Positions 1-64,000 of a stretch of 64,000 nt of DNA are shown piece after piece. The notes below the pieces were generated by a model. That model worked only from the letters and a program-made list of their open reading frames with translations. It was not told the DNA's origin and did no database searches. Source of the DNA: Changchengzhania lutea (GTDB taxonomy: Bacteria; Bacteroidota; Bacteroidia; Flavobacteriales; Flavobacteriaceae); contig NZ_CP039456.1 of NCBI RefSeq assembly GCF_006974145.1, forward strand, positions 3,162,499 to 3,226,498, read 5' to 3'. A program made the translations under genes and the position numbers. Each line of letters starts with the position of its first letter. Position 1 is the stretch's first letter.

Positions 1-2
1 TA

Positions 3-1259
3 AAAGTAAAAGCAGGCGCATTACAAATGACCACGTTTGTGGTAGTTGTTATAGCGTTGTTATTGGCTGCTTTTATCATTTTAATCCACACACATAAAAC
101 GTTTAAAGTTCAAACTGATTTCGTTATAGAAACCATTAAGAATACAGACAGAGGTTTGCGTTATTCTTTAAATAATAACATGCTATTAAACGATACGATT
201 TCAATTAGTCTAGATGACGAAGATTATAAAACCTTGAAAGCACATCGCGATTATTGGGGGCTTTTTGAAAAAGTAACAGTAGTTTCAACCCTAAGGAACA
301 AAGTCTTTAAGAAAGTAGCTTTAATCGGAGCAGAGCAACCTAAAATTGATAGAACTGCACTTTATTTAGAAGATAATAACCGTCCATTGGTTTTAGTAGG
401 AAACACTATAATTGATGGGGTCACTTATTTACCAAAAAAAGGCGTTAGAACAGGTAATATTTCTGGACATTCCTATTATGGTGAACAGCTTATTTATGGA
501 AGACAAAAAACTAGCTCTAAGTTACCAAAACTGAATCCGGAACTGTTAAAACAAATTAAAGCTTTTACTGAAATTTATACAACCATCGATTCAGATCAAT
601 TTATAGATTTGAATACAATAAGAACTTTTCAAAATTCATTTTACAAGCCATTACAAATAATTTATAGTTTAGAACAGATTAATCTTTCTGAAATTAAATT
701 GACAGGGCATATTTTGGTGCAATCGAAAACTAAAATCACGGTTGATTCTTCTTCTAATCTAAAAGATGTTATTTTAATAGCTCCAGAAATAGACATTAAA
801 AATAATGTTATTGGGACATTTCAGGCTTTAGCAACTAAATCCGTCCAAGTTGGAAGCAATTGCCAATTGAACTACCCAAGTGTCTTGATTTTAAATGAAG
901 AACATCAAACTAAAGCATCTCCAACTAATGTAAAAGAATCTCCTTTCATTAAAATGGAAAAAGGCTCAGTAATAAAAGGGATAATTACTTACTTAGGAGA
1001 CACAAAAAATTATAAAGCACAAGTTTTAATTGATGACAATGTTACCATAACAGGAGAAGTTTATTGCAATAAAAATGTAGAACTTTTAGGGAAGGTAAAT
1101 GGAAGTGTTTTCACATCTGGATTTGTGGCAAATCAATCAGGTTCGGTATATCAAAACCATATTTACAATGGCACTATAGTCGTTAATAAATTGCCAGAAG
1201 AGTATGTAGGATTATCATTTATAAACTCTAAAAAAGACATTGCCAAATGGTTATACTAA
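3..1259 (+). CDS. Pseudopilin-like membrane-anchored protein, 5' end outside the window
   Basis: The first ATG in this frame is at 27, but the frame stays open to the window edge and reads KVKAGALQ before it. The real start is therefore probably upstream, and the protein is longer than the 410 residues counted from the ATG. A hydrophobic segment (VVVVIALLLAAFIIL) sits right after the basic stretch, as in type IV pilin or type II pseudopilin leaders. The remaining ~380 residues are soluble, with beta-rich repeats towards the C-terminus reminiscent of bactofilin or polymer-like sheets, but I do not recognise a named domain. It overlaps the next gene by 13 bases, and two more pseudopilins and a GspF protein follow. 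A role in a pilus or secretion-like machine is inferred from this context. Confidence 0.7.
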   Translation, partial: KVKAGALQMTTFVVVVIALLLAAFIILIHTHKTFKVQTDFVIETIKNTDRGLRYSLNNNMLLNDTISISLDDEDYKTLKAHRDYWGLFEKVTVVSTLRNKVFKKVALIGAEQPKIDRTALYLEDNNRPLVLVGNTIIDGVTYLPKKGVRTGNISGHSYYGEQLIYGRQKTSSKLPKLNPELLKQIKAFTEIYTTIDSDQFIDLNTIRTFQNSFYKPLQIIYSLEQINLSEIKLTGHILVQSKTKITVDSSSNLKDVILIAPEIDIKNNVIGTFQALATKSVQVGSNCQLNYPSVLILNEEHQTKASPTNVKESPFIKMEKGSVIKGIITYLGDTKNYKAQVLIDDNVTITGEVYCNKNVELLGKVNGSVFTSGFVANQSGSVYQNHIYNGTIVVNKLPEEYVGLSFINSKKDIAKWLY

Positions 1260-1579
1260 AAAAAATAGAAGCATCATCCTTAATGGAAACATTGGTCGCT
1301 ACAGTACTTATAGTGGTAGTGTTTATGATAGCTAGTATGATACTGAATAATTTATTTTCAAATACTATTAAGACTAACACTAGGGTTATTGATGCAAAGT
1401 TAAATGAAATTGAATATTTATTTAGGCATGATAAAATTCAAGTGCCTTTTTATGATGATTACAAATCTTGGGAGATAGCCATAGAACACAATAAGAATAA
1501 AGGTCAAAATAGTATTAGGCTTGAAGCCAAAAACACCGAAACCAACAAAACCATTTTAAAAGAAATTAGTGCTAACTAA
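1247..1579 (+). CDS. Prepilin-type N-terminal methylation domain protein
   Basis: A 110-residue protein with a short basic leader (MVILKKIEA) followed by SSLMETLVATVLIVVVF, the typical pseudopilin pattern with Glu at position +5 and a long hydrophobic helix. The residue before the inferred cleavage site is Ala rather than the usual Gly. The rest is a short globular region without a recognisable domain. Its start overlaps the previous gene and its end overlaps the next by 11 bases, so the four genes 1-3166 form one tightly packed operon. It is probably a minor pseudopilin processed by a prepilin peptidase that is not in this window. Confidence 0.8.
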   Translation: MVILKKIEASSLMETLVATVLIVVVFMIASMILNNLFSNTIKTNTRVIDAKLNEIEYLFRHDKIQVPFYDDYKSWEIAIEHNKNKGQNSIRLEAKNTETNKTILKEISAN

Positions 1580-2033
1580 ACACAAAATATCAGCGTATAC
1601 AATAAGTGAAATGATTGTGGTTCTTATTATCACAAGTATTGTTGTTGGTATGGCTTTTTCCGTGTTAAGAATGGTTCAAAAACATATGAATAGTATTCAA
1701 CATAACTTAGAGAAAACTACGGAGTTAAACAAACTTGAGCAGTCTTTATGGCTAGATTTTAATAGACATTCAAAAATTGAATATGATACTATTGAGGATG
1801 AACTCGTCTTTTCATCTGAGATAGATACAATATCCTATAGATTTTCTGAAACTTATATTATTAAAGATATAGATACTTTTAATATTCCATTAAAAAATAA
1901 AACGTTCTTTTTTGATGGTACCGAAGTACCTAATGATGTCATTGACGCTTTAAAAATAGAAACATCAAAAGTATTTCAGAATCAGCAACTTTTTGTCTTC
2001 AAACAAAATGATGCGACTTTATTTATGAACTAA
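1569..2033 (+). CDS. Prepilin-type N-terminal methylation domain protein (minor pseudopilin)
   Basis: A 154-residue protein that begins with a GTG codon overlapping the end of the previous gene. The N-terminus MLTKHKISA-YTISEMIVVLIITSIVVG carries the pseudopilin signature: a basic leader, Ala at -1, Glu at +5, then a ~20-residue hydrophobic helix. The C-terminal part is soluble, similar in size to GspI/GspJ-type minor pseudopilins. The stop codon overlaps the ATG of the GspF homologue by one base, so translational coupling is likely. The function as a pilus or secretion subunit is inferred from the leader and from the GspF neighbour. Confidence 0.8.
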   Translation: MLTKHKISAYTISEMIVVLIITSIVVGMAFSVLRMVQKHMNSIQHNLEKTTELNKLEQSLWLDFNRHSKIEYDTIEDELVFSSEIDTISYRFSETYIIKDIDTFNIPLKNKTFFFDGTEVPNDVIDALKIETSKVFQNQQLFVFKQNDATLFMN

Positions 2034-3166
2034 TGGCATTTCAATTAGAAAACATATCGAAACCAGTTTCATTAAAAAAAGAACCTACTGACCATTTAAG
2101 TTTTCTAAAACAAGAAATCACATTTTTTAATAATACCTTTTCAAATAAAATAAAAGAAGATTTTTATACAGAAATAAGTGTACTATTAAAAGCAGGGGTA
2201 TCCTTAAAAGATAGTTTAGACCTTATTGAGAATTCTCAGAAGAAAAAACAAAATAAAGAATTACTAAAAAAAATATCGCAAGATATTGTTTCAGGTCAAT
2301 CATTATCCGATGCTTTAAAAACCCACAAACAATTTACAGATTACGAGTTTCATTCCATTAAAATAGGAGAAGAAACAGGAACGTTAGCTAAAGTAAGTGA
2401 ACAATTAGGTAATTTCTTTGCCAGAAAAAATGAACAACGTAGAAACCTAATAAGTGCCTTAACCTATCCATTTATAATTTTAAGTACAGCAGTTTTGGTA
2501 GTTGTGTTTATGTTACAATATGTAGTGCCTATGTTTCAAGATATTTTTAAGCAACAGGGTGTTGAATTACCAAACATAACTAAATTTATAATTAGAGTTT
2601 CAGATTTTTTAGGAAGTTATGGTTTTGTAATATTCATTCTATTAATTGGAATTCTAGTATTGCAACCATTTTTAAACAAAAAGAAAGGATTTAAAAAAAT
2701 AAAGGATAAATTCATTTTAAAACTTCCCTTTATCGGCAACTTTGCGAGACTGGTTTATTTATCGCAATTCACACAAGCGGTGTCACTTCTAACGGCTTCT
2801 AAAGTTCCAGTTGTAAATAGCATTCAATTGGTAAAGCAAATGATTAATTTTTATCCTTTGCAACATGCACTTGAAACTGTGGAACAGCATATTTTGAAAG
2901 GAGAATCATTGAGCAAAAGTTTAAGTCAACATAAATTATTTGATGATAAAATGATTGCCCTTGTAAAAGTAGCTGAAGAAACCAATCAAACCGAATACAT
3001 TTTTGATAGACTTAATATGCAATACAATACGCAAGTACAGCAACTATCAAAAATGTTATCTACCATTATGGAGCCATTTATTATTCTAATTGTTGGGGTT
3101 TTGGTAGGTGTTATTCTAATAGCTATGTATTTACCAATGTTTAAATTGAGTAGTGTTATGGGTTGA
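2033..3166 (+). CDS. Type II secretion system F family protein (GspF/PilC)
   Basis: A 377-residue inner-membrane platform protein. It contains two copies of the T2SSF domain: the first around residues 45-165 (FYTEISVLLKAGVSLKDSL, then IKIGEETGTLAKVSEQLG) and the second around 245-370 (FTQAVSLLTASKVPVVNSI, then VKVAEETNQTEYIFDRL). Three hydrophobic segments lie near residues 145-170, 195-215 and 345-370, as in PilC and GspF. The length is close to the usual ~400 residues. It is the last gene of the pseudopilin operon; no GspE ATPase or secretin gene is visible in the window, so the other parts probably lie upstream. Confidence 0.92.
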   Translation: MAFQLENISKPVSLKKEPTDHLSFLKQEITFFNNTFSNKIKEDFYTEISVLLKAGVSLKDSLDLIENSQKKKQNKELLKKISQDIVSGQSLSDALKTHKQFTDYEFHSIKIGEETGTLAKVSEQLGNFFARKNEQRRNLISALTYPFIILSTAVLVVVFMLQYVVPMFQDIFKQQGVELPNITKFIIRVSDFLGSYGFVIFILLIGILVLQPFLNKKKGFKKIKDKFILKLPFIGNFARLVYLSQFTQAVSLLTASKVPVVNSIQLVKQMINFYPLQHALETVEQHILKGESLSKSLSQHKLFDDKMIALVKVAEETNQTEYIFDRLNMQYNTQVQQLSKMLSTIMEPFIILIVGVLVGVILIAMYLPMFKLSSVMG

Positions 3167-3472
3167 AAGTAATAGACCGAATTAATTTGCCACATAGATA
3201 AGGAAATATAATTTGGTATTTTTGTAAGAGACAGAAAAGAATTAGATTTAGTAACAATCTTACAAACTAAATATTTCAACTTTTATTTCAAAGAATAAAA
3301 AAGTAAATTTTATTTATGCTTTTTTAATAGAAATTGTATATTTGCTCACCATAAAAACAAATAAAATTTGTTTTTAAATAGTTTATTTTGACTTTAGTGT
3401 ACAATTAGGTGAACACAAAAAGATGAAAATTACAAAACAGCAGTAAATACAGGTGGTTTGAACAATCTATTT

Positions 3473-3490
3473 AATCCTGCCACCCCGACA
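3473..3490 (+). repeat. tRNA-Pro-like 3' end, candidate attachment-site remnant
   Basis: The bases AATCCTGCCACCCCGACA fit the end of a tRNA: the 3' half of a T-stem (CCTGC), a 3' acceptor strand (CACCCCG) and a discriminator A followed by CA. A proline tRNA would need CGGGGTG at its 5' end, and nothing upstream supplies it or the rest of a cloverleaf, so this is only a fragment. A terminator hairpin follows 20 bases later, as after a real tRNA, and a tyrosine integrase gene follows at 3743. The reading as an att site is inference; the fragment is short enough to be chance. Confidence 0.4.
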
Positions 3491-3510
3491 AATTATAGCA
3501 TCAATCTATA

Positions 3511-3550
3511 CCAAAAACCTGTTAATCGTATGATTATCAGGTTTTTTTGG
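3511..3550 (+). terminator. Intrinsic terminator hairpin after the tRNA-like fragment
   Basis: The arms CCAAAAACCTGTTAATC and GATTATCAGGTTTTTTTGG pair almost completely around a GTAT loop (one mismatch, plus two extra T). The T-run on the right arm makes it terminator-like on the + strand, and the A-run on the left arm gives the same on the - strand. Confidence 0.65.
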
Positions 3551-3742
3551 TTTTAGGAATATCATAAGAATTGATATGTTCTGATTAAAAACGTCAACAA
3601 ATCGGATAACAAATTAAAATATCGAAAAGTGTTGACCAGATTTATAGCCAACGGTTTACGACTCAATAAATAAATGTATCTTTATAAGTGATTTGACTTT
3701 CGTCTGATAACAACGAATTATTGTTAATTAAAAGACGAAATA

Positions 3743-4630
3743 ATGAAAACATCTTCCACCTTCAGTATTTTGTTCTGGGCGGACTTCTCCAGAGCAAAGA
3801 ATGACCAAGCATCAATTTATGCAAGAATTACGGTAAATGGTAAACGAGCTACCATCAGTTTAAAACGAAAAGTTTTAGTACCTGATTGGGACGTCCATAA
3901 AAACAGAGCTCGGGGAACAAACCAAAAATCGAGAATCCTGAACAGTTATTTAGATGAAACTTACAATCATCTGTTTAAATGTTATCGTGATTTAATGAAT
4001 GAGCATAAATTGATTACCGCCCAAGTTATTAAGGCTCGATACTTCGGTAATGACGAAAATAATCGCTCAATTACTGATATTATCAATTACCATAATGAAG
4101 ATATGGTAAACAAGTTAAAGTGGGGAACACAAAAAAATTACTACACTACACAAAGTTATATCTCCAAATTTCTATCGAAATTCTATAAGACCACAGACCT
4201 TTACTTACGGGAACTCGATTATCACTTTATCATTAAGTTCGAGAAATACCTTCGAGACTATGTACCGGAAGACCATCAAAAGCCAATGGGCAATAATACC
4301 GTGATGAAGCATATCGAGCGTTTTAGAAAGATGATAAACTTATCGTTGAAATTAGGGTGGATTGAACGCGACCCATTTATCAATTTCAAAGCTAAATTCA
4401 TTAAAAACGAAAGAGGCTTTTTAAGTCTTGAAGAGCTTCAAGAGATAGAAAACAAACAATTTACCATTCATAGACTGGAATTGGTAAAGGATTTGTTTGT
4501 TTTTAGCTGCTATACCAGTTTGAGCTATATCGATGTTATCCATTTGACTGCGGATAATATCTGTATAGGAATAGACGGCGAACTTTGGATTTATTACAAA
4601 CGTGAAAAAACGACAAAACCCATAAGAGTG
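3743..4630 (+). pseudogene. Truncated tyrosine recombinase (integrase), Bacteroidetes IntDOT-like family
   Basis: The N-terminal ~90 residues match the Arm DNA-binding domain of Bacteroidetes integrases (FSILFWADFSRAKNDQASIYARITVNGKRATISL). A SAM-like core-binding domain follows (around residues 105-215, with NTVMKHIERFRKMINLSLKLGWIERDPF). The catalytic domain starts (FVFSCYTSLSYIDVIHLT) with Ser where most tyrosine recombinases have the first Arg, as reported for IntDOT. The gene is then cut: native sequence stops at about codon 296 (PIRV), where the terminal repeat of an ISL3 element begins. The open frame continues to 4723 only through IS sequence. The HxxR and Tyr motifs are missing, so it cannot be active. 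Confidence 0.85.
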
Positions 4631-6408
4631 CAAAAAACGGACAAACCGGTTCTTCCTCATATTTGGGGAAACATCAACCAGTTTGAGATAATATCACCTT
4701 CTTACGCAATAGATCAAAGCTAGCCCTGCCATACATTTGTCTTTTTATACTCTTTATCCGGTTTACATGGCCTTCCACAGCACCATTGCTCCAGGGCATG
4801 TTAATTCCGTTTTTAACGGCTTTAATATCCCTCAATAAACCATTGGCAAAAGAGGTTAAGCCCGGCATTTTGTATTTTGAGCGTTTTATAAATTCAATCC
4901 ATCGGTTTATATTGCCACATCCTCTTTTTAACATCGTTTTGAAAATCTGCACCAATTTTCGAATGACCTGTAGTTCTGATATATTATCTAATAGTGTTTG
5001 TGGATACTTTCGCTCATCAGGATCTTTAATAACAGTTAAGCAAGAACCAATATATTTAGCCAGTGTCCTTGAACTTAAGGGTTTTATATAGGGGATTTTT
5101 GAATTTGTGCAAAATCCGGCGTGGATATTTCAAATCTTTCCTTTATGATATTTATATTGTGGTAAGCCTGCGTTCTACTTCCTTTGTATCCCAATTCATA
5201 AATCTCGTCTATTATATCTTTCATCATATATCCTTGGTCATTTAATCGAGCAACAATGTGCTGGGCAAATAACTCAATATTGGTTGACTTAGAGCTTATT
5301 CTGGGAGGTAATGATTCTAGTGGGAGATATGAATGAACAGTATTACGGCTTATGCGCAAATCCCTTGCAATCTTTCGTTTAGATATGCCCTTAGCCTGTA
5401 ATTCCTTAACCTTATTGAAGGTATCCTGCCTCTGGTCTACTTTTATTTCAACTATTTTTTGGACTTTTGATAATGGTTGCGACTTTTTTCCCTTATCACA
5501 GCCTGCATTCTGACCATCGGACATATTTAAAAGCCCATTGCTTTTATCTTTAATAAGCTTTTTAATTTTTGGATTCACACTTTTGAAATACTTGTCCAAA
5601 GCATCGGATAGGTTCATTAATAAATGAAATCGGTCCGCGACCTGTTCAGCATTTGGACAAACTTCATTGATAGCAGAAGCATACGAACTGGCCCTGTCTC
5701 GAAGGTAAAATATCAATAGGCTTTGAAGTCTCCATATCAATGAGGATGGTTCCGTAACTTATCCCTTTTCGGTATGCAAAATCATCAACGCCAAGCACCT
5801 TTGGCTGTATTATTGGTGGTAGTTGTTGTCTGTGGACTATTCGTGTAATGGTTGGGCTGCTAACCGAAATTAGTAGTTGTTTAGACAGTATACTGCCCAG
5901 TTTTCCTGTTAATTCAATTGACAAGGCATCCAGTATCTTTGATACCCTTTTTGTCCTTCTTGAATACCTCAGAATATATGGTGTTTGTTCTGAGAATACT
6001 TTTCGGTTACATTGTGGGTTTTGGCATTTAAATTTGCGCGTCTTTAGGATAATAGTGGTTTTGTTTTGAAATACTGGAAGATCTGATAGTGTTCGGGTAT
6101 AATGATCGTGGACTTTATTGCTATATTTTTCACATTTCGGACATTTTGATCGCTTAGCTTTTACTGATGCGTATATTTTAACAATGGAGCAAGAGTAATC
6201 AATATTATTTACAATTAGCACAGGCATGCCAATCAGTCGTTTTATGGTCATAAGTAGTTGTCTGATAACTACTTAAAGATAATAAATATGGTCTTACAAA
6301 ACAAAAGAATATGCTTTTATTTATCTGACTATCAACAATATAAGACGCCAACCAATGTTTGTGGATTTCCCCAAATATGAGGAAGAACCACTTTGTCCGT
6401 TTTTTGCA
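4629..6408. mobile_element. ISL3-family insertion sequence with terminal inverted repeats
   Basis: The outer ends are inverted copies of each other. Left from 4629: TGCAAAAAACGGACAAA, two variable bases, then GGTTCTTCCTCATATTTGG. Right: the reverse complement of the same sequence ending at 6408. The arms match over about 43 bases with only two mismatches. Inside is one transposase gene on the - strand, now broken. The flanks do not form a target duplication: the left neighbour is the integrase and the right neighbour is an IS1595-type transposase, and the 8 bases outside each end differ. The exact outer base is uncertain by two or three positions. Confidence 0.85.
4674..6251 (-). pseudogene. 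ISL3-family transposase, broken by an internal deletion and a frameshift
   Basis: Three fragments in different frames add up to an ISL3 transposase. The N-terminal part (6251 to about 5705) carries the CxxC...CxxxxC zinc finger ([18 protein letters not shown]) and the start of the DDE domain ([12 protein letters not shown]). The middle (about 5705 to 5092) begins [21 protein letters not shown] and includes the HTH insert (KGISKRKIARDLRISRNTV). The C-terminal part (about 5092 to 4674) ends in PWSNGAVEGHVNRIKSIKRQMYGRASF with the catalytic Glu. At ~5705 LPSR runs directly into RDRASSY; in the family about 20 residues lie between these motifs, so a deletion between two short SRD-like repeats is likely. 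At ~5095 a one-base shift creates a stop. Confidence 0.85.
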
Positions 6409-6934
6409 GGCTGACGAAGGATATTTTACAATAGAGGCATCTGCCCATAAACATGGGACACAGAAAGCAGGGCGTGGCAGTAGGACCAAATCCAATGTGA
6501 TGATAATGGCAGAGAGTACTGTTTTAGAAGGTATAAATACAGGAAAAGTAGGGCGTCAAGCTAGATACTTCAAAGCGAAGGTTCTTACGGGCCATAAAAT
6601 GGAGGGAACCGATCAAACACTACAGAAAGCAATAGATAATGATGATTCTATAGTTTTTACCGATAAGAGCACATCATATGTGAACATCGCCGACTATGTA
6701 GATATACATATCAGCGAAAAGTCAAACGAACGAACAACAAAAGAGACCTTGAAATGGGTGCATATTGCTATAAGCAATGCAAAAAGGAACTTCGTGGGAA
6801 CATATCACAAGATTACAGCCAAATATTTACAGCTTTATTTAAATGAGTTCATTTATAAGCTCAATAGAAGATATTTTGGTGAAAAGGTTTTCGATAGACT
6901 TGTTATAGCTAGCATTACAGCTAATGGACATTAA
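6409..6934 (+). pseudogene. 3' fragment of an IS1595-family (ISXO2-like) transposase
   Basis: From the ISL3 right end the frame reads ADEGYFTIEASAHKHGTQKAGRGSRTK, the start of the ISXO2-like DDE domain, whose first acidic residue sits in the DEGYF motif. It continues through FTDKSTSYVN (second acidic residue) and KWVHIAISNAKRNFVGTYH to the family's C-terminal signature NEFIYKLNRRYFGEKVFDRL. The N-terminal zinc ribbon and about 100 residues are absent because the ISL3 element replaces them. The open frame reading into it from 6359 is IS terminal-repeat sequence, not a real start. It is non-functional. Confidence 0.85.
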
Positions 6935-7019
6935 ACGGATATGCAATAAAACATTAAAACGATTTCATATCAACTCTTTATGTGCAAGCTAAAAACCAAT
7001 CAAAATCATATAAAAATAA

Positions 7020-7712
7020 TTTTTTTTTTTATTTATCTCTTTACTGACTATTTCTTTTCAAATATCCGCTCAAGATGGTCTTGACGAATCAAAATCATTA
7101 GGATTAATTTCTTATTTAAATACTATAAAAGAACTATCTGAAAACAAAATTTTATGGTCTGAATCAAAATATACCCAAAGAAAAACCAAGAGACTTGAAT
7201 CAATAAAAAAAGCAAAAAATGAAACAGAAAAAAAAGAATTAGAATATAAACAGAAGTTAGACGATGATATTAGACAAGGAATCCAAAATAAATATGCTCA
7301 ATTAAGATGGAAAAACAACTTATTAATTAATCAATTTTCTGCAGATATAGTTGATAAAAACAGAATGTCTATTTATAGAAATATGAACAAATACTTGTCA
7401 AGTGGGAAAGACATTACTAATAGACTAAAAAAGTTTGAAGTACTTTTAAAAACAGTAGATGGAAGCTATTTGGACCTGATTTATTCTAAATACAAGACTG
7501 GTGGACCTCAAAGTGTAGCTGGATTACAAGAAATATTTACTCTCGCTGGAATTAATCCGTATACAATCTATAAGGACATAAAAGCATCAAAAGAAAAGAA
7601 AATAGCAACTCTTGTAGGATACATTAAGGAAATGAGATTAAAACCATTATCGGAATTGACATCTGCAACTAAGCCAAAGCAAGAAGAAAAAGACAAAAAG
7701 GATAAGGATTGA
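7020..7712 (+). pseudogene. Decayed gene for a small secreted protein of unknown function (no valid start)
   Basis: The frame is open from 7020 to a TGA at 7710-7712, giving ~230 residues. The first ATG is at 7365 and would skip half the reading frame. The upstream part reads like a signal peptide (FFFLFISLLTISFQISAQDG), followed by a lysine/glutamate-rich, probably helical region and a second helical region (SVAGLQEIFTLAGINPYTIYKDIKA). An 11-T run (7020-7030) lies exactly where the start should be. With one T fewer, the frame would begin ATA AAA ATA ATT and read IKIIFFFLFISLLTISFQISAQ from an ATA codon. The gene therefore seems to have lost its ATG, its frame, or both. The family is not recognised. 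It may be island cargo. Confidence 0.5.
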
Positions 7713-7875
7713 AAAACGAAAAAAGCAGCATATAAAAATGGTTACAAGTAATTGATTGTTCTCACCTACTTCTGAAAATCCGCGAGGCTTTTTCAGTTTG
7801 CTGTGTACTTGCAAAGTTAAGTGCTAACCCACGCAACTTCTCATAGCCGTGACCGATAAGCGTAATCCCAAAACC
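7713..7875. other. Short non-coding block at the right edge of the island
   Basis: No open frame is seen. From about 7743 to 7862 the base composition is less AT-rich than its surroundings, with stretches such as CCGCGAGGCTTTTTCAG and CCCACGCAACTTCTCATAGC. It may be the tail of an acquired segment or a structured repeat. A terminator for the convergent helicase gene (stop at 7876) is not obvious. Confidence 0.3.
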
Positions 7876-9234
7876 CTACTTCTTAAAATTTTTATTCCGC
7901 TTATTATAATTTTTATCACCCTTGGTCTTAGGCTTTTTATACTTGGCGGCAATTTTAAATTTATAGGAACCGCCTAAATTTTCTTTGGCATTCTTTTCAG
8001 ATTTCTCATGAAACGCAGGTCCAGGAGCATCATCGTCCCTGCGTTTATTGGGGTTGTTACGCTCTTTAATTATAGGGCGTTCTTCTTCAATAAGTTCTGT
8101 AGAAATAGTCACATCTTCAGGAATCGGCATTAACGGGATCGTCATGTGCATAAGCGTTTCAATACGCGCAATAGCGTCTGCATCTTTTTTGGTTGAAAAC
8201 ACCAGCGCTTCGCCTTTGCGTTCCGCACGACCGGTTCTACCAATACGGTGCATATAATTTTCAGGATAATCTGGGGTGTCAAAATTTATCACGTGAGACA
8301 CATTATCTATATCCAATCCACGCGCCATAACATCGGTGGCTATTAAAATGCGGTTCTCACCATCTCTAAATTGCTCGATGCTGCGCAATCTGTAATTCTG
8401 TGTTTTGTTGGAATGGATGAGGCACAACTCGTCATGGAATTTTTCATCTAATTGGGCGAATAACTTATCGGCCATTTTCTTATAGGCGACAAAAATCAAC
8501 ACTTTATTATAGGTGTCTTTATCGCTTAACAAGGCATGAAGTAAATTGACCTTGGTGTAAAAATTAGGCACATTATAGCGCTGTTGACTAATATTTTCAA
8601 GTGGCGTTCCAGAAACGGCAATAGAAACACGTTCTGGACTTTTAAAGAATTCGTTAATTAAAATATCAACATCACGGGTCATGGTAGCAGAGAACATGAT
8701 GTTCTGCCGCTTTTCGGGCAGGATATCAAAAATGTTAATGAGTTGGTGCCGAAAGCCGAGGTCAAGCATTACATCCACTTCATCAATCACCAATTTCTGT
8801 ACGGATTTAAGTTGTAGCACCCTGCTTAAAGCCAAATCGTAAAACCGACCGGGAGTTGCTACCAAAATATCTAAACCATTAGCAATAGCCTGTTTTTGCG
8901 TATTAATATTGGTGCCACCATACACGCCTAAAACACGATTATTAATGTATTTTGAAAGTTTTTCAATTTCATCAACCACCTGTACCACCAATTCTCTTGT
9001 GGGTACCAATATTAAAACCCGCGGATTTTCCTGTGATGAAAACTTGAGGTTTTTTAAAATGGGGAGCATATAGGCAAAGGTTTTTCCTGTACCGGTTTGT
9101 GCAATACCAACCATGTCCTTACCCGAACTCACCACATTAAAGGCTTCTGCCTGAATAGGCGTAGGCGTTGTAAATCCTAAATCACCTAAGGCGTTATATA
9201 AAGGGGTGTTTAAATTTAAATCTTGAAATGTCAA
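7876..9234 (-). CDS. DEAD-box ATP-dependent RNA helicase (RhlE-like)
   Basis: A 452-residue cytoplasmic RNA helicase. The motifs appear in order: Q motif (GFTTPTPIQAEAF), Walker A (AQTGTGKT), PTRELV, TPGR, motif II as DEVD rather than DEAD, SAT, then in the second RecA domain LIATDVMARGLDID and HRIGRTGR. After ~375 residues comes a basic, disordered tail rich in Lys and Asn (KKPKTKGDKNYNKRNKNFKK), common in RhlE/CshA relatives and likely to bind RNA. The gene is a single transcription unit between the island and the epimerase gene. Likely roles are ribosome assembly or mRNA turnover, by family knowledge. Confidence 0.93.
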   Translation of the reverse strand: MTFQDLNLNTPLYNALGDLGFTTPTPIQAEAFNVVSSGKDMVGIAQTGTGKTFAYMLPILKNLKFSSQENPRVLILVPTRELVVQVVDEIEKLSKYINNRVLGVYGGTNINTQKQAIANGLDILVATPGRFYDLALSRVLQLKSVQKLVIDEVDVMLDLGFRHQLINIFDILPEKRQNIMFSATMTRDVDILINEFFKSPERVSIAVSGTPLENISQQRYNVPNFYTKVNLLHALLSDKDTYNKVLIFVAYKKMADKLFAQLDEKFHDELCLIHSNKTQNYRLRSIEQFRDGENRILIATDVMARGLDIDNVSHVINFDTPDYPENYMHRIGRTGRAERKGEALVFSTKKDADAIARIETLMHMTIPLMPIPEDVTISTELIEEERPIIKERNNPNKRRDDDAPGPAFHEKSEKNAKENLGGSYKFKIAAKYKKPKTKGDKNYNKRNKNFKK

Positions 9235-9276
9235 AACAATGCTATTTAGCTGGCAAAGTTAAGCTTATTATTCGTT

Positions 9277-10167
9277 TTATGCGAGGTGCTTAGGGTGTAT
9301 TTCAATACGGTAATTGGCTTCGAATGTCTTACCGGCGTCCAATGCGATGATGCCCTCTTTTTCTTTAAGCTGTTGATTGCTGTCTTCATGGTCTGCCACA
9401 CCAAGCCAAGGTTCTATACAAACATAGTTGCCAGTTGGTTTTGCCCAAATGCCTAAATAAGGAAATGGCTCGTAATGCACCGACAAAATAGCACCATGTG
9501 TTTTGCTTTTTAAAGTGACTTGTTTAGATTTTAAATCTTTAAATACCAGCGCATCTTTATCGAACAAGTCGTGTGTTAGTGGTATTTGATTTGAATGTTT
9601 TAAAACGGTTTCTGTGTTTGAGGAAATTAATCCATTTTCCATATTAATATGATGGCGTTTTACGCTTTCTAGGTGCTCAAATTCTAATACATAATCATCA
9701 TACCTTTCATTATCAAACACAGGACATTTAAAGGCGGGATGGCCGCCAACAGAAAAATACATGGTTTTGGTATCTATATTTTTTACGGTGTGCAAGACTT
9801 CAATTATATTGTTTTTAAGCGTATAGGTGATGTAAAATTCAAAATGAAACGGATAGGATTTTAGCAAATCCGCATCAGAAGATAATGTAAATATTAAGCT
9901 GTTTTTAGTCTGCTGATACAACTTGACATGGGCATTATTCCTAACAAAACCATGCTTAGGTAACTGGTAACTTTGATTGTCATAAAAATAAGTATTGTTC
10001 TTTAAGGCGCCAATAATAGGGAAGAGATTCGGGGCAAAGCTTCCCCAAATGTCAGGATCGGCATGCCACATGAATTCAGTACCCGTTTTCACAGCGGTTA
10101 TGCCGCATAATTCCGCGCCAGTTTGCAGAACATTTATTTTTAATTGGTCATTTTCTAAACTAAACAT
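9277..10167 (-). CDS. Aldose 1-epimerase family protein
   Basis: A 296-residue protein of the galactose mutarotase superfamily. It shows the family's HGFVRN motif near residue 74, the conserved GGHPAFKCP around 142-150 (His likely catalytic), and CIEPWLGVADHED near 252-264, which carries the catalytic Glu. The length matches the cytoplasmic YeaD/LacX-type epimerases. It would interconvert anomers of a hexose or hexose phosphate; the exact sugar cannot be read from the sequence. It is divergent from pabB, with ~95 bases between them that must hold both promoters. Confidence 0.88.
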   Translation of the reverse strand: MFSLENDQLKINVLQTGAELCGITAVKTGTEFMWHADPDIWGSFAPNLFPIIGALKNNTYFYDNQSYQLPKHGFVRNNAHVKLYQQTKNSLIFTLSSDADLLKSYPFHFEFYITYTLKNNIIEVLHTVKNIDTKTMYFSVGGHPAFKCPVFDNERYDDYVLEFEHLESVKRHHINMENGLISSNTETVLKHSNQIPLTHDLFDKDALVFKDLKSKQVTLKSKTHGAILSVHYEPFPYLGIWAKPTGNYVCIEPWLGVADHEDSNQQLKEKEGIIALDAGKTFEANYRIEIHPKHLA

Positions 10168-10211
10168 AGGTGTAGCGGATTACAAAAGTTTAAACGAGTT
10201 CATATGCAAAA

Positions 10212-10244
10212 TTTGTATTTTTTTCATAAATCTAACTAACTTTA
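10212..10244 (+). promoter_or_regulatory. Likely pabB promoter (Bacteroidota type)
   Basis: TTTG at 10212-10215 and TAACTTTA at 10237-10244, 21 bases apart, fit the -33 TTG and -7 TAnnTTTG pattern with one mismatch. The inferred transcript start would leave a short leader before the TTG start codon at 10262. Confidence 0.4.
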
Positions 10245-10261
10245 CCCTATAAATTTTCACG

Positions 10262-11554
10262 TTGAGACTAAAGAAGACCTATTATATCCCAGATTTAGAA
10301 TCCTTTAGGGAAAAGTTACTGATTTGGGCGCAGCAATTTGATGAGATTGTTTGGCTAGATTCTAATAATTACAATCAAGAGCATTCTAACTATGATGCGG
10401 TTTTAGCAGTGGATGCCTTTACCAGTATTAAAACGGATTTCCATCAGGCTTTTGAGGATTTAAAAACCTATCAAACGCATACTAAAGATTGGATATTTGG
10501 CTATCTAACCTACGATTTAAAGAACGATGTAGAGGATTTAAAATCGAATAATTATGACGGTTTAGAATTTGCTGATTTGTTTTTCTTTCAACCCAAAAAA
10601 ATATTTCTATTTAAAAATAACGAACTCGAAATTCAATATTTAAATGCGGTTAGCGATGAGATGGATACCGATTTTGAACTGATACAAAATTACAAAGAAA
10701 CAGAGCGCACCCATACATCCAATAATATTAAAATTAAGCTTCGAATCCATAAAGATGAGTATTTTCAAAAAATAGAATCTATGTTGGCTCATATTCACAG
10801 AGGCGATATTTATGAAGCTAACTTTTGTCAAGAGTTCTATGCCGAAAACACCACGATTAATCCACTAGAGATTTATAAAAAATTAAATGCCATTAGTAAT
10901 CCGCCATTTGCTACGTTTTTAAAAATAAATCATAAGTATTTGTTGTCCGCATCACCAGAACGCTATTTAAAGAAGGACGGACAAACAGTTATTTCCCAAC
11001 CCATAAAGGGGACTGCAAAACGTTCAAACAATGAAGCGGAAGATTTACAATTAAAAACCGATTTACTAAATGATGAAAAAGAACGTAGCGAGAATATTAT
11101 GATCGTAGATTTGGTGCGTAACGACCTATCTAAAACGGCTATAAAAAGCAGTGTTTCGGTAGAAGAACTGTGTAAAATTTATACCTTTGAGCAGGTACAT
11201 CATATGGTTTCTACGGTGCGTTCAAAAATCGAAGCGGTAACGCATCCTGTGGATGTGATTAAAAGTACATTTCCTATGGGAAGTATGACGGGTGCTCCAA
11301 AAATTTCAGCAATGAAAATCATTGAAACCCTTGAAGAAACCAAACGCGGATTATATTCAGGAGCCGTTGGGTATTTTTCGCCAGATGGCGATTTCGATTT
11401 CAATGTGGTGATCCGAAGTATTTTGTACAACTCCCAAAAGCAATATGTCTCTTATTCGGTAGGCGGCGCCATTACTTCAAAAAGCGATCCTTTAAAAGAA
11501 TACGAAGAATGTTTGGTAAAGGCTAAAGCGATGCGCGATGTTTTAGAAAATTAA
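10262..11554 (+). CDS. pabB: Aminodeoxychorismate synthase component I / anthranilate synthase I family
   Basis: A 430-residue chorismate-utilising enzyme that begins with TTG (no upstream ATG is in frame). The C-terminal chorismate-binding domain is clear: HIHRGDIYEANFCQEF, SASPERYL, PIKGTAKR with the conserved Lys, ERSENIMIVDLVRNDLS, HHMVSTV, FPMGSMTGAPKISAM and YSGAVGYFSPDG. The N-terminal ~130 residues are more divergent. The PIKGT motif and the absence of a linked trp operon favour aminodeoxychorismate synthase (folate pathway) over TrpE. The stop codon overlaps the end of the convergent downstream gene by 4 bases. Confidence 0.88.
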   Translation: MRLKKTYYIPDLESFREKLLIWAQQFDEIVWLDSNNYNQEHSNYDAVLAVDAFTSIKTDFHQAFEDLKTYQTHTKDWIFGYLTYDLKNDVEDLKSNNYDGLEFADLFFFQPKKIFLFKNNELEIQYLNAVSDEMDTDFELIQNYKETERTHTSNNIKIKLRIHKDEYFQKIESMLAHIHRGDIYEANFCQEFYAENTTINPLEIYKKLNAISNPPFATFLKINHKYLLSASPERYLKKDGQTVISQPIKGTAKRSNNEAEDLQLKTDLLNDEKERSENIMIVDLVRNDLSKTAIKSSVSVEELCKIYTFEQVHHMVSTVRSKIEAVTHPVDVIKSTFPMGSMTGAPKISAMKIIETLEETKRGLYSGAVGYFSPDGDFDFNVVIRSILYNSQKQYVSYSVGGAITSKSDPLKEYEECLVKAKAMRDVLEN

Positions 11555-12243
11555 TCTAAATGGTTTCTAAATGTTTTGATGGCCAAATTTAAAATGCGCT
11601 CTACACGTTTGGTTTCAATATTCTTAACTTTAGCAATTTCGGCATAAGTCAATTCTCCAAATACAAAAAGATCAATAATATCAGATACTGTAAACGGCAA
11701 CCAGGTATAGAATTTTCCCAAGGCATTTTTCTTTAAAATAGGCGTGGCGTCTTCAATTTCAAAGGCACTAATAACCGCTGAATTATTGTCATCATACAAA
11801 AACACGTGCTCATGTTTGTGGTCTTGTTTGTATGAAATATCATTAAGTTCGTCATTCATGATAAAATCAAAATCTTCATCAACCGTATAATTTTCCTCTA
11901 AACCATCCAACTCTTCTTCTAAAATAGTATGGGTGCTCATGGTGTTTTTATGAAAGGCTTCTCTTTTAAAAAGCGCATCTAAATCACTGTCAACAATTTT
12001 AAATAGTTTAATCTTTATAGCGGAGGATTCCGAATCTATATCATAACCGTTTTCGTAAAATTTGGCTATGCCTTCATCAATTAAATCATTTGATGTATAC
12101 ATGTTTTTAGGAATGATGCCAGTTGATTCTGCAATATAAAGTCTGTGTTTTACATAAGCCTGCAAATGCTGTGTGGTTGAAACAACTTTTTTATCAAATA
12201 CTATTTTTAGGGCTTTATCATTTTGTTTTTCAAGTGAAGACAT
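11551..12243 (-). CDS. Sigma-70 region 4-like HTH protein, otherwise unknown
   Basis: A protein of about 230 residues if started at MSSLEKQND (ATG at 12243); the frame also runs 23 codons further upstream, which I consider non-coding. The C-terminal ~50 residues (LPFTVSDIIDLFVFGELTYAEIAKVKNIETKRVERILNLA, split here for description at the turn) look like sigma region 4, including the PFTVSDII and TYAEIAKV helices. An acidic middle section (residues 100-150) resembles no known domain. It may be a divergent sigma factor or a DNA-binding regulator. It is divergent from tilS, which begins 125 bases away, and convergent with pabB. Confidence 0.6.
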   Translation of the reverse strand: MSSLEKQNDKALKIVFDKKVVSTTQHLQAYVKHRLYIAESTGIIPKNMYTSNDLIDEGIAKFYENGYDIDSESSAIKIKLFKIVDSDLDALFKREAFHKNTMSTHTILEEELDGLEENYTVDEDFDFIMNDELNDISYKQDHKHEHVFLYDDNNSAVISAFEIEDATPILKKNALGKFYTWLPFTVSDIIDLFVFGELTYAEIAKVKNIETKRVERILNLAIKTFRNHLD

Positions 12244-12354
12244 GATATAAAGTATTAAAGATTTCTCCTTAAAGATACGAAATTTGCAAGTTAGGAATAT
12301 GAGAAATATCATTTGATTATAAAATTATGATGTCTATTTAAATCCGCAAAGTTG

Positions 12355-12362
12355 TATATTTG
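12355..12362 (+). promoter_or_regulatory. -7 box immediately upstream of tilS
   Basis: TATATTTG matches the Bacteroidota -7 consensus TAnnTTTG perfectly. It ends only 5 bases before the GTG start codon at 12368, which would place the transcript start at or next to the first codon. No clear TTG is seen at the -33 position. Confidence 0.4.
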
Positions 12363-12367
12363 AACTT

Positions 12368-13678
12368 GTGCTACAGCAATTTAAAAACCACATGAACACA
12401 CATTTTGATTTCTTAAACGAAAGCAGGCTTCTTATTGCCATTTCTGGAGGATTGGACAGTGTGGTCCTTGCACATTTATGCCATCGCTTACAACTCAATT
12501 TTGCTCTGGCACACTGCAATTTTAATTTAAGAGGTCAGGAAAGTGATGCTGATGAAGGCTTTGTATTAGAGTTGGCCGAAGATTTAAATGTGGAAGTGTT
12601 TATTCAGAATTTCGATACTGAAAATTTTGCCTCAGACGAAAAGTTAAGCATCCAAATGGCAGCACGCGCATTGCGTTATTATTGGTTTGATGAACTGAGC
12701 ACGCAACTTAAGTTCGATTATATTCTAACGGCGCATCATGCTGATGATAATTTGGAAACGTTTCTCATTAATTTATCAAGAGGTACGGGTTTAGATGGTT
12801 TAACCGGGATTCCAGAAATTAAAAATAATGTTGTTAGACCGCTGCTTAAGTTCTCGCGAGAGCAAATAGAAGATTACGCGAAAAAAGAGCATATCAAATG
12901 GCGTGAAGATAGTTCGAATGCTTCAACAAAGTATTTACGTAACAGATTAAGGCATGATGTCGTCCCCGTTTTAAAGGAAATAAATTCCGAGTTCTTAACT
13001 AATTTTGAAAAGACCCAAGGGTTCTTAAAAGACTCTAAAACAATCATTAATGATAAAATGGATGAGGTGTCGAATAAAGTGATTAATCATATGGATGAGG
13101 ATACCATCGCTTTTAGCATTGCCGAAATTAAGAAACTAACAAACCCCAAGCCTTATCTTTATGAACTGTTAAAGGATTTTGGTTTTACCAAATGGCATGA
13201 TGTTTTAAACCTTATAGATGCACAATCAGGAAAACAACTTATATCTAAAACCTGGCGGCTGATCAAGGATAGGGAATTTTTATTTCTAACGGCTATCTCT
13301 TCGGAAAACCACCAAGAATTTTCAGTTTCTGGGATTGATGAAACTCTACAAATGCCACTAGGAACGCTCACGGTTAATAAAGTTGATAACATATCAGATA
13401 AAACCTCAGGTGCCATATTTGTTGATGGTGATAACTTAAAATTTCCTTTAACTATTAGAACATGGAAAGATGGCGATGTGTTCTATCCTGTTGGCATGAC
13501 GGGCAAGAAAAAATTAAGTAAATATTTTAAAGATGAAAAAATGTCTTTATTGGATAAAGAGAACACATGGTTGCTTTGTTCTCAGGATGCTGTGGTTTGG
13601 GTTATAGGAAAGCGTGCCGACTCGCGTTTTAAAGCCACAGAACATTCCAAACAGATTTTAAAAATAGAATTACAATAA
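12368..13678 (+). CDS. tilS: tRNA(Ile)-lysidine synthase
   Basis: A 436-residue enzyme that attaches lysine to C34 of the CAU-anticodon tRNA-Ile so that it reads AUA. It has the PP-loop ATP-binding motif ([10 protein letters not shown], residues ~24-33), [42 protein letters not shown], and the C-terminal TilS domain ([29 protein letters not shown]). I keep the GTG start at 12368 because the first residues ([16 protein letters not shown]) fit the usual N-terminus; the ATG at 12392 would shorten it. The family length is 430-440 residues in this group. Confidence 0.95.
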
Positions 13679-13709
13679 GATCCATGTCATTATTAAAACA
13701 ATCATATTA

Positions 13710-15332
13710 ATGAAAGTAAAAGGTCAGATAGTAGATATAATAAACAGACGTATTTTTAAAGGGGAAGTCGCTTTTGAAGATGGTAAAATCAGCTCTATTA
13801 TTGAGAAAGATCATGACGTTGCCCATTATATATTACCTGGTTTTATTGATGCCCACATCCATATAGAAAGTTCCATGTTGGTGCCAAGTGAATTTGCGAA
13901 ATTAGCCGTTCAACATGGCACAGTGGCAACCGTTTCAGATCCGCATGAAATAGCCAATGTGCTTGGAGTAGAAGGGGTTCAGTTTATGATTGATAATGGT
14001 AAAAAAGTGCCATTCAAATTTAATTTTGGTGCACCGTCCTGTGTGCCGGCCACTAACTTTGAATCGGCTGGTGCGGTTATAGATGATGAAGCTATAAAAA
14101 CCCTAATGGGGCATCCAGATATTAAATATTTAGCAGAAATGATGAATTATCCAGGGGTTTTATTTGACGATGCTATTGTTGCTAAAAAAATAGCTTGGGC
14201 AAAACATTATAACAAACCCGTTGATGGTCATGCCCCTGGTGTAAGAGGTGATAATATCACGAAATATATCAATGTAGGAATATCTACAGATCACGAATGT
14301 TTTACCTACGATGAGGCGCTGGAGAAGCTTCAAAAAGGCATGAAAATTTTGATTCGTGAGGGAAGTGCTGCTAAGAATTTTGAGGCACTTATTGATTTGC
14401 TTCCCGAGCATTTTGAGCAGATGATGTTCTGTAGCGACGATAAGCATCCAGATGATTTAATTCTAGATCATATCAATAAACTTTGCGCGCGCGCAGTGGC
14501 TAAAGGGATGGATGTGTTTAAGGTGTTGCAAGTAGCATGCATTAATCCGGTACAGCATTACAATCTCGATGTTGGTCAACTAAAAATAGGTGAAGCCGCC
14601 GATTTTATTATCGTTGAAGATCTAGAAGGCTTTAAAACACTAGAAACCTATATAGATGGCGTTTTGGTGTATTCTAATAATCAAACATATATCAAATCTG
14701 TCAACTTTGAAATTTTAAATAATTTTAATTGCAGTACAAAACAGGTTTCTGATTTTTTTGTTCCAGCATCCACAAATAAAATACGGGTTATTGAGGCTTT
14801 AGAGGGCCAGTTGGTAACCAACGCGCTTATTGAAGCGAGTACGATTGAAGATGGAAATCTCATTTCAGATACAGAACATGATATTTTGAAAATGGCTGTC
14901 GTTAATCGGTATGAAAACCAAAAACCAGCCCTGGGGTTTATCAAAAATTTTGGTCTAACCGAGGGCGCCATTGCCTCATCTGTTGGACACGATTCACATA
15001 ATATCATCGCCATTGGCGTAACAGATGAAGCCATTTGCAAAGCGGTTAATTTGTTGATTGAAAACCAAGGAGGTATTTGTGCTGTTTCTAACACGGATGA
15101 AAAAATAGTCTCCTTACCTGTTGCTGGTATTATGAGCGATAAGGATGGTGCAACTATTGGAAAGCAATACGCTGAATTAGATGCCATGGCAAAACAATTG
15201 GGTTCAAAATTAAATGCACCATATATGACCTTGTCTTTTATGGCTTTATTGGTTATTCCATCATTGAAATTAAGCGATAAAGGTTTGTTTAATGGCGACG
15301 ATTTTAAATTCACCCCTTTACAAGTTCATTAG
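13710..15332 (+). CDS. ade: Adenine deaminase
   Basis: A 540-residue metal-dependent amidohydrolase converting adenine to hypoxanthine and ammonia. Signature segments are the metal-binding [10 protein letters not shown] (~residues 47-56), [37 protein letters not shown] and [11 protein letters not shown], followed by the C-terminal adenine deaminase domain ([27 protein letters not shown]). Length and order of motifs match Ade. It starts 31 bases after tilS and is followed after only two bases by the hydrolase gene, so co-transcription is likely. It links to purine salvage together with deoD at 37081. Confidence 0.93.
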
Positions 15333-15334
15333 AC

Positions 15335-16303
15335 ATGCCAGTTATTGAATCCACTTACAACCCCTCTTTCTTATTCAAAAACGGATTTATATCTACCGTA
15401 TACTCTGGACTTTTTCGGCAGGTATCTTTAAAACAAGAACGCGAACGCCTAACACTACCAGATGGTGATTTTTTGGACTTAGATTGGAGTTTTTCCAAAG
15501 AACAAAGTAATCAGGTTATCATTTTGCTTCATGGTTTGGAAGGGCATGGGCAAAGACCTTATGTTACTGGTGCCGCTAAATTGTTTAATGATAATGGAGT
15601 AGATGCTGTTTGCGTCAACTTTAGAGGGTGTAGCGGTGCCGATAATTTGAAGTACAGAAGCTATCACTCCGGAGCTACCGATGATTTGGAAGCCGTTATT
15701 ACCCATGTGCTATCTTTAAAGAAGTATCATAGTATTTACCTAAAAGGCATTAGTTTAGGTGCTAATATTATCTTGAAATATTTAGGTGAAAGAAGTGATG
15801 TCCCTGAAGAAGTGAAAGCAGCGGTATCAGTTTCAGTGCCCTGTTATTTACAAGGATCGGCAGAAGAACTGCACACATTAAAAAACAGGCTGTACCACGA
15901 TCGGTTTAAAAAACATTTGGTCAATCGATTAAAGATAAAGCAAAAACAATTTCAAGATCAACTTTCTATAGAAGCCATAAAATCGATTAAAACGCTAACC
16001 GATTTTGACGATGTTTATACATCCAAAGCCCATGGGTTTAAAGATGCCTCAGATTATTATACGAAATCCAGCAGTTTACAGTTTTTGAATACTATTAATA
16101 CGCCAACACTCATTATCAATGCATTAAATGATTCCTTTTTATCACCAGAATGTTACCCGGTAAAAGAGGCACAGAACAATCCTAAGCTTTATTTGGAAAT
16201 GCCAAAATACGGTGGACATTCAGGATTTATTGATAAAAACAACAACTACTACAACGAGAAAAGAGCTTTAGAATTTATTAAAAGTATGTTAAGCAATAAA
16301 TAA
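15335..16303 (+). CDS. Alpha/beta hydrolase, YheT-like
   Basis: A 322-residue serine hydrolase. It shows an oxyanion segment (ILLHGLEGHGQRPY), CVNFRGCSG, and the nucleophile elbow GISLGANI (Ser ~ residue 144). Acid and base candidates lie in the C-terminal part (INALNDSFLSP and GGHSGFID). This pattern fits the YheT/Abhd1-like group, whose physiological substrates are poorly known. It starts 2 bases after the adenine deaminase stop codon, so it is probably part of the same transcript. Confidence 0.85.
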   Translation: MPVIESTYNPSFLFKNGFISTVYSGLFRQVSLKQERERLTLPDGDFLDLDWSFSKEQSNQVIILLHGLEGHGQRPYVTGAAKLFNDNGVDAVCVNFRGCSGADNLKYRSYHSGATDDLEAVITHVLSLKKYHSIYLKGISLGANIILKYLGERSDVPEEVKAAVSVSVPCYLQGSAEELHTLKNRLYHDRFKKHLVNRLKIKQKQFQDQLSIEAIKSIKTLTDFDDVYTSKAHGFKDASDYYTKSSSLQFLNTINTPTLIINALNDSFLSPECYPVKEAQNNPKLYLEMPKYGGHSGFIDKNNNYYNEKRALEFIKSMLSNK

Positions 16304-16381
16304 CACAACCATTACTTTAATATTTTTTGTATTTTTAAGAGGAATTATCCAATCGTTAACATTCTTCAAAAAATATAAACC

Positions 16382-16843
16382 ATGCCAACGTTCAATTTAA
16401 AGATCAATAAAAAAAACCATACTGTGGAAGCAGATATGGATACACCCTTACTTTGGGTATTACGGGATTCACTAGACCTTGTGGGTACTAAATACGGTTG
16501 CGGGATAGGGCAATGTGGCTCATGTACCGTACACGTGGATGGGAATGCCATGAGAAGTTGTTTATTGCCAGTGTCTCAAGCCGAAGGCATGTCTATTACC
16601 ACCATAGAAGGTTTGTCAGAAGATGGGAAGCATCCCATACAAGTAGCTTGGAAAGATGTAGATGTACCGCAATGCGGATATTGTCAATCAGGACAGATTA
16701 TGACGGCATCTGCGTTTTTAGAAAAGAATCCAACGCCTTCAAAATCTGAAATTAGAAATGCCATGAACGGAAATATTTGCCGCTGTGCTGCATACAACAG
16801 TATTGAAAAAGCAGTGAAAGTGGCCGCCGAAAAATTAAGTTAA
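16382..16843 (+). CDS. [2Fe-2S] subunit of a molybdenum hydroxylase (IorA/CoxS type)
   Basis: A 153-residue protein with two iron-sulfur domains. The plant-type ferredoxin cluster is bound by YGCGIGQCGSCTVHVDG plus RSCLLP (residues ~40-60). The helical [2Fe-2S]-binding domain has QCGYCQSGQIM and CRCAAY (residues ~100-140). It shuttles electrons from the molybdopterin subunit encoded 20 bases downstream. It is the first gene of a + strand cluster with the large subunit and XdhC. No FAD-binding subunit is encoded nearby, so the acceptor is probably a cytochrome or another carrier, as in isoquinoline 1-oxidoreductase-type enzymes. Confidence 0.93.
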   Translation: MPTFNLKINKKNHTVEADMDTPLLWVLRDSLDLVGTKYGCGIGQCGSCTVHVDGNAMRSCLLPVSQAEGMSITTIEGLSEDGKHPIQVAWKDVDVPQCGYCQSGQIMTASAFLEKNPTPSKSEIRNAMNGNICRCAAYNSIEKAVKVAAEKLS

Positions 16844-16863
16844 TTATTTAAAGAAAACACATC

Positions 16864-19017
16864 ATGAAAACCTCTAACCAATTAACGTTCAGCAGAAGAT
16901 CTTTTTTAAAATCTACGGCACTCGCCAGTGGCGGCATGCTTATAGGCTTCAATTTATTTAACGCCTGCAAAGAAGATGCGGCACCGCCAATAGATATTAG
17001 CCAATTGAATTTTAAGGATTTTAATGCCTTTATCAAAATTTCAGATGAAGGTAAAGTCACCATATTTTCACCTAATCCCGAAATAGGGCAAGGAGTAAAA
17101 ACATCCATGCCCATGCTTATTGCTGAAGAATTGGATGTCCCTTGGGAAGATGTCTACGTTGTACAGGGAGATTACGACCCAGTAAACTATACACGACAGG
17201 TGGCTGGAGGAAGTCAATCCATTCGTTTAGGCTGGGAGCCTTTACGTCAAACAGGTGCCACTGCAAAACAGATGCTTGTTAATGCAGCGGCTGCACGTTG
17301 GGGTGTATCAGCGTCTGATTGTAAGGCTAAAGTGGGTGTCATTACCAATGCTAACGGTGAGACATTAGGATATGGAGATGTGGTGGGAGATGCTGCAACT
17401 TTAGAAGTTCCAGAGGATGTGAAATTAAAAGATCCAAAAGATTTTACTATTATAGGAAAAGGAAAAAGCAATGTAGATATAGATAAGATTATAACAGGAA
17501 AACCCTTATATGGATTAGATTATAAAGAAGACGGGATGAAATATGCTTCCGTGTTGAGACCTCCAGCATTTGGACAAGTTTTAGAATCGTTTGATGATAC
17601 GGCTGCTAAAAATATTAATGGCGTTACCAATATTATTAAATTTGGGAATAAGGTGGCTGTAATAGCAAATAGTACCTGGGCTGCCATGAAAGGTAAAAAG
17701 GCATTGAAGGCTAATTGGGCGCAAGACTCTGATGCCGAAAGCACTAAAATACACAATGAAAAGTTACTTGGTTTACTTAATGGAAAGGATTTTGAAACCA
17801 AAAGAAAAGATGGCAACGTTAAAAAAGCATTCGCAGAAGCTGATACGGTTTTAGAGCGTCTCTATGAATCACCATTTTTACCACACAATTGCATGGAACC
17901 CATGAATTTTTTCGCCAATGTGACCGCAGAAAAAATTCATTTAGTGGGACCCATTCAAACCCCGGAGTGGACAGCTGGCAGGGTGGCAACGCTTTTAGAT
18001 AGGGATGTTAAGGAGATTGATTTAAAAATGACCCGTATGGGTGGTGGTTTTGGACGCAGACTTTATGGTGATTTTGCCTTAGAAGCTGCTGAAATTTCCA
18101 ACTTGGCACAACTTCCTATAAAAGTGGTTTTCTCTCGGGAAGACGATATGGCCGCAGGGACCTATAGACCAGCCATTAAATATAAAATTGCCGCAGCCAT
18201 TAAGGACGGAAAAATTACAGGATATCATCTTAAAGAAGCTGCTATAAATGGCAATATGTACGGGCTTATCCCTAATTTCTTTCCAGCTGGAGCTATTGAA
18301 AACTACCAAGTCGATGTGGCGAATTATCAGAGTAATATTACCACTGGCGCTTGGAGAGCACCATATACCAATTTTCTAGCTAGCGCTGAACAAAGTTTTT
18401 TTGACGAGTTGGCTGAGGTTTTGGAAGTAGACCGTATTCAACTGCATTTAGATTTACTTCAAAAGGTTAAAGGTACTACAGATGAACGTATTGAGTATAG
18501 CGCAGAACGATTAGAAGGCGTTATCAAAATGGTGGTCGATAAATCCAATTGGGGAAAAACCAAGGAAGGTGTTTATCAAGGGTTTTCAGTTTACTATTGC
18601 CATAACACGCACGTTGCAGAAGTTGCAGATATCATTTTGGAAAACGGTATTCCCGTAGTTAAGAAAGTAACTTGTGCTGTAGATTGCGGCATTGTAGTCA
18701 ATCCATTAGGAGCTCTTAACCAAATTAAAGGTGGTATTATTGATGGGATAGGGCATGCCATGTATGGCGATCTAAGCTTTGCCAATGGTATGCCGCAATC
18801 TAATAACTTCAACAGTTATCAATTAATTAGAATGGACCAAACGCCAGAGGTGGATGTTCATTTTATTAAAAATAATTTAGCACCAACAGGCTTGGGCGAA
18901 CCGACTTTGCCCCCAGTAGGAGGTGCCATAGCCAATGCTATTTATGCTGCTACAGGTAAACGGCTTACTAAACAACCTTATATGAGTAATATGAAAATGG
19001 AAAAAATGGTTGGATAA
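16864..19017 (+). CDS. Molybdopterin-binding large subunit of xanthine dehydrogenase/IorB-type enzyme
   Basis: A 717-residue catalytic subunit with a Tat signal (SRRSFLKSTALASGG) and a Cys shortly after it (NACKE), so it is exported folded and may be a lipoprotein. Cofactor motifs are MGGGFGRRLYGDFA (~residues 390-405), TTGAWRAPYTN (~492-502), and TGLGEPTLPPVGGAIANA near the end, which holds the catalytic Glu. Single-chain length and the Tat signal fit the IorB/aldehyde dehydrogenase group rather than cytoplasmic xanthine dehydrogenase. The substrate (an aldehyde, purine or N-heterocycle) cannot be fixed. XdhC follows 8 bases downstream. Confidence 0.92.
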   Translation: MKTSNQLTFSRRSFLKSTALASGGMLIGFNLFNACKEDAAPPIDISQLNFKDFNAFIKISDEGKVTIFSPNPEIGQGVKTSMPMLIAEELDVPWEDVYVVQGDYDPVNYTRQVAGGSQSIRLGWEPLRQTGATAKQMLVNAAAARWGVSASDCKAKVGVITNANGETLGYGDVVGDAATLEVPEDVKLKDPKDFTIIGKGKSNVDIDKIITGKPLYGLDYKEDGMKYASVLRPPAFGQVLESFDDTAAKNINGVTNIIKFGNKVAVIANSTWAAMKGKKALKANWAQDSDAESTKIHNEKLLGLLNGKDFETKRKDGNVKKAFAEADTVLERLYESPFLPHNCMEPMNFFANVTAEKIHLVGPIQTPEWTAGRVATLLDRDVKEIDLKMTRMGGGFGRRLYGDFALEAAEISNLAQLPIKVVFSREDDMAAGTYRPAIKYKIAAAIKDGKITGYHLKEAAINGNMYGLIPNFFPAGAIENYQVDVANYQSNITTGAWRAPYTNFLASAEQSFFDELAEVLEVDRIQLHLDLLQKVKGTTDERIEYSAERLEGVIKMVVDKSNWGKTKEGVYQGFSVYYCHNTHVAEVADIILENGIPVVKKVTCAVDCGIVVNPLGALNQIKGGIIDGIGHAMYGDLSFANGMPQSNNFNSYQLIRMDQTPEVDVHFIKNNLAPTGLGEPTLPPVGGAIANAIYAATGKRLTKQPYMSNMKMEKMVG

Positions 19018-19025
19018 GGATTTTT

Positions 19026-20042
19026 ATGACGCACGAATTTAAAAATATTGTAAATGAAGCGCAAAATGCCGCTAAAAAAGGTGTAAAATCGGTTTTGGCA
19101 TCCGTAGTAGCCTTAGATGGTTCTTCCTATAGAAGACCTGGGGTGAGAATGCTTATTTTAGAAAACGGCAGTATGATTGGCGCTGTTAGCGGTGGTTGTG
19201 TTGAAAAAGAAATTCTACTTCAATCAGAATCGGTTTTCTCATCTGGTGTTTCAAAAATAATGACTTATGATGGACGCTATCGGTTGGGTTGTGAGGGCGT
19301 TCTTTATATTTTACTTGAAGAATTTGCTCCCGATGAAGCTTTTTATGATACTTTTCAGAACTGTTTGACACAAAGACATGTATTTCGCTTACAATCATTT
19401 TGTTACAAGAAAACAGGAATTTTTAAGACTATAGGTACCCAGGTTTTAATCAATAACAAGTTATATAAGTTATCAAAATTTGAGATTTCTGAAGCGCAGA
19501 AGGAACATGCCGTTTTCGAACAACTTATGACGCCTTGCTTTAAGTTACTGATTATTGGCGCAGAACATGACGCTGTTCAATTATGTCAATTTGCTGCTTT
19601 AACAGGTTGGGAGGTCACGATTATTTCTGGTGTTTCTGAATCAAAATCAATAAGCGATTTCCCTGGAGCTTCCGGTTTTCAAACCGTTTCAGCAGAATCA
19701 TTAGATGTCAAATCCATTGACAATCAGACCGCAATCATCTTAATGACCCATAATTTTGCCATTGATTTAAGATATTTGGTGACCATAAGAGAAACCAACC
19801 CATGTTACATTGGTTTATTAGGTCCCAAAAGAAGAAGAGCAGATTTATTGTCTCAATTCATCGAGTATTGTCCAGATATAGATGAAGCGTTTTTGGAGCG
19901 CATTCACGGGCCAGCTGGTATTAATATTGGAGCAGTAACGCCACAAGAAATTGCTATCTCTATAATTGCTGAAATTTTATCGGTTATAAGAGAGCAGGAG
20001 CCCATGCCCTTAAATCGTAAAGCGGGATCTATTCATGCTTAA
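19026..20042 (+). CDS. XdhC/CoxI family cofactor-maturation protein
   Basis: A 338-residue protein with the N-terminal XdhC/CoxI domain (VLASVVALDGSSYRRPGVRMLI, then GAVSGGCVEKEI) and a C-terminal Rossmann-like domain (LLIIGAEHDAVQLCQFAALTGWEV, YIGLLGPKRRRADLL, IHGPAGINIGAVTPQEIAISI). In the family it binds molybdenum cofactor and helps add the terminal sulfur needed by hydroxylases. Its position directly behind the hydroxylase large subunit supports that role here. Confidence 0.92.
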   Translation: MTHEFKNIVNEAQNAAKKGVKSVLASVVALDGSSYRRPGVRMLILENGSMIGAVSGGCVEKEILLQSESVFSSGVSKIMTYDGRYRLGCEGVLYILLEEFAPDEAFYDTFQNCLTQRHVFRLQSFCYKKTGIFKTIGTQVLINNKLYKLSKFEISEAQKEHAVFEQLMTPCFKLLIIGAEHDAVQLCQFAALTGWEVTIISGVSESKSISDFPGASGFQTVSAESLDVKSIDNQTAIILMTHNFAIDLRYLVTIRETNPCYIGLLGPKRRRADLLSQFIEYCPDIDEAFLERIHGPAGINIGAVTPQEIAISIIAEILSVIREQEPMPLNRKAGSIHA

Positions 20043-20103
20043 TAATGTGAGTTCGGTATAGACATGCCTGTAATTAACTAAAAATTAGTAATGTATGCTT
20101 TAA

Positions 20104-20177
20104 TGTCAGGTTGAGTGCAGTCGAAACCTATAAAATTTATTGATTTTCATGACCTTTCAACTGTGCTCAAAGGGACA
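20104..20177. repeat. Inverted pair of short dispersed repeats between xdhC and the MocA-like gene
   Basis: Left copy (20104-20128) begins TGTCAGGTTGAGTGCAGTCG. The right copy (20153-20177), read on the - strand, begins TGTCCCTTTGAGCACAGTTG. The two match at most of 25 positions in opposite orientation. A related single copy (TTGAGCGTAGTCGAAAGG) lies near 57250. The pair could fold into an imperfect long hairpin in the transcript. Confidence 0.6.
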
Positions 20178-20253
20178 ATTACCAATATAATTAACTTTTA
20201 AACAGAATTGTTTTTACGCCGAACTCACGTTAATAGGGATATCCAAATACATC

Positions 20254-20874
20254 ATGCTCAATAAATCTTCAAATATTATCGTAGTGGTATTAGCCGCAGG
20301 CGCATCAACACGTATGGGTATGCCCAAGCAGTTATTGCCATGGGCTAACACAACCCTATTAAATCATAGTATTGATACCGTTTCAAAATTAGATGGACTG
20401 GCGGAAATCATTGTGGTTTTAGGTGCCCATTATTCAACTATAAAAAATCATATCACAAATCGTCAATTGACTATTTTAAATAATGAAAAGTGGCAATCTG
20501 GACTTGGAGCTTCGATTGCTTGTGCCACGAAACATATTGAAAGTTTGAAGCATGAAACACACGGTATTTTATTTACACTAGTCGATCAACCCTTAATTCC
20601 AGATGAATACCTACAGAAATTAATTCACAATTTTAAAGATTTTAATGATATTATTGCCACCCGGTATGAGGATAAAAAAACGGGTGTTCCAGCACTTTTT
20701 GGTATACCTTATTTTAAAGAGTTATCAAATTTAAACAATGATTTTGGTGCTAAACAGATAATGAAAACCTATGAATCTCGTATTAAGACTTTAAAACTAG
20801 ACGTAAATAGTGTAGATTTAGATACTCAAAAGGAATATAACGATTTATATAAACAGCACTTCGAAAATAAATAA
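20254..20874 (+). CDS. MocA-like molybdenum cofactor cytidylyltransferase (NTP_transferase_3)
   Basis: A 206-residue nucleotidyltransferase. The nucleotide-binding start VVVLAAGASTRMGMPKQLLPW is the classical LAAGxSxRMGxxK pattern; FTLVDQPLIPDEYL is the metal-binding acidic segment; GVPALFG and NDFGAKQIM are typical of the MocA/YgfJ group. Such enzymes attach CMP to molybdopterin for hydroxylase enzymes, which matches the neighbouring IorAB-like pair. Its stop overlaps the start of the next gene by one base, so both are translated from one mRNA. Confidence 0.87.
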   Translation: MLNKSSNIIVVVLAAGASTRMGMPKQLLPWANTTLLNHSIDTVSKLDGLAEIIVVLGAHYSTIKNHITNRQLTILNNEKWQSGLGASIACATKHIESLKHETHGILFTLVDQPLIPDEYLQKLIHNFKDFNDIIATRYEDKKTGVPALFGIPYFKELSNLNNDFGAKQIMKTYESRIKTLKLDVNSVDLDTQKEYNDLYKQHFENK

Positions 20875-23180
20875 TGAGCACCACACCCCAAGATAAAGCA
20901 AAAACCCCAGAAGCGTTTCTCGATTTAAAAATCACAAAACCCGATAAGAATAGTGTCGGTTTTGCTGCCATAAAATCGACCATATCCCAAACTATCAAGT
21001 ATATGGATCCCATAAAGGCGATCAAAATTATGCGTAAGATAAATCAAAAAGGGGGTTTTGATTGCCCGGGTTGTGCATGGCCAGATCCTGATGATGAGCG
21101 CTCTTCGTTAGGGGAATACTGTGAGAATGGCATAAAAGCCATGGCTGAAGAAGCTCAAAAAACTTTAGTCACTCAGGATTTTTTTGAAATGCATTCTGTG
21201 GATGAGCTCGCACAATTATCTGATTTTGAAATTGGAAAATCCGGTAGACTTTCTGAGCCCATGTACCTAGCAGAACATGCTACACATTATAAACCCATCA
21301 CTTGGGAAGATGCTTTTGAAAAAGTGGGGACACATTTAAATGCCTTAGGCTCTCCAGATGAAGCTGTTTTTTATACATCAGGAAGAACCACCAATGAAGC
21401 CGCTTTTTTATATCAGTTGTTCGTGCGTGAGTTTGGAACGGCCAATTTGCCAGATTGCTCAAATATGTGCCATGAAGCCAGTGGCAGTGCGCTTAACGAA
21501 ACACTTGGTATAGGAAAAGGATCGGTTACATTAGACGATTTATATAAAGCCGATTTGGTCATGGTCATCGGGCAAAACCCTGGTACCAATCATCCTAGAA
21601 TGCTATTGGCACTTGAAAAATGCAAAAACAATGGTGGTAAAATTATGGCAATCAACCCGCTTCAAGAAGCTGGTTTAATGAAATTTACAGATCCACAGAG
21701 CGTTTTAAAATTATTAACTAGTGGCACCAAATTGACTGATGTATTTGTGCCCATTACCATCAATGGGGATGTGGCGTTCTTCAAGGCCATACTCCTTAAA
21801 TTATTAGAAAAGGAAGAACAGCTCGGGAATGTTTTTGATAAAGCATTTATCGAATCCTATGCAAACGGTTATGACGTCTTCATTGCAGATTTAAAAACTT
21901 ATAATTTTGAAGATTGTCTAGAAAAATCTGGTGTAACAGAAGCCATATTTAATGATGCTTTTGAATTGATTTTAAACAACGAAAATATTATTATATGTTG
22001 GGCCATGGGATTGACGCAGCATCAAAACGCGGTAGATAACATTCGTGAGTTGGTGAATTTATTACTACTGAAAGGCAGCATTGGTAAAGAAGGAGCAGGA
22101 ACCTGTCCTGTTCGTGGGCATTCTAATGTCCAAGGCGACAGAACAGTTGGCGTGTGGGATGCAGCGCCTCAGGCATTTTTAGATAAAATCGAAGCAAAAT
22201 ATGGATTTAAGCCAACAACAAAACATGGATACTCTGTTATAGATTCTATAAAAGCGATGTATGAAAAAAAGGCTAAAGTATTTTTTGGCTTAGGCGGAAA
22301 TTTTATTTCAGCGGTTCCTGATACGGCGTATTCAGCCGAAGCTTTATCCAATTGTAACTTGACCGTGCATGTGAGTACAAAACTGAATCGGTCACATTTG
22401 GTAACCGGAAAAGAAGCACTTATCTTTCCATGTTTAGGTCGTGCAGAAAAGGACTATCAAAAAACCGGGGTTCAAACACAGAGTGTGGAAAATTCTATGG
22501 GCATCGTATCCTCAACAAAAGGTATATTGGAGCCTTGTTCAGAGTCACTATTAAGTGAGGTCGCAGTGGTTTGTGGGATAGCCAATGCCACGTTAAAAGG
22601 ACGTTCTAAAATCAACTGGCTTGCTTATAAAGATGATTATAATTTAGTGCGAGATGATATAGCCGAAGTAGTTAGTGGTTTTGAAAATTTCAATGCCAAA
22701 TTAAAACAACCTGCTGGTTTTTATCTGCCCAATGGTGCTCGCGTTAGAAAGTTTGATACCAATACCGGACGCGCCAATTTTTCTATTAATAAACTCCCAA
22801 GTTGGACATTAAAAGATTCCGAACTTATAATGATGACCATTAGGAGCCATGATCAATTCAATACCACCATTTATGGTTTAAATGACAGGTATCGCGGCGT
22901 GTTTAATGAGCGTCGTATTATATTTATGAATCGGGATGACATGAAATCTAGGGGTTTGGTGGAAAAGCAAGTGGTCAATTTAAGGTCGGAATTTAAAGGT
23001 GTAATTAGAAAAGCCAATAAGTTTAAAGTCGTAGGCTATGATATTCCAAAAAATTGTTGTGCCACGTATTTCCCAGAAACCAATGTTTTAGTACCGCTGG
23101 ATAGTTATGCTCACACGGCAAAAACACCAGCATCAAAGAGTATCGCAATAACCGTTGAACCAGATATTCAGATAAACTAA
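20874..23180 (+). CDS. FdhF/YdeP-family molybdopterin oxidoreductase
   Basis: A 768-residue member of the molybdopterin oxidoreductase superfamily. Near the N-terminus it has GGFDCPGCAWPDP followed by GEYCENG, the pattern of the YdeP/FdhF-like group. The cofactor-binding body includes FYTSGRTTNEAAFLYQ, CSNMCHEASGSAL, VIGQNPGTNHPRM, KEGAGTCPVRGHSNVQGDRT and, at the end, the molydopterin dinucleotide-binding domain (MMTIRSHDQFNTTIYG, CCATYFPETN). The true substrate is unknown; formate is suggested only by the family name. It follows the MocA-like gene and precedes a DUF4202 protein, probably one operon. Confidence 0.9.
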   Translation: MSTTPQDKAKTPEAFLDLKITKPDKNSVGFAAIKSTISQTIKYMDPIKAIKIMRKINQKGGFDCPGCAWPDPDDERSSLGEYCENGIKAMAEEAQKTLVTQDFFEMHSVDELAQLSDFEIGKSGRLSEPMYLAEHATHYKPITWEDAFEKVGTHLNALGSPDEAVFYTSGRTTNEAAFLYQLFVREFGTANLPDCSNMCHEASGSALNETLGIGKGSVTLDDLYKADLVMVIGQNPGTNHPRMLLALEKCKNNGGKIMAINPLQEAGLMKFTDPQSVLKLLTSGTKLTDVFVPITINGDVAFFKAILLKLLEKEEQLGNVFDKAFIESYANGYDVFIADLKTYNFEDCLEKSGVTEAIFNDAFELILNNENIIICWAMGLTQHQNAVDNIRELVNLLLLKGSIGKEGAGTCPVRGHSNVQGDRTVGVWDAAPQAFLDKIEAKYGFKPTTKHGYSVIDSIKAMYEKKAKVFFGLGGNFISAVPDTAYSAEALSNCNLTVHVSTKLNRSHLVTGKEALIFPCLGRAEKDYQKTGVQTQSVENSMGIVSSTKGILEPCSESLLSEVAVVCGIANATLKGRSKINWLAYKDDYNLVRDDIAEVVSGFENFNAKLKQPAGFYLPNGARVRKFDTNTGRANFSINKLPSWTLKDSELIMMTIRSHDQFNTTIYGLNDRYRGVFNERRIIFMNRDDMKSRGLVEKQVVNLRSEFKGVIRKANKFKVVGYDIPKNCCATYFPETNVLVPLDSYAHTAKTPASKSIAITVEPDIQIN

Positions 23181-23186
23181 AATACT

Positions 23187-23777
23187 ATGCAAGAATCTAA
23201 ATTTAAGCGAGCTATTGTATTGATAGATGAATACAATCAAAAAGATCCAAATCAGGTTACCGTTGATGGAAATATCTATCCAAAAGAGTTGTTATACTCA
23301 CAACGCATGACGACAACACTTTTAGGTTTTGAAACAAATCCTTCTGAGGCGCTACAAATTGCGGCTCGGGCACAACATATTTGCAGATGGCAAATTCCTA
23401 GAAAGGACTATCCCATGACAAGAGTAGGCTATTTGAAATGGCGAGAAACCTTAAAGAAAATGCATGCAGAACTAACCGCTGATATTTTAAATACTGTGGG
23501 TTATGAAAAAGAATTTATAAAGCGCGTGTCTTTTTTAATCAACAAAAAGCAGATTAAAAAAGATGAAGAATCCCAAACACTTGAAGATGTGATTTGTCTA
23601 GTGTTTTTAGAGTATTACTTGGGAGATTTCGCGGTAAAACATGACGACGATAAGGTTATAGATATTTTAAGGAAAACCTGGAAAAAAATGTCTAAAAAAG
23701 GTCATGAAGCGGCACTTAATATCAAGTATTCCGATAAAGAACTTAAGCTTGTAAAAGCTGCGCTTGAATCTCAATAG
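23187..23777 (+). CDS. DUF4202 domain-containing protein
   Basis: A 196-residue soluble protein recognisable as DUF4202: KRAIVLIDEYNQKDPNQV, AARAQHICRWQIPRKDYPMTRVGYLKWRETLKKMHAE, and a C-terminal VCLVFLEYYLGDFAVKHDDDK-like segment. The regularly placed His and Asp residues resemble an HD-type metal site, though no activity is known. It starts 6 bases after the FdhF-like gene, so a link to that enzyme (maturation or substrate supply) is a reasonable inference from position only. Confidence 0.88.
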   Translation: MQESKFKRAIVLIDEYNQKDPNQVTVDGNIYPKELLYSQRMTTTLLGFETNPSEALQIAARAQHICRWQIPRKDYPMTRVGYLKWRETLKKMHAELTADILNTVGYEKEFIKRVSFLINKKQIKKDEESQTLEDVICLVFLEYYLGDFAVKHDDDKVIDILRKTWKKMSKKGHEAALNIKYSDKELKLVKAALESQ

Positions 23778-24015
23778 CAATAGCACTCCTACCTTGAAAA
23801 GAAGGTTGTGATAAAATATTCTTAAATTTTTATGTAGCTGATACCTACTATTCATTGTATCTTTTTCTCGTGCCTCAAAAAAGGATGCCGTTTCTATCAG
23901 GGCTAAAAAAATAAGTAAAGTTGCAATTTAGGTTTTGAGTTGCTAGCCTTACTTTATGAGATTTCTCGTTGCTCATGCTTCTTCTAATAGCTATCGGAAC
24001 TGTCGAAATGAAAAA

Positions 24016-25680
24016 TTATTTTTTATTCTTAAAATTTTCGTCTTTGACCATAATTTGATAAATGACATAGAATCCTATTAGTGCAGCCGCAAGAAAAAGT
24101 AAAATGGCAAGTGCTGGATATCCAAGAATGGTCCACGATGTTGGAATTTTAATAAGCATAGCAGCACCAATAATCATTGAGGCTATAATGATACCTAAAG
24201 TGATACGATTCGCCACCTTTTGAAAAGCATCCGTAAAACGGGTTTCGTCAATGGCATTCACCTTCATCTCAAATGTATTGTTCGCCAACTTATCAAATAT
24301 TTGGTTTAGGCGTTCTGGCATTTTTTCAGCTAATTTCTTCGTTTCCAATGCTACATTAAACAGATTTTCGGGTTTCATTTCATCGGTCATTTTCTTATGC
24401 ATTAACTCTTCAATATAACCTCTAATGGTCTTATTGATATCATAATCGGGAGATAAAGCAGCGACAATTTGATCTAGATTGAGTAGTATTTTTGCAAGCA
24501 TATTAAGCGCTACCGGTAATTTAATGTTGTTCATAGCCGCAATACGATTCACTTGAATAATAAATCGACCGGTTTGCATACTTTCCGCAGTTTTATTTTG
24601 ATTTTCCAACAAAAGCCTGCTTATGCTTTTCTCGAAACTGTCAATATCTGCCGTAGTTTTGTCGTAAGTACTAATTTCTAATACAACTCTTATGACTTCG
24701 GCACTATCATATTTGCTTAGGCCAATCATAAGTTGTAAAATGTGCTCTTGTAAATTTTCAGGAAACTGTGCGACCATACCCAAATCCATCAAGGCCAATT
24801 TATTGTATTTGGTAATATGAATATTACCAGGGTGCGGGTCTGCATGCGCTATACCGTCAACAATGACTTGTTTTAAATAAGCTTTTACCAAATCGTCCAC
24901 TAAAGGCGTCAAGTCGTTTTCAATTCGTCTTAAGGGATTGATTTCTGTTACCTTTTTGCCTTCAATGTACTCCATAGTGAGCACCTTGTATGTAGAATAG
25001 TCTAAAATGGGCTCTGGAATTTGCAAACGCTGAAATGACTTTAGGTTTTCTCTTAGCAAGATTAAATTTTGGGCCTCCGCTTTATAATCCAATTCTTTTA
25101 ATAAAGTGAACCGCAATTCTTCTATTAATTCGGCAACATTATATTTTTTAGCGTCTTTTGAATGTTTTACAGACCAGTCTGCTACCTCTTTTAAGGTATC
25201 CAAATCGGACAGAAATTTCTCCCTAACATTTGGCCTTTGAATTTTAACGGCCACCAATTTTCCAGAATGCAACCGTGCTTTATGAACCTGTCCTATAGAA
25301 GCGCTCGCAAGCGGTTCTTCGTCAAAAGATTCAAAGGCTTTCGAAATTCTAGTGCCAACCTCTTCTTCAAAAATATCATGAACCGTTTTAAAATCTATAG
25401 GGTCAACATCGTCTTGTAATTCACTAAGTGCCATTAGATGCGCTTTCGGCAATAAATCTGGTCGGGTAGATAACAGTTGCCCCAATTTTATATATGCTGG
25501 CCCCATACTTTTAAGATCATTGGTAAAATCTTTCGGGTCTATATCATAGGTGTTATCTTCTGATGCCTCGTTATCCATGGCTTTGTCTGAAGCGTAGTTA
25601 ACTAGGTCGCTGTTATAATACTTAATAATGAAACTAAAGAATTTACGGTATCTTTCTATACGTTCTGGTAATATTGACAT
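24016..25680 (-). CDS. AarF/UbiB-family atypical protein kinase-like membrane protein
   Basis: A 554-residue UbiB-family protein. Motifs are GPAYIKLGQLLSTRPDLLP, SASIGQVHKARLHSGKLVAVKIQRP, TMEYIEGKKVTEI, DPHPGNIHI and ALMDLGMVAQFPE, which fit the ABC1/ADCK fold with its Ala-rich loop. Two hydrophobic segments at the C-terminus (residues ~490-545) anchor it in the membrane. UbiB proteins support quinone or lipid-related processes; here the quinone would be menaquinone-type. It lies downstream of moaA on the same strand with ~130 bases between, so membership of the molybdenum operon is doubtful. Confidence 0.9.
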   Translation of the reverse strand: MSILPERIERYRKFFSFIIKYYNSDLVNYASDKAMDNEASEDNTYDIDPKDFTNDLKSMGPAYIKLGQLLSTRPDLLPKAHLMALSELQDDVDPIDFKTVHDIFEEEVGTRISKAFESFDEEPLASASIGQVHKARLHSGKLVAVKIQRPNVREKFLSDLDTLKEVADWSVKHSKDAKKYNVAELIEELRFTLLKELDYKAEAQNLILLRENLKSFQRLQIPEPILDYSTYKVLTMEYIEGKKVTEINPLRRIENDLTPLVDDLVKAYLKQVIVDGIAHADPHPGNIHITKYNKLALMDLGMVAQFPENLQEHILQLMIGLSKYDSAEVIRVVLEISTYDKTTADIDSFEKSISRLLLENQNKTAESMQTGRFIIQVNRIAAMNNIKLPVALNMLAKILLNLDQIVAALSPDYDINKTIRGYIEELMHKKMTDEMKPENLFNVALETKKLAEKMPERLNQIFDKLANNTFEMKVNAIDETRFTDAFQKVANRITLGIIIASMIIGAAMLIKIPTSWTILGYPALAILLFLAAALIGFYVIYQIMVKDENFKNKK

Positions 25681-25808
25681 GGCTGTGGTTTTGTTGAATT
25701 AATATTAAGATAAAGTTACAAGAAACCTATAATTCGTTTGTTGTTAATGGAACAATAATTAACTCAAACCAAACGAAGTATAAATAGTAAAAACAGTCCA
25801 GTTAAGCG

Positions 25809-26816
25809 CTAGCCCCCAATAGTAATCATGCTTCTATTGTTATTGTGCAATTTTGGTTCTTGAAGTTTTGCTAAAGTATCCATGCCGCCTCGCACTTTTA
25901 ATTTGGCTTGCACTGCTTTTTGAATAACAGGCTCAATAGATTTTCCTGCTCGGAGCGTGGTCAATAAATCAGATTCCGTTGCAGAAAACAAACAATTTTT
26001 TAATTGACCGTTTGCCGTTAAACGTAACCTGTTACACGAATCGCAAAATGGATTGGTAACCGAACTGATGATTGCGAAACTACCCTTGTAGCCTTTTATT
26101 TTATAGTTTTTGGACGTGTCGTTTGGCGCATCCTGTAAACGTTCAATTTTATCTTCGGTGAAAGTTTTATTAACATAATTCATGACTTCAGCATAGGACA
26201 CCATTTTACTCAGATCCCATTTATTGCCATCAAAGGGCATAAACTCAATAAAGCGAACAGAAATTGGTAAATCTTTAGTGAAATTAATAAAATCTATAAT
26301 TTCATTATCGTTAAAACCTTTCATTAAAACAGCATTTACTTTCACGTTAAATCCTTTTTTAACTAGAAGTAATATGTTTTTATAAACAATATCAAACTGG
26401 TCTCTACGTGTAATTTGTTTAAACTTCGCTCTGTCTAAAGAATCCAAACTTACATTGATACTTTTTACACCATTTTCTTTCAAAACATCAATAAATTTAT
26501 GAATAATTACAGCGTTTGAAGTGATGGATAACTCAACGGGGAGAGCGGCTAATTTTTCTAAAATGATTGGAATGTCCTTTCTAATTAGAGGTTCGCCGCC
26601 TGTAAGTCTAATTTTATTCACCCCATGTTTCACAAAGATTTTTGCTATATCGTAAATTTCCTCATAAGTCATCAAGTGACTTTTAGGAGAAAGTGGCACC
26701 CCTGCTTCAGGCATGCAATAGGAACAGCGCAAATTGCAGCGCTCAATCAATGAAATACGTAAATAAGCATGGTCTCTACCATATGCATCCCTTAAAATTT
26801 CTGAATTATCTTTCAT
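25809..26816 (-). CDS. moaA: GTP 3',8-cyclase (molybdenum cofactor step 1)
   Basis: A 335-residue radical SAM enzyme. The first [4Fe-4S] cluster motif is ERCNLRCSYCMPEAG near the N-terminus. The second cluster is bound by NPFCDSCNRLRLTANGQLKNCL near residues 260-285. The chain ends in GG, as required of MoaA. It converts GTP to 3',8-cyclo-GTP, the substrate of MoaC. It is the last cofactor gene of the - strand run; a heptamer repeat array separates it from moaCB. Confidence 0.96.
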   Translation of the reverse strand: MKDNSEILRDAYGRDHAYLRISLIERCNLRCSYCMPEAGVPLSPKSHLMTYEEIYDIAKIFVKHGVNKIRLTGGEPLIRKDIPIILEKLAALPVELSITSNAVIIHKFIDVLKENGVKSINVSLDSLDRAKFKQITRRDQFDIVYKNILLLVKKGFNVKVNAVLMKGFNDNEIIDFINFTKDLPISVRFIEFMPFDGNKWDLSKMVSYAEVMNYVNKTFTEDKIERLQDAPNDTSKNYKIKGYKGSFAIISSVTNPFCDSCNRLRLTANGQLKNCLFSATESDLLTTLRAGKSIEPVIQKAVQAKLKVRGGMDTLAKLQEPKLHNNNRSMITIGG

Positions 26817-26853
26817 TTTTTTAATTTAAACCTGTCCCTTTTTTTATTATTTT

Positions 26854-26902
26854 CAACCAAGAACCAAGAACCAAGAACCAAGAACCAAGAACCAACAACC
26901 AA
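26854..26902. repeat. Seven-copy heptamer tandem array between moaCB and moaA
   Basis: Seven consecutive 7-base units: CAACCAA, five copies of GAACCAA, then CAACCAA. The array is 49 bases long, is free of indels, and ends at the base before the moaCB stop codon (26903-26905 on the - strand). It contains no reading frame. Confidence 0.9.
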
Positions 26903-27814
26903 CTAATCATGTCTAGCACCTTGTAGAATTCTGAAAATGTGTAAAACTGATGGAAAAATAGCATCCATAGATTCTTTGGCACCGTTTGTTGAGCCTGGTA
27001 AGGCCAAAATTAAGGTGTCTTTTATAGTGCCAGCGACACTTCTTGATAACATGGAGAATGGCGTTCGGTCTTGTCCGTAACTTCTAATGGTCTCCTCAAT
27101 GCCAGGTATTCTTCTATCCAATAATGGTAGCAACGCTTCTGGAGTTACATCACGTCCGGAAAGCCCTGTTCCACCGGTGTAAATAATTAAATCGACACCG
27201 CGTTCTTGAAACGTTTTTGCTTTTTCTTGAATATCATGAATTTCATCAGGGATAATAATATAATCTTCAATTTTTACATCACAGGATTCTAATTTCTCTA
27301 TAATTGCCTTTCCAGCTTTGTCTTCTTTATGTCCTGCCGCAATAGTATCAGAACACACAATAACGACTGCTTTTAAATCTTTTCTAAAACGGTCCCTGAA
27401 ATCAGATTTGCCACCTTTTTTGTTCAATAGTTTTATAGCGTGAATTTCGATGCCTTTATCAATTGGCTTAAGCATATCGTACATATTTAATGCCACCACA
27501 CTGGCACCATGCATCGCCTCAACTTCAACACCTGTTTTATAAATGGTTTTTACAGTGAATAAAACGATAATTTCCAATCCATTAATATCGTACTCTACAC
27601 TGGTAAATTCAATAGGTAAGGGATGACAGTCTGGTAGAATATCTGGTGTTCGTTTTACCCCTAATAATCCTGCCGCTTTGCTCATGGCGAATACGTTCCC
27701 TTTTGGGACAGTATCGGTTTGAATAGCAGTAATCGTTTCAGGTTTACTAACCTTTACAATGGCTTGGGCTACTGCGGTTCTTAATGTTGTTGCTTTGTGT
27801 GTGATATCGACCAT
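26903..27814 (-). CDS. moaCB: Bifunctional MoaC-MoaB fusion protein
   Basis: A 303-residue fusion. Residues 1-~148 are MoaC (cyclic pyranopterin monophosphate synthase), with KAAGLLGVKRTPDILPDCHPLPIEF and GVEVEAMHGASVVALNMYDMLKP. Residues ~155-303 are MoaB/MogA-like (VVIVCSDTIAAGHKEDKAG, IYTGGTGLSGRDVTPEA, ILALPGSTNGAKESMDAI), which adenylates molybdopterin or supports metal insertion. The fusion is common in Bacteroidota. It lies 23 bases from the four-helix-bundle gene upstream, and its stop codon touches the heptamer array. Confidence 0.95.
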   Translation of the reverse strand: MVDITHKATTLRTAVAQAIVKVSKPETITAIQTDTVPKGNVFAMSKAAGLLGVKRTPDILPDCHPLPIEFTSVEYDINGLEIIVLFTVKTIYKTGVEVEAMHGASVVALNMYDMLKPIDKGIEIHAIKLLNKKGGKSDFRDRFRKDLKAVVIVCSDTIAAGHKEDKAGKAIIEKLESCDVKIEDYIIIPDEIHDIQEKAKTFQERGVDLIIYTGGTGLSGRDVTPEALLPLLDRRIPGIEETIRSYGQDRTPFSMLSRSVAGTIKDTLILALPGSTNGAKESMDAIFPSVLHIFRILQGARHD

Positions 27815-27827
27815 AATGTGTTGATTC

Positions 27828-28217
27828 GTTAAATCGTTTATTTGTTTAACTGTGCTTTTCGTAATGCATTAAGCTTGTTAGAAATCTTTTCAATTTCTGT
27901 TCTAAGTATTTGATAATTATTCTTGTCTATAAAATTTAATTCCCTTGCAATAATAATTTGGTTCAAAACTTCCATTAATGAGCTAAAAGAAAGTGTTGTG
28001 AAATGCGCTTTATCCTTGTTGGTCTTTCTTGATGTGCCTTCAGCTAAATTTGAAGCAATAGAAACTGATGCTCTTCTAAGTTGACTTGTTAACCCAAATT
28101 TTTCTTCACTAGGGAAATCTTTTGTTATGATATAAATGAGTTTTATTAATTCCTTAGAATCAATCCAAACATTTAGTTTTTCAAATGAAAATGTGTACGG
28201 CATTTTTACGATTTAAC
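27828..28217. repeat. Inverted repeat pair hugging the first four-helix-bundle gene
   Basis: GTTAAATCGT at 27828-27837 ends at the base before the gene's stop codon. Its perfect reverse complement ACGATTTAAC at 28208-28217 begins 5 bases outside the start codon. Related degenerate words (GTTTAAC, AATTAAAC, CGATTAAAC) extend on both sides. Confidence 0.7.
27838..28203 (-). CDS. Four-helix-bundle protein, S23/23S-rRNA-intervening-sequence family (copy A)
   Basis: A 121-residue, all-helical protein with the family pattern: FEKLNVWIDSKELIKLIYI, FPSEEKFGLTSQLRRASVSIASNLAEG, HFTTLSFSSLMEVLNQIIIARELN and a C-terminal helix. The family is related in fold to the Avd accessory protein of diversity-generating retroelements, but the function of stand-alone members is unknown. 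It sits inside the molybdenum operon between moaE and moaCB without any obvious functional link, and its last codons (QLNK) run into flanking repeat sequence. Translation could be coupled to its neighbours. It may be a passenger of a small mobile unit. Confidence 0.88.
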   Translation of the reverse strand: MPYTFSFEKLNVWIDSKELIKLIYIITKDFPSEEKFGLTSQLRRASVSIASNLAEGTSRKTNKDKAHFTTLSFSSLMEVLNQIIIARELNFIDKNNYQILRTEIEKISNKLNALRKAQLNK

Positions 28218-28248
28218 AATTAAACATATCCACGATTAAACAAAACAA

Positions 28249-28692
28249 TTATGTGTTTATTTTCCACTGATGTGAATCATCTTCAAATATCTCTTTTCCA
28301 AAAACAGGCGCATGTGCTTTTATTTCTTCAACTATATATTCCAAAGCTTTAAAAACCACTTTTCGTCTTGGAGAGGATACAAATACAAATAGGCAAATTT
28401 CTCCAGCTTTCACGGTTCCTAAACTGTGATAGATATGCATACAAATAAGTTCAAATTTCTCAAAAGCAGCTTCCCTGATTTCATGAAATTTTTGATTGGC
28501 CATATCCTCATAAGCTGTATATGTTATGGCGGCTACTGTTTTGTTTTCTATAACATCGGCACGTACTTGTCCTAAAAATATGTTGTGAGCGCCTATGCTC
28601 GTTTTTGTTTGATGTTTGTATATAGATTTTCCAATAAATTCAGAAGAAATAGCACCTTGGTGAAATACGTTCTTTGGTTTTTTATCTTTCAT
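28249..28692 (-). CDS. moaE: Molybdopterin synthase catalytic subunit
   Basis: A 147-residue MoaE. It has GAHNIFLGQVRADV at the dimer region, AITYTAYEDMANQKFHEI, CMHIYHSLGTVKAGEICLFVFVSSPRRKVVF and IKAHAPVFGKEIFED, with the conserved Lys near the active site. It transfers sulfur from MoaD to cyclic pyranopterin monophosphate. MoaD lies two genes upstream on the same strand. Confidence 0.94.
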   Translation of the reverse strand: MKDKKPKNVFHQGAISSEFIGKSIYKHQTKTSIGAHNIFLGQVRADVIENKTVAAITYTAYEDMANQKFHEIREAAFEKFELICMHIYHSLGTVKAGEICLFVFVSSPRRKVVFKALEYIVEEIKAHAPVFGKEIFEDDSHQWKINT

Positions 28693-28710
28693 TGTCTTTT
28701 ATTGTTTTAG

Positions 28711-28739
28711 ACCTACAAGGTTGGTTAAACCTTGTAGGT
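28711..28739. repeat. Palindromic repeat, copy 1 (between moaE and moeB)
   Basis: Perfect 12-base arms ACCTACAAGGTT and AACCTTGTAGGT around a 5-base loop. A second copy lies 20 bases away inside the moeB coding region. Confidence 0.8.
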
Positions 28740-28754
28740 TGTTCTTTAATGGTT

Positions 28755-29837
28755 TTATTCCTGCAAGGTTTTAAAAACCTTGTAGGATTCAATTATTTCT
28801 GAAGCGCCTTCATTAATACTGAAACAGTTTTGAATATCTAATTCTTGTAAAATTTCAACCGCGCGTTTACTTCGTATTCCCGATTGACAAAAAATAGCTT
28901 TCTTTTTTGTCGCATCAATGTTGTCTAAACTATTTTCTAATTGATTCAATGGAATATATGTAATGGGAAAATCTTCAATTTTGGGCTGTTCGTGCGCTTC
29001 TCTAACGTCAATAAATTGAATGTTTTCTTCAGACAGAAAATCTTCAATGCAAACAGAATGAATTTCACAATTAAAGTCCAACGCCCTTTTATGAAAGTTT
29101 TCTTTGTCCTTTATAACCGATAGAATTGTTTCTTCAGATCTATTAATTTTCAAAATCGATTTTTGAAACGTTAATGCATTATAACAGAATAATTGCCCTG
29201 AAAGCACCTTGCCAATTCCCAATATCATTTTTAGAACTTCGTTGGCTTGCATGCTACCTATAATTCCGGGCAGCACACCTAACACTCCAATTTCTGAACA
29301 ATTTGGGATGCTGTTCTTTTTGGGCGGATTTGGAAAGAGGCAGCGGTAACTTGGGCCGTTATTATAGTTGAATACCGAAACCTGTCCTTCAAACTTGTAA
29401 ATCGCTCCAAATACTAAAGGCTTATTTGTAATTATGCAAGCATCGTTAATTAGGTAGCGGGTTTCAAAATTATCGGATCCATCAACAATAATATCGTAGT
29501 TATTGAACAAATCAATGGCATTTTTATGTGTTAGCTTTTTAGGATATGCCAAAATGGAAATACTGTTATTTAAGTCTTCTAGACGCTCTGTTGCAGCTAA
29601 TGCTTTATTTTTTCCTAAAGATGATGTTCCAAATAAAATCTGTCGTTGCAAGTTTGAAATGTCAACAGTATCAAAATCGATAATACCAATAGTCCCAATT
29701 CCTGCAGCCGCTAAATATTGTAGTATGGGACAGCCCAATCCACCTGCACCAATAACCAATACTTTGGCATTGGAGAGTTTATCTTGACCAGCTTGCCCGA
29801 TTTCTGATAAAATGATATGTCTGTTGTATCTACTCAC
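28755..29837 (-). CDS. moeB: HesA/MoeB/ThiF-family sulfur-carrier adenylyltransferase with rhodanese domain
   Basis: A 360-residue fusion. Residues 1-~240 form the E1-like domain (VIGAGGLGCPILQYLAAAGIG, FDTVDISNLQRQILF, VDGSDNFETRYLINDAC). Residues ~260-350 form a rhodanese domain with an active-site Cys (FCQSGIRSKRAVEIL). It would adenylate and sulfurate the MoaD C-terminus. The zinc-site cysteines of E. coli MoeB are mostly absent (PSYRCLFP, no second CxxC). The last ten residues (SYKVFKTLQE) are encoded by a palindromic repeat also present just downstream, so the native C-terminus may have been replaced. Confidence 0.92.
   Translation of the reverse strand: MSRYNRHIILSEIGQAGQDKLSNAKVLVIGAGGLGCPILQYLAAAGIGTIGIIDFDTVDISNLQRQILFGTSSLGKNKALAATERLEDLNNSISILAYPKKLTHKNAIDLFNNYDIIVDGSDNFETRYLINDACIITNKPLVFGAIYKFEGQVSVFNYNNGPSYRCLFPNPPKKNSIPNCSEIGVLGVLPGIIGSMQANEVLKMILGIGKVLSGQLFCYNALTFQKSILKINRSEETILSVIKDKENFHKRALDFNCEIHSVCIEDFLSEENIQFIDVREAHEQPKIEDFPITYIPLNQLENSLDNIDATKKKAIFCQSGIRSKRAVEILQELDIQNCFSINEGASEIIESYKVFKTLQE
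28759..28787. repeat. Palindromic repeat, copy 2 (inside the moeB 3' end)
   Basis: Arms TCCTGCAAGGTTTT and AAAACCTTGTAGGA pair with one mismatch around a single base. The core is the same CAAGGTT/AACCTTG as copy 1. The repeat supplies the final codons of moeB, and the stop follows immediately. Confidence 0.8.
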
Positions 29838-29910
29838 TTGTCGTTATAATTGTTTGTTTATTGATTTGTGTAACCGATTTAACGACTAAACGAATCCACT
29901 ATTTTGATAA

Positions 29911-30150
29911 TTATCCTCCCGCAAAAGGTGGTAATAAAGCAATGTCTTTCCCTGTAACTTCAGTTTCAATAGAAACCAATTCCTGATTTTGTGCGACTTG
30001 AAAATCTTTCGATTTTAAAAGGTTATATTTTGAATATAACAGATCTAAAAGCTCAGAAATTAAAGTACCTGAAAACTCTAAAGATTCTTCTTCCATTTGC
30101 GTCAATTCTGCTATTTGACCAAAATATTTAATGGTTATGTACATCTTCAA
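29911..30150 (-). CDS. moaD: Molybdopterin synthase sulfur carrier subunit
   Basis: A 79-residue ubiquitin-like protein (MYITIKYFGQIAELTQMEEESLEF near the start once the first Met is set aside) ending in LLPPFAGG. The terminal Gly-Gly is the site of adenylation and thiocarboxylation. It overlaps the mobA gene by 23 bases, so translation is probably coupled, and it precedes moeB, the enzyme that acts on it. Confidence 0.93.
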   Translation of the reverse strand: MKMYITIKYFGQIAELTQMEEESLEFSGTLISELLDLLYSKYNLLKSKDFQVAQNQELVSIETEVTGKDIALLPPFAGG

Positions 30151-30712
30151 TTAATTTTAATTCTTCCTTGGTATTTACATTTGTTGTAAACGTGGTGTTT
30201 TCTTGTTTTAAAATGATATTTTTTGTTTTACAAGTTCTTACCGCCACTCTTAATCTTCTTTCATCTCCCTGTAACAAGATTAAAAATTTATCTTTACAGG
30301 ATCTATGGTATACCGCTATGAGTGGCATGGTTTTACCGTTACTCTCAATTTGGATGATTTCTGATTCATCATCAATAGCATCCACTAATTTTTGTAATAT
30401 GTTTGAATTAATCAGAGGAATGTCGCAGCTCAAAATTAAGTTATATGCTGTTGATGAGGCTACCAATCCTGAACATATGCCTGAGATAGGACCCGTATCT
30501 TTGGTTATGTCATTGATACGTTTTAAACCAAATTTATCATAATCTGGGTTATCTGAAACAATAAGAATTTCATTTGTTAAAGGCTTTAGTGCGTTGATAC
30601 TATACTGAATAAATGGCTTGTTTTTAAATAACAGAAATCCTTTATCTGTTCCCATTCGGGAACTTTTTCCTCCGGCTAGTATAATGCCCGTTATGTTGTG
30701 TTTTTTAATCAT
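30128..30712 (-). CDS. mobA: Molybdenum cofactor guanylyltransferase
   Basis: A 194-residue nucleotidyltransferase with GIILAGGKSSRMGTDKGFLLF (LAGGxSxRMGxDK motif), DTGPISGICSGL and LSCDIPLIN (metal-binding Asp). It attaches GMP to molybdopterin to make the bis-MGD form used by DMSO-reductase-family enzymes such as the FdhF-type protein at 20874. It begins at the base directly after the TauE-like stop codon and overlaps moaD downstream. Confidence 0.93.
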   Translation of the reverse strand: MIKKHNITGIILAGGKSSRMGTDKGFLLFKNKPFIQYSINALKPLTNEILIVSDNPDYDKFGLKRINDITKDTGPISGICSGLVASSTAYNLILSCDIPLINSNILQKLVDAIDDESEIIQIESNGKTMPLIAVYHRSCKDKFLILLQGDERRLRVAVRTCKTKNIILKQENTTFTTNVNTKEELKLIEDVHNH

Positions 30713-31453
30713 TTATGCAAAGAATAATTTAACACAAGCTATCACTAATACAAACGCTAACATGTAACGGAGTTTTTGATTGTTGATTTTTTTACTACCA
30801 TAATAACCGCCCAAAACACCGCCTACAACAGCAATGGCAACCAGTAAAAAAGACTCTTTTTCCAATATAACGCCGCTGCTCAATTGACCAATTAGGCCAG
30901 AAGCTGAATTTACCCAAATAAACAGTGCTGACACTGCTGCGGCTTCTTTCATTTTGCCCCAATGGAATAGCAGGATTACGGGGGTTAATATAATACCGCC
31001 ACCAATACCAATAAGACCTGAAAAGAATCCTATAACACTTCCAATTACCAAACCTTGCCACAGTTTAATTTGTTTTACAGAATCACTTTCCTTTCCAAAT
31101 ACATTCAACATTTTTAGAATAGCGAATACCAATAAAACAGCAAGAATTTTTTTATATAGCGATGCATCAACTTCTAAAGTACCTCCTAAGAAGGCGAATG
31201 GAATGGATGTTATGGCAAAATACAGAAACATTTTTTTATTAAAAAAGCCTTCTTTATAATAGTAATAGAACGAAATTCCAGCCACAAAAAGGTTAAGAAG
31301 TAGGGCCGTAGGTTTCATGCTTTCTGGCGCAAACGAAAATAAAGCCATAAGGGCTAAGTAACCACTCGCACCACCATGACCCACACTAGAATATAAAAAT
31401 GAGACTATGGGTAGGATAAGTAAAAAAAAGTATATGTTTTCGTTTTGTAACAT
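30713..31453 (-). CDS. Sulfite exporter TauE/SafE (DUF81) family permease
   Basis: A 246-residue membrane protein with about seven or eight hydrophobic segments. The family signature appears twice: VGHGGASGYLALMALF near the N-terminus and IGFFSGLIGIGGGIILTPVILL in the middle. Known relatives move sulfite, sulfoacetate or thiosulfate. Here it sits between the ModE-like regulator and mobA with no gap to mobA. No modABC transporter is visible, so a role in molybdate or sulfur supply for cofactor synthesis is possible, but this is inference from position. Confidence 0.9.
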   Translation of the reverse strand: MLQNENIYFFLLILPIVSFLYSSVGHGGASGYLALMALFSFAPESMKPTALLLNLFVAGISFYYYYKEGFFNKKMFLYFAITSIPFAFLGGTLEVDASLYKKILAVLLVFAILKMLNVFGKESDSVKQIKLWQGLVIGSVIGFFSGLIGIGGGIILTPVILLFHWGKMKEAAAVSALFIWVNSASGLIGQLSSGVILEKESFLLVAIAVVGGVLGGYYGSKKINNQKLRYMLAFVLVIACVKLFFA

Positions 31454-31459
31454 TTTTTG

Positions 31460-31512
31460 AGTGCCTAAAGTTATAAGTGCCTAAAGTATTTAAAGTTATA
31501 AGTGCCTAAAGT
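31460..31512. repeat. Three direct copies of AGTGCCTAAAGT beside the second four-helix-bundle gene
   Basis: Copies at 31460-31471, 31476-31487 and 31501-31512, joined by ATAA or TTTAAAGTTATA-like spacers. The third copy runs into the gene's stop codon at 31506-31508. Inverted partial copies occur on the other side of the gene (TTTAGGCACT at 31863-31872, and ACTTTAGTGCACTTATAACT around 31888). Confidence 0.85.
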
Positions 31513-31853
31513 TTGTTTGAGATAGAAGTAAAAAGTGCTAAAAGTTCTTTTGCTTCATTCATTGTCGAATTCAATACTTCATTTTTTAGCCCATTAAAAT
31601 CTTTAATTATTTCCAGCCAATATTCAGTTTCACTAGCTTCACTTTCAGATATTTTATTTTTGAAATCCCTTTTACTCCGAGATCTATTTGCTTCACGATA
31701 ATTTGCCCCAATGCTAGTACCAGACTTTGTAATTTGGTTGCGAATAACGTTTCCTTCAATCGTGTTGGGTAAGCTAGTCGATAGTTTGATAATCGATATT
31801 CCAAATTGCCTTGTTCGATATTCCAGTTTCTTTGCAAAATCCTTGTTCTCCAT
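31506..31853 (-). CDS. Four-helix-bundle protein, S23/23S-rRNA-intervening-sequence family (copy B)
   Basis: A protein of 115 residues from the ATG at 31853 (the frame also opens 6 codons earlier with GTG inside the flanking repeat). It has the family pattern FAKKLEYRTRQFGISIIKLS, then GNVIRNQITKSGTSIGANYREANRS, then FKNKISESEASETEYWLEIIKDF and a final helix. It is clearly different in sequence from copy A at 27838, so the two are not a recent tandem duplication. It lies between the ModE-like gene and tauE and is bounded on both sides by inverted copies of one repeat. Function unknown. Confidence 0.88.
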   Translation of the reverse strand: MENKDFAKKLEYRTRQFGISIIKLSTSLPNTIEGNVIRNQITKSGTSIGANYREANRSRSKRDFKNKISESEASETEYWLEIIKDFNGLKNEVLNSTMNEAKELLALFTSISNKL

Positions 31854-31897
31854 AATTTGAATTTTAGGCACTTTAAATAGTTGTAACTTTAGTGCAC

Positions 31898-32236
31898 TTA
31901 TAACTGTTTTATTTTTTCCAGTTCCTTATCCAAAAACGCCCAACAATTCTTATTGATTTCATCAAATGCAATAATGAGTGCTTTTCCATAATCGGTTAAT
32001 TCGGCACCACCACCACCTTTTCCACCCGTACTACTTATAGTCACAGGCTTTATCGCCGTTTTATTAACTGAATCTATAAGATGCCATGCTTTTTTATAGG
32101 ATAAGCCCAAGGATTTAGCTGCCTTAGAAAGTGAGCCTGTTTCTCCTATGGCCTTTAAAAGCTGCACACGGCCTTCTCCTAAAAGTACATGCTCTTTAGA
32201 CTCAATCCAGATTCTGCTTTTAATTTTATAACTCAT
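31898..32236 (-). CDS. ModE N-terminal HTH domain protein (winged helix regulator)
   Basis: A 112-residue protein from MSYKIKSRIWIES; an upstream in-frame start at 32272 would overlap moeA and is less likely. The winged helix-turn-helix is that of ModE: GEGRVQLLKAIGETGSLSKAAKSLGLSYKKAWHLIDSVN, then a glycine-rich turn STGGKGGGGAELTDYGKAL. The molybdate-binding TOBE/Di-Mop domains of full ModE (~260 residues) are missing. It begins 1 base after moeA ends and would be co-transcribed with the whole cofactor operon. A ModE-like palindrome lies in front of moeA. Likely a molybdenum-responsive or autoregulatory repressor. Confidence 0.88.
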   Translation of the reverse strand: MSYKIKSRIWIESKEHVLLGEGRVQLLKAIGETGSLSKAAKSLGLSYKKAWHLIDSVNKTAIKPVTISSTGGKGGGGAELTDYGKALIIAFDEINKNCWAFLDKELEKIKQL

Positions 32237-32237
32237 A

Positions 32238-33416
32238 TTAAACAGGTAATAGAATCGTTTCAACGGTATCATTTTTAGAGATATGCTCTACGTTTTCCGG
32301 TACAAAAACCAAGGCATTCGATATGGCAAAGGTTTGTTGCATGGCAGAACTTTGTCCTTCTAAAATGTCAACATGTCCATCACAATAAACAGCCTTTAAA
32401 AATTGTGGTCGATCGCCTTTTTTTATAAAATTAGACATTGATTTTGCTTTAATTCGCGGTAGTTCAACAGTATCATGATACATCATTTTTTGCAATGTGA
32501 TATAGGCATAAATATAAAAGCAAGTCAATGCTGCTGCAGGATTTCCTGGTAGTGCGAAAATATGCGTATTGTTTTTTGTTCCGAAGAATAGGGGCTTTCC
32601 TGGTTTTTGTTTTACCTTGTAAAAGATCTCTTCAACTTGTAAATCGGTGAGTGCCTTCCCAACAAAATCATAATCGCCAACAGAAATCCCACCGGTGATA
32701 ATCACCAAATCATGGTTATCAATAACCTCTTGTAATTTAGAGCGTGTCTTCTCATAGTCATCTTCCACTTTATGAATGGTGACATCATAAAATTTAAGAC
32801 TGTAGAGCGCACTCAAAAGCATTTTCGAATTGCTTTCATATATTTTTCCGTAGGCCAAGGGTTGTCCAGCTTCAATTAATTCATTGCCTGTAGTGACTAT
32901 AGCAATCACTGGTTTTTTACGAACAGAAACTTTCTTTATACCTAATGAACTTAAATACCCAATGGCGGCAGGCGTTAATTTTGTATCTTTTTTTAATGCC
33001 AAATCGCCTTTTTTAACCTGTTCTCCCATCGGACGAATGTTATGACCATCAGATAATTGATGCTCGATAGATATGGTATGGCCATCTGTTTTAACACGTT
33101 CCTGCATCATAACAGCGTTTGCCGTATCAGGAACGGGAGCGCCTGTAAAAATTCTAACTGCTTCTCCTTTTTTTAAAATCGGTTGAAAATGATCACCGGC
33201 TTTCACTTCTCCAATAAGATGATATGTTAAACCATCCTGTAAATTTAAGGCATATCCGTCCATAGCCGATTGTCTAAAAGGTGGCATGTTTATTAGTGCG
33301 TAGACGTCTTCATTTAAAATATAACTGCCCGCTTTTTCAACAGCTTTTATGGTGCTTTTATGCAACGGTTTGCTGTTAGCTTTTACATGGTTTATAGCGT
33401 CTTGAATGCTAATCAT
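32238..33416 (-). CDS. moeA: Molybdopterin molybdenumtransferase
   Basis: A 392-residue MoeA that inserts molybdenum into adenylated molybdopterin. Characteristic segments are MPPFRQSAMDGYAL, GEAVRIFTGAPVPDTANAVMMQE, AIVTTGNELIEAGQPL, IITGGISVGDYDFVG, KQKPGKPLFFG and FALPGNPAAALTCFYIY. It is the first gene of the - strand run moeA, modE-like, S23-B, tauE, mobA, moaD, moeB, moaE, S23-A, moaCB, moaA. Its start is 9 bases from the ModE-like palindrome, so regulation of the entire operon from this point is likely. Confidence 0.95.
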   Translation of the reverse strand: MISIQDAINHVKANSKPLHKSTIKAVEKAGSYILNEDVYALINMPPFRQSAMDGYALNLQDGLTYHLIGEVKAGDHFQPILKKGEAVRIFTGAPVPDTANAVMMQERVKTDGHTISIEHQLSDGHNIRPMGEQVKKGDLALKKDTKLTPAAIGYLSSLGIKKVSVRKKPVIAIVTTGNELIEAGQPLAYGKIYESNSKMLLSALYSLKFYDVTIHKVEDDYEKTRSKLQEVIDNHDLVIITGGISVGDYDFVGKALTDLQVEEIFYKVKQKPGKPLFFGTKNNTHIFALPGNPAAALTCFYIYAYITLQKMMYHDTVELPRIKAKSMSNFIKKGDRPQFLKAVYCDGHVDILEGQSSAMQQTFAISNALVFVPENVEHISKNDTVETILLPV

Positions 33417-33424
33417 AAATCAAT

Positions 33425-33448
33425 CGTTATATCTATACGAATATAACG
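33425..33448. promoter_or_regulatory. ModE-like operator in front of moeA
   Basis: CGTTATAT (33425-33432), 8 spacer bases, then ATATAACG (33441-33448): a perfect inverted repeat, extended by one more pair (T at 33424, A at 33449). This closely resembles the known ModE operator type (CGTTATAT and its complement separated by 7-9 bases). It lies 8 bases upstream of the moeA start codon, and a ModE-type HTH gene follows moeA. Binding is inferred. Confidence 0.6.
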
Positions 33449-33517
33449 AAAATTCTTAGAATTACGGATTCAATTATATAAAATACATTTCTTACATTTA
33501 AGCTTTAAACCAATTAT

Positions 33518-35056
33518 ATGCTTAAGAAAATTTTTGGTAGTGCCGTATTTGGGGTGGAAGCCACAACCATTACCGTAGAAGTGAATGTAGATTCCGGTAT
33601 TGGCTACCATTTAGTTGGACTGCCCGATAATGCCATTAAAGAAAGCAACTATCGTATTGCTGCCGCTCTTCAAAATAATGGCTATAAAATTCCAGGAAAA
33701 AAGATTACCATCAACATGGCACCTGCCGATTTACGAAAGGAGGGTTCTGCTTACGACCTAACTTTAGCCATTGGTATTCTAGCGGCATCAAAGCAAATTC
33801 AAGCTGAAGATTTAGATCGCTATTTGATCATGGGTGAACTATCACTAGATGGTAGTTTACAACCTATTCGTGGCGCATTGCCCATTGCCGTTAAAGCAAG
33901 GGAAGAAGGTTTTAAAGGCTTTATTTTACCTGTCCAAAATGCAAAGGAAGCGGCCATTGTTGACGGTCTTGAAGTTTATGGTGTTGATAATATCAAACAG
34001 GTAATCCACTATTTTGATAAAGGGGAAGCTCTTGATCGTACGGTTATCGATACGCGTAAGGAATTTTATAAAAATTTGGATTTCCCAGAACATGACTTTT
34101 CCGATGTTAAGGGACAAGAGGGTATTAAACGGTGCATGGAAATTGCGGCTGCAGGCGGACATAATATTATTTTAATTGGGCCTCCGGGAGCGGGAAAAAC
34201 TATGTTAGCCAAACGTTTGCCATCCATTTTACCACCCATGACCTTACATGAAGCTTTAGAAACCACCAAGATTCACTCCGTAGTGGGTAGGGTACAAGCG
34301 CATACGGGCTTAATGGCACAACGCCCTTTTAGAAGTCCGCATCATACGATAAGTGACGTGGCACTTGTTGGTGGGGGCGCTTTTCCACAACCGGGAGAGA
34401 TTTCCTTATCACATAATGGTGTTTTGTTTTTAGATGAATTGCCTGAATTTAAACGCGGTGTTTTAGAAGTGTTGCGCCAACCTTTGGAGGATCGGGAAGT
34501 CACTATTTCTCGGGCTAAGTTTACCGTAACATACCCATCCTCGTTTATGTTGGTAGCCAGTATGAACCCCAGTCCGGGAGGTTATTTTAACGACCCTAAT
34601 GCGCCGGTAACTTCAAGCCCTGCGGAAATGCAACGCTATTTAAGTAAAATTTCCGGCCCCTTGTTAGATCGTATTGATATCCATATTGAAGTGACGCCGG
34701 TTCCTTTTGAAAAACTGTCGGATGACCGAAAAGGGGAGACCTCGGTTGATATTAGAAAACGAGTAACTAAAGCCAGAGAAATTCAGACCAAACGTTTTAA
34801 GGATTCTGATGCCGTACATTACAATGCGCAAATGAATACCAAGCAAATTAGGAAATATTGTCTTTTAGACGACGCCTCCAAGCAACTCCTAAAAACCGCT
34901 ATGGAACGTCTAAATCTTTCAGCACGGGCCTATGATCGTATTTTAAAAGTGTCTCGAACCATTGCCGACCTGGAAGGTGTTGACGTGGTTAATGGCTCAC
35001 ACATTAGTGAAGCCATTCAATATAGAAGCTTGGATAGAGAGGGTTGGTTGGGATAA
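33518..35056 (+). CDS. YifB-family Mg-chelatase-like AAA ATPase
   Basis: A 512-residue protein with an N-terminal ChlI-like (Lon S5-fold) domain ([39 protein letters not shown]), a central AAA domain (Walker [64 protein letters not shown]) and a C-terminal Mg-chelatase domain ([21 protein letters not shown]). Also called ComM-like; in other bacteria ComM helps branch migration during natural transformation. Its role here is not proven. It is divergent from moeA. Confidence 0.93.
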
Positions 35057-35255
35057 CCAATTCCTGTGGAGGCAGGAATATTCAAGTTAGCAGTTATAAA
35101 TAGCTGCTAGCGCGAGCATCTAAAATGATCTGAAGGATAGTTGTAAGAGATAATAAATGCTAATCTTCAAAAGATATATCCATCATTTTTAAGATTTTTT
35201 ATCATCTTCTTGTTATCTTTCTAACCTAATCTCGACACAGTTTAAAAACAAATTC

Positions 35256-35996
35256 ATGCGCAGTACAGTAACACTTTTTATTTTAGTCTCATTGTTTCTA
35301 TTTGGATGTAAAAAAGACACACCATTCACCGCTCAAGAGATTGTCGATAAAGCCATTGAAGTTTCTGGTGGTGACCGTTTTGAGAACAGTACGATTTCAT
35401 TCGATTTTAGAGACAGGCACTATAAAGCCTATAGAGATCACGGCAAGTTTCAATTGGAACGTATTACCAAAGATTCATTACAAGTCATAAGAGATGTGCT
35501 TTCAAACGACGGGTTTCAACGTATGCTAAATGATAGTGTGGTTAAAGTGGCAGATTCCATGATTCCCAGATATTCCAGTTCAGTGAATTCGGTACATTAT
35601 TTTTCGGTACTGCCTTTCGGTTTAAATGTACCAGCAGTGAATAAAACCAAACAGGGAAAAGTGTTGATTAAAAATAAGGTGTATTATAAAATTAAGGTGA
35701 CTTTTAATCAAGAAGGTGGCGGTGAGGATTTTGAAGACGTTTTTATGTATTATATTGATAATAAGTCTTTTAAAACCAATTACGTCTCGTATTCCTATAA
35801 TGAAAATGATGGTGTTGGCTTGCGGTTTCGTGAGGCCTTTAATGAACGTTTTGTAAACGGGATTCGGTTTGTTGATTATAATAATTACAGACCAAAAACA
35901 GAATATGCCACTTTAGAAAACCTGGACTCGTTATTCAAAGCTGATGCCTTGGGATTGCTTTCTAAAATTGAGCTGAAAAATGTTACCGTAAATTGA
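35256..35996 (+). CDS. Lipoprotein, DUF6503-like
   Basis: A 246-residue protein with a lipoprotein signal (LFILVSLFLFGCKKD, Cys ~ residue 18). The sequence after it (TAQEIVDKAIEVSGGDRFENSTISFDFRDRHY) and the beta-rich body (SVLPFGLNVPAVNKTKQGK, YYIDNKSFKTNYVSYSY, GIRFVDYNNYRP) resemble a Bacteroidota family annotated as DUF6503, related in layout to LolA/LolB-like outer-membrane lipid or lipoprotein carriers. The family name is from memory. Exported and probably anchored in a membrane; function unknown. Confidence 0.75.
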   Translation: MRSTVTLFILVSLFLFGCKKDTPFTAQEIVDKAIEVSGGDRFENSTISFDFRDRHYKAYRDHGKFQLERITKDSLQVIRDVLSNDGFQRMLNDSVVKVADSMIPRYSSSVNSVHYFSVLPFGLNVPAVNKTKQGKVLIKNKVYYKIKVTFNQEGGGEDFEDVFMYYIDNKSFKTNYVSYSYNENDGVGLRFREAFNERFVNGIRFVDYNNYRPKTEYATLENLDSLFKADALGLLSKIELKNVTVN

Positions 35997-36518
35997 TCAG
36001 TTTACTACCGTAAGTTCAGATGTTTTTGTGTCTCCATTAATCGTAACTTTATACAAATTGGCATTGTTGTCATCATCGATGGCTTCGTGTTTTTGTTCAC
36101 CTAAAATAGTATTCACAAATTTTGGTGTGCTATCGCTATGTCCAACCACTAAAATGGTTTTACCTTTAGTGTCTTCAAGAAATTTTTCAACATCTATATT
36201 ATTGGGGTCATAAATAGTCAGTTGCAGATTGTTTTTTTTAGCTGTTGGCATTCCCGTTGCTTGGGTTCTATTAAAGTTTGTGGCATATACGGCATCAAAG
36301 TCTATGCCTTCAAAGGTTTTACTCCAACGTTCGGCACGTTGCTCGCCTATTTCTAAAAGGTTAGGATTGTCGTTAGAAGGATTACTGCGATCCTTTTCAG
36401 CATGCCTGATAAAATAATAGGTCGAGGTTAGCGTATCGTTATCAGTGGATTCAGGGTTTTTTTTAGAATCTGCGCAAGCTGTAAAAATAAGTAGATAAAG
36501 TAGTGTGATGAGTTTCAT
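35997..36518 (-). CDS. Histidine phosphatase family lipoprotein (SixA/PhoE-like)
   Basis: A 173-residue protein with a lipoprotein-like signal (MKLITLLYLLIFTACADSKK). It has the phosphatase signature YYFIRHAEKDRS, with the catalytic His, LLEIGEQRAERWSKTF, YATNFNRTQATGMPTA and LVVGHSDSTPKFV with the second active-site His. The substrate is unknown. It is convergent with the preceding lipoprotein gene and 15 bases from the GNAT gene behind it on the same strand. Confidence 0.88.
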   Translation of the reverse strand: MKLITLLYLLIFTACADSKKNPESTDNDTLTSTYYFIRHAEKDRSNPSNDNPNLLEIGEQRAERWSKTFEGIDFDAVYATNFNRTQATGMPTAKKNNLQLTIYDPNNIDVEKFLEDTKGKTILVVGHSDSTPKFVNTILGEQKHEAIDDDNNANLYKVTINGDTKTSELTVVN

Positions 36519-36533
36519 AATAGAATGTTGATT

Positions 36534-37073
36534 TTAAAGCATTTTATACATTACAACCATGCCTCGTAAATGCTCATGGATTAAGTTAAAGTCTAATTTA
36601 AGACTATTTATTTTTTTAAACCCCTGTTTTTTATAAAATTTGAGCGCTTGTGCTTGGGTATCCATGGCTTTTAACCAAATCAAATCATCGTTATGTATTC
36701 TGGTTTGGTTTCCAATCCAATCGAGTAAGCTATTTGCAATGCCTTTGCCTTGAGCCGCTTCACTAAGATAAATACGATGGATAAATGTGGCTTTCATGTC
36801 GGGAAAATCACTTAATACGGTATGATACTGAACACGGATGATACCAACACATTCCTTCTTATACATCACAAAATGATAATCGGTGTGAGGCGTTTTGAGT
36901 TCCTGTAGTAAATTTTCTTTCGAAAAGGATTCATTTAAATACCATCTACAATCTTCATCTTTCCATAGATGCTTATACGCTGGCGGATAGATGCGGTTCA
37001 TGAGCTTAACTAATTGCCCATGATGATCTATGGTCATGGGGTCTAAGTGTAAATCATTTGAAATAGAAATCAT
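36534..37073 (-). CDS. GNAT family N-acetyltransferase
   Basis: A 179-residue acyltransferase. It shows the acetyl-CoA-binding motif A (IHRIYLSEAAQGKGIANSLLDWIG, i.e. the Q/RxxGxG/A pattern) and motif B (IWLKAMDTQAQALKFYKKQGF). The substrate cannot be told. It begins 8 bases behind the deoD stop on the same strand, so it may be in one operon with deoC and deoD. Confidence 0.88.
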   Translation of the reverse strand: MISISNDLHLDPMTIDHHGQLVKLMNRIYPPAYKHLWKDEDCRWYLNESFSKENLLQELKTPHTDYHFVMYKKECVGIIRVQYHTVLSDFPDMKATFIHRIYLSEAAQGKGIANSLLDWIGNQTRIHNDDLIWLKAMDTQAQALKFYKKQGFKKINSLKLDFNLIHEHLRGMVVMYKML

Positions 37074-37080
37074 GGTGCGA

Positions 37081-37779
37081 TTATGCGAGCTCCAAGGCGA
37101 CTTCTATCATCCCTTTAAAGGTGGTTTCCCGTTCTTTCCTCGTCGTACGTTCACCAGTGACTAAAGAGTCTGAAATAGTTAAAATAGTCAAAGCGTTTAC
37201 TTTATGTTTGGCTGCCACGGTATATAAACCCGCCGTTTCCATCTCTACACAAAGTACGCCGAATTTGGACCATTTTTTATACGACTCAAAATCATCTGCA
37301 TAAAACTCATCAGAAGTAAATACATTACCCGCTTTTATAGGGATGTTTTTAGATTTAGCAGCTTCTATAGCTCTCTGAAATAATTCAAAGTTTGCGGTAG
37401 GGGCATAATCAGCGCCACCAAAACGCAACTCATTAACACCAGAATTTGATGACGCAGCCATAGCTAAAACTATATCCCTGATTTTTACATGTGCTTGATA
37501 AGAGCCTGCACTACCGACGCGAATTAGGTTTTTAACCCCATATTCAGTGATTAATTCATGCGTATAAATGGATATGGAAGGGACGCCCATACCTGTGCCC
37601 ATAACCGAGATGGGTTTATCTTGATAGGTTCCCGTATAGCCTAGCATCCCTCTTACTGTATTGAAACACACTGGGTTTTCAAAAAAAGTTTCAGCAATCC
37701 ATTTGGCACGCAATGGGTCTCCTGGCAACAGAATGGTTTCTGCAATCTCGCCTTTTTTTGCCTCAATATGTATACTCAT
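37081..37779 (-). CDS. deoD: Purine-nucleoside phosphorylase, DeoD type
   Basis: A 232-residue hexameric-type phosphorylase that cleaves purine (deoxy)nucleosides to base and (deoxy)ribose 1-phosphate. Segments include [75 protein letters not shown] and [10 protein letters not shown]. It follows deoC by 3 bases on the - strand, forming a deoxynucleoside catabolic pair. Confidence 0.95.
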
Positions 37780-37782
37780 TAT

Positions 37783-38448
37783 TTAATAATTTAAATTTGA
37801 AGTTGTTCCGCTAACAATAGCTATCCCTGATGAGGTGCCTAAGCGATGTACGCCAAGGTTAATATATGTCAAGGCCGTTTGGGTATCTTTTATGCCGCCT
37901 GATGCTTTTATTTTAACGGAGTTGTCACAAACACTTTTCATAAGTTTGATATCGTGAATGCTGGCACCACGCGTCCCAAAACCAGTTGAGGTTTTTATAA
38001 AGTCGGCACCGCCCTGTATAGCAAGTTCACTGGCCTTTATAATTTCGAGATCATCCAGATAGCAGGTTTCTAAAATGACTTTTAAAGTTTGATTTGGCAT
38101 ACTGTTTTTTACAGCCTGAATATCGTTTAAAACCCCGTCAAAATCTTTGCTTTTTAAAAGTCCAATATTCATCACCATGTCAATTTCATCAGCACCGTGA
38201 CTTAACGCTGATTTAGTTTCCTCAACTTTCGCTTGGGTACTCATGGCACCCAATGGAAACCCAATGACACTGCATACTTTCACAGGGCTATTATTTAATT
38301 CAGATTTTACTAACGCCACATAACAACTATTAACACAAACAGAGAAAAACTTATATTCTTTAGCTTCTTCACAAAGTTTAATAATATCGTTTTTTGTAGC
38401 TGTTGGTTTAAGGAGTGTGTGGTCTATATAGGTGTTTAAAAGTTTCAT
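37783..38448 (-). CDS. deoC: Deoxyribose-phosphate aldolase (canonical copy)
   Basis: A 221-residue class I aldolase that splits 2-deoxyribose 5-phosphate to glyceraldehyde 3-phosphate and acetaldehyde. All key residues are present: the Asp in ADEIDMVMNIG, the Schiff-base Lys in DFIKTSTGFG, the second Lys in VKIKASGGI, and a phosphate-binding RLGTSSG near the end. It heads the deoC-deoD pair. A divergent paralogue lies at 39971. Confidence 0.95.
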   Translation of the reverse strand: MKLLNTYIDHTLLKPTATKNDIIKLCEEAKEYKFFSVCVNSCYVALVKSELNNSPVKVCSVIGFPLGAMSTQAKVEETKSALSHGADEIDMVMNIGLLKSKDFDGVLNDIQAVKNSMPNQTLKVILETCYLDDLEIIKASELAIQGGADFIKTSTGFGTRGASIHDIKLMKSVCDNSVKIKASGGIKDTQTALTYINLGVHRLGTSSGIAIVSGTTSNLNY

Positions 38449-38612
38449 AGCAATGCTAAAATTAAGTTTATTTTTTAAATAAAAACGGATTAATAACTAA
38501 CAATTTATAAAATACTAAGATGCGCATAAAATTTATTTTTAAACTATGATTTATGTCAGTTTTTTATCATTTGTTGAGTACTATTTTCGCTATAAATTAC
38601 AACTAATAAATC

Positions 38613-39266
38613 ATGAAAAAAACAATTTTTACAGTCTTAGCTATGTGTTTTATTTTTACAGCAGTTAGCGCACAAGAGAATGAGCCCAATCCAACTATGG
38701 GTTTTAGCAAATGGCAAGTTAGATTACGTGCTATTGCTATAGTTCCAAACGAATCTGCAACCATTCCGGTTATTGGAGGTGATGTGCAAATATCAAACGC
38801 TTATGTTCCTGAATTAGATTTCACCTATTTTTTTAATAAAAATTTAGCTGCTGAATTAATTTTGGCCACTTCAAAGCACGATGTTAAAGCTATTTCAACA
38901 GCTGCTGGAGATATTCCCTTAGGAGATGTTTGGTTGTTACCACCAACACTTACATTACAGTATCATTTTGATGGAGATGTTGTACATCCTTATTTTGGTG
39001 CAGGTTTAAATTACACTTTATTTTATAATGAAAGTGCAGGGCCAGTGGCAGACAGAGTGAGTTACGATAATGCTTTAGGGTTTGCTTTTCAAATGGGCTT
39101 TGATATTGATTTAAACGATATCTGGTTTATTAATATTGATGCAAAATACTTGCTGTTAAATACCGATGCTACGGTTAATGCTACTTCGGCATTAGGAGCT
39201 ACTGTTGTGGCTGATGTTGATATTAACCCATTTATAGCTGGTATCGGATTTGGAATGAGGTTTTAG
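38613..39266 (+). CDS. OmpW family outer membrane protein
   Basis: A 217-residue beta-barrel protein with a signal peptide (MKKTIFTVLAMCFIFTAVSA). Its body matches OmpW: GFSKWQVRLRAIAIVPNE at the start, FFNKNLAAELILATSKHDV, LPPTLTLQYHFDGDVVHPYFGAGLNYTLFY and FIAGIGFGMRF ending in aromatic Phe, as usual for outer-membrane barrels. It has its own terminator. The pore substrate is unknown. Confidence 0.92.
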   Translation: MKKTIFTVLAMCFIFTAVSAQENEPNPTMGFSKWQVRLRAIAIVPNESATIPVIGGDVQISNAYVPELDFTYFFNKNLAAELILATSKHDVKAISTAAGDIPLGDVWLLPPTLTLQYHFDGDVVHPYFGAGLNYTLFYNESAGPVADRVSYDNALGFAFQMGFDIDLNDIWFINIDAKYLLLNTDATVNATSALGATVVADVDINPFIAGIGFGMRF

Positions 39267-39286
39267 TTTAAAACACAGTATACCAT

Positions 39287-39329
39287 AAAAAAGCTAAACA
39301 AAATCTTTGGGTTTGTTTAGCTTTTTTGT
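39287..39329. terminator. Bidirectional terminator after ompW
   Basis: AAAAAAGCTAAACAAA and TTTGTTTAGCTTTTTT form a perfect 16-base stem around a short loop, with an A-run on one side and a T-run on the other, so it can act on both strands. Confidence 0.85.
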
Positions 39330-39409
39330 TTTTTAAATGAATTTATAAACTTGAAAAAAGTAAGGTTACTTTTGTGGCAAAGTCTTTTAAGACTGTGTGG
39401 CCTATATAA

Positions 39410-39814
39410 TTATTTATTTCCATTGTTTTTAAAATCTTTCAACTCTTGTAAAACAGATTGGACCCATTGCACAGCTTCACTTAAGGTATCAAAAATCTCA
39501 TAGGGCTTTTCATAAAATTTCTGTTCGTATTCTGCACTCTCACGCATCATTGATGTTTCGGGAACTATCGCAATAGCGACCAAATTAGGAATTTTTTCTG
39601 TCTCTCTATATACGAGTGGATTAACCGAGTAAGAGTTGACCCGATTTGAGATATACACCATATTCTTTTCTGAAAAGTGGCGTTCAATAATGTCATTCAA
39701 CTTTTCATTATGCTCAGGTTGAATAGTCACGCCTTCACGAATTTGAGCGATTAAAAATTCATCAAAAATGAATATTTCAGAATTTGGTAAACTATAATAA
39801 TGGAACATGCCCAT
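39410..39814 (-). CDS. Hypothetical small protein with a STAS-like/SpoIIAA-like pattern
   Basis: A 134-residue soluble protein (FHYYSLPNSEIFIFDEFLIAQIREGVTI, then VYISNRVNSYSVNPLVYRETEKIPNLVAIAIVP, then PYEIFDTLSEAVQWVQSVLQELKDF). The alternation of strands and helices, with a conserved-looking VNSYSVNP segment, resembles SpoIIAA/STAS-like proteins seen in flavobacteria. I assign no function. It is a single gene with no close neighbour on the same strand. Confidence 0.65.
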   Translation of the reverse strand: MGMFHYYSLPNSEIFIFDEFLIAQIREGVTIQPEHNEKLNDIIERHFSEKNMVYISNRVNSYSVNPLVYRETEKIPNLVAIAIVPETSMMRESAEYEQKFYEKPYEIFDTLSEAVQWVQSVLQELKDFKNNGNK

Positions 39815-39970
39815 AAGCGAATCAATTAATTAGTTTTTGCGTTTGCAAAGATAATTATATTAATTATTATTAAAGTGTTGAAAGAATACGAAAAAGCTTA
39901 AAAAAATATCAGTAAGTATGCACATATGCTTGACGTGAATGACTTTCTGTAAAATTGAAACTATAGAAAG

Positions 39971-40654
39971 TTAGACATTAACTTCTAATAATTCGGATGT
40001 CAATTTAAAACGTTTCTTAGAAAAATTAATGTCCTTAAAAGAAATGCTTACTCTGCTCACTCCAGCTTCAATATATTTTGAAGCGATACTCAAGCGTTTA
40101 ATACCCCCAGAAGCTTCAATTCCAGCTCGCCCTTTGAGTGTTTTTTTCATAATGTTGATAGCAGTTAGTGTGGCACCACTTTTGGAAAAACCGCTAGATG
40201 TTTTAATAAATTGGGCTTTGGCATCAACACAAATCTCACAGGCTTTAATTATTTCATTTTTAGTCAATTCAGAAATTTCAATATTGACCTTTAGCGGGAT
40301 GGCTCCAATGGCTAATTTAACATCGGTGATATCTTTTAAAACAGCTACATAATTTGTGCTTTTTAAATGCCCTAAATTAATCATCATTTCAATTTCATCA
40401 GCACCATTTTCAATAGCCTCTTGTGCTTCATAGATTTTTGATTGTGTAGTCGTGGCACCTAATGGAAATCCCACTACAGTGCAGACCTTGATATTAGAGT
40501 CTTTTAATAATTCGGTCGCAAGAGGTACGTATGAGCTGTTAATGCATATGGTGCGCATATCACTTTGTTTTGCTTCATAACAAAGATCAATGATATCACG
40601 ATTTGTGGTAGTAGATTGAAGTAATGTGAGGTCTATATGTTTTGAAATATTCAT
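39971..40654 (-). CDS. Divergent DeoC paralogue lacking key catalytic residues
   Basis: A 227-residue DeoC-fold protein clearly homologous to the copy at 37783 (HIDLTLLQSTTTNRDIIDLC, VCTVVGFPLGATTTQSKI). The Schiff-base Lys is kept (FIKTSSGFSKSGA). The catalytic Asp is replaced by Glu (ADEIEMMINLG), the second Lys by Glu (GIEASGGI), and the phosphate-binding GTSSG by SISFKD. Length and frame are intact and codon use looks normal, so it seems maintained rather than decaying. It may bind a related sugar phosphate or act on another substrate. Confidence 0.85.
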   Translation of the reverse strand: MNISKHIDLTLLQSTTTNRDIIDLCYEAKQSDMRTICINSSYVPLATELLKDSNIKVCTVVGFPLGATTTQSKIYEAQEAIENGADEIEMMINLGHLKSTNYVAVLKDITDVKLAIGAIPLKVNIEISELTKNEIIKACEICVDAKAQFIKTSSGFSKSGATLTAINIMKKTLKGRAGIEASGGIKRLSIASKYIEAGVSRVSISFKDINFSKKRFKLTSELLEVNV

Positions 40655-41097
40655 TCTTAATAAGTAGGTTTTCGGGTTAATTCTTGCTTTACTACAACAA
40701 AAAAATTAGCCTAATTGGGTTAGGTTAATGCAGTAAAACGGGAGCTTGTACTAAAGCTAATCTATTAAATTATTCATTAAAATAGGATTAAAAAGTAAAT
40801 TAAAAATGAATGCAAACTATTAATAATTTAAAAATCATTTTTCTAAAGAGTTAACTCATTGATTTTTAAAATATTGCAATGTGGCATAGGTTTAACAGTT
40901 TATCCGATGAACGGTTTGAATGGAATCAAGCAGGGTTAAATAAGACAAATAATAGGAAAGATTTAATGAGCCTGGTGCAAAAAAAAGCAACGGCACTCTT
41001 TTTAGAATGTCGCTGCCTTTAATTTGCCTACTTTTCAGTAGGACTAACCAACCAATATATAGACTTGTTTTATTCTTAAATGTTACATGATTATATG
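40655..41097. other. Gene-free stretch between the deoC paralogue and clpB
   Basis: No credible reading frame is seen on either strand. It is AT-rich, with the clpB terminator at 40979-41016, and otherwise only short degenerate inverted repeats (for example CCTAATTGGGTTAGG at 40712-40726). Confidence 0.5.
40979..41016 (-). terminator. clpB terminator
   Basis: On the - strand GCAGCGACATTCT and AGAGTGCCGTTGC pair fully when three G-U wobbles are allowed, around a short A-loop, followed by a T-run. It lies 82 bases after the clpB stop codon. Confidence 0.7.
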
Positions 41098-43707
41098 TTA
41101 AATTTCTTCAGTAACCAAATCGCTCTGATTTCTAAAAACCAAGGTATCATCAAACGCATCTAAAAGTATGATGCTATCTGTGGAGACCTTGCCAGAGAGA
41201 ATTTCTTTACTCAAAGCATTTAAGACTTTCTTTTGAATAACACGTTTTACTGGGCGTGCACCGTATTCGGGATTATAGCCTTTTGCTGCTAAATACGCAA
41301 TGGCTTCTGCCGTTGCATCAAAGGTAATGCCTTGTTGTGCAATCGTTTTGGTAATTCCTTTTAACTGTAAACCAACAATTTCGACTATGTTTTCTTTACT
41401 TAACGGTGTAAACATAATGGTGTCATCAATACGATTTAAAAACTCAGGACGTACGGTCTGTTTTAATAAAGCCATAACATCTACTTTTGCGGCCTCTATA
41501 GCCGAATCGACATTTTTTGTGGCTTCAAATCGTTCATGTATAATGGTGCTTCCCATATTTGAAGTCATAATTATAATCGTGTTTTTAAAGTCCGCAATAC
41601 GCCCTTTATTATCCGTCAAGTGTCCTTCATCTAGAACCTGCAATAAGATGTTGAATGTATCTGGATGTGCTTTTTCAATTTCATCAAGTAGCACGACAGA
41701 ATAAGGTTTGCGTCTCACGGCTTCCGTTAATTGTCCACCTTCATCATAACCCACGTATCCTGGAGGTGCGCCGACCAATCTGCTCACGGCATGACGTTCT
41801 TGATATTCACTCATATCAATACGCGTCATGGCGCTTTCGTCATCAAACAGATATTCTGCCAATGCTTTGGCTAATTCGGTTTTACCTACCCCAGTAGTTC
41901 CTAAAAACAGGAAGGTGCCAATGGGTTTCTTTGGATTTTGTAAGCCCGCACGACTACGTCTCACAGCATCACTTACGGCTACGATAGCTTCCTCTTGACC
42001 CACCACACGTTTGTGCAATTCATCTTCTAATTTTAACAATTTTTCGCGTTCACTTTGAATCATTTTAGTAACAGGAATGCCTGTCCATTTTGCCACCACT
42101 TCAGCAATATCATCATAAGTCACTTCTTCTTTGATCAAAGAGCTTTCCGATTGATTTTCTTGCAATTCTTTTTGAAGTATTTCTAACTGCTCTTGGGCTT
42201 CTTTTATTTTACCATAACGTAATTCTGCTACTTTTCCATAGTTACCCTCGCGTTCTGCGCGTTCTGCTTCCAGCTTATAATTTTCAATATCCTGTTTTGT
42301 ATTTTGAATATTGTCAACCACTTCTTTTTCGCTTTTCCATTTTGCAAAAATTTCATTACGCTCTTCTTTAATATTGGCCAAATCTGATCGCAATGCTTTT
42401 AACTTGGTCTCATCCTTTTCGCGTTTTATAGCTTCGATTTCTATTTCTAATTGCATGATTTTTCTATCCAAAACATCCAATTCCTCAGGTTTCGAGTTGA
42501 TTTCCATACGTAATTTTGAAGCGGCTTCATCCATTAAATCAATGGCCTTATCTGGTAAAAACCTGTTGGTGATATACCGTTGTGATAATTCTACAGCTCC
42601 AATAATCGCTTCATCTTTAATTCTAACTTTATGATGTGTTTCGTACTTTTCTTTAATCCCTCTAAGAATAGAAATGGCACTTTCTGTATCAGGCTCATCC
42701 ACCATCACTTTTTGAAAACGACGCTCCAACGCTTTGTCTTTCTCGAAGTACTTTTGGTATTCATCTAAAGTAGTGGCACCAATAGCGCGAAGTTCTCCTC
42801 TAGCTAACGCCGGTTTTAAAATATTGGCTGCGTCCATAGCGCCTTGTCCACCACCTGCGCCAACTAGGGTGTGTATTTCATCTATAAACAAAACAATATC
42901 ACCATCACTAGTAGTTACTTCTTTAATGACGGCTTTTAGGCGCTCTTCAAACTCTCCTTTATATTTGGCGCCCGCAATAAGAGAGCCCATATCCAATGCA
43001 AAAATTTGCTTGTCTTTTAAGTTTTCAGGAATGTCTCCATCAATGATCCTGTGCGCTAATCCTTCAGCAATTGCTGTTTTTCCCGTACCGGGTTCACCCA
43101 CCAAAATGGGATTGTTTTTTGTTCGTCTTGATAGAATTTGAAGGATTCTTCTAATTTCCTCATCGCGTCCAATAACGGGATCGAGCTTGCCGTCTTTTGC
43201 TAATTGGTTTAAATTTTTTGCATATTTATTGAGTGCATTATAGGTTTCTTCCTGACTTTGCGAGGTCACGTTTTCGCCTTTGCGCAGCTCATTAATACTT
43301 GCCGTTAGTGTTTTTTCAGTAATGCCTTGATCCTTTAACATCTGTGCTATTTTGCTATTGGATTTAAATACCGCAATAAGCAAGTGCTCAATAGAAACAA
43401 ATTCATCTTTCATTTTCTTGGCAACAATAGAGGCTTCGTTTAAAGTTTTGCCTGCATCTCTTGAGAGCATGATGTCTCCACCAGATACTTTTGGGAAACT
43501 TTCCAGTTGTTTATCTAGAGCCTGTTCTAAGATAGAAACGTTTACATTCAGCTTTTTAAGGATAAAAGGCAATACGTTTTCATCAACTTCAAAAATGCCT
43601 TTAAAAATATGTTCATTTTCAATTTGTTGATGCCCAAAACCTTGAGCAAGCTGCTGTGCTTGCTGTATCGCCTCTTGAGATTTTATGGTATAATTATTTA
43701 AATTCAT
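41098..43707 (-). CDS. clpB: ATP-dependent chaperone ClpB
   Basis: An 869-residue Hsp100 disaggregase. It has the N-terminal Clp repeat domain, first ATPase domain (Walker [48 protein letters not shown]), the middle coiled coil that distinguishes ClpB from other Clp ATPases (residues ~405-525, [14 protein letters not shown] onward), and the second ATPase domain ([35 protein letters not shown]). Full length. It cooperates with DnaK to rescue aggregated proteins after stress. Single transcription unit with its own terminator. Confidence 0.97.
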
Positions 43708-43899
43708 GTTATTTTATGTTTTGATTCCCGTAAACGGGAAAGTGTTAACTTCTTTCAATTTGGTAAGTAATGGTCAATAATCTTACCACGGTTTTATGAG
43801 AGACAAAATGTCGTTTTAATCAATAAATCACGTGACTTTTAGTCAGTTTGTAAGTAATTCAAAATTGTTTTGACTACTTTGTAATACCCTAATAAAAGA

Positions 43900-44298
43900 T
43901 TGACTATTATGAGTTTTATAAAAAAAATGTTTGGCTCTTCTTCTGAGCCAAAAGAAGAAAAAATATTGCCTTGGATTGCTTTAAACACCACTTCTCAATT
44001 AGATGCTATCGCTAGCAAATCACTTACCAAAACCCAAGTGATATTTAAACATTCTACGCGATGCGGTATTAGTCGTATGGTGATGAATCAATTTGTGGAT
44101 GGGTATGATTTAACCGAAAATGATCTAGATCTGTACTACTTAGATTTAATTAGCTATCGAGATGTGTCTCACCATGTAGGGACGCAGTTTCAAGTGATGC
44201 ACGAGTCTCCACAACTATTGATTATTAAAAATGGTGTTTCCGTTGCGCATGCCTCTCATGGGCAAATTAATGATTTGGATTTGGGCAAGTTTGTTTAA
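43900..44298 (+). CDS. ytxJ: Bacillithiol system redox-active protein YtxJ
   Basis: A 132-residue thioredoxin-like protein. The single-Cys motif is in HSTRCGISRMVM (TxCxIS pattern), followed by YYLDLISYRDVSHHVGTQFQVMHESPQLLIIKNGVSVAHASHGQI with the cis-Pro typical of thioredoxin folds. Such proteins are thought to reduce bacillithiolated proteins (monothiol bacilliredoxin). It is divergent from clpB and followed by an IS200 remnant. Confidence 0.88.
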   Translation: MTIMSFIKKMFGSSSEPKEEKILPWIALNTTSQLDAIASKSLTKTQVIFKHSTRCGISRMVMNQFVDGYDLTENDLDLYYLDLISYRDVSHHVGTQFQVMHESPQLLIIKNGVSVAHASHGQINDLDLGKFV

Positions 44299-44338
44299 GT
44301 AGCATCCCTGTTTTATTATCAAGTTAAAGGTTAAAACC

Positions 44339-44355
44339 CTGCAATTTCATTGCAG
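44339..44355. repeat. Left subterminal hairpin of the IS200 remnant
   Basis: CTGCAAT-TTC-ATTGCAG is a perfect 7-base stem with a 3-base loop, 37 bases before the transposase start, the position expected for the left-end hairpin recognised by HUH transposases. Confidence 0.55.
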
Positions 44356-44391
44356 TTACTTTAGTTTCTATAAATGTTTTAGTTTTGTTGT

Positions 44392-44826
44392 ATGTCAAAC
44401 TACCGCAAGAATTCACATTCGATAAGTAATTTAAGTTGTCATCTAGTTTGGGCAACAAAATATCGTTATGCCGTTTTACAAGGTGATATTCAAAATCGCT
44501 GTCGAGATTTGTTGATACAGATATGTAATTCTGAGGATGTCCATATATTAAAGGGAGTTGTAAGTAAAGATCATATTCATATGCACTTTGAGTACCCACC
44601 ATGATTGAGTGTAAGCGTTTTGGTAAAGAAATTAAAAGGTCGTTCATCTCGTCTTTTACAACAGGAATTCCCGAAGTTAAGCAAACAGTATTGGGGTCGT
44701 CATTTTTGGGCTGTTGGTTATGGTGTATGGAGTACAGGTCAGATAACAGATGAGATGGTTCAAGAATATCTTGAGCATCACAAGGATAAGCCCAATTCGG
44801 AAAAAGGCAACTGGATATTAGAGTAA
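44392..44826 (+). pseudogene. tnpA: IS200/IS605-family TnpA transposase with an internal stop
   Basis: The full frame gives ~144 residues of TnpA interrupted by one in-frame TGA at 44602-44604. The first half has HLVWATKYRYAVLQGD and the HUH motif DHIHMHFEYPP. The second half has the family's KLKGRSSRLLQQEFPKL, YWGRHFWAVGYGVWSTGQITDEMVQEYLEHH with the catalytic Tyr region. A single base change (TCA or similar to TGA) would explain the stop. Without read-through the protein lacks its catalytic Tyr, so it is probably dead but recently so. No accessory tnpB is seen. Confidence 0.88.
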
Positions 44827-44858
44827 TGTTAAGAAAGAATTTCATTCTTTTGTTTAAA

Positions 44859-44881
44859 ACTATGGACTTCCAGTCCATAGT
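44859..44881. repeat. Right subterminal hairpin of the IS200 remnant
   Basis: ACTATGGACT-TCC-AGTCCATAGT, perfect 10-base arms, 32 bases after the transposase stop. With the left hairpin it defines an element of roughly 44330-44890. Confidence 0.6.
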
Positions 44882-44971
44882 GGTTTATTTCCTTTCAATT
44901 AAGTGTTATAAAGTTTGGGCAATTTCATTTACTTTATTCATATATTTAGGTTTTAAACCAAAAATGGAATT

Positions 44972-46747
44972 ATGAATAAGATATTGTTTTTCAGTATGGT
45001 ACTAACATTTCTTGTGTCGTGTAAGCAAGAAAGTAAAAATGAGAGCTCAGAATCTACATTGGATTTTGAACAATTGTTAGAAGATTATAGTATAGAAGGT
45101 TATGAATTAAACCCCGTAGTCGCTACCAACGCAGGAGACAACCGTTTTAATGACCAATTCCCTAATTATTTATCTGACGCCTACAAAGCCAAGAAAAAGG
45201 CGTATTACACTAAGTATAGGAACGCGTTAGATAGTATTGATGAATCTCAATTAAGTGAAACAGAAAAAATGAGTAAAGCTGTTTTGCAATGGGATTGTGA
45301 CATTAATCTTGAAGCCTTAGCGTTTAAGAAGGATTTAATGCCAATAGATCAAATGTGGTCTAAAAACCTAGATTTTAATCAGTATGCAGGCGCTACCAAT
45401 GCGCAGCCTTTTAAAACGGTAGAGGATTATAAAAATTGGTTAACCCGTGTTGATGCCTATTTAGTTTGGTTAGCATCTGCTCAGGATAATATGAAAAAAG
45501 GAATAGAAAGTGGTTATGTATTACCATCTTCATTAATAGTGAAGGTGATTCCCCAATTTAAAGGTTTAGCAAAAGACGATATACAAGATAATTTATATTA
45601 TGCACCAGTAAATAATTTTCCTGAAACCTTTACCACTGAGGAAAAAGAAGAACTTACCAAGGCATACACCGATATGGTTACCAATAAAATTATACCTGCT
45701 CACAAACAAATGGTAGATTTTTTAATGAATGATTATTTGCCAGCGGGTAGAGGGTCTAGCGGTATTACAGGTACACCATTGGGGGGTGCCTATTATGCAC
45801 ATCAAATTAAAAAGTATACCACAACGGAAATGACCGCCGATGAGATTCATAATTTAGGTTTAAGCGAAGTAGAAAGAATTCGTTCAGAAATGGAAGCGGT
45901 GAAAAAAGAAGTTGGTTTTACTGGCGATTTAAATGCTTTTTTTAATCACGTGAGAACTAAAAAGGAATTAATGCCCTTTAAAGAACGCTCGCAGGTTATT
46001 GCTTTTTATGATAGCATGTACGAAGTTATGAAACCCCAAATAGCTAAGTTATTTAAATACACACCCAAAACACCGTTTGAAGTAAGACGTACAGAACCTT
46101 TTAGGGAGAAATCTGCCGCTGCAAATTACAATTCAGGGTCTTTAGATGGCAGTAGACCTGGAATATTCTTTACTCCAATTCCTGATGTATTGGCATATAA
46201 TATTTTTGATAAAGAAGATTTATTTCTTCATGAGGCTATACCTGGTCACCATTTTCAAATTTCCCTAGCTCAAGAAAGCGATGTGTTACCAAGTTTCAGA
46301 AAAACACTCTGGTATAGTGCCTATGGAGAAGGGTGGGCTTTGTACACCGAATCTATGGGAAAGGAATTAGGACTATACAAGGATCCCTATCAATATTTTG
46401 GGATGCTGAGTTCTGAAATGCACCGAGCCATTAGGTTAGTTGTGGATACCGGATTGCATGCTAAAGGCTGGACAAGAGAGGCCTCCATAAAATATTCTTT
46501 AGAAAATGAAGCAGAATCTGAAAGTGATGTGATTAGTGAAATTGAGCGCTATATGGCTAATCCGGGACAGGCATTATCTTATAAGATTGGTCAGTTAAAA
46601 CTTAGAGAGTTAAGAGCTAAAGGAGAAAAGGTTTTAGGTGATAAATTTGATATTAGAGAGTTTCATAATCAGGTTCTTGAAACAGGCTGTATTCCACTAC
46701 AATTATTAGAAAATAAAATTGACAATTGGATTGCTAGCAGTGAATAA
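44972..46747 (+). CDS. DUF885 family lipoprotein (putative zinc peptidase)
   Basis: A 591-residue lipoprotein (signal MNKILFFSMVLTFLVSCKQE, Cys ~ residue 17). It has the DUF885 hallmark FLHEAIPGHHFQISLAQES (residues ~425-440), with the HExxPGHH metal-binding arrangement, then AYGEGWALYTESMGKELGLY with a probable third metal ligand. RRTEPFREKSAAANY and MHRAIRLVVDTGLH are also typical. A metallopeptidase-like activity is suggested by the fold but not demonstrated. Exported and probably attached to a membrane. Confidence 0.9.
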   Translation: MNKILFFSMVLTFLVSCKQESKNESSESTLDFEQLLEDYSIEGYELNPVVATNAGDNRFNDQFPNYLSDAYKAKKKAYYTKYRNALDSIDESQLSETEKMSKAVLQWDCDINLEALAFKKDLMPIDQMWSKNLDFNQYAGATNAQPFKTVEDYKNWLTRVDAYLVWLASAQDNMKKGIESGYVLPSSLIVKVIPQFKGLAKDDIQDNLYYAPVNNFPETFTTEEKEELTKAYTDMVTNKIIPAHKQMVDFLMNDYLPAGRGSSGITGTPLGGAYYAHQIKKYTTTEMTADEIHNLGLSEVERIRSEMEAVKKEVGFTGDLNAFFNHVRTKKELMPFKERSQVIAFYDSMYEVMKPQIAKLFKYTPKTPFEVRRTEPFREKSAAANYNSGSLDGSRPGIFFTPIPDVLAYNIFDKEDLFLHEAIPGHHFQISLAQESDVLPSFRKTLWYSAYGEGWALYTESMGKELGLYKDPYQYFGMLSSEMHRAIRLVVDTGLHAKGWTREASIKYSLENEAESESDVISEIERYMANPGQALSYKIGQLKLRELRAKGEKVLGDKFDIREFHNQVLETGCIPLQLLENKIDNWIASSE

Positions 46748-47067
46748 TGCATGTGGTTAAAAATACCATCAGATAGAATCTATCTATTTATTCTTTTTCT
46801 AAACCCTTTTATAAAGATGTAAAGTTCTATATGTCAGGTTTTTGACATCTCATTCTAGTTTTTAGGGAAGGGGTATTTTCATGGAAAACTTTATCAAGTA
46901 TGCCTATATTTGGGAGCTATTTTAAGTAAAAGTCCTAGCGAATGCCTTTATTGCAAGCTTTTTAAAATCAATAATAAAAATCTAAGACAAATTCTATCTC
47001 GTTATTATCTAGCCATAATGTTAATAACTAACCCCTAATATTTCTTTTCTTCTACCAATTTTCTAGT
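46748..47067. other. Gene-free stretch upstream of the IS5-type element
   Basis: No supported gene. There is only a 14-codon frame at 46880 which I do not consider real. The stretch is AT-rich and leads into the left inverted repeat of the insertion sequence at 47068. Confidence 0.5.
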
Positions 47068-47995
47068 GAAGTGATTTAAACTTTTTAAAGCAAATTAAAA
47101 AGGGTTGCCGATATTTGCGTTACCATACGAAAAATATTAAAAAGCAACCCCTTATGTACACAGTACTAGACAAAGATACAATAGAAATGGAAATTATTCC
47201 ACACCTACCATTACCAAAACGAGGATTTCCACCAACGGTCCCCTTGGTTGAGATTGTTAATGCCATTCTTTACAAGCTGAAAACAGGTGTTCAATGGCAC
47301 CAATTACCAACGCGGGTGTTTTTTGAGGAAAAGTCGTTATGTTGGGAATCCGTATATTATCATTACCGAAAATGGAGTGTCAACGGAGTCTGGAAGGCGT
47401 GTTGGATAGGTTTCTTAGATAAGCACAGAGCAAAGCTAGACCTTTCTAGTGTGGATTTAGATGGTAGCCATACACCAGCCATCAGAGGAGGCGAACAGGT
47501 GGAATATCAAGGCAGGAAAAAGCGAAAGACCACCAATGCGCTCTATTTGAGTGACAGACAAGGGTTGCCCATCGCAATGTCTGAACCTTTAGCGGGCAAC
47601 CACAATGATCTTTATGATATCGAAGTGCAATTTGAAGTGGTTACCGGAACACTAGAACAAGCGAAAATTTCTGTAGATGGTCTATTTCTCAATGCTGATG
47701 CAGGATTTGATTCAAAAGATTTCAGAAAATCCTGTAGCAATAAAGATATTAATGCCAATATATGTTTTAACAAACGTAACGGAAATACAGAAAGGGACGA
47801 ATATTTCGACCAAGACCTATACAGCCAAAGGTATGCCATAGAACGAACCAATGCTTGGATGGATAGCTTCCGATCACTGCTAAATAGGTTTGACACAACG
47901 GTCGCTAGCTGGTTAGGATTTAATTATCTGTCATTCATTGTTATAGCTCTCAAAAAATTTAAAAAAAAAGAAATACAAAAAGTTTAAATGAGTTC
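47068..47995. mobile_element. IS5-family insertion sequence
   Basis: The left end GAAGTGATTTAAACTTTTT (47068-47086) and the reverse complement of the right end (47977-47995, GAACTCATTTAAACTTTTT) match at 17 of 19 positions. One intact transposase gene lies inside, and its stop codon overlaps the right repeat. Immediately outside the right end, a similar word (AAATGAACTCCGTAT) recurs near 48019, so the exact boundary and the target duplication are not settled. Near the start codon, GGGTTGC (47102-47108) and GCAACCC (47144-47150) can form a hairpin. Confidence 0.75.
47154..47987 (+). CDS. IS5-family DDE transposase, apparently intact
   Basis: A 277-residue transposase from the ATG at 47154 (a TTG 13 codons earlier lies within the hairpin region and is less likely). 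It has an N-terminal DUF4096-type HTH segment (LPKRGFPPTVPLVEIVNAILYKLKTGVQWHQLPT). The DDE residues are all visible: SVDLDGSHTPA, NADAGFDSKDF and YAIERTNAWMD. Unlike many IS427-group elements, it is one continuous frame without a programmed shift. It is probably active or recently active. Confidence 0.9.
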   Translation: MYTVLDKDTIEMEIIPHLPLPKRGFPPTVPLVEIVNAILYKLKTGVQWHQLPTRVFFEEKSLCWESVYYHYRKWSVNGVWKACWIGFLDKHRAKLDLSSVDLDGSHTPAIRGGEQVEYQGRKKRKTTNALYLSDRQGLPIAMSEPLAGNHNDLYDIEVQFEVVTGTLEQAKISVDGLFLNADAGFDSKDFRKSCSNKDINANICFNKRNGNTERDEYFDQDLYSQRYAIERTNAWMDSFRSLLNRFDTTVASWLGFNYLSFIVIALKKFKKKEIQKV

Positions 47996-48052
47996 CATAT
48001 CAAAACAACACTTAAACAAATGAACTCCGTATAATATTTTAGGTCTTTTTCT

Positions 48053-49231
48053 TTAATTTAAAGTATAGGAATTAATGATATTTTTAAGCTGAAGTTTTAA
48101 GTCTTCACCGGCATCATAAATCATTTGTTCTTCAGTAGGGAAGGGTACTGCACGTCGCTCTAAAAATGGTATCAAGTCGGTTTCCAAGGCTCTTCTGTCA
48201 CCTCTAGACGTGGCATAAACATGTTCGAAAACAAAGGTGCTAGAAACGGGAAACGCATCAACCAATTGCTTGGTGTTTAAATTGATATACTCTACGTTAC
48301 CGGTGACTTGTGTGGATTTAAATTGTTTAAATTCGTAGTATTCGCAGCGGACCGTTTTTAAATTATCTACTTGAATGTTATTACCAAGACTGTCTTTAAC
48401 AATTTTTCCACGATCGTCTAACAAATTTTTTTTACCGTCTGCAATCTCTTTCTCTTTGATGATTTGATGCTCTTTAATTTGCTCCGGTGAAATATCTATG
48501 CCTCTTAAATTCACAAGCATATTATAATCGTAATTTACACTATCTTCTGAAGAACTATGGTATACCGCCCAGAAATTGTTAAGACCATAGCTACTAAAAT
48601 TTAATAAATCATTTTCTAAGCGCTCTGGGATGATTTTTCCTGAATCGTTCATCATATTCACTAAAATATAGTCCGTGCCTTTTTGATGCGCGACATCCAT
48701 TAATTGACGTACATCTTTATAATTGGGATTAATATTTTCAATATCCTGTAAAGCATTGTAGGCATTTCTAATATCTAATTTATTACTAGAGGTTAATAAT
48801 GGTTTTGTATTATTATAGATTTGTTCGCTTGCGTTGTTTTTGTAATTTATAATTTGATTGATGTAGTTATTAAAAGTCAATTTAATTTCCCGACCATTGA
48901 CATATAGCGGTAAGAGTGGTTTAATACGTTCTTGACGCTCATTTAAACCCACATACCTATCATAAATACGAATATAATTTTCTGGATTATTGTCTTTTTT
49001 TAGGAAATCGATATCACTTAAATCACGTTCGGTCGCTTTAATATAAGCTTCTTCTAGCATGAGTATAAAATCCGCTTTTCCTCTTTTATCTTTATTTGTT
49101 CGCAATTTACTAATGGCATCAGAAATGGCGCTGTCGTAATGACCGACGCTTAATTTTTTCTCCATTTTTTTGCTGATGCTACAAGCTATCAATAAGGCAA
49201 GTGCTATAGTAGAGAGTAATAATTTCTTCAT
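48053..49231 (-). CDS. Hypothetical lipoprotein with repeat-like helical N-terminus
   Basis: A 392-residue protein with a lipoprotein signal (LLLSTIALALLIACSIS, Cys ~ residue 17). The N-terminal half is helical and TPR-like in rhythm (LSVGHYDSAISDAISKLRTNKDKRGKADFILMLEEAY, then RNAYNALQDIENINPNYKDV). The C-terminal half is beta-rich (VRCEYYEFKQFKSTQVTGNVEYINLNTKQLVDAFPVSSTFVFEHVYA). I do not recognise the family. Exported, probably periplasmic-side or outer-membrane anchored; function unknown. Confidence 0.75.
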   Translation of the reverse strand: MKKLLLSTIALALLIACSISKKMEKKLSVGHYDSAISDAISKLRTNKDKRGKADFILMLEEAYIKATERDLSDIDFLKKDNNPENYIRIYDRYVGLNERQERIKPLLPLYVNGREIKLTFNNYINQIINYKNNASEQIYNNTKPLLTSSNKLDIRNAYNALQDIENINPNYKDVRQLMDVAHQKGTDYILVNMMNDSGKIIPERLENDLLNFSSYGLNNFWAVYHSSSEDSVNYDYNMLVNLRGIDISPEQIKEHQIIKEKEIADGKKNLLDDRGKIVKDSLGNNIQVDNLKTVRCEYYEFKQFKSTQVTGNVEYINLNTKQLVDAFPVSSTFVFEHVYATSRGDRRALETDLIPFLERRAVPFPTEEQMIYDAGEDLKLQLKNIINSYTLN

Positions 49232-49352
49232 AGGTTACATATTAGATTGTGGGACTATCATTTTATGATGGACTAAAGTAGGAAAATAATAGACAAAATA
49301 CTAATAAATCCGATGAAAAGACATTGAGTGTTATGCGTAAGTGTAATTAGTG

Positions 49353-49393
49353 AAGCCATCCTATGAGCTTAAATACTCAACATAGGATGGCTT
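49353..49393. repeat. Perfect 13-bp inverted repeat downstream of fahA
   Basis: AAGCCATCCTATG and CATAGGATGGCTT pair perfectly around a 15-base loop, in the gap between fahA and the lipoprotein gene (both on the - strand). The T-run is on the + side, so it is not a simple terminator for fahA. Confidence 0.6.
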
Positions 49394-49432
49394 AAAAGTT
49401 TTTTTTAAATTATATAGTGAACGGGAAGCGCT

Positions 49433-50716
49433 TTATTTTTTGGAATAAATAGGAAGCAAGGTTGTGGCTACTTCACCAAAACCAATGCGTGTGCCGTCTT
49501 TTTCGCAATGACCACGCATAATAACGGTATCGTTATCATTTATAAATTTACGTTCGGTACCATCTTTCATTTTAAGTGGTTTTTCACCACGCCAAGTTAA
49601 CTCTAGCATTGAGCCATAAGATTCTGGTGTAGGACCAGATATGGTGCCACTACCCATCATGTCTCCAGAATTTACAGGACATCCGTTAACGGTATGATGC
49701 GCTAGTTGCTGCGCCATATTCCAATACATGTATTTGAAATTTGATTTACTAACAACCGATTCTTTAGCACCTTTTGGCTGAATGGACACTTCTAATTGAA
49801 TGTCAAAACTTTTTTTGCCTTTGTATTTTAAATAATTTAGCTGAGGCTTTAATGGTTTCGGACCTTCAACACGGTAAGGTTCTAAAGCATCTAAGGTTAC
49901 AATCCACGGTGAGATTGATGATGCAAAGCTTTTAGCTAAAAACGGCCCTAATGGGACATATTCCCATTTCTGAATATCACGCGCGCTCCAATCGTTCAAT
50001 AGTACCAATCCGAATATATAGGTTTCCGCTTCTTCAAGTGGAATGGGTTCACCTAAATCGTTGGCATCGGTAGTAATAAAAGCCATTTCTAATTCGAAAT
50101 CTATTAATTTACTCGGTCCGAAGACAGGTTCTGAAGCACCGTTGGGTAAGGTTTGCCCTTGTGGACGGTGTACTGGAATACCTGATGGAATAATGGATGA
50201 GCTTCTACCATGATAACCTACAGGAATGTGTAACCAGTTTGGTAAAAGGGCATTATCAGGGTCTCTAAACATCGTGCCTACGTTTGTGGCATGTTCAATG
50301 CTTGAGTAAAAATCTGTATAATCCCCAATGTGAACTGGGAGTTGCATTTCAATCTCGTCTAAACGAAACAATACGGTTTCTTTATTTTTCTTGTCATTTT
50401 TAAGCGATGTGTTTTCAGCATCAAAAATCTCTGCAATTCTATTTCTTACAGCGCGCCAAGTTTTTCGGCCATCAGCTATAAAGTCATTTAAAGTGTCTTG
50501 AAGGAAAATGTCATCTGTTAAAGGAATACCATCAAAATAGCCTAATTGATGCAAGGCTCCTAAATCTATAGCGGTATCACCAATACGTGTTCCAATGGTA
50601 ATCACATCATCTCTCGTCAAAAAGACACCAAATGGTATATTTTGAATAGGGAAATCTGAATTCTTATCAACGTGTAACCACGATTTTCTATCTGGATTGT
50701 TAGCGGATAATGGCAT
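49433..50716 (-). CDS. fahA: Fumarylacetoacetase
   Basis: A 427-residue enzyme of the last tyrosine-degradation step, splitting fumarylacetoacetate to fumarate and acetoacetate. It has the N-terminal FAA domain (IPFGVFLTRDDVITIGTRIGD) and the catalytic body (DYTDFYSSIEHATNVGTMFRDP, YHGRSSSIIPSGIPVHRPQGQ, FELEMAFI with metal-binding Glu, LNDWSARDIQKWEYVPLGPF, VNSGDMMGSGTISGP). Full length. Other genes of the pathway (hgd, hpd) are not in the window. Confidence 0.95.
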   Translation of the reverse strand: MPLSANNPDRKSWLHVDKNSDFPIQNIPFGVFLTRDDVITIGTRIGDTAIDLGALHQLGYFDGIPLTDDIFLQDTLNDFIADGRKTWRAVRNRIAEIFDAENTSLKNDKKNKETVLFRLDEIEMQLPVHIGDYTDFYSSIEHATNVGTMFRDPDNALLPNWLHIPVGYHGRSSSIIPSGIPVHRPQGQTLPNGASEPVFGPSKLIDFELEMAFITTDANDLGEPIPLEEAETYIFGLVLLNDWSARDIQKWEYVPLGPFLAKSFASSISPWIVTLDALEPYRVEGPKPLKPQLNYLKYKGKKSFDIQLEVSIQPKGAKESVVSKSNFKYMYWNMAQQLAHHTVNGCPVNSGDMMGSGTISGPTPESYGSMLELTWRGEKPLKMKDGTERKFINDNDTVIMRGHCEKDGTRIGFGEVATTLLPIYSKK

Positions 50717-50883
50717 AACTTATGAGTATTAAATGTTTATATTATTCTAATCAAACCTACACATTTTTTTTATTTTAATAGAAATAAACGCGCAAAATTT
50801 GGGTTTAATGTAACCGTTAATAAAATGGTTTACAACTTAAGGGTAAATATATGTTTTTTGAAGTATTTAAATAATCTATTTGC

Positions 50884-50891
50884 TATTTTTG
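50884..50891 (+). promoter_or_regulatory. -7 box of glyA
   Basis: TATTTTTG matches TAnnTTTG exactly, 27 bases before the glyA ATG. A TTTTTTG at 50854-50860 could be the -33 element, although the 23-base spacing is slightly longer than usual. Confidence 0.5.
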
Positions 50892-50918
50892 CTCAACTTT
50901 AACTAGAATATAAACTTT

Positions 50919-52190
50919 ATGCAACGCGACGAACAAATTTTTGAACTCATTGAAGCAGAAAAAGAACGTCAATTACACGGTCTGGAACTTATTGCTTCAG
51001 AAAACTTTGTTAGCAACCAGGTTATGGAAGCTGCAGGGTCTGTTTTAACCAATAAATATGCCGAAGGATATCCTGGAAAGCGTTATTACGGCGGCTGTGA
51101 AGTGGTAGATGAGGTCGAACAAATAGCAATTGATAGAGCAAAAGCATTGTTTGGAGCGGCTTACGTAAATGTACAACCCCATTCTGGAAGTCAGGCAAAC
51201 ACTGCTGTTTATCATGCTTGTATTAAACCTGGCGATAAAATATTAGGCTTCGATTTATCTCATGGTGGGCATTTAACCCATGGATCTCCAGTTAATTTTT
51301 CTGGTCGTTTATACAACCCGGTTTTTTACGGGGTAGAGAAGGAAACTGGCGTTTTGAATTATGATAAAATACAGGGAATAGCCACTAAGGAGCAACCCAA
51401 GTTAATCATCGCTGGTGCATCTGCATATTCCCGTGATATAGATTTTGAGCGTTTCAGAGTGATCGCAGATAGCGTTGATGCGATTTTATTGGCAGATATC
51501 TCACACCCTGCAGGATTGATTGCTAAAGGTATTTTAAACGATCCGTTACCACATTGCCATGTTGTAACCACAACAACCCATAAAACATTGCGAGGTCCAC
51601 GAGGAGGCATGATTATGATGGGGCAGGATTTTGATAACCCTTTTGGTATTACCTTAAAAAACGGAAGTCTTAGAAAGATGTCTTCTTTATTAGATTCTGC
51701 TGTTTTTCCTGGAAATCAAGGAGGTCCTTTAGAGCATATTATCGCTGCTAAAGCCATTGCATTTGGTGAGGCTTTGACGGATGAATTTTTACATTACCAA
51801 TTACAAGTGAAGCAGAATGCTGCAGCTATGGCAGAAGCTTTGGTAGCCAAAGACTATCACATTATTTCAGGAGGAACAGATAATCATATGATGCTTATCG
51901 ATTTGCGAAATAAGAATATTTCTGGTAAAGATGCTGAGCAAGCGCTTGTAAGGGCCGATATTACGGCTAACAAAAACATGGTGCCTTTTGATGACAAATC
52001 GCCATTTACAACATCTGGAATTCGTTTAGGAACTGCTGCTATAACAACACGCGGTTTAAAAGAAGCCGATATGTTAACTATTGTTGAATTGATAGATGAT
52101 GTGATTGCGAACTTTGAAGACGATAGCGTTTTGGAAACGGTAAAAACAAAAGTGAATGCTATGATGAGCGATAAGCCTTTGTTTGTTTAA
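50919..52190 (+). CDS. glyA: Serine hydroxymethyltransferase
   Basis: A 423-residue PLP enzyme interconverting serine and glycine with tetrahydrofolate, the main source of one-carbon units. Key segments are [64 protein letters not shown], and [18 protein letters not shown] with the PLP-binding Lys. Full length and intact, with a classical terminator just after the stop. Confidence 0.97.
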
Positions 52191-52211
52191 AAATTTTAGA
52201 TTTTACACAAT

Positions 52212-52238
52212 AAAAACCCTGCTTTAAGCAGGGTTTTT
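52212..52238. terminator. Bidirectional terminator between glyA and the NTF2-like gene
   Basis: AAAAACCCTGC and GCAGGGTTTTT form a perfect 11-base stem with a TTTAA loop. It serves glyA on + and the convergent gene ending at 52241 on -. Confidence 0.88.
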
Positions 52239-52240
52239 AT

Positions 52241-52687
52241 TTAATTTACTTCTCTTTCCAGCGGGCCTTCCCACAATACTTGTTCAATCATCCATTTATC
52301 ACCGCATTTAGAAAGCAAAATATAATCAATACCTCACCAGGCAGTAACTTTGGCTGATGCTATGACCTTACCAATATCTAAGACTTCCACTTTTTTTGGA
52401 GCTTTTTCATTAGGAAATTGCTTTTTCTCTAGCACATTTCTTGCATAACCAAGGGCTTTACCATAACTCATATAATCTTCTTGATAGTATTCTCCAGAAG
52501 TTTTGTCTTTCCAAAACCCAAATTTATTTAATGACGGTTGTAAGCTTTCTTTAAGTTTACTTTCGTCACCTTCGTAAAAGCCTTCAATATAGTTCATGCA
52601 GGCTTTTTCAACCCCCTTATGATTTTCGCTAATTTGCGCAAATGAATACGATGATAGTAATAAAAATAGGATAAGTGCGTTTTTCAT
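52241..52687 (-). pseudogene. Secreted NTF2/lumazine-binding-like protein gene with an internal TGA
   Basis: The frame starts MKNALILFLLLSSYSFAQ (signal peptide) and continues as a small NTF2-like domain (GVEKACMNYIEGFYEGDESKLKESLQPSLNKFGFW, IGKVIASAKVTAW). It is interrupted by TGA at 52334-52336 where TGG would give the expected WWGIDYILL. After the stop the same frame continues GIDYILLSKCGDKWMIEQVLWEGPLEREVN to a TAA at 52241-52243, giving the family's normal length of ~148. A single nonsense mutation (or a sequencing error) truncates the conserved C-terminal strand. The function of the family is unclear (putative lumazine-binding). Confidence 0.85.
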
Positions 52688-52757
52688 GATTTCGTTTTTT
52701 TGATTGATTACAAACTAAAAATACTTAAAAACGAATCATTTAGATATTAAGACTGCG

Positions 52758-54323
52758 TTAATCTTCCTCTGGTAAAACGATATGCTGATAGGCTCCTAAA
52801 TCTGGCGAAGATGTTCTATTAACATTCCAAATATCAATTGGTACTTGAGTAGCAAAAGAAGATAAACCTTGATTAATACCAGCGGATGCTTCTCCAATTA
52901 CCAACAGATTTAATCCGGTATTTTGAAAATCTGGGTCTTCATTAAAAATATTACCATCGTAATGATTTGCGTCATTAAAGTCATAATTTAGGCTAGTTAA
53001 ATCACTAGTATTCGCATCGAACCGAATCAGGCAATTGGTAAATTTAAAGTTGAAGTTAACGGCATCATCTTCAATTTCATCCAGCACAATTTCGGGATTA
53101 TCATTACCGTAAATAATACAGTTATTAAAATTGGCTTCAGATAAATCGGCAATGGTGGCATTGTTATCTTCGTCTAAAACAAAACTATTAAGGAGTACGG
53201 CAGGCAATTGTCTAAAACCTCTATCCCAATAATTAGTAATCGTACTGTGTGTAAAATTGTACTTACCGCCCAATGTTCCTGCAAATGAAGATTGCCCGGA
53301 ATTATTAATCACCACATTCTCGCCATGAATGGACGTGTTTCTTCCTAAAATCCCAAAATTACTAGAGTTATAAATTTGCGAATTTGTAATGGTTAATTTA
53401 TCTGAAATAGCATCCGGATTTCCGTCACATAATATCCCAACGGAGGCATTTTTAATAGTGGCATAATTAATCGTATTATTGATACTGCCATCTAGCAGCC
53501 AAATAGTGCCCCACTGCCCAGGTGTTTCTGAAAAATCAGACTCTAAGCGATCACCTTCAAAAATAACCTCGTTCTCTAAAGTATCTTGATTGTCACTAAA
53601 CGCTCCGTTAACCTGTAGCGATGCGCCATTGGATACGATGAGTCCTGAATCGGCATGAAAGTGAATGCGTGATCCTGCCTCAATAGTTAAGGTTTCGCCA
53701 GCAGGTACCGCCGAAAAGCCATAAATAACATAGGGTTTCTTGTTTGTAAAAGTCAATTCTTTAGGAAGAAGTTCTCGACCTTGGAGATCGGTTTCAACCA
53801 GTTCACCATCTATGTTTAGCGTGAGGGTTTCTACTATTTTCGTGGTATTATCCCTCTCAGGATAAATAAAAACAGCATCTTGAACTAAGGTAACTAAATG
53901 GACGTCTTGAAGATTAGCACCCGAATCAAATTCTATTTTATCGGTGTATAAAAATTGACCATTCGTACTACTAAAAGCATTGATATCTATGGTAGATTCG
54001 ATAAAAATAAAAAGACTGTCTTTGCCCAATATCTGGATGTCTTCAAATTGCTTACCTGCGAGTCCATCGACATTTAAGCGGTAATTGGACATTTCTCCAT
54101 TAGCTAATTTTATTGAAGGAATAAGAATATCATCACTGCTTCGGTTGTATACTTTTAAGTTATAGGTACTAGAACCAATATCTGTAAAAACAGTATCTAA
54201 ATACACTGTGTCTTTGGAAAACTCTAAGCGTCCCGTATTTGGTGAAAACTCAAAATCCTTTCGGCAGGAGCTCCAAAGGATTATAAATAGTAAGGCAGAT
54301 AAAATATATAGGGATCGTTTCAT
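52758..54323 (-). CDS. Parallel beta-helix repeat lipoprotein (choice-of-anchor-type surface protein)
   Basis: A 521-residue lipoprotein (MKRSLYILSALLFIILWSSCRKD, Cys ~ residue 20). Residues ~30-150 form a beta-sandwich-like N-terminal part (DTVYLDTVFTDIGSSTYNLKVYN). From ~200 on there is a right-handed beta-helix pattern of short repeated strands (INNTINYATIKNASVGILCDG, LTITNSQIYNSSNFGILGRN, VNFNFKFTNCLIRFD). This arrangement is common in Bacteroidota surface proteins. A polysaccharide-binding or lyase-like role is possible, but no catalytic site is recognised. Confidence 0.8.
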   Translation of the reverse strand: MKRSLYILSALLFIILWSSCRKDFEFSPNTGRLEFSKDTVYLDTVFTDIGSSTYNLKVYNRSSDDILIPSIKLANGEMSNYRLNVDGLAGKQFEDIQILGKDSLFIFIESTIDINAFSSTNGQFLYTDKIEFDSGANLQDVHLVTLVQDAVFIYPERDNTTKIVETLTLNIDGELVETDLQGRELLPKELTFTNKKPYVIYGFSAVPAGETLTIEAGSRIHFHADSGLIVSNGASLQVNGAFSDNQDTLENEVIFEGDRLESDFSETPGQWGTIWLLDGSINNTINYATIKNASVGILCDGNPDAISDKLTITNSQIYNSSNFGILGRNTSIHGENVVINNSGQSSFAGTLGGKYNFTHSTITNYWDRGFRQLPAVLLNSFVLDEDNNATIADLSEANFNNCIIYGNDNPEIVLDEIEDDAVNFNFKFTNCLIRFDANTSDLTSLNYDFNDANHYDGNIFNEDPDFQNTGLNLLVIGEASAGINQGLSSFATQVPIDIWNVNRTSSPDLGAYQHIVLPEED

Positions 54324-54572
54324 TATAATTGCTAAGGCTTATTACGAGCTAAAAATATAACTTTTGATTTTATGAAATAGTATAGATTGTACTAAAAATT
54401 GAGAAATTGAAAATTTGTTTGCTATAAAAGCAATATCATGACTGCTAAAACATGTTATTTTATTGAATAGCGTTATATTAGAAACTTCTTTGAAATTCGT
54501 TAGAATATCAGAAGATGAGTTTAATAAGGGATGTAGTGAAATTAAAAAAAACATAAAACAATATACTTTAAA

Positions 54573-55682
54573 ATGAAAATCAATTATTACAAAACTCTTA
54601 GACTGGTTTTGATTTGTAATCTTCTATTTTGCGCTTTAATAATTATAGGATGTAAAGATTCCGAAAAAAAAGCTCAAACTCGAACAGCAATTGAAATTCC
54701 AGAGGTTCCAGAAGCGCCTAATGGTATGGTCTGGATTCCTGGTGGCACTTTTAATCAAGGGGCGGTGCCACAAGATGATACTGCCATGACTCATGAAAAG
54801 CCCGCACATGCTGTTAGGGTAGATGGGTTTTTTATGGATATGACTGAAGTAACTAACGCAGAATTCTCAAAATTCGTTCAGGCTACTGGTTATATAACTA
54901 CCGCGGAGCAAGGTATTATTTGGGAAGATATGAAACAACAACTACCACTTGGCACCCCGAAACCCCATGATTCTATTTTGCAACCAGGCTCTTTAACGTT
55001 TAAAAAAGTAAAAAGCGCTGTACCTAATTTGTTTGATTACTCCCAGTGGTGGCATTGGAGCATTGGTGCCAGTTGGAAACACCCTCAGGGTGACGGTAGT
55101 TCTATTGAAGGAAAGGATAATTACCCTGTTGTACATATCTCTTTTGAAGATGCTGAAGCTTATTGCATTTGGGCGGGTAGAAGACTACCTACAGAGGCAG
55201 AGTGGGAGTATGCCGCTAGAGCTGGAAAATATGATGCCATTTACTTTTGGGGGAATGATGATTCTTTGCTTTCAAAAATGGCAAACACCTGGGAAGGTGA
55301 ATTCCCATTAAATAATACCACTATGGATGGATATGAAAGATTGGCACCCGTAAAATCGTATCCTGCCAATGGTTTCGGATTATTTGATATGGCCGGTAAT
55401 GTTTGGGAATGGACCAACGATTGGTACCATGTCAACTATTATAAAGAACTTTCCAACATGGGATCTACAGTCGTAAACCCTCAAGGAGCAGGGGAAGCTT
55501 ATAATCCTAATAATCCGTACATTCAAGAAAAGATTATAAAAGGCGGATCATTTTTATGCAGCGCCTCGTATTGTGCAAGTTATAGAGTTTCCTCAAAAAT
55601 GGGTACGGATACAAAATCGTCTTTGGAGCATTTGGGCTTTAGAACCGTTGCGACTTTGGATATGCTAAAAAAGACTAAGTGA
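54573..55682 (+). CDS. Formylglycine-generating enzyme family (SUMF1) lipoprotein
   Basis: A 369-residue lipoprotein (signal with LLFCALIIIGCKDSEK, Cys ~ residue 27). The FGE/SUMF1 domain follows: GMVWIPGGTFNQGA, DGFFMDMTEVTNAEFSKFV, YPVVHISFEDAEAYCIWAGRRLPTEAEWEYAARAG, GLFDMAGNVWEWTNDWY and KIIKGGSFLCSASYCASYRVS. The motif SASYCASYRVS holds the Cys positions of active FGE. Relatives activate sulfatases by making formylglycine, but many Bacteroidota members act as structural or gliding/secretion-related proteins. No sulfatase gene is adjacent, so the role is open. Confidence 0.88.
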   Translation: MKINYYKTLRLVLICNLLFCALIIIGCKDSEKKAQTRTAIEIPEVPEAPNGMVWIPGGTFNQGAVPQDDTAMTHEKPAHAVRVDGFFMDMTEVTNAEFSKFVQATGYITTAEQGIIWEDMKQQLPLGTPKPHDSILQPGSLTFKKVKSAVPNLFDYSQWWHWSIGASWKHPQGDGSSIEGKDNYPVVHISFEDAEAYCIWAGRRLPTEAEWEYAARAGKYDAIYFWGNDDSLLSKMANTWEGEFPLNNTTMDGYERLAPVKSYPANGFGLFDMAGNVWEWTNDWYHVNYYKELSNMGSTVVNPQGAGEAYNPNNPYIQEKIIKGGSFLCSASYCASYRVSSKMGTDTKSSLEHLGFRTVATLDMLKKTK

Positions 55683-55811
55683 TACTTATACGCCGACTCT
55701 TTTATAAATTCTGATTGAAACCACAGGCGATCTGCCATTGGGACTAGAATCATTTTTTAAACATTTTCCGTTTCTTATAATTAATGAAGTTGTTTGACTT
55801 AAATATATGAC

Positions 55812-55919
55812 TTATTTGTTTTTAAACTGTTCTTGTAATTTTTTAAATGAAATAAATACTATGACACCGAAGGCGAAAAGCATGCTTGTAAATTGTAATA
55901 TATTTAACCAAATTTCCAT
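55812..55919 (-). CDS. Possible 35-residue single-pass membrane protein
   Basis: The frame reads MEIWLNILQFTSMLFAFGVI, then VFISFKKLQEQFKNK: one hydrophobic helix with a positively charged tail, the shape of many small bacterial membrane proteins. There is no clear ribosome-binding site or promoter, which is normal for this phylum. It is too short for a confident call. Confidence 0.35.
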   Translation of the reverse strand: MEIWLNILQFTSMLFAFGVIVFISFKKLQEQFKNK

Positions 55920-56237
55920 GTGCAAAAAAAGTAATATATATCTAAGGAGATTGACATAATACGATATATATGTAACCTATTAGAGCCTTACTCTTTTTAA
56001 ATGATAATATTAGAGATATTTGGATTTCTGAAATTGTACATTCAAAATGATTGCACGGGTTACTGAAGTAAATTTTTTAGTAGAATTTAGACAAATATAG
56101 AAAGGTTGTAGTAAACAAATACTTATCTTCTTGCATACTTTATGGAATGCATTGGTGTTGTTTATAAACTGAATTCTTGATACCCAACTGAATATTTAAA
56201 ACGACTATCAGATTGATGGTTTGATAATTGGTAAAAT

Positions 56238-56268
56238 TAAAAAACCCCATAAACATAATATTTATGGG
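56238..56268 (-). terminator. Terminator of the tRNA-Ser gene
   Basis: CCCATAAA and TTTATGGG form a perfect 8-base stem around CATAATA. On the - strand it is followed by a T-run, about 18 bases after the tRNA end. Confidence 0.7.
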
Positions 56269-56285
56269 ATTTGATTAATTCCTAG

Positions 56286-56370
56286 CGGAGAAAGAGGGAT
56301 TCGAACCCCCGGAGGTGTGACCCTCAACAGTTTTCAAGACTGCCGCATTCGACCACTCTGCCATTTCTCC
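56286..56370 (-). tRNA. tRNA-Ser (anticodon TGA)
   Basis: Read on the - strand, GGAGAAA at the 5' end pairs with TTTCTCC at the 3' end. The anticodon loop is CTTGAAA, flanked by the stem CAGT/ACTG-like arms, giving anticodon TGA (reads UCA). It has the long variable arm expected of serine tRNAs (GAGGGTCACACCTC) and the T-loop GTTCGAATC. CCA is not encoded. Confidence 0.95.
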
Positions 56371-56527
56371 TTGAGTGCCGTATCAGGTTGCCCTGATATG
56401 CGGGTGCAAATATAGAACCCTTTTTTAATTCTTTCAAATATAATATCAATTTTTTAAAAATAAATTTAAGCACGCCCACTATTGGTTAATTCTATCAGTC
56501 CACTCAATAAATTAAACCGTTAATCCG

Positions 56528-56535
56528 TATTTTTG
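56528..56535 (+). promoter_or_regulatory. -7 box of the nitroreductase-like gene
   Basis: TATTTTTG fits TAnnTTTG exactly, about 20 bases before the ATG at 56555. No convincing -33 TTG is visible. Confidence 0.4.
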
Positions 56536-56554
56536 CAAAAAAAATTACCCTGTA

Positions 56555-57184
56555 ATGGATACCATAAAACAATTGGAATGGCGCTATGCCACCAAGAAAT
56601 TTGACCCTAAAAAAAAGTTAGAAAATAATAAGTTACAAGTACTAAAAAAAGCCTTTAACCTCACAGCAACATCATTTGGTTTGCAAACCATTAAAATGTT
56701 GGTTATTAAAGACGAGCAGCTCAGAGAAACATTAGTGCCCCATGCATTTCAGCAGAGACAGTTGTTAGAGGCCTCGCATTTATTGGTTATTTGTATCCAA
56801 GAAGATATTGATACTACAGATGTAGTCAATTATTACAAAAATATCAAGTCCATTCGTAACACCTCAGATAATATTCTTAATCCCTATAAACAGCAACTCG
56901 TAGACATGATGGAAAACATGACGGTGAGCGGGCAACAACAATGGTCTAAAAACCAAGCCTACATTGCTCTCGGAAACTTAATGACGGTTTGTGCCATCGA
57001 GCACATAGATTCCTGCCCAATGGAAGGTTTTCTGCCAAATAAATTTGATGAGCTGCTCCATTTAAAAGAAAAAAATTTAAAATCCGTTCTACTCCTTCCG
57101 GTAGGATATCGTCATAAAGATGATATTTTTGCAGACCTCGAGAAAGTAAGAAAGCCAATTCACGAAGCCGTTATAGAATTCTAA
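56555..57184 (+). CDS. NAD(P)H-dependent oxidoreductase, nitroreductase family
   Basis: A 209-residue FMN-dependent enzyme of the NfsB/YdgI-like nitroreductase fold. It begins with the usual KQLEWRYATKKFDPKKKLENNKLQVLKKAFNLTATSFGLQTIKMLVIKD (FMN-binding Arg/Lys region), and has QQQWSKNQAYIALGNLMTVCAIEHIDSCPMEGF and LLPVGYRHKDD near the end. It probably reduces quinones or nitro compounds; the native substrate is not known. Single gene. Confidence 0.9.
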   Translation: MDTIKQLEWRYATKKFDPKKKLENNKLQVLKKAFNLTATSFGLQTIKMLVIKDEQLRETLVPHAFQQRQLLEASHLLVICIQEDIDTTDVVNYYKNIKSIRNTSDNILNPYKQQLVDMMENMTVSGQQQWSKNQAYIALGNLMTVCAIEHIDSCPMEGFLPNKFDELLHLKEKNLKSVLLLPVGYRHKDDIFADLEKVRKPIHEAVIEF

Positions 57185-57210
57185 TCAAGCTGATTAATTT
57201 GGGCGTTACC

Positions 57211-57232
57211 ACTCCCGATAGCTATCGGGAGT
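57211..57232. repeat. Perfect 22-base palindrome
   Basis: The left half ACTCCCGATAG is followed immediately by its exact reverse complement CTATCGGGAGT. It is close to the dispersed TTGAGCGTAGTCGAAAGG repeat at 57250. It probably belongs to a family of intergenic repeats. Confidence 0.75.
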
Positions 57233-57249
57233 TCGGGCTTGTAGTTTAT

Positions 57250-57269
57250 CTTGAGCGTAGTCGAAAGGC
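57250..57269. repeat. Single copy of a dispersed TTGAG-type repeat
   Basis: TTGAGCGTAGTCGAAAGG resembles the core of the inverted pair at 20104-20177. It lies in the same gap as the palindrome at 57211. Confidence 0.5.
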
Positions 57270-57469
57270 TATATCTTTTTAAAACGACATAGTTATAAAT
57301 AAGCAGCGTGGCTATCAGTGTATTGTTTACGTACTAATAAATGTAGTGCTAGCAATTTAAAAAGGATGCCGCATCAATCCCTAACGCAGAAGACTGGAAA
57401 ACTTAATGAATTTCACTTTTTTTATTGCTTTTTTTAGTTGTAATTTTGAGACAAAATTGAAACGATATT

Positions 57470-58663
57470 ATGCCAGGATTTGAATTATTTGGAGATTTAG
57501 AACGCAAGGAAGTACACAATGTTTTAGACAGTGGCGTGTTAATGCGCTACGGATTTGACGGTATGCGTAATGGCCACTGGAAGTCCAAGGAATTAGAAAC
57601 AGAGTTGCAAAAAGCCTTTCAATCTAAACATGTCCAACTGGTGTCAAGCGGAACGGCAGCAGTCTCTGTAGCATTGGCCGCAGCGGGTGTTGGAGCAGGG
57701 GACGAGGTTATTATGCCAACCTTTACATTTGTGGCCAGCTTTGAAGCTATTATGATGCTTGGTGCTATCCCGGTTTTGGTAGATATAGATGACACGCTAA
57801 CGCTAAACCCCGAAGCTGTCGAAAATGCTATAACGCCAAAAACGAAAGCCATCATGGTCGTCCAAATGTGCGGTAGTATGGGGCATATGGGTGCGCTTCA
57901 AGCCATCTGCAATAACCATAAGCTTCTTTTAGTTGAAGATGCATGTCAAGCGATTGGTGGTTCTTATAAAGGAAAGCCTTTAGGAAGTATTGGCGATTTG
58001 GGGTGTTTCTCGTTCGATTTTGTAAAAACCATTACCTGTGGGGAAGGTGGTGCAGTCATTACCAACAATCAAGAATTTTATACAAATGCAGATCACTATA
58101 GCGATCATGGTCATGACCATAATGGAAACGATAGAGGCGCAGAAACGCATCCGTTCTTAGGCTATAATTTTAGGATTTCAGAACTGCACGCAGCAGTGGG
58201 GTTGGCACAAGTAAAGCGTTTGCCCGAGTTTCTAGATATTCAGAAAAGGAATTATACCATATTACGCAATGCCTTGTCACAAATTCTAGAAGTCACCTTT
58301 AGAACCATACCAGAAGGTGGCGAGGAGAGCTATGCCTTTTTAAATTTCTTTTTACCAGATTTGGAAATAGCACGTCAAGTTTCTGATGAGTTTAAGGCTA
58401 ACGGGATAGATGCTTGTTTTCATTATTTTGATAACAATTGGCACTATATCAGGAAATGGGATCATCTAAAAGATTTAAAATCGTTATTCCCAATTTCTAC
58501 GGAAGTAAAGCAAGGTTTAGAGTACCTTCAAACTAAAACCTTCCAAAAGTCTGATCATTATATTGGCAGAAACATCTCTTGCCTAATAAAACTCTCTTGG
58601 ACTGAAGATGAAGTGAAAGCTAGAGCGCTTAAAATGGTTGAAATTATCCAGAATTCCATTTAG
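57470..58663 (+). CDS. DegT/DnrJ/EryC1/StrS-family aminotransferase
   Basis: A 397-residue PLP-dependent enzyme. It has VQLVSSGTAAVSVALAAAGVGAGDEVIMPTFTFVASFEAI, LVEDACQAIGGSYKGKPLGSIGDLGCFSFDFVKTITCGEGGAVIT (PLP Lys in VKTITCGEGG) and YNFRISELHAAVGLAQVKRL. These enzymes aminate sugar nucleotides (for O-antigen, capsule or secondary metabolites) or act as regulators. A -7-like TAATTTTG lies at 57441-57448. No sugar-nucleotide partner genes lie beside it, so the substrate is open. Confidence 0.9.
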   Translation: MPGFELFGDLERKEVHNVLDSGVLMRYGFDGMRNGHWKSKELETELQKAFQSKHVQLVSSGTAAVSVALAAAGVGAGDEVIMPTFTFVASFEAIMMLGAIPVLVDIDDTLTLNPEAVENAITPKTKAIMVVQMCGSMGHMGALQAICNNHKLLLVEDACQAIGGSYKGKPLGSIGDLGCFSFDFVKTITCGEGGAVITNNQEFYTNADHYSDHGHDHNGNDRGAETHPFLGYNFRISELHAAVGLAQVKRLPEFLDIQKRNYTILRNALSQILEVTFRTIPEGGEESYAFLNFFLPDLEIARQVSDEFKANGIDACFHYFDNNWHYIRKWDHLKDLKSLFPISTEVKQGLEYLQTKTFQKSDHYIGRNISCLIKLSWTEDEVKARALKMVEIIQNSI

Positions 58664-58691
58664 TTATATTCTAATTATTTAAAAAATTCTT

Positions 58692-58726
58692 AAAAACCAT
58701 ACATATCTAACGGGTGTATGGTTTTT
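58692..58726 (+). terminator. Terminator after the DegT aminotransferase
   Basis: AAAAACCATACA and TGTATGGTTTTT form a perfect 12-base stem around an 11-base loop, ending in a T-run on the + strand. Confidence 0.8.
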
Positions 58727-58787
58727 GTATGGTGTAAATGTTTTTATGCGGAATGTTTAGTAGTTAGTTTTATAAAAAAATCAAACT

Positions 58788-60326
58788 ATGAAATTCAACT
58801 ACTTAAAAGCTTCATGTTTCATATATTTCATTTTTCAGTTATCCTTCGGTCAACAGATGCCAATAGACTTTTCTGATTCTGCTGATAACTTTAGTGTTTG
58901 GGGTGGAAGCAGTTTTTCTACTAGACAATCGCCAACAGATTCAAATAATCCAGTAGGGCAGTTTGAGCATGCAGCTTCTACCGGAGGACAAGGCTTTTAT
59001 ATAGATTTATCGAGCCCCATAGATTTAGAGCTTCAAAAAACCATAACATTATCGTTTTATGCATTCGACCCTAATGTACATACCATAGGATTAAAGTTAG
59101 AGAGGGGCACAAATTCAGATATTCAAGTGGATTTAAATATGTCTTCAGAAAATGCATGGACACTCATGACATTCGATTTTTCAACCGTTGGTGGTACAGG
59201 AGAGTATAGCAGGTTAACCATAATAATCGATGATGGCATCGCGACACCAAGAACCTATTTGATTGATGATATTGATGATGGCTCAACGCCTACAGATCCT
59301 AATGCTATCGATGTGGAGTATACTGATTTGGTGTGGGCTGATGAATTTAATGAATCTGGAAAAAATGCTATTAATGCTACTAATTGGTTTCACCAAACAC
59401 AATTGCCAGGAGGAGGGAGTTGGTTTAATAATGAAGAACAACATTACACAAACCGCATAGAAAATTCGTTTGTTGAGAGCGGTTTTTTAAATATCGTAGC
59501 CATCAAGGAGTCTTTTGCAGACCAAGGAGAAACAAAGCAGTATACCTCCGCCAGATTAAACTCCAAGTATGCATTCACTTATGGTAGAGTAGATGTTAGG
59601 GCAAAGTTACCCAGTGGTGATGGTACTTGGCCAGCCATATGGACTTTAGGAAAAAATATAAATGAGGATGGAGGTTATTGGGATAATCAAGGCTTTGGCA
59701 CAACTAGTTGGCCAGCTTGTGGTGAGATAGATATTATGGAACATGGTTTGGGTACCGTAAATCATACTTCAAGTGCGTTGCATACACCATCGAGTTCTGG
59801 AAACACTAGTAATACGGCCTCTCAAGAAATTAGCGACGTAGCAAATAATTTTCATATATATTCGGTAAACTGGTCACCTAATCAAATCACTTTTTTAGTG
59901 GATGGCGTTGGATTTTATACTTACAATCCTACTAATAAAAATAGTGATACTTGGCCTTTTGATAAAGACCAATATATTCTACTTAACATAGCCATGGGAG
60001 GTGTAGCAGGAACCATTGACTCTAATTTTACTGAAAGTAGTATGGTAATCGATTATGTGCGCGTATATCAAAACTCTGGGTTAGGTACGAATGAAATTAG
60101 AGCAAATGAATTCAAGATTTTTCCTAATCCAGCTTCAGATACTATCAAGATCGTGACTAATGAAATTATTGATAGTGTAAGGCTATATAGTATTTTAGGG
60201 AATCTTATTATGAGCAAATCAGAATCAACCCATGTTATTGATGTTTCTGGTTTAACCCCTGGTGTTTATGTATTAAATGTTAATTCTGGTTCTAAAAGAA
60301 CCACAAAAAAAATAGTTGTGAATTAA
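58788..60326 (+). CDS. Secreted glycoside hydrolase family 16 (laminarinase-like) with T9SS tail
   Basis: A 512-residue enzyme. It has a signal peptide (ASCFIYFIFQLSFGQQ), an N-terminal beta-sandwich (~25-160, possible carbohydrate-binding), and a GH16 catalytic domain (~175-430) with the nucleophile/acid motif GEIDIMEHG, plus WPAIWTLG and WSPNQITFLVDG. The C-terminal ~75 residues (FKIFPNPASDTIKIV ... LTPGVYVLNVNSGSKRTTKKIVVN, cited in parts) are a type IX secretion sorting domain. It should be exported to the cell surface and cleave beta-1,3- or beta-1,3-1,4-glucans such as laminarin. No SusC/SusD pair is adjacent. Confidence 0.93.
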   Translation: MKFNYLKASCFIYFIFQLSFGQQMPIDFSDSADNFSVWGGSSFSTRQSPTDSNNPVGQFEHAASTGGQGFYIDLSSPIDLELQKTITLSFYAFDPNVHTIGLKLERGTNSDIQVDLNMSSENAWTLMTFDFSTVGGTGEYSRLTIIIDDGIATPRTYLIDDIDDGSTPTDPNAIDVEYTDLVWADEFNESGKNAINATNWFHQTQLPGGGSWFNNEEQHYTNRIENSFVESGFLNIVAIKESFADQGETKQYTSARLNSKYAFTYGRVDVRAKLPSGDGTWPAIWTLGKNINEDGGYWDNQGFGTTSWPACGEIDIMEHGLGTVNHTSSALHTPSSSGNTSNTASQEISDVANNFHIYSVNWSPNQITFLVDGVGFYTYNPTNKNSDTWPFDKDQYILLNIAMGGVAGTIDSNFTESSMVIDYVRVYQNSGLGTNEIRANEFKIFPNPASDTIKIVTNEIIDSVRLYSILGNLIMSKSESTHVIDVSGLTPGVYVLNVNSGSKRTTKKIVVN

Positions 60327-61483
60327 TATTTTACATACTCTACAATCTCTAAGCCATAACCAATCAATCCAACGCGTTTGGTTTGTTCGGTATTAGAGAT
60401 AAGTCGTAATTTATGTATATTCAAGTCATGTAGAATTTGTGCACCTATACCAAAATCCCTGGTGTCCATGTTTATTCGAGGTGCTTTAACAACCTTCTCA
60501 TTTTTTTGATTCTCTTTAAGAAATGCCAATCTTTTTAAAATATTCATTGACTGAGATTCTTGATTGATAAAAATAATGGCGCCTTTACCAGCATCATTAA
60601 TTACCTGGATCATCTTATCTAGTTGCTTATCAATATTATTGGTTAAGGTTCCTAAAATATCATTGTTGACGAGTGTTGAATTGATCCGTGTAAGAACGGG
60701 TTCATCGTCATGCCATTGTCCTTTGGTTAGCGCTATATGTATTTGATTGTTAGTTGTTTGCTTATAGGCTCTTAATCTAAAGCTTCCAAAGCGTGTTTCA
60801 ATTTGAAAATCTTCTTTTTTCTCAATTAAGGAGTCATGTTGCATACGATAAGCCACGAGATCTTCAATTGAAACAATTTTTAAATCTAGTTTTTTTGCCA
60901 CCTTCATCAGCTGCGGTAAACGTGCCATAGTACCGTCTTCATTCATGATTTCCACAATAACACCAGCTGGCTCTAATCCCGCTAATCTTGCAAAATCTAT
61001 AGCAGCCTCTGTATGCCCCGTGCGTCGTAGAACACCACCTTCTTTAGCTACCAAAGGAAAAATATGTCCCGGTCTTGCCAATTCAAAAGCCTTCATATTA
61101 GGATCTATGAGTGCTTTAACAGTTTTGGCTCTATCACTAGCAGATATTCCGGTAGTAACACCATGACCTCTTAAATCTACCGACACCGTAAAAGCCGTTT
61201 CTAAAGGATCTGTGTTATTACGCACCATCATGCTAAGTTCCAATTCCTTACATCTGTTTTCGGTTAAAGGAGCACAAATAAGACCTCTACCATGTGTCGC
61301 CATAAAATTTATCATTTCTGGAGTCACCTTATCGGCAGCAGCCACAAAATCGCCCTCATTCTCGCGGTTAGCATCATCTACTACGATAATAACCTTACCA
61401 TTTCTAATGTCTTCAATAGCATCATGTATGGTGTTTAACTTAAACGGAGACGTGTTATTTGGTGTCATGGTATCTATAATCAT
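60323..61483 (-). CDS. ribB: 3,4-dihydroxy-2-butanone 4-phosphate synthase with a degenerate GTP cyclohydrolase II half
   Basis: A 386-residue protein. The N-terminal RibB half is complete: IIVVDDANRENEGDFVAAADKVTPEMINFMATHGRGLICAPL, SVDLRGHGVTTGISASDRAKTV and GRPGHIFPL-like RPGHIFPLVAKEGGVLRRTGHTEAAIDFARLAGL. The C-terminal half has the RibA fold, but the zinc-binding Cys motif (SECLTGD...RCDCG) is absent (LRAYKQTTNNQIHIALTKG). It probably makes only the butanone phosphate; a separate RibA would supply the pyrimidine branch. The stop overlaps the GH16 gene end by 4 bases. Confidence 0.92.
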   Translation of the reverse strand: MIIDTMTPNNTSPFKLNTIHDAIEDIRNGKVIIVVDDANRENEGDFVAAADKVTPEMINFMATHGRGLICAPLTENRCKELELSMMVRNNTDPLETAFTVSVDLRGHGVTTGISASDRAKTVKALIDPNMKAFELARPGHIFPLVAKEGGVLRRTGHTEAAIDFARLAGLEPAGVIVEIMNEDGTMARLPQLMKVAKKLDLKIVSIEDLVAYRMQHDSLIEKKEDFQIETRFGSFRLRAYKQTTNNQIHIALTKGQWHDDEPVLTRINSTLVNNDILGTLTNNIDKQLDKMIQVINDAGKGAIIFINQESQSMNILKRLAFLKENQKNEKVVKAPRINMDTRDFGIGAQILHDLNIHKLRLISNTEQTKRVGLIGYGLEIVEYVKY

Positions 61484-61499
61484 GGCGTAAAGATATTGC

Positions 61500-63497
61500 T
61501 TATTTTAAAGAATTTATACAATTTAGCTTTAAGTCTTCTTCAAATTTTGCTTTTAAAATGAAATGTGTTAATGCATAAACTGGCAGACCAATAACAAGTA
61601 GTAATGCATTGGGGCGCTTATTTTTTTTACGAATATGCTTATAAAAACGGTATAAATTCATAATTGATTTTAAATAATAGATCATCAATAGAACCAGAGC
61701 AACTAAACACAATTGAATTGATGCCGTGGCAATAGAAGGCAACCGGTTATTTTTAAAAACGAAATAAAGCACTAAAAGAATAATGGCTATACAATATAAT
61801 ATGAGGCTATACTTTGAATGCGCATTAAATTTGTTATAAATCCTGTCAGATTCATCATATGTTAATTGGATAGGAATGCCACTTTCTCTTAATTCATCAT
61901 TTGAAATACCACGACGATGTAATAACTTTAAGGCTTCGTACCTACTAAATTCATCTAAGCCTAAAGTTTTATACTTGACAATAACATCTTTTAATTCATC
62001 AACGGTATATGCTTCAAGAAAGGTATAGCTAATGGCATCTTTAGGTTTTATATTGAACGCTTTTCTTAAGGGGTCTAAAACATTTCCAAATTCAAATAAG
62101 CCCCTGTCTTCAGTAGCTCTCTTGGTTAAAAATATGCCTAATGGTAACATGATTAAAGTTGAAAACCAGCTGGCCAATATGGGATTAAAGTCTCCCGATT
62201 TTGCACTATTTATAGCGAAAATACCGATAAAATGATAGGTTAAAAAAAGCAGTATGGCAACGACCATAGGTAAACCAAGACCGCCTTTTCTAATAAGCGC
62301 ACCTAAGGGAGCACCCACAAAAAATAATATGACACAGGCAAAGCCTAAAGCCAATTTTTCATGAAAGGAGATAATGTGTTTATTGAAATTAGATTGCGAA
62401 AATTGTAAGTTAGCCTCTTTAGTAGCAATAAGCTGTTTCGTGCTATTTGAAGCCTTAGCTGCCAAATCAACAATTTGAATCTTCTTCTTGGTATCAAAAA
62501 GATCTAAAATATTATCAGCGATTATTGAATCTTTTTCAGTCTCAGTTTCAGTTCTGTCATCAATCTTGGACTTCGTTTTTTTATTAGTAATTAATCTAGA
62601 AAAACTTGAGCGTTGATAAAGATTTTTACTGAAGTTTTCGTGTTCTGAATCGCGTTTTTTTATAAGTGAATCAATGGCTGTACCTAAGCCACTAATATTT
62701 AGCATATTATATTTATCTGTATACGATTTTTCATCAAAATCGACTTCATTAAGTTCAGATAAATCAATGTTCATGGTGTATTTTTCAAACGCACTTTTTG
62801 CAAAAGGTTTCTTTTTGCGTTCTTTCATTTTCTTTGGAAGAATGTCATTGTAATAGTTACCATCAAAGAGAATGAGCTGTAGGACATTAGAATTTTCTTT
62901 ACTTACTAATTCACCAGTTTTAGATTTAATAGTCGTCGCGTTGGTTCTGCCGTTAGCGCCTTTTATATGAATTGTTACATCTCTTAAAAACTGACCTCTA
63001 TCACCACTTTTGTCCGCAAATTTAATATTGTAATTTCCAACCTCGTTAAATTGACCTTCAGCCAACAACATGGCAGGTTTTAATTTCGCTATATTTTTTC
63101 TTAAATTGAACGAGTTGTATTCTGCCCATGGAATAACGTTATTAGAGAAGAAAAAGGTTAAAACGCCTAGCAGAACAATAAACACACTAAGTCCAGTCAT
63201 GGCACGTTGGAGTGAAATGCCAGTAGATTTCATGGCGGCAAATTCATAATTCTCGGCAAAACTACCAAAAACCATGATTGAGGATAACAGAATTGTCAAT
63301 GGCAATACCAAAGGCATAAGCTTAGGCATAAAATAAACCAAGAACTTAAATATCACTACGATATCTAAATCTTTACCCGCTAACTCTTTAATATATAGCC
63401 AAATAGTCTGTAATACAAAAATCATCACGAGTATTAAAAATACACTGATGAAAGTTTTTAAATAGGAGGTTAGTATGTAACGATCTAATATTTTCAC
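61500..63497 (-). CDS. LptF/LptG family permease
   Basis: A 665-residue inner-membrane protein of the lipopolysaccharide transport ABC transporter. It has an N-terminal membrane bundle (LDRYILTSYLKTFISVFLILVMIFVLQTI, LTILLSSIMVFGSFAENYEFAAMKSTGISLQRAM), a large periplasmic jelly-roll region (~residues 130-330), and more membrane segments (GFACVILFFVGAPLGALIRKGGLGLP). An additional C-terminal region with membrane segments makes it longer than E. coli LptF/G (~360), as usual in Bacteroidota, where one protein may serve as both. Works with LptB ATPase (not here). Confidence 0.9.
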   Translation of the reverse strand: MKILDRYILTSYLKTFISVFLILVMIFVLQTIWLYIKELAGKDLDIVVIFKFLVYFMPKLMPLVLPLTILLSSIMVFGSFAENYEFAAMKSTGISLQRAMTGLSVFIVLLGVLTFFFSNNVIPWAEYNSFNLRKNIAKLKPAMLLAEGQFNEVGNYNIKFADKSGDRGQFLRDVTIHIKGANGRTNATTIKSKTGELVSKENSNVLQLILFDGNYYNDILPKKMKERKKKPFAKSAFEKYTMNIDLSELNEVDFDEKSYTDKYNMLNISGLGTAIDSLIKKRDSEHENFSKNLYQRSSFSRLITNKKTKSKIDDRTETETEKDSIIADNILDLFDTKKKIQIVDLAAKASNSTKQLIATKEANLQFSQSNFNKHIISFHEKLALGFACVILFFVGAPLGALIRKGGLGLPMVVAILLFLTYHFIGIFAINSAKSGDFNPILASWFSTLIMLPLGIFLTKRATEDRGLFEFGNVLDPLRKAFNIKPKDAISYTFLEAYTVDELKDVIVKYKTLGLDEFSRYEALKLLHRRGISNDELRESGIPIQLTYDESDRIYNKFNAHSKYSLILYCIAIILLVLYFVFKNNRLPSIATASIQLCLVALVLLMIYYLKSIMNLYRFYKHIRKKNKRPNALLLVIGLPVYALTHFILKAKFEEDLKLNCINSLK

Positions 63498-63602
63498 ACG
63501 GTTAAATGTTACTTATCTTTTTTGGTTGGTTAATTTTTAATAAAATGCGTTACCTAAAAACTATTTTTTTAAAGGAAATAGATAGCTGTATTTTATGAGA
63601 TG

Positions 63603-64000
63603 CTAATCTAGCCTATTAATATAATAGTCACTGTATTTATCGGCATCAAAAGTAAATAAGGTTTTTGACAACGGTTCGTTTGTTTTAAAAGAATTAACAG
63701 TAAGCGTCGTCTTTGTTTTGTTTTTCCCAACCTGAATGAGATTGTAAATATGCTTCGTTTGAGAATCTATACCTAATAGAATATAATTGATTTCTGAATC
63801 AGAATCAATCGGAGTTAATTTCACATACTGAATTTTTCTGCCTTTAATATTCTGTTCGATGTCTAAATCATAAGTATAACCATCTTCATAAAAAGACAGC
63901 ATTTTGCTCGGGGTAATGGCATCTTCTTCGTTATCGCTTTCTGATGAAATGGTCACTTCTTCATCTTCAGGGCTAATGCTATATAAGGTTTTACCATCAA
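63603..64000 (-). CDS. Outer membrane lipoprotein carrier protein LolA-like, 5' end outside the window
   Basis: The frame continues past the right window edge; reading inwards it gives DGKTLYSISPEDEEVTISSESDNEED, then the ATG-less continuation and YTYDLDIEQNIKGRKIQYVKLTPIDSDSEINYILLGIDSQTKHIYNLIQ, ending in TLFTFDADKYSDYYINRLD. This is the C-terminal two thirds of a LolA-fold protein, which carries lipoproteins across the periplasm. The signal peptide and N-terminal strands lie beyond the window. The lptF/G gene is 105 bases further on the same strand, so envelope biogenesis genes cluster here. Confidence 0.85.
   Translation of the reverse strand, partial: DGKTLYSISPEDEEVTISSESDNEEDAITPSKMLSFYEDGYTYDLDIEQNIKGRKIQYVKLTPIDSDSEINYILLGIDSQTKHIYNLIQVGKNKTKTTLTVNSFKTNEPLSKTLFTFDADKYSDYYINRLD

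Follow-up and report, generated by a model that had tools for sequence, protein, structure and literature searches.

The window, the 64,000-nucleotide stretch of Changchengzhania lutea DNA analysed here, carries in the gap between moaE and the neighbouring moaCB fusion an insertion made up of an S23-family (S23/IVP) gene and two inverted arrays of a short-period word. The best explanation overall is a compact mobile unit of about 415–445 bp that settles in intergenic gaps and is related, as a free-standing form, to the intervening sequences (IVS) of 23S rRNA, a reading to which a probability of roughly three in four is given. From the comparison of loci and junctions, it is very likely that the gene and its two arrays represent one inserted unit.

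The S23 element in the moaE–moaCB gap

The S23 gene interrupts the order moaE–moaCB, as the preliminary description had stated, with moaE and the moaCB fusion on either side. That description had also placed inverted repeats at both ends of the gene, and they are present: GTTAAATCGT (27828-27837) abuts the outer side of the stop codon, and ACGATTTAAC begins at 28208, 5 bases beyond the ATG. An exact inverted match of at least 10 nt at equal spacing was found at 0.2% of 1,500 random window positions. The 10-mer ACGATTTAAC alone is unremarkable, with 17 copies in the genome vs 15 for the reversed control and no enrichment in the window, and reading the inverted repeat as a single word was abandoned on this ground. 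Longer arms (27821-27853 and 28216-28248) are 79% complementary over 33 nt and consist of arrays of a word of about 8 nt, GTTTAANN. The upstream arm has the degenerate words GTTTAATC and GTTTAATT of about 8 nt, the inverted form lies downstream, and the whole gap is filled. The inverted repeat of the preliminary description thus stands, as the weak edge of a larger feature: what is repeated is an array of 6–8-nt words and not a single 10-bp inverted repeat. The 5' arm was delimited by sequence, by arm comparison and by the period of 8, which is found at all five sites of this subfamily; the 3' arm matches it inverted, and the same arms occur in relatives L035 and L038.

Table 1. Features of the S23 elements and related arrays in the window.
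Feature	Position	Strand	Description
Whole S23 element a	27815..28248	-	434 nt, fills moaE–moaCB gap
S23/IVP (four helix bundle) gene of element a	27838..28203	-	121 aa; PF05635, TIGR02436
5' arm of element a	28204..28248	-	GTTTAANN-type octamer array, moaE stop to S23 start
3' arm of element a	27815..27852	-	inverted octamer array; overlaps last S23 codons, ends at moaCB ATG
moaE	28249-28692		flanks element a
moaCB fusion gene	26903-27814		flanks element a
Second S23 element b	31454..31897	-	444 nt, between ModE-like gene and TauE-type permease gene; word GTGCCTAAAGTTATAA
S23 gene of element b	31506..31853	-	from internal ATG; PF05635 1.2e-18; ORF list starts at upstream GTG 31871
Gene-less palindromic array	29838..29910	.	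element a word (GTTTAG.CGTT..AATAAAC), between moaD and ThiF-family gene; candidate non-autonomous copy
One-directional heptamer array	26817..26902	.	TTGGTTC, between moaCB and moaA

The word of element b differs from that of element a. Element b is present at modE–tauE in the window and in L247, L248 and L258; array-only remnants are found there in L245 and L254, and nine relatives have a gap of at most 2 nt. The gene-less array between moaD and the ThiF-family gene is a candidate non-autonomous copy of element a. Similar gene-less arrays occupy this junction in L254 and L255, and the gap is at most 5 nt in L246, L250, L251 and L253. This assignment relies on the comparison of relatives, since a search of the window for gene-less pairs by shuffled hairpin score left the array unflagged (z 0.4) and found mainly other hairpins. 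Several relatives have a gap of 0 to -4 nt between moaCB and moaA, and another heptamer (GTTAGTT) occurs there in L253.

Other intergenic repeats were also seen. A palindrome, AACCTACAAGGTTTAACCAACCTTGTAGGT, lies at 28693-28754 between the ThiF-family gene and moaE, and a similar CCTTGCAGG/CCTGCAAGG repeat at moaD–thiF of L244; they form a separate intergenic family that is not short-period. The moaD–thiF gap of L247, L249 and L252 has another common insert (TCATTTCGACC...TTTCGACATGACA), unrelated to S23 words.

Inverted short-period arms at S23 loci

The 4.13-Mb genome has 13 S23 genes or remnants detected with PF05635, some of them split or with stops. Nearly all lie between short-period arrays, L020 being a clear exception and L014 weak; the word varies by locus, and both sides of one gene share a word, inverted. 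The true pairing of arms (upstream flank vs reverse complement of the downstream flank) exceeded all random pairings (0/20,000 permutations). A wider sample comprised 202 S23 loci, drawn from the host family and from the window protein's relatives, 199 of which had sufficient flank and fell by flanking proteins into 51 site groups, mostly of Bacteroidota. Here too the same-locus inverted match beat permuted loci (0/20,000), and 68 of the 199 loci (34%) were above the 95th percentile of cross-locus pairs vs 2.8% of 250 control ORFs from the same loci. Direct arm matches likewise exceed chance, because the arrays repeat. With 12 cyanobacterial plasmid loci, where the same-locus inverted match also beats permuted loci (0/20,000), the flanking inverted repeats that the preliminary description expected around other S23 copies are found in all three sets.

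Mean autocorrelation of the arms peaks at 7 nt (0.418 vs 0.264 elsewhere). The best period is 7 in 33 of the 51 site groups and 8 in 12, and it is 6 in the ffh–folD group. Of the 37 site groups that were scored, 33 have G-rich upstream arms and 35 have C-rich downstream arms; GC-rich heptamers occur at cyanobacterial and Azospirillum S23 loci. Homogenisation of arms within a locus was rejected, as a locus's own arms are no closer than the arms of same-site orthologues (58 wins, 60 losses, p 0.23). Arm mismatches comprise 150 G-U and 190 A-C, and since there is no G-U excess, selection on an RNA stem finds no support and was dropped as an explanation of the arms.

The more alike two S23 proteins are, the more alike are their arrays at different sites, chiefly in the same inward orientation (Mantel r 0.20 over 78 non-redundant loci, 0/5,000 permutations; opposite orientation r 0.05). 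The SFEKLxVW subfamily, to which the window protein belongs, has related GTTTA-type words at five unrelated sites, named from a reading of the neighbours' translations: moaE–moaCB, between two Bat-type (VWA) genes, beside an RlmD-type gene, lepB–WbqC and folE–cysS. Conversely, the thiolase–acyl-CoA dehydrogenase junction and moaE–moaCB each harbour two S23 subfamilies with, by eye, different words. Judged from the loci compared, the word goes with the S23 subfamily rather than with the site.

Filled, empty and remnant sites

Among 30 genomes, the moaE–moaCB gap is at most 4 nt in 16 and 19 nt in one. Three genomes, the window's own included, have the window's S23 at this junction and three another S23, two have remnants, four have array-like sequence only (L031, L033, L041 and, with uncertainty, L043), and one lacks moaE nearby. 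L246, L250, L256 and L261 have practically no gaps anywhere in the moa operon. In the L040 remnant, the arrays still enclose the two ends of the S23 gene. In L245, the 1027-nt gap has an N-terminal S23 remnant and what appears to be a further inserted coding stretch within the old element site. The ftsW–murG and nuoG–nuoH junctions are filled in the window's own genome, and the gene is absent in 29 and 5 relatives examined, respectively, mostly with gaps below 35 nt. Empty sites were also found at the thiolase–acyl-CoA dehydrogenase junction. In the empty sites of relatives, on which the idea of an inserting unit had been made to depend from the start, gene and repeats are missing together; on this comparison of alleles, arrays and gene were gained and lost as one. 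In Flavobacteria, even the closest copies at different sites share only 82% identity, so movement there looks old.

The clearest alleles come from cyanobacterial plasmids. Three Nostoc plasmid loci (L330, L336, L337) share one gene cluster with 91–99% DNA identity. Element A, with CAGGAGT words, occupies junction 1 of L330 and L336, where L337 has about 3 nt; junction 2 is occupied in L337 by element B, with GGGAAAA words and a different S23, and measures about 3 nt in L330 and L336. These loci make near-ideal reciprocal filled/empty pairs. Relatives of element A (79–83%) lie at unrelated sites in L332 and L333, with nucleotide homology bounded by the outer array edges, and one element thus occupies three plasmid sites that are unrelated. 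The Nostoc junctions showed no clean target-site duplication; a possible TTCTA at one of them resembles an array end. S23 elements were also noticed within CRISPR-Cas operons of cyanobacterial plasmids (cas6–cas4 in L331 and L335, cas10–cmr3 in L328).

A gene-less insertion of about 250 nt of element A words is present in L336 and absent in L330 and L337. In 50-kb stretches of two of these plasmids (L345, L346), every period-7 array detected has the word of a resident S23 element, and shuffled sequence gives none. One of these is a gene-less inverted pair (L345:32236-32432) with the word of the resident element. Gene-less inverted pairs sharing an S23 word therefore exist in the sequences compared, one of them polymorphic, and they look like non-autonomous derivatives.

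The S23 protein

The window S23 protein matches PF05635 (9.5e-34, 116.3 bits vs a cut-off of 33.8) and TIGR02436 (7.4e-32, 109.8 bits vs a cut-off of 24). Its AlphaFold model has a pLDDT of 96; the alignment for the model comprised proteins of the window and of the genomes compared, with those of plasmid records excluded. The nearest structures, XCC0516 (2GSC, TM 0.92) and BT_0352 (2RLD, TM 0.78), point to the four-helix-bundle fold, and Avd is also among the structure matches, alone and in the DGR ribonucleoprotein. The family assignment and the kinship with the Avd fold given in the preliminary description are borne out by these profile and Foldseek matches. Profile and structure searches recognised no catalytic domain in S23 and no transposase or recombinase, only S23- and Avd-family matches. 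Gln41, Ser48, Asn52 and Glu78 (Q41, S48, N52, E78) are invariant in S23 alignments of 31 and 23 sequences, and E55 is nearly so; these residues resemble an active site or a closely packed polar site rather than a general surface for binding nucleic acids.

Proposed mechanism and alternative explanations

In the mechanism proposed, the arrays would be the ends of the element, and S23, an Avd-fold bundle, would bind its own subfamily's word as an oligomer; five 7-nt words per arm would suit a five-subunit protein. S23 would then fold or pair the element ends as hairpins and recruit an enzyme, of the host or of a helper, to copy or join the element into the DNA between genes, and gene-less pairs would then move in trans. 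An action of S23 on its arrays is somewhat more likely than not, and the binding half of the model is the one that follows at all closely from the data. The helper step is rather unlikely as drawn, and joining by a host activity is offered as a proposal. No helper enzyme was found that consistently accompanies S23, and searches with PF00078 and PF01797 detected neither a reverse transcriptase (RT) nor a Y1 transposase in 6 of 24 genomes with at least three S23 genes. Carriage by phages was rejected, as phage records gave no match.

Resident S23 genes are under strong purifying selection, with a median dN/dS of 0.11 among same-site pairs and no value above 0.25. This is compatible with host benefit as much as with selfish maintenance. 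Of the mobile or selfish unit postulated in the preliminary description, the inserted unit is supported, mobility is inferred from comparison, and the epithet selfish is not upheld in view of this selection. In the 199-locus set, S23 runs in the direction of both flanking genes at 194 of 197 loci (48 of 51 site groups), and no antisense S23 was found within an operon. Two antisense copies do occur in cyanobacterial operons, between nrdB and nrdA (L329) and among ABC genes (L334). They refute sense-only insertion as a mechanistic rule, and because of them the bias is more likely due to selection for co-transcription; the S23 element is probably transcribed together with the host operon.

Low dN/dS and co-directionality would both be expected if S23 and its stem were a domesticated host device for RNA processing or regulation, vertically inherited and with no current mobility. 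This is unlikely but not negligible, as site orthologues are kept across many genera and IVS stems are RNase III substrates (PMC4990558); against it are the patchy presence, the empty sites, the two subfamilies at one junction, the antisense cyanobacterial insertions and the arms without G-U excess.

A retroelement-like route, in which the element RNA would be bound by S23 as Avd binds to the DGR RT and copied by an RT in trans, would agree with the Avd fold, the sense-only insertion in Flavobacteria and a copy inserted in rRNA. It is quite unlikely, given that 13 of the 24 genomes with at least three S23 genes have no RVT_1 match and that antisense copies occur in cyanobacteria. RT and S23 counts are not clearly linked (rho 0.24, p 0.09), and dependence on RT was rejected for want of a significant correlation. 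Most relatives have at most two RVT_1 matches; the window's genome has 19, many of them identical in score and probably belonging to group II introns.

Arrays might instead arise or spread alone in gaps, and S23 genes home into those whose word they recognise. Array-only sites at the same junctions (L031, L033, L041) agree with this order of events, and the link between word and subfamily would follow from homing too. It is nonetheless very unlikely: the empty Nostoc alleles hold only about 3 nt and no array, moaE–moaCB is array-free in 16 relatives, and the L040 remnant, with both S23 ends between arrays, suits array-only sites that are leftovers.

Movement of a non-autonomous hairpin element by a Y1 (IS200/RAYT-type) transposase, with S23 as passenger or accessory, is likewise clearly improbable. 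The S23 count correlates with the Y1_Tnp count (rho 0.41, p 0.003; uncontrolled for genome size and mobile-element load), and inverted ends and gene-less pairs resemble REPINs. Dependence on Y1 was nevertheless discarded, as 9 of the 24 S23-rich genomes have no Y1 match; the word, moreover, follows S23, and no link to any transposase was seen. An artefact of chance or low complexity in AT-rich DNA between genes, which the weakness of a lone 10-bp inverted repeat might suggest, is refuted by the permutation, control-ORF, random-position and Mantel controls and by the GC-rich heptamers of cyanobacteria and Azospirillum, and its likelihood is practically nil.

Comparison with known systems

The mobile unit preferred here resembles several known systems in part. 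As in REPIN/RAYT, a gene lies between inverted repeats and gene-less inverted pairs with the same motif occur elsewhere in the replicon, but RAYT is a Y1 transposase and S23 a helical bundle without such a domain. MITEs are likewise short gene-less inverted-repeat elements between genes, whereas S23 elements lack transposase-type terminal inverted repeats or a clear target-site duplication and end in tandem arrays. The DGR accessory protein Avd (4DWL; DGR RNP 8UBx) has the S23 fold (Foldseek probability 1.00, TM about 0.78); however, sequence identity is 6–9%, the S23 gene has moa neighbours and no adjoining RT, and neither template nor variable repeats were seen. In the more than 25 years over which IVS elements have been known, no function or means of movement has, to our knowledge, been assigned to them.

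The closest likeness is to the 23S rRNA IVS with an S23 ORF of Coxiella and Leptospira (PMC4990558), which shares protein family, terminal inverted repeats and patchy distribution and is of similar size. An IVS with S23 ORF and terminal repeats, proposed to be mobile, is thus already known: that of Coxiella measures 428 nt and has a 28-bp terminal stem that RNase III cleaves, and its mobility was proposed, not demonstrated (PMC4990558). The elements described here differ in lying between protein-coding genes, in their subfamily-specific short-period arms, and in comprising several families per genome as well as gene-less pairs. The window copy is outside rRNA; among the copies examined only one, L340 of Azospirillum, was placed in LSU rRNA. 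It lies inside the 23S rRNA gene (RF02541) with GGACGGATGACAGAGGACGGAGGACAG before the ORF and CCGTCCTCTGTCTTCTGTCATCCGTCTTCTG after it, inverted heptamers of GGACGGA type. Because these arms are heptamer arms like those of the free-standing elements, the anatomy is the same in rRNA and between genes.

Intergenic heptamer repeats (STRRs and those of TAACTGA, Xanthomonas and Nostoc type) have the same 7-nt period and mostly intergenic location. Tandem 7-nt intergenic arrays form the arms of L328–L335 and the gene-less arrays of L345 and L346, which may correspond to the published cyanobacterial STRR families; the period of the window's element is 8. We know of no established origin for the heptamer arrays of cyanobacteria and other phyla. 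S23 elements of Nostoc relatives have GGGAGTA and CAGGAGT arrays. TAACTGA repeats are treated in passages of PMC4679880, and GGGAATC of Xanthomonas and GGGGA(C/T)T of Nostoc in passages of PMC4692102, where 70–75 convergent inverted heptamer pairs per Xanthomonas genome are given; the passages on these repeats in the two papers name neither an encoded protein nor a cause. A search of the open-access literature returned no paper that connects S23 genes with short-period arrays.

S23/IVP proteins may, as a tentative generalisation, be dedicated mobility factors of widespread minimal elements without known transposase, recombinase or RT. Their bundle oligomers would read 6–8-nt words in terminal arrays. 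Resident copies and gene-less derivatives of these elements would account for the rRNA IVS and for much of the heptamer repeats so far unexplained (cyanobacterial STRRs, Xanthomonas GGGAATC, TAACTGA). If true, this would be a mobile element without a recognised catalytic domain, and it would account for many "four helix bundle protein" genes oddly placed in conserved operons. If IVS and heptamer arrays are one family, each becomes testable through a protein, candidate words, filled/empty pairs and matched gene-less copies. The unit would tie together two old puzzles, the insertions in rRNA genes and the unexplained 7-base repeats across bacterial genomes.
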